Of a stretch of DNA of 64,000 nt, positions 1-64,000 are shown piece after piece. Made by a program: the position numbers and the translations under genes. Numbering within the stretch: position 1 is the stretch's first letter; every line of letters begins with the position of its first letter. The stretch covers positions 60,851,560 through 60,915,559 of the forward strand of contig NC_134839.1 in the NCBI RefSeq assembly GCF_965363235.1, read 5' to 3'. This DNA comes from Mytilus galloprovincialis. Taxonomy: Eukaryota > Mollusca > Bivalvia > Mytilida > Mytilidae. The notes below the pieces were generated by a model. The model was given only the letters and a program-made list of their open reading frames with translations. It did not search any database and had not been told where the DNA came from.

Positions 1-35035: not shown

Positions 35036-35999
35036 CAGGGGCGTAGCTAGAAAGAAACGATGTGGAAGCAAGTACTACCTAGCGGAGCGAGGCGAAAAAA
35101 TTTTGGGACCCTATTATGCAGAAATTTTTTTTTCTTTTCTGTTTTCGGTCATAGGACGGTCAAAAGAGGAGCTATGTGTAGATAAAAATTTATGAATGTA
35201 AAACTATTAATAAATCTTCTGAATATAGTAATACATAAACAACACATATTTGTGATACAGAATTCACTCAAAATTGTCCAAAATCTGCTCTTCTGGTCTG
35301 GGCAGAAACAAACTTCTCTATTACTTTGTCAACATTCACACTGAAATCCCTATGAATATGCAGTAATGCTATGTGAATGTCGTTGTTCATGGTTGATCGT
35401 ACATTTGTTTTCAATTACATACGTAGTACCGTGACTGATAGATCTCAGGGCCATCATGGCATGATAGCACTCGCGAGATGTTATATACCAGCGTACTTGT
35501 TCGGCATCGAGCGAACTCCAAATTGAATTCGTCAAAATTACATACCAGAGGTTAGTTTCGTATGTCTCAGACAATATTGCGATTTGTTCGTTTGAGATAT
35601 TTCCTACAACACGATGAAGCAGATACATCACAAAGAAGCGATAACTTGACGCGACTCCACTCTCCAGTTCCCTTATCATAAGGTCTATGAACGCAAGAAC
35701 GCCAAATCAATGTGCACGCAACTGCGGAGCTACGATCTTTATCTGCATGAACAGCTTCATCAACACTTGTATCTAGGTTGTCAAACTAATATCCAGGATA
35801 GACGGAAAAGACACCAACACTAACAGTCTCCAAATGTTAAACAAATATCATAATCATCATAGTCTTAGATAATGCATGCATCACGCTGTCTGATTCCGAT
35901 TGACCAACTCATCTCTCTCTTCCGTTTTTTTTTTTTTTTTTTTTTGTGAAAACGACATGGATGCACATGCTGTCGTGCCTCCGGGTAACTACGCCACTG
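35036..35999. mobile_element. Non-autonomous DNA transposon, 964 bp, CAG-ended inverted repeats
   Basis: The left end CAGGGGCGTAGCTAG and right end AACTACGCCACTG are imperfect inverted copies. Both flanks carry TCATC, a 5-base target-site duplication. The interior minus-strand frame at 35679-35350 (109 codons, containing WYITSRECYHAMMALRS) has no transposase motif that I recognise. The end sequence and duplication length link it to 21648-21803 and 38356-38499. Confidence 0.75.
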
Positions 36000-36927
36000 T
36001 CATCTGTTGCTTTGGATACAAAATAAATAAAATTCAACAGCTTCCTTATTAAGCAGTTTAATTTATAATTAAATTGCACATTACATATTCTATCTATACA
36101 TAGTAACAATATGCAGGTATATTTACATTAAATATGATAAATGATAGCAATTTCAAATAAATAAGTGCATTTTGCAATGTTTACATAGCACTTTTTAATT
36201 GAATTTAAATGCACTTTCATTCAATTGAAAATCAATATAATAGTAATCAATTATAAAATATTATGAAAAAGGATGGGAAAATGTTTGTTTTAAGGTGAAT
36301 TTGATATAAAATTTAAAGTAATGTATAAATAGATTACGTCTATAACACAACCACTCTTAATTTTCATTTAAAATGAATTAAATATGGATAACTATTTCTT
36401 AAGGAGAATAATTTTGTTCATTCCAAAAATATTCAATCTATTATCTTTTGTAACATTTTATACAGAATCATTTCGTTCCACATGAAATTACATAGGAAAG
36501 CAAACAATCCTGGAAAAATCTATATTTGGTTTTGTTTTCATTACCTTCTGCCATTGGGAGTTAGCAAATAGGATTACAATACATGCAGACATCAACTATA
36601 TGTTTTTAAGAAATCATACACATCAAGCTCCAGCAGTTTCTAGCTAGGTAAATCTCTCATACTTTCAAGTAAACAATGCTGACACACACATAAGACTTCA
36701 TGAAAACAATAGCACTCTTTTCAGCAATTTCAGAAATAATCGTTATTATGATAATAAAAATAATTATTCATTCAGAAAATGATAATTCCTATATCATCCA
36801 TGTTATTTCAGATGAATACATGTTTGGTCTTCATCACCTTAGGTACATTACATCATTTTTTTTCTTTTCTATTTGACAAGAAATTGCACAAAGTTTATGC
36901 TACCAGAAGTTTTTGCTATGGCTCTTA
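36000..36927. other. Intergenic DNA and presumed 3' UTR of TIMELESS
   Basis: AT-rich sequence downstream of the TIMELESS stop. No clean AATAAA on the minus strand was found close by, although ATTAAA-type variants occur near 36195 and 36056. Confidence 0.4.
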
Positions 36928-39900
36928 TCAATCTTCGTCATCACTTTCAATAATGTTTTTCTTCTGAAGAACTCTACGTAATGGAACATGATCATCCTCT
37001 TCAGAATCATCTGAATCTAATGGACCTTGACTGTATAGCGTAGCTGGGAACGACTCTGAAACAAGACAAAATGTTATAGTCTATTAGGACCTTGACTGTA
37101 TAGCGTAGCTGGGAACGACTCTGAAACAAGACAAAATGTTATAGTCTATTAGGACCTTGACTGTATAGCGTAGCTGGGAACGACTCTGAAACAAGACAAA
37201 ATGTAATAGTCTATTAGGACCTTGACTGTATAATGAAGCTGGGAACGACTCTGAAACAAGACAAAATGTTATAGTCTATTAGGGCCTTGACTGTATAATG
37301 AAGCTGGGAACGACTCTGAAACAAGACAAAATGTTATAGTCTATTAGGACATTGACTGTATAGCGTAGCTGGGAATGACTCTGAAACAAGACAAAATGTT
37401 ATAGTCTATTAGGGCCTTGACTGTATAATGAAGCTGGGAATGACTCTGAAACAAGACAAAATGTTATAGTCTATTAGGACATTGACTGTATAGCGTAGCT
37501 GGGAATGACTCTGAAACAAGACAAAATGTTATAGTCTATTAGGACCTTGACTGTATAGCGTAGCTGGGAATGACTCTGAAACAAGACAAAATGTTATAGT
37601 CTATTAGGACATTGACTGTATAGCGTAGCTGGGAATGACTCTGAAACAAGACAAAATGTTATAGTCTATTAGGACATTGACTTTATAGCGTAGCTGGGAA
37701 TGACTCTGAAACAAGACAAAATGTTATAGTCTATTAGGACATTGACTTTATAGCGTAGCTGGGAATGACTCTGAAACAAGACAAAATGTTATAGTCTATT
37801 AGGACCTTGACTGTATAATGTAGCTGGAAACAACTCTGAAACAGACAAAAATTTTCTACTTTGTTAACAATGTTAATGCTGATAATTCATTGAACAGTAT
37901 CATATTTAGAGTTGGAACAGCTTAAGATAGTATTAATTTAGAAGATGAGTGGTTCACTAACTTTTACAAAAATGTTATCCTCTGATCTTCAGGGCTAAAT
38001 GGAACCAAACTTGGTCACATATTTATACTAGTGTATTGTGTTTAAAAAAATGTGTCCGATGAAACCATCTGCCAACAAACATGGCATTAATACATCCCCA
38101 CACCAAATCAGATGAAGCTGTAAAATAAAAGATCCTCAACACTGAATTTCCCTAATCATTAGAATAGTTGCCAGGGTTTCTTTTTAGTTCTGTCTGGCTT
38201 GCTCAAAAACTGTACTTTCAACACACCAAATTTGACCGTGTACAACCAATCATATCCCTTTTGCGATTCACAAGCAGCAGATAGCAATTTTAAAATTTTG
38301 ATTGATTGATTGAGGTATAACCAACAACCTACCACACTTCATGTGGTAGCCTTTTCAGGCGCGGATCCAGAGGGGGGGTTCCGGGGGTTGGAACACCCCT
38401 TTTTTTTGGACGATCAATGCATTTGAATGGGGACCCCCCCTCCCCCCCCCTTGTCCTGGGTTAGGAACCCCCTTTTTAAAATGGCTGGATCCGCCCCTGC
38501 TTTTCACTATAGGATTATAAACAACTGGTGTTTATATGTATATATTTTTCTCAGTATATTGTTTACATTCCCATACTTTAGTCCCTACCTGATTGTTTGA
38601 TTGTAGCCAGAGGTGTATCATCATCTTCACTTTCCTCCCCATCTGATATCTTCTGACGTTTGGTTGGTTGTACCTCTTCATCACTACTATCCCCAAACAC
38701 CAGGGGGCGTTTCTGTGACTGTGATTCTTCCTCAACATCAGAATCTTTATTCTCTGTATTGTCCAGTGATATAACTGGAAGAGGTTTTCCATTATCACTG
38801 TAAAATTGAAGATAAATGTTTGTATTGTATGATTCCATGATATGAGCCTGTACTTGAAGTATTTTCATTTTCGAATTCAGCTGTTTTCGGTTATTTGAAT
38901 AGCCTATTTTTCAGACAAAACTAACCAATTAATTATAAGCTGAGTATGCTTCTATCAGAAATGAAAATTTTGTCTAACCAAAAGGTCAATTGTCATGCTA
39001 TGGAAATAACTGTTTTGTATTTTTATTTTTATCATAAGATAATTTGGAAATGTTTTGTGCTTCTGAAAAAGTCCCTGATGGTGGACACCACTTTGTACAG
39101 GTGAATGAATGAAATTTTTCGGTCATCTGACAATGATTGAATAGTACAATTAATGAAGAAACAAGTGAAACTGTATGCTACTGATCACTGATGATACCTA
39201 GCCCAAATATTTGGGTAAACAGGAAATTGTTGAGTGATGAATCTGAAAATGCATCACACTGAATAGCTGACTTATATAAATCCAAATTTCAGAAATCCTT
39301 ATGGGGTAGTTTCTGATAAAGATGCGAAAAAAATATTCATGGAATGGACTGACTGATGGACAGATGGGCAGAGAGACAGATGTAAAATAGTAAACTCCCA
39401 CTTTTATAAAGTGGGGGGTATAATGAACTTAACAAAAATGTTTGAATAGTACCTGTCGTCACTATCTGAGTCAATTAAACGTTTGATCCTCCTTTTCTTT
39501 TTTGACGAAGAATTACTGGACTTTTTGGCCATTTCTGTATTTGGTGTAGTTGCAACAGGTGACTGAGGGACATCTGTTTCCATGGCAACATTTGCTTCAT
39601 TCTCTACTGGAACATTTTCATCATTTTCTAGAGGAACAATTTCTTCATTTTCCTCATCAGATTGTTCTGACTGCATCTTTGCTTTCCTAATCAAATATAT
39701 ACAAAAAATGTATACCGTCTTTTGGTATGTATAACGCGCACATTTATACCCTGGGTCAAGTTGCTTGTAAGAGGGGTGCGTGTTATACATGACTACAAAC
39801 ATTCTTTAGTCTTTTTTTCAGGTCAAAACTCTGACCAATAAATTTCAAAGTGAAGTGAACAGTACGGAATATTTTTGCAAAAACATCGATTGTTTTTTAT

Positions 39901-42900
39901 GTTTTTACATGCATGTTAAAATTGTAATATGTATCGTATTGTTCTTAATTTGTCATGTTTTATTCAAATAAAATACATTTTATATCTTTGTTGTTACATA
40001 TTTATCCTGTAAATTTGTCCATCTGTTTTGCAATCCGGAAATTTGCCATGTCTTTATTAAGACACAATAAAGCTTTTGTTGTCGGTTACATTAGCCTCTG
40101 TGTTCCTTGTTGTCATAACTTACTGTTTTTGTATGTGTTCATCATAAAGAGTTGAAGAAAAGTGTATGAAAATTGAATAAACCACGCTCGTTTTGAAAAA
40201 AATAAACCGCCATTTTTTCTAATGTATCAGGTGATCGCAAGTCATGTGGGTCAGTCATGTGACTTCAAACAGCACTAGAACACACCCGTGATATCGCGGG
40301 TCTGTGACTGAATTAAGGTATATAACTATGCGTAAGCCTTATTTTACTATTGGTATAGTCATCTGATAAAGTCATGCTGATTATATAAGATGCACAGTTT
40401 TCTCTGCTTTCAACATCATTCTGTTTGAACCCATTGACCTGGAACTTATCAATTATTGGTATTATTATTTATTTGGAAAACAAAAGGGCCTGGAAAGGAG
40501 TATTTTTTAATCAACAGCATTGTTCTTTATGAGTTATAAATAAAGTTGAAGTCTTTGATACACTGTTTTACGTCATTCCGGCTAACAAATTGAAAACTGT
40601 ACCTATACACCTTATTTTAAGTCCAGATTTTTAGTATTCGTATTGTCATCTTAGAAAGTCATACTGATTAAAATACTACAATTGGGAACAATGTGACAAT
40701 TATTGAATTTAGTGGTGTCAACCCTGTGATTATGACCCTTGTATATAGCAAAATCCTAAATACACTGTTTGGTGGTGAGCCTGTCAGATTTGAACGTACA
40801 AATATACAGATAAAGTAATAGGTGAATATACTATTGGTATCGGTATCTGATTAGACCCTGAACTTGTTAATTATTGGCAATATTAATTATGTGGAAAACA
40901 AAAGGGTCTGGAGTGGGGGGGGGGGTTGAATTTATTTGATTTTATAGGGAATCAATGAAGCATGACTAGAGTAAGCCCCCCTTAGGTCAGTCAGTGGGCC
41001 TCCCTTACAAAAAGTTCTGGATCCGCCACTGAACAATACTAACTAGAAAGTTTGATAGTGTAATATATATTTTTCAAGACTGCATATACGGTCCAGTCTT
41101 AATGCAAAAATGAATTTTTATGCAGGAATATACTAAAGTAGATGTGGTTCAATTCAATTTTTTTTATACATGAACATAACACTATTGATTAGACACTACT
41201 GCAATATTTCCATTTATTCAAAAGGACATATCTGTTTTAGTCATGAAAAACATGGTTTATTTATTAGCTGAAAATGGTATTTGAACTAGCTGTTAGTTAT
41301 TTCCAGTACTTTTAGATGGGTACAAAGTGTATTATTTTTTGGTTCTTTATTTGTATGCTTAGTACCAATCTGACCTATGAAGTTTACATCTTTTACCCTT
41401 AGTGTGACTCAATGAGAATGCAAACATGATAAACTTAATCATAACCAGTCTGCAAATGTGTCACAGTTAAACAATACAATCTCCTAGTTCACTGAATACC
41501 CAGAAAAAGGCTTTAAATAACAGTATAAATGAAATACCTTCTTTCTCCACCACGTTTGGTCTTTCTTTTCTCTGCCAAAGCCTTTAGCATATCATTCTTT
41601 TTCTTTGACTTCTTCTGTTTCTCTTCTTTTCGACTTTCATTTTTCTGAACCTTATCATGCTTCTTCTTTTTCTTATCTTTCCCCTTTTTATCTTTCTTTT
41701 TATTCTTCTGAGGCTTTTTAGCTTTAATCATGTGAGCATTGATTGCTTCTCCGTTTTCATTAATAGTTATGCCATCAATAACTTCTTGTAACTCCTGACC
41801 ATGTAATTCTGCCGGTATTCTCCAAAATGCTTCCTATATAATTATACAAATATTGAGAAAACATTGATTGATTGGTGTTTAACACCACTTTGAGCACTTA
41901 TGTGCTATTTCATGGCGGTCAGTTTTTCTTATTGGATTGAGCTGGAGAGAACTACATACCTTCACAAGGAAAACGGACAATTCTAGTCGATAAAGATTGG
42001 AGTCAAACAAAACCACAACATGAAGGATTTGAACTCACAACCCCAGCGTTGACAGGTTAGTGGTACAGTATAGTTCAAATACTTAGATAATTCGGCCACT
42101 AATTGAGAAAAAGTTGTTAGATCTGTGTAAAAATTAGTAGCTCTGATTTCAATTCATTCTTTATTTTACTGGATGATATATAAATTCAAAATCGGGTTTT
42201 TGTTTCCACTAAAGACAGCTTATATGAATATCAATTTATATACATATGAAAATTTCATTGAGGTCTCTTGTATTGGTGGAAACCATAGTGATAAGGATTA
42301 GTTGATGACCTAGAACAAGACATAATAAAATTTGTAAAGGGTAAATGGGAACCCACCGTCTTGTTTGTGATTACTGGTGCCTGTGTTAATTGAATCCTAC
42401 AATAAACTTGTGAAACAATAATTGCACCTTAATTTTATAAACTTAAAGTAAATATAATCTATAAGCATGAATGAACAAACCTGTGCATTTGAAGGAGGTG
42501 AGATACCAATTTGTTGTAGAAATGACAAAAACATCTGATCTTCCATGGCTGTTTCATTCTCTTCTGATAATGGAACAATTGGTACAGACACTTCTGATGC
42601 TATACAGGAGGTAAGAATGAAAAGTGCAAATCTTTTTTAATACAATGCAAACATGAGGAAAGAATGAAAAGTGCAAATCTTTATTAATACAATGCAAACA
42701 GGAGGAAAGAATGAAAAGTGCAAATCTTCATTAATACAATGCAGCAAGACACTTTTAAATACTTAATCGATACTACTCAAGGAAAACTGATTTAATTTAG
42801 CTGGAACTCCTCTGAAATCATACAAAGTTTGAAATATTTGCATACTTGCCGAGTGACATGATATTTGCGTGTAATACACGCTTTTTCAACGGTTTACACG

Positions 42901-45900
42901 TGTAGATTTTGTCACATGGCGTGTACACGCTTTTCACCACTTTACACGCGATTACATGCTTTTTCGTTCTTTTCATTTTTTGGTTGTAAGTGATATCGCT
43001 ATTCTCCTCATTCGGCGATAAATACTGAAAATTTCGAAGTAATTGTTTGGCTGCCATATTGTTTGTTTTTCTATATGGACGATCAGCAAAAGGTAAGTAG
43101 TCTTAACAATTTTGTGACTTTCTTTCAAATTCACTTTATAAGGAAAATGTCCACAGTAAGAGGTCGCTTTCAGGGCCTGTACCGTTGTCTAAAGAGCCGA
43201 TTGTTAAAAGTGAAAACGATGTGTACATACATGTACCATGAAATTGACTAGATTCAAGATTTATAAATTATATTTTGGAGTTTAAGTTTAAATGATAGAG
43301 TGAAGAGTAACGCATTGTGCATTCTATGTTGCAATGATAATATTAGGCAGGCATTACCTGTGAATGGGGACGAAGCCTGTATTATTTAAATTTTTTTAAA
43401 ACATGTTGATAAAAGAAACGGAAATACCGTAACGTTTCCGATATTGGTTCTGTTGTTAGGGATTTAGTTGTGACTTTATTTAAGTTATGATGTCATATTC
43501 AATGTAAACAAAGAAACGCTGTTATTCAGGTAACATTTTTTTCATATCAAACAATTAATATGAGGCAGGCATTACCTGTGAATGGGGACGAAGTCTGTAT
43601 GAATTATTTTTTTTGTAGCTTACATATTTGTTTTAAAAAAAAACGAAACGGAAGTACCGTAACGTTTCTGATTTTGGTTCTGTTGTCAGGGAATTTACTT
43701 GTGACGTAATTTAAGATATGACGTCATGTTCTATAGTCACTATTAAGTGTTACAACTTAAATTTAGACGCAACACATAAATAGTAATTGGAAAGGTACTG
43801 CCATTGCATGTGTTGTGCAGAAACTAATTATAAAATCGATTTGTACCATCGTGAAATTATGAGGTCGTTAAGAAATGAACTTTGAGATAATCTACTCTTT
43901 CCCCAAACCTGCTATAATTCCAACGTCTGCTTTCAAAATGCTTTTTAAATGAATGTGACCGTCTTTAGCCTGAAATATATGCCATACTGACATTTTCAGC
44001 ATGTTAAGATAATTAAATGAAAATTGCGTCTTCCAAACAACTGTTTACTTTCAGTTTGTGTTTATCGTGACTTTCGATGTAAAAACTAGAGACAATCTGA
44101 AATCCTGGACTTGTGTCATCTCAGCCAATATAGAATAGCTTGGCCAATACAGAAAAAAATCTATATTGGCAGAGTTTACACCTTATATTGCATAGGCAGT
44201 TTTCATCATATTAAGTCCAATAACAGTGTAGTTAATTAATAATCTACTGTAATAGGGGAATTTGTCCCCATAATATGAGGCAGGCATTACCTGTGAATGT
44301 GGACGAAGTCTGTATGAATTATTTTTTTTGTAACTTAAATATTTGTTAAAAAAAAGAAACGGAAATACCGTAGATTTTCCGATTTTGGTTCTGTTGTTAG
44401 GGATTTTACTTGTGACATTATTTAAGTTATGACGTTATGTTCAATGTAAACAAAGAAAAGCAATGCATCAGGTAACGTTAATTCATATCAAAGACAAAGA
44501 ATGATTAAAAATGAAATATTGGCATTGTGTCCCTTGAGTTCCTATATTTCACTAGACTACTCAAAGTCTCACGACAACGAGACCGGAAGAAGGAAGTAGA
44601 TTTCAATTATAAAGAAATTGACACTGAATTCTGATCAGAACTTGACAATGTTACATTTATATTGTGTGCTGTTATAATTATCAAATAAATGTAACTAAAC
44701 TTGAAACTGACAATTGTTTTGAATACATTGTATGTGCCTAGTGGTGTTGCTTTAAAAGCAACATAACAGACCACTGTTGAATACAATAAAAGTTCACAGA
44801 ATAATATATATTGCTTTTTTATAATAACAAATTTGTATAATGTGAAATAATGAACATTACCACATTCATATTAAAAAGTTCGCATCTACGTCACACGTTT
44901 TCACACGCTTTTTGACATGTCATGTCATGTCATGACATGATTTCCTATTGTCAGAGGTTGGCAAGTATGTATTTGTGATATGACATATAAATGTAATGAT
45001 TTGTACTTTTTATATTAGTCTTTGAAAAAATCTTTTTTCCACAGAAAATGCCAATTTTTGAGAAAAAAATCCAAATTCAGAGACCATTATCAATCTGCGT
45101 CTAATACACTTTCGGGCATTCTCAGTCCATGTACTGTCCGCTAAACACATGTACAACTAAAAATGAAAACAATGAGAAGTTGATCAGGGTAGACACTTGT
45201 TCAATTGTTCCACGATTTGGCGGGCATTTTCTAGTATAATATAATTGTATTTGTAGTACCATGCTGTATCAGCCATCTGTGATGTTAATATCAATCACTT
45301 TTAAAAAAGCTTTGTTTAAACTCTAATCTGTATGAATTACATCCTTGATATCAGTCACGGTTGCAAAGGCTTTATCAAACCCTAAGCCATATAACATATG
45401 GAGCGAGAAACACCTTCCTGAGTACAGTAGGACATTTTCAATATCACAAATTCAAGGCGATGACCAAATACGAAATTCTTCTGTTGAGTAGTTTCTGAGA
45501 AAATGATGACAAAAACATTTGTAGGAAGAACAGACAAGATACAAACAATATAGCTTATAAAAGTACTCATAGAATGGGGTATACAAATAATAAACTTCAT
45601 AGAGAGGATCATGATATAAAGTACTCATGAACTTACTTCTACTTTCTAATACTCTTTTCAGGGCTCTCTGTATCCACTGTATTTGTGAGCTATAGCCTAA
45701 ACAAAATTAATAACAAAATTAATAACAAAACCTTTTGTTACATATTTTTTTAAAGAAATTTTTTAAGAAATTCTAAAATAAAATTGAACTGATGACATAA
45801 AAATAACTTATGCTAAAGTACCACAAATAAAAATTGTTATGAGGCAAAAACAAATATATGTCTATTTCTCTCCTCCTTACAAAATGTATTTGGTTGCTGA

Positions 45901-48900
45901 TGCTGAATTATCATTATTAAGTTGCCTCACTAAAATATAGCTATTGAAATATCATTTTGTTTTGCAAGTGAAGACTATGAATCACATTTCTGACGACTTT
46001 ATCATTCAAATTTGTAATTATTTACCATGGCAAGCGAAAAAGTTGTCATAACTCTGCAACTTGCACATCATTAATTGTGTATGCACATATAACTGGATGT
46101 TAAGTGTTAATGTCATTTTTTTTCAGAATTGGACAAGACATGTTTTAAGAGATTGTGTAGTTCTTATTTCCTTAATAATGTCAATTTTTTTTTTAAATCC
46201 AACCTTCCAACCCTATTCTTTTGTGACTGGAGATAGTAGTAAGACATACTTGTTTTTGGTCATAGATTAATCCATATTTTCATAAAAGATAACATATTTT
46301 TACAGCTTATTAGAAATTTCTGTGCAAAGTTTGATTGAATTATTAAATGAAAATTTCAATATACCAAAGGCAAAACAACATGGTTGTTTCTATTGCGTCA
46401 TAATAGTTTGGTTTAATTATAACCATAATTTTTTCCTAAAAATAAAGATAAAAAGAAAAAAAGAATTTTCACCTTTTTGAATAAGATTTTGCATAACAGC
46501 AGTCATGTCTGGAGAATCTTGAGGAGTACTGTCATTTTCTTTATCACTGTCCATTTCTTTGTCACTTACATTTGAATCTGAATTTTCTCCCTCATCTGAA
46601 CTAGAATCTGGAAAACAATGAATCATAGTATAACTTGAATTACTTCCCTTTATACATTAATGCTGATAGCTGTAGAATCCAACATATCTCTGTTATTGTG
46701 TGAACTTTTATTTGTAGGTGTTAACAAGGTATATAAACAACACATACATAAATAACTTTTCAGTAAAGGCATTTTCCAATTCTGATTTAAAAAATTAAAA
46801 CTTTTATTAAAATATGTACAAAAAGTCCTTTTCATGAGTTAAACTTGTGCTTTTTTTCTATGTCATACACATGTGTGTAAGTGACTTCATCGGATTAAAC
46901 AAGCATTTGTGAAATGCAAAGTGGTTTTATGCAAAATTGTATGAGTGAAACTGTTATTAGTTACATTCAAACACTTTTACAGGTAATAAAATTAAAAAAA
47001 TATATAATGATTTCCTTTCATTATATCAATTGAACTTGCCTCAAAGATAAATCTGGAATCACAAAAAAATTTATGAATAACTTAAAACTTCCAGTTTATA
47101 TTTTGTTTTTTACAATAGAAAGCAATATTCGATTCCTGAGAAATTAGTTGATAGAATCATTCAATTCTTAACTGGAAGATTCCTCAAATTGTTCTTGAAA
47201 CTTTTTTGAAAAACTGCACGAAAAGTAATGAAGTAAATGCAGTAGAACCGTCCATACAACTTCATTGATGCTGTGAATCTAGTATAAATCAAGTGTAAAA
47301 AAAGAACCCAAATTTCAAGCACACCACAATGGGTTGAGTTGAGTGAAATTTTACCTGATGCTTGTTCCTGAAATATGAAAGCCATGTGTATTTATTTTTA
47401 TATTGGAACATACCGCTGGTGTCGACATTTCTCTGACTGACAACAAAACCTCCATCTTCCTCGTAACCATCTCCAGAATCACTGTCATAGTCATCCTTCT
47501 TAGATTTCTTCCCACGTTTCTTATATAACTCACTACGATCATTCACAAGTCCTAAACCTAACAACTTTTCAATAACACGCTGTTTAGAACGATGAACTGT
47601 CATGGCTGACATAATATTTCCCAATGGATCTAAAACAAAAGTTTTCTGTACAATTTGATTATCAACTGTTATGTGCATAACACAGTAATGAGGCTTTACT
47701 CTTTTTAGACTTGATAAAATAAAATATGAAATTCTTTTACACAAGTCAATTAGTCAAAAAAGAAGGAATGTTTCATTTGTTTTTAAATTGCTTTTAACTA
47801 GAAGCTATGTTATGAAATTGCGTAGAAATATATTTTTGGGAAGGAATTTTCACAAAACTTTAAAATGAGAAAAAGGGGTTTAAAATCTTTTTTGCATATA
47901 TAGAAATATATTTTTGGGAAGGAATTTTCACAAAATTTTAAAATGGGAAAGGGGGCTTAAATCCAGCTGCAAGTTTGATCCAAAATCTTACAATGAAACC
48001 CCATGCTTTCATCTTAATATTAGAAAACAGTGTTTATTAACACACTGCAACATGTCAAACCAATTTCTGCCTATATTACAATTATGACAATAAGTATAAA
48101 ATATTTGTCTAGTCTGCATACTGTAGAATTCTGAAGTAATGAGGCAAATCAATTCAATACAAACTATAGGAGACTTTCAATATTGAAACAACACTCTGTT
48201 GGAATAAAACAGTTCATTTTGCATTCAGTAAACAAATAAAATCTTAATAAGATCCTTTTCTCGTCCAGTTGTTCAGTTATAATATACATAAAAGACAACA
48301 GATTCAGCTAAAGCAAGATCTAGATTTTATTTTTTATGTACAATGTTATATCCTACATTAACATGTAGAATAGTCAAGTATTTAGCTGTAAATGTGTGCA
48401 TTTGAATCATACACTGATCTGTACTTTGTAAGTAATGAGTAACTTCTCACTATGGTTGACGTTGGTTCATGTCTATTCATGGCTGTGCCTTTTATAGCAA
48501 ACTATACAGTATCGTTTTGGCCTTTTTTGAAGCCGTAAGGTGACCTATTATTGCATATATCCACCACATTTTAGCTCTGATGAATAGTTGTCTCATAGTC
48601 AATCATACCACATCTCATTATTTTTATACTTTTCTGAATAGGAATAACTATTTTACATAAAAATCTCCATTTATTTTACCTGCTGATGATTTAAACTCCT
48701 GAAACATATTTGTAAGTTCTTCCTCATCTTCTTCTGTCCATGGTCCTGCATGTTTTCTCCTAAAAAAATTACATCAAATATCTGTTATTTTGTATTTGTA
48801 GCTTGCTGTTTGATGTGAGCCAAGGCTCCGTGTTGAAGATCATACTTTGACCTATAATGCTTTACTTTTACAAATTGTGACTTGGATGTAAAGTTGTCTA

Positions 48901-64000: not shown

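Follow-up and report, generated by a model that had tools for sequence, protein, structure and literature searches.

How does a gene reach its last exon when the acceptor that leads into it is offered thirteen times in succession? This question is raised by the 3' end of a TIMELESS-like gene of the mussel Mytilus galloprovincialis, analysed here within a window of 64,000 nucleotides, which is the whole stretch of DNA under study. As shown by tandem repeat detection and inspection of the sequence, a minisatellite with a 65-bp unit occupies positions 37022-37850 of this window (12.8 copies, 95% matches, 0% indels). In gene sense, which is the minus strand, the array holds 13 TTTCAG/AG acceptors (TTTCAGAG) spaced by exactly 65 bp, and the first exon bases after them lie at 37835, 37770, 37705, 37640, 37575, 37510, 37445, 37380, 37315, 37250, 37185, 37120 and 37055. 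In each of the 13 units, 31 nt from the end of the intron are followed by 34 nt from the start of the exon. Identity at a lag of 65 peaks at 0.99 in the array (300-bp window), against a 99.9% quantile of 0.39 outside it, so the periodicity is not due to chance, and a search of the genome (1.385 Gb in 331 contigs, best candidates scored) placed the array at a single locus. The first-pass annotation, which had described a 13-copy, 65-bp minisatellite that repeats the 3' splice site ahead of the last TIMELESS exon, is thus borne out by both the copy number and the 13 evenly spaced acceptors.

The assignment of the gene to TIMELESS is likewise supported by a search against solved structures. The ORF at 47289-47753 (minus strand) matches the TIMELESS chains 6taz_B (E 7.4e-10), 7pfo_K and 6t9q_A, entries that we take to be human, and two inner exons joined together match 4xhw_A and 4xht_A, both named 'Protein timeless homolog' (E 2.3e-14), as well as 7pfo_K; the 4xhw/4xht match presumably covers the PARP-1-binding region. 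Judged by these similarities, the gene that bears the array is a TIMELESS homologue, as had been proposed. A Pfam scan of eight candidate ORFs returned no TIMELESS family, its one hit being PF13846 at a score short of the cut-off (E 0.0041). The joined last two exons gave no TIMELESS match among the solved chains but one chance-level match to 2k48_A (E 0.13). For a TIMELESS piece of 84 aa from further upstream, no second genomic place appeared among the best candidates scored, and a processed gene copy with a spliced C-terminus was not found in the genome search, which gave two matches, both of them exons of the TIMELESS locus. The penultimate exon was placed at 38589-38797 (minus strand) from sequence and translation, with the donor ATCAG/GTAGGG and an acceptor, ATTTTACAG/TGATAATGG, positioned by eye. 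The last intron (37056-38588, minus strand) is 1533 nt long up to the real acceptor, or 753 nt if counted to the array's first acceptor. The coding part of the terminal exon (36928-37055, minus strand) reads ESFPATLYSQGPLDSDDSEEDDHVPLRRVLQKKNIIESDDED up to the stop, the first G of its first codon coming from 38589. The join from 38589 to 37055 keeps the frame (G/AG, encoding E) and gives a product that ends in IKQSESFPATLYSQGPLDSDDSEEDDHVPLRRVLQKKNIIESDDED. Only the 13th acceptor opens into this C-terminal exon, which ends in ESDDED. The first reading had located the real acceptor at 37056; the last copy does lead into the real exon, but the exon begins at 37055 and 37056 is the last base of the intron. 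No early polyadenylation signal (AATAAA or ATTAAA) occurs from 38588 to 36928, the first one after the stop being ATTAAA at 36199.

Repeats with this architecture have been described in amphioxus under the name of mirages, that is, minisatellite-like tandem repeats that straddle the border between intron and exon, in Adh3 and in the globin genes BflGb6 and BflGb9, where length instability, somatic instability at Adh3 and concerted evolution were found (PMC3087553). Mirages of troponin C and PGBD5 were added to these, the PGBD5 copies being imperfect and their splicing thought to be accurate (PMC3902484). Many mirage units carry signals that could serve as cryptic sites (PMC3087553), and regular splicing is reportedly undisturbed in mirages that contain AG/GT signals (PMC3087553, PMC3902484). 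In the mussel gene the tandem unit spans the exon-intron boundary in 13 of 13 units, and on its sequence the array is a further example of the published type. It shares its layout with the BflGb6 mirage, whose unit also joins the 3' end of an intron to the 5' part of an exon, and its 65 bp fall within the 10-72 bp of the Adh3 units; its 13 units, in contrast, compare with 6 and 3 in two BflGb6 haplotypes (PMC3087553, PMC3902484). Unlike the amphioxus mirages as far as described there, which belong to lancelet genes and are backed by RT-PCR, the mussel array is described from sequence and lies on a terminal exon, so that the choice of an upstream copy alters the C-terminus without involving a downstream junction. 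Intron gain by tandem genomic duplication, as reported for a potato RdRp gene (PMC4974935), also involves a tandem duplication inside a gene; there, however, a new intron arises, whereas the TIMELESS copies sit inside an existing one. Prawn lectins (PMC7536079) combine coding repeats with alternative acceptors, but not with a repeated splice site, and they were set aside. A literature search, made mostly among papers readable without subscription, returned no bivalve counterpart, and comparison of the unit core with viral_contigs and genome_contigs gave 0 matches each, which is little informative since these collections are viral and prokaryotic.

Can the splicing signals themselves tell the real acceptor from its copies? 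Acceptors and donors were scored with frequency matrices. Units 2-13 score 3.65 each and unit 1 scores 3.68, and the acceptor core is identical in 12 of the 13 units (2-13); therefore, the real acceptor cannot be singled out by signal strength, and the expectation that up to 13 near-identical acceptors are on offer was confirmed. Ten acceptors chosen by eye from this gene range from -3.28 to 5.59, two of them above the units. The acceptor matrix discriminates poorly, as a CCAG found 12 nt inside every unit also reaches 3.47-4.18. This CCAG, which also lies 12 nt inside the real exon (37043, minus strand), has an acceptor-like score of its own, and splicing to it would shorten the exon by 12 nt in frame. 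The branch-like motif that had been attributed to every unit is found as ACTATAAC before 11 of the 13 acceptors, but is absent from unit 1 and replaced by ACTATTAC in unit 11. Local RNA folding and accessibility were much alike across the 13 units and did not set unit 13 apart, leaving a choice of acceptor by RNA folding unsupported.

A difference does exist downstream of the repeated part. The 94 nt of exon that follow the shared 34 nt contain four purine runs of at least 5 and are 60% purine, against 43% purine and no such run in the array unit (two joined units checked). We hypothesize that this remainder of the real exon, present only after the last copy, may act as a splicing enhancer, and that the acceptor at 37055 would be favoured because it alone precedes it, exon recognition prevailing over acceptor strength. 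The last copy would then most likely still be the main acceptor in the cell. The equality of the signals weighs against such an outcome: units 2-13 share one acceptor core, unit 1 matches them in score and folding does not distinguish unit 13. Moreover, of two equal acceptors the nearer one is often preferred, which would favour truncation. At the extreme, the array would have replaced the exon, the proximal unit being the normal acceptor and the acidic tail a relic. Proximity and the equal score of the upstream unit speak for this, yet the tail has stayed open and resembles the other acidic stretches of the gene (LIDSDSDD, GDSSDEE and EESEDDD), and we regard such a replacement as very unlikely.

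What an upstream choice would do to the protein depends on the unit. The exact ESFPATLYSQGPNRL followed by a stop is read from three of the 12 upstream units (5, 11 and 12), and the same peptide with one residue changed from six others (1, 4, 6, 7, 8 and 9). Units 2 and 3 (37672-37801, minus strand) have TAC changed to TAA and terminate at ESFPATL; an in-frame stop has thus been gained in 2 of the 12 upstream copies. Unit 10 gives a reading of 55 aa, because it runs through ACTATTAC. The acidic tail is lost in all 12 readings, yet the units are not equivalent, and the first-pass annotation was right about truncation but only in three cases about the single fixed peptide that it had given. In the same way, the first 34 bases of the terminal exon are repeated in each unit as had been stated, but they are identical to the real exon only in units 11 and 12 (2 of the 12 upstream). 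Upstream acceptors may leak, and the result would be a TIMELESS protein without its last 30 residues (LDSDDSEEDDHVPLRRVLQKKNIIESDDED). A message of this type has its stop in the last exon and should escape nonsense-mediated decay.

It is conceivable, though in our view doubtful, that the upstream acceptors are used substantially, so that full-length TIMELESS coexists with forms ending in IKQSESFPATLYSQGPNRL or similar at a ratio set by copy number. The twelve upstream acceptors score equal to the real one, ten of them have their own ACTATAAC, and, as is generally known, added length is tolerated in a terminal exon, where a stop does not signal decay. In units 2-13, 8 of 65 columns vary, one of 31 in the intron part and seven of 34 in the exon part, and the fewer varying columns of the intron part could hint at a kept acceptor function, against a passive repeat; this difference is, however, weak (Fisher p = 0.056), and the copies are not independent. 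The peptides differ between units, which speaks against a substantial use, and the published mirages are reported not to give rise to aberrant messages (PMC3087553, PMC3902484). As an extension, an unstable copy number may determine how much TIMELESS is full-length and how much lacks the tail, with differences between individuals or somatic cells. We consider this unlikely; if true, array copy number would be a heritable splicing dial.

The units had also been proposed to act as cassette exons of 30 nt, each adding ESFPATLYSQ in frame. AG and GT do bracket 30 nt, and the GGTCC form that supplies the weak donor is present in 5 of the 12 upstream units (1, 5, 10, 11 and 12), but the other seven carry TGTCC (5/12) or GGCCC (2/12). 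The supposed donor, AAG/GTCCTA, scores -4.06 in the first five units, -7.39 in the next five and -10.66 (as GC) in the last two, whereas nine of the gene's donors, selected by eye, all lie above it, with at least 0.40 and up to 4.99; among the GTs of the gene region, 377 of 969 score at least -4.06. The intron between neighbouring units would measure 35 nt, to our knowledge too short for animal introns, and the stops of units 2 and 3 would interrupt the chain. With donor score, intron length and stops all against it, the in-frame cassette array was ruled out as scarcely credible.

The differences among units carry traces of how the array has evolved. Unit 1, which in gene sense forms the 5' edge of the array (37802-37866, minus strand, delimited by sequence and unit comparison), differs from the others at 12-16 of 65 positions, has TTAAC in place of ACTATAAC and is probably the oldest copy. 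Mean differences among units 2-13 are 2.27 at lag 1 and 2.2 at lag 2. From lag 3 to lag 11 they lie between 3.0 and 3.9, reaching 3.86 at lag 5 and falling back to 3.0 for the few pairs at lags 9-11. Units 12 and 13 are wholly identical, the exon part of unit 13 (37022-37055, minus strand), which is the start of the real terminal exon, is the same in units 11 and 12, and units 6-9 alternate between two types, a pattern that fits unequal exchange. The greater likeness of neighbours and the separate position of unit 1 appear similar to the amphioxus mirages, where edge copies are reportedly left out of repeat turnover, and would favour the mirage reading; the other edge goes against it, as unit 13 was not left out of homogenisation. 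The interspersed variants and the distinct edge copy, together with the single place on a contig of 115.9 Mb, also make it highly unlikely that the copy number, or even the array itself, is an artefact, even though it is known from one assembly and the draft amphioxus genome seemed to contain one mis-assembled mirage (PMC3087553).

Minisatellites are dense in this genome. In a sample of twenty 10-kb stretches, taken from ten contigs, 19 minisatellites (period of at least 20, at least 2.5 copies) covered 11,081 of 200,000 bases (5.5%), and the window holds eight. Random placement of arrays would put about 5% of acceptors inside one, and some ten acceptors in the gene give about half an expected event, a rough figure that assumes random placement and ignores selection. 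A minisatellite over one acceptor is thus no great surprise. A second array of the same gene (42604-42743, minus strand; 47-bp unit, 3 copies), for which no other genomic place was found among the best candidates scored, ends about 3 nt before the AG of an exon encoding SVPIVPLSEENE and repeats the pyrimidine tract, not the AG. A 24-bp repeat (2.8 copies, 39587-39652, minus strand) lies inside a coding exon and encodes an octapeptide-like ENDENVPV/ENEANVAM repeat, and a 63/130-bp array lies inside the gene at 51149-51553, with no adjoining exon recognised by eye. Elsewhere in the window, two overlapping frames at 6238-7070 (plus strand) look reverse-transcriptase-like to us (YLDD), perhaps a broken retroelement, and an open frame of 716 aa at 59765-61915 (plus strand) resembles a leucine-rich-repeat membrane protein.

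Taken as a whole, we consider it probable that the array is a mirage minisatellite spliced mainly to the last acceptor (37055), possibly with some leakage to truncated C-termini. It would have begun with the tandem duplication of a 65-bp segment that spans the 3' splice site at the end of the last TIMELESS intron; unequal exchange or slippage would then have enlarged it and partly homogenised its copies. The array can be explained without assigning it a function. This reading places a lancelet type of repeat in a bivalve, on the TIMELESS gene, where a coding stretch shares its sequence with non-coding copies, two of them carrying a stop codon. The locus would also offer a natural test of how the spliceosome chooses among 13 equally scoring acceptors, with only the tail of the protein at stake.
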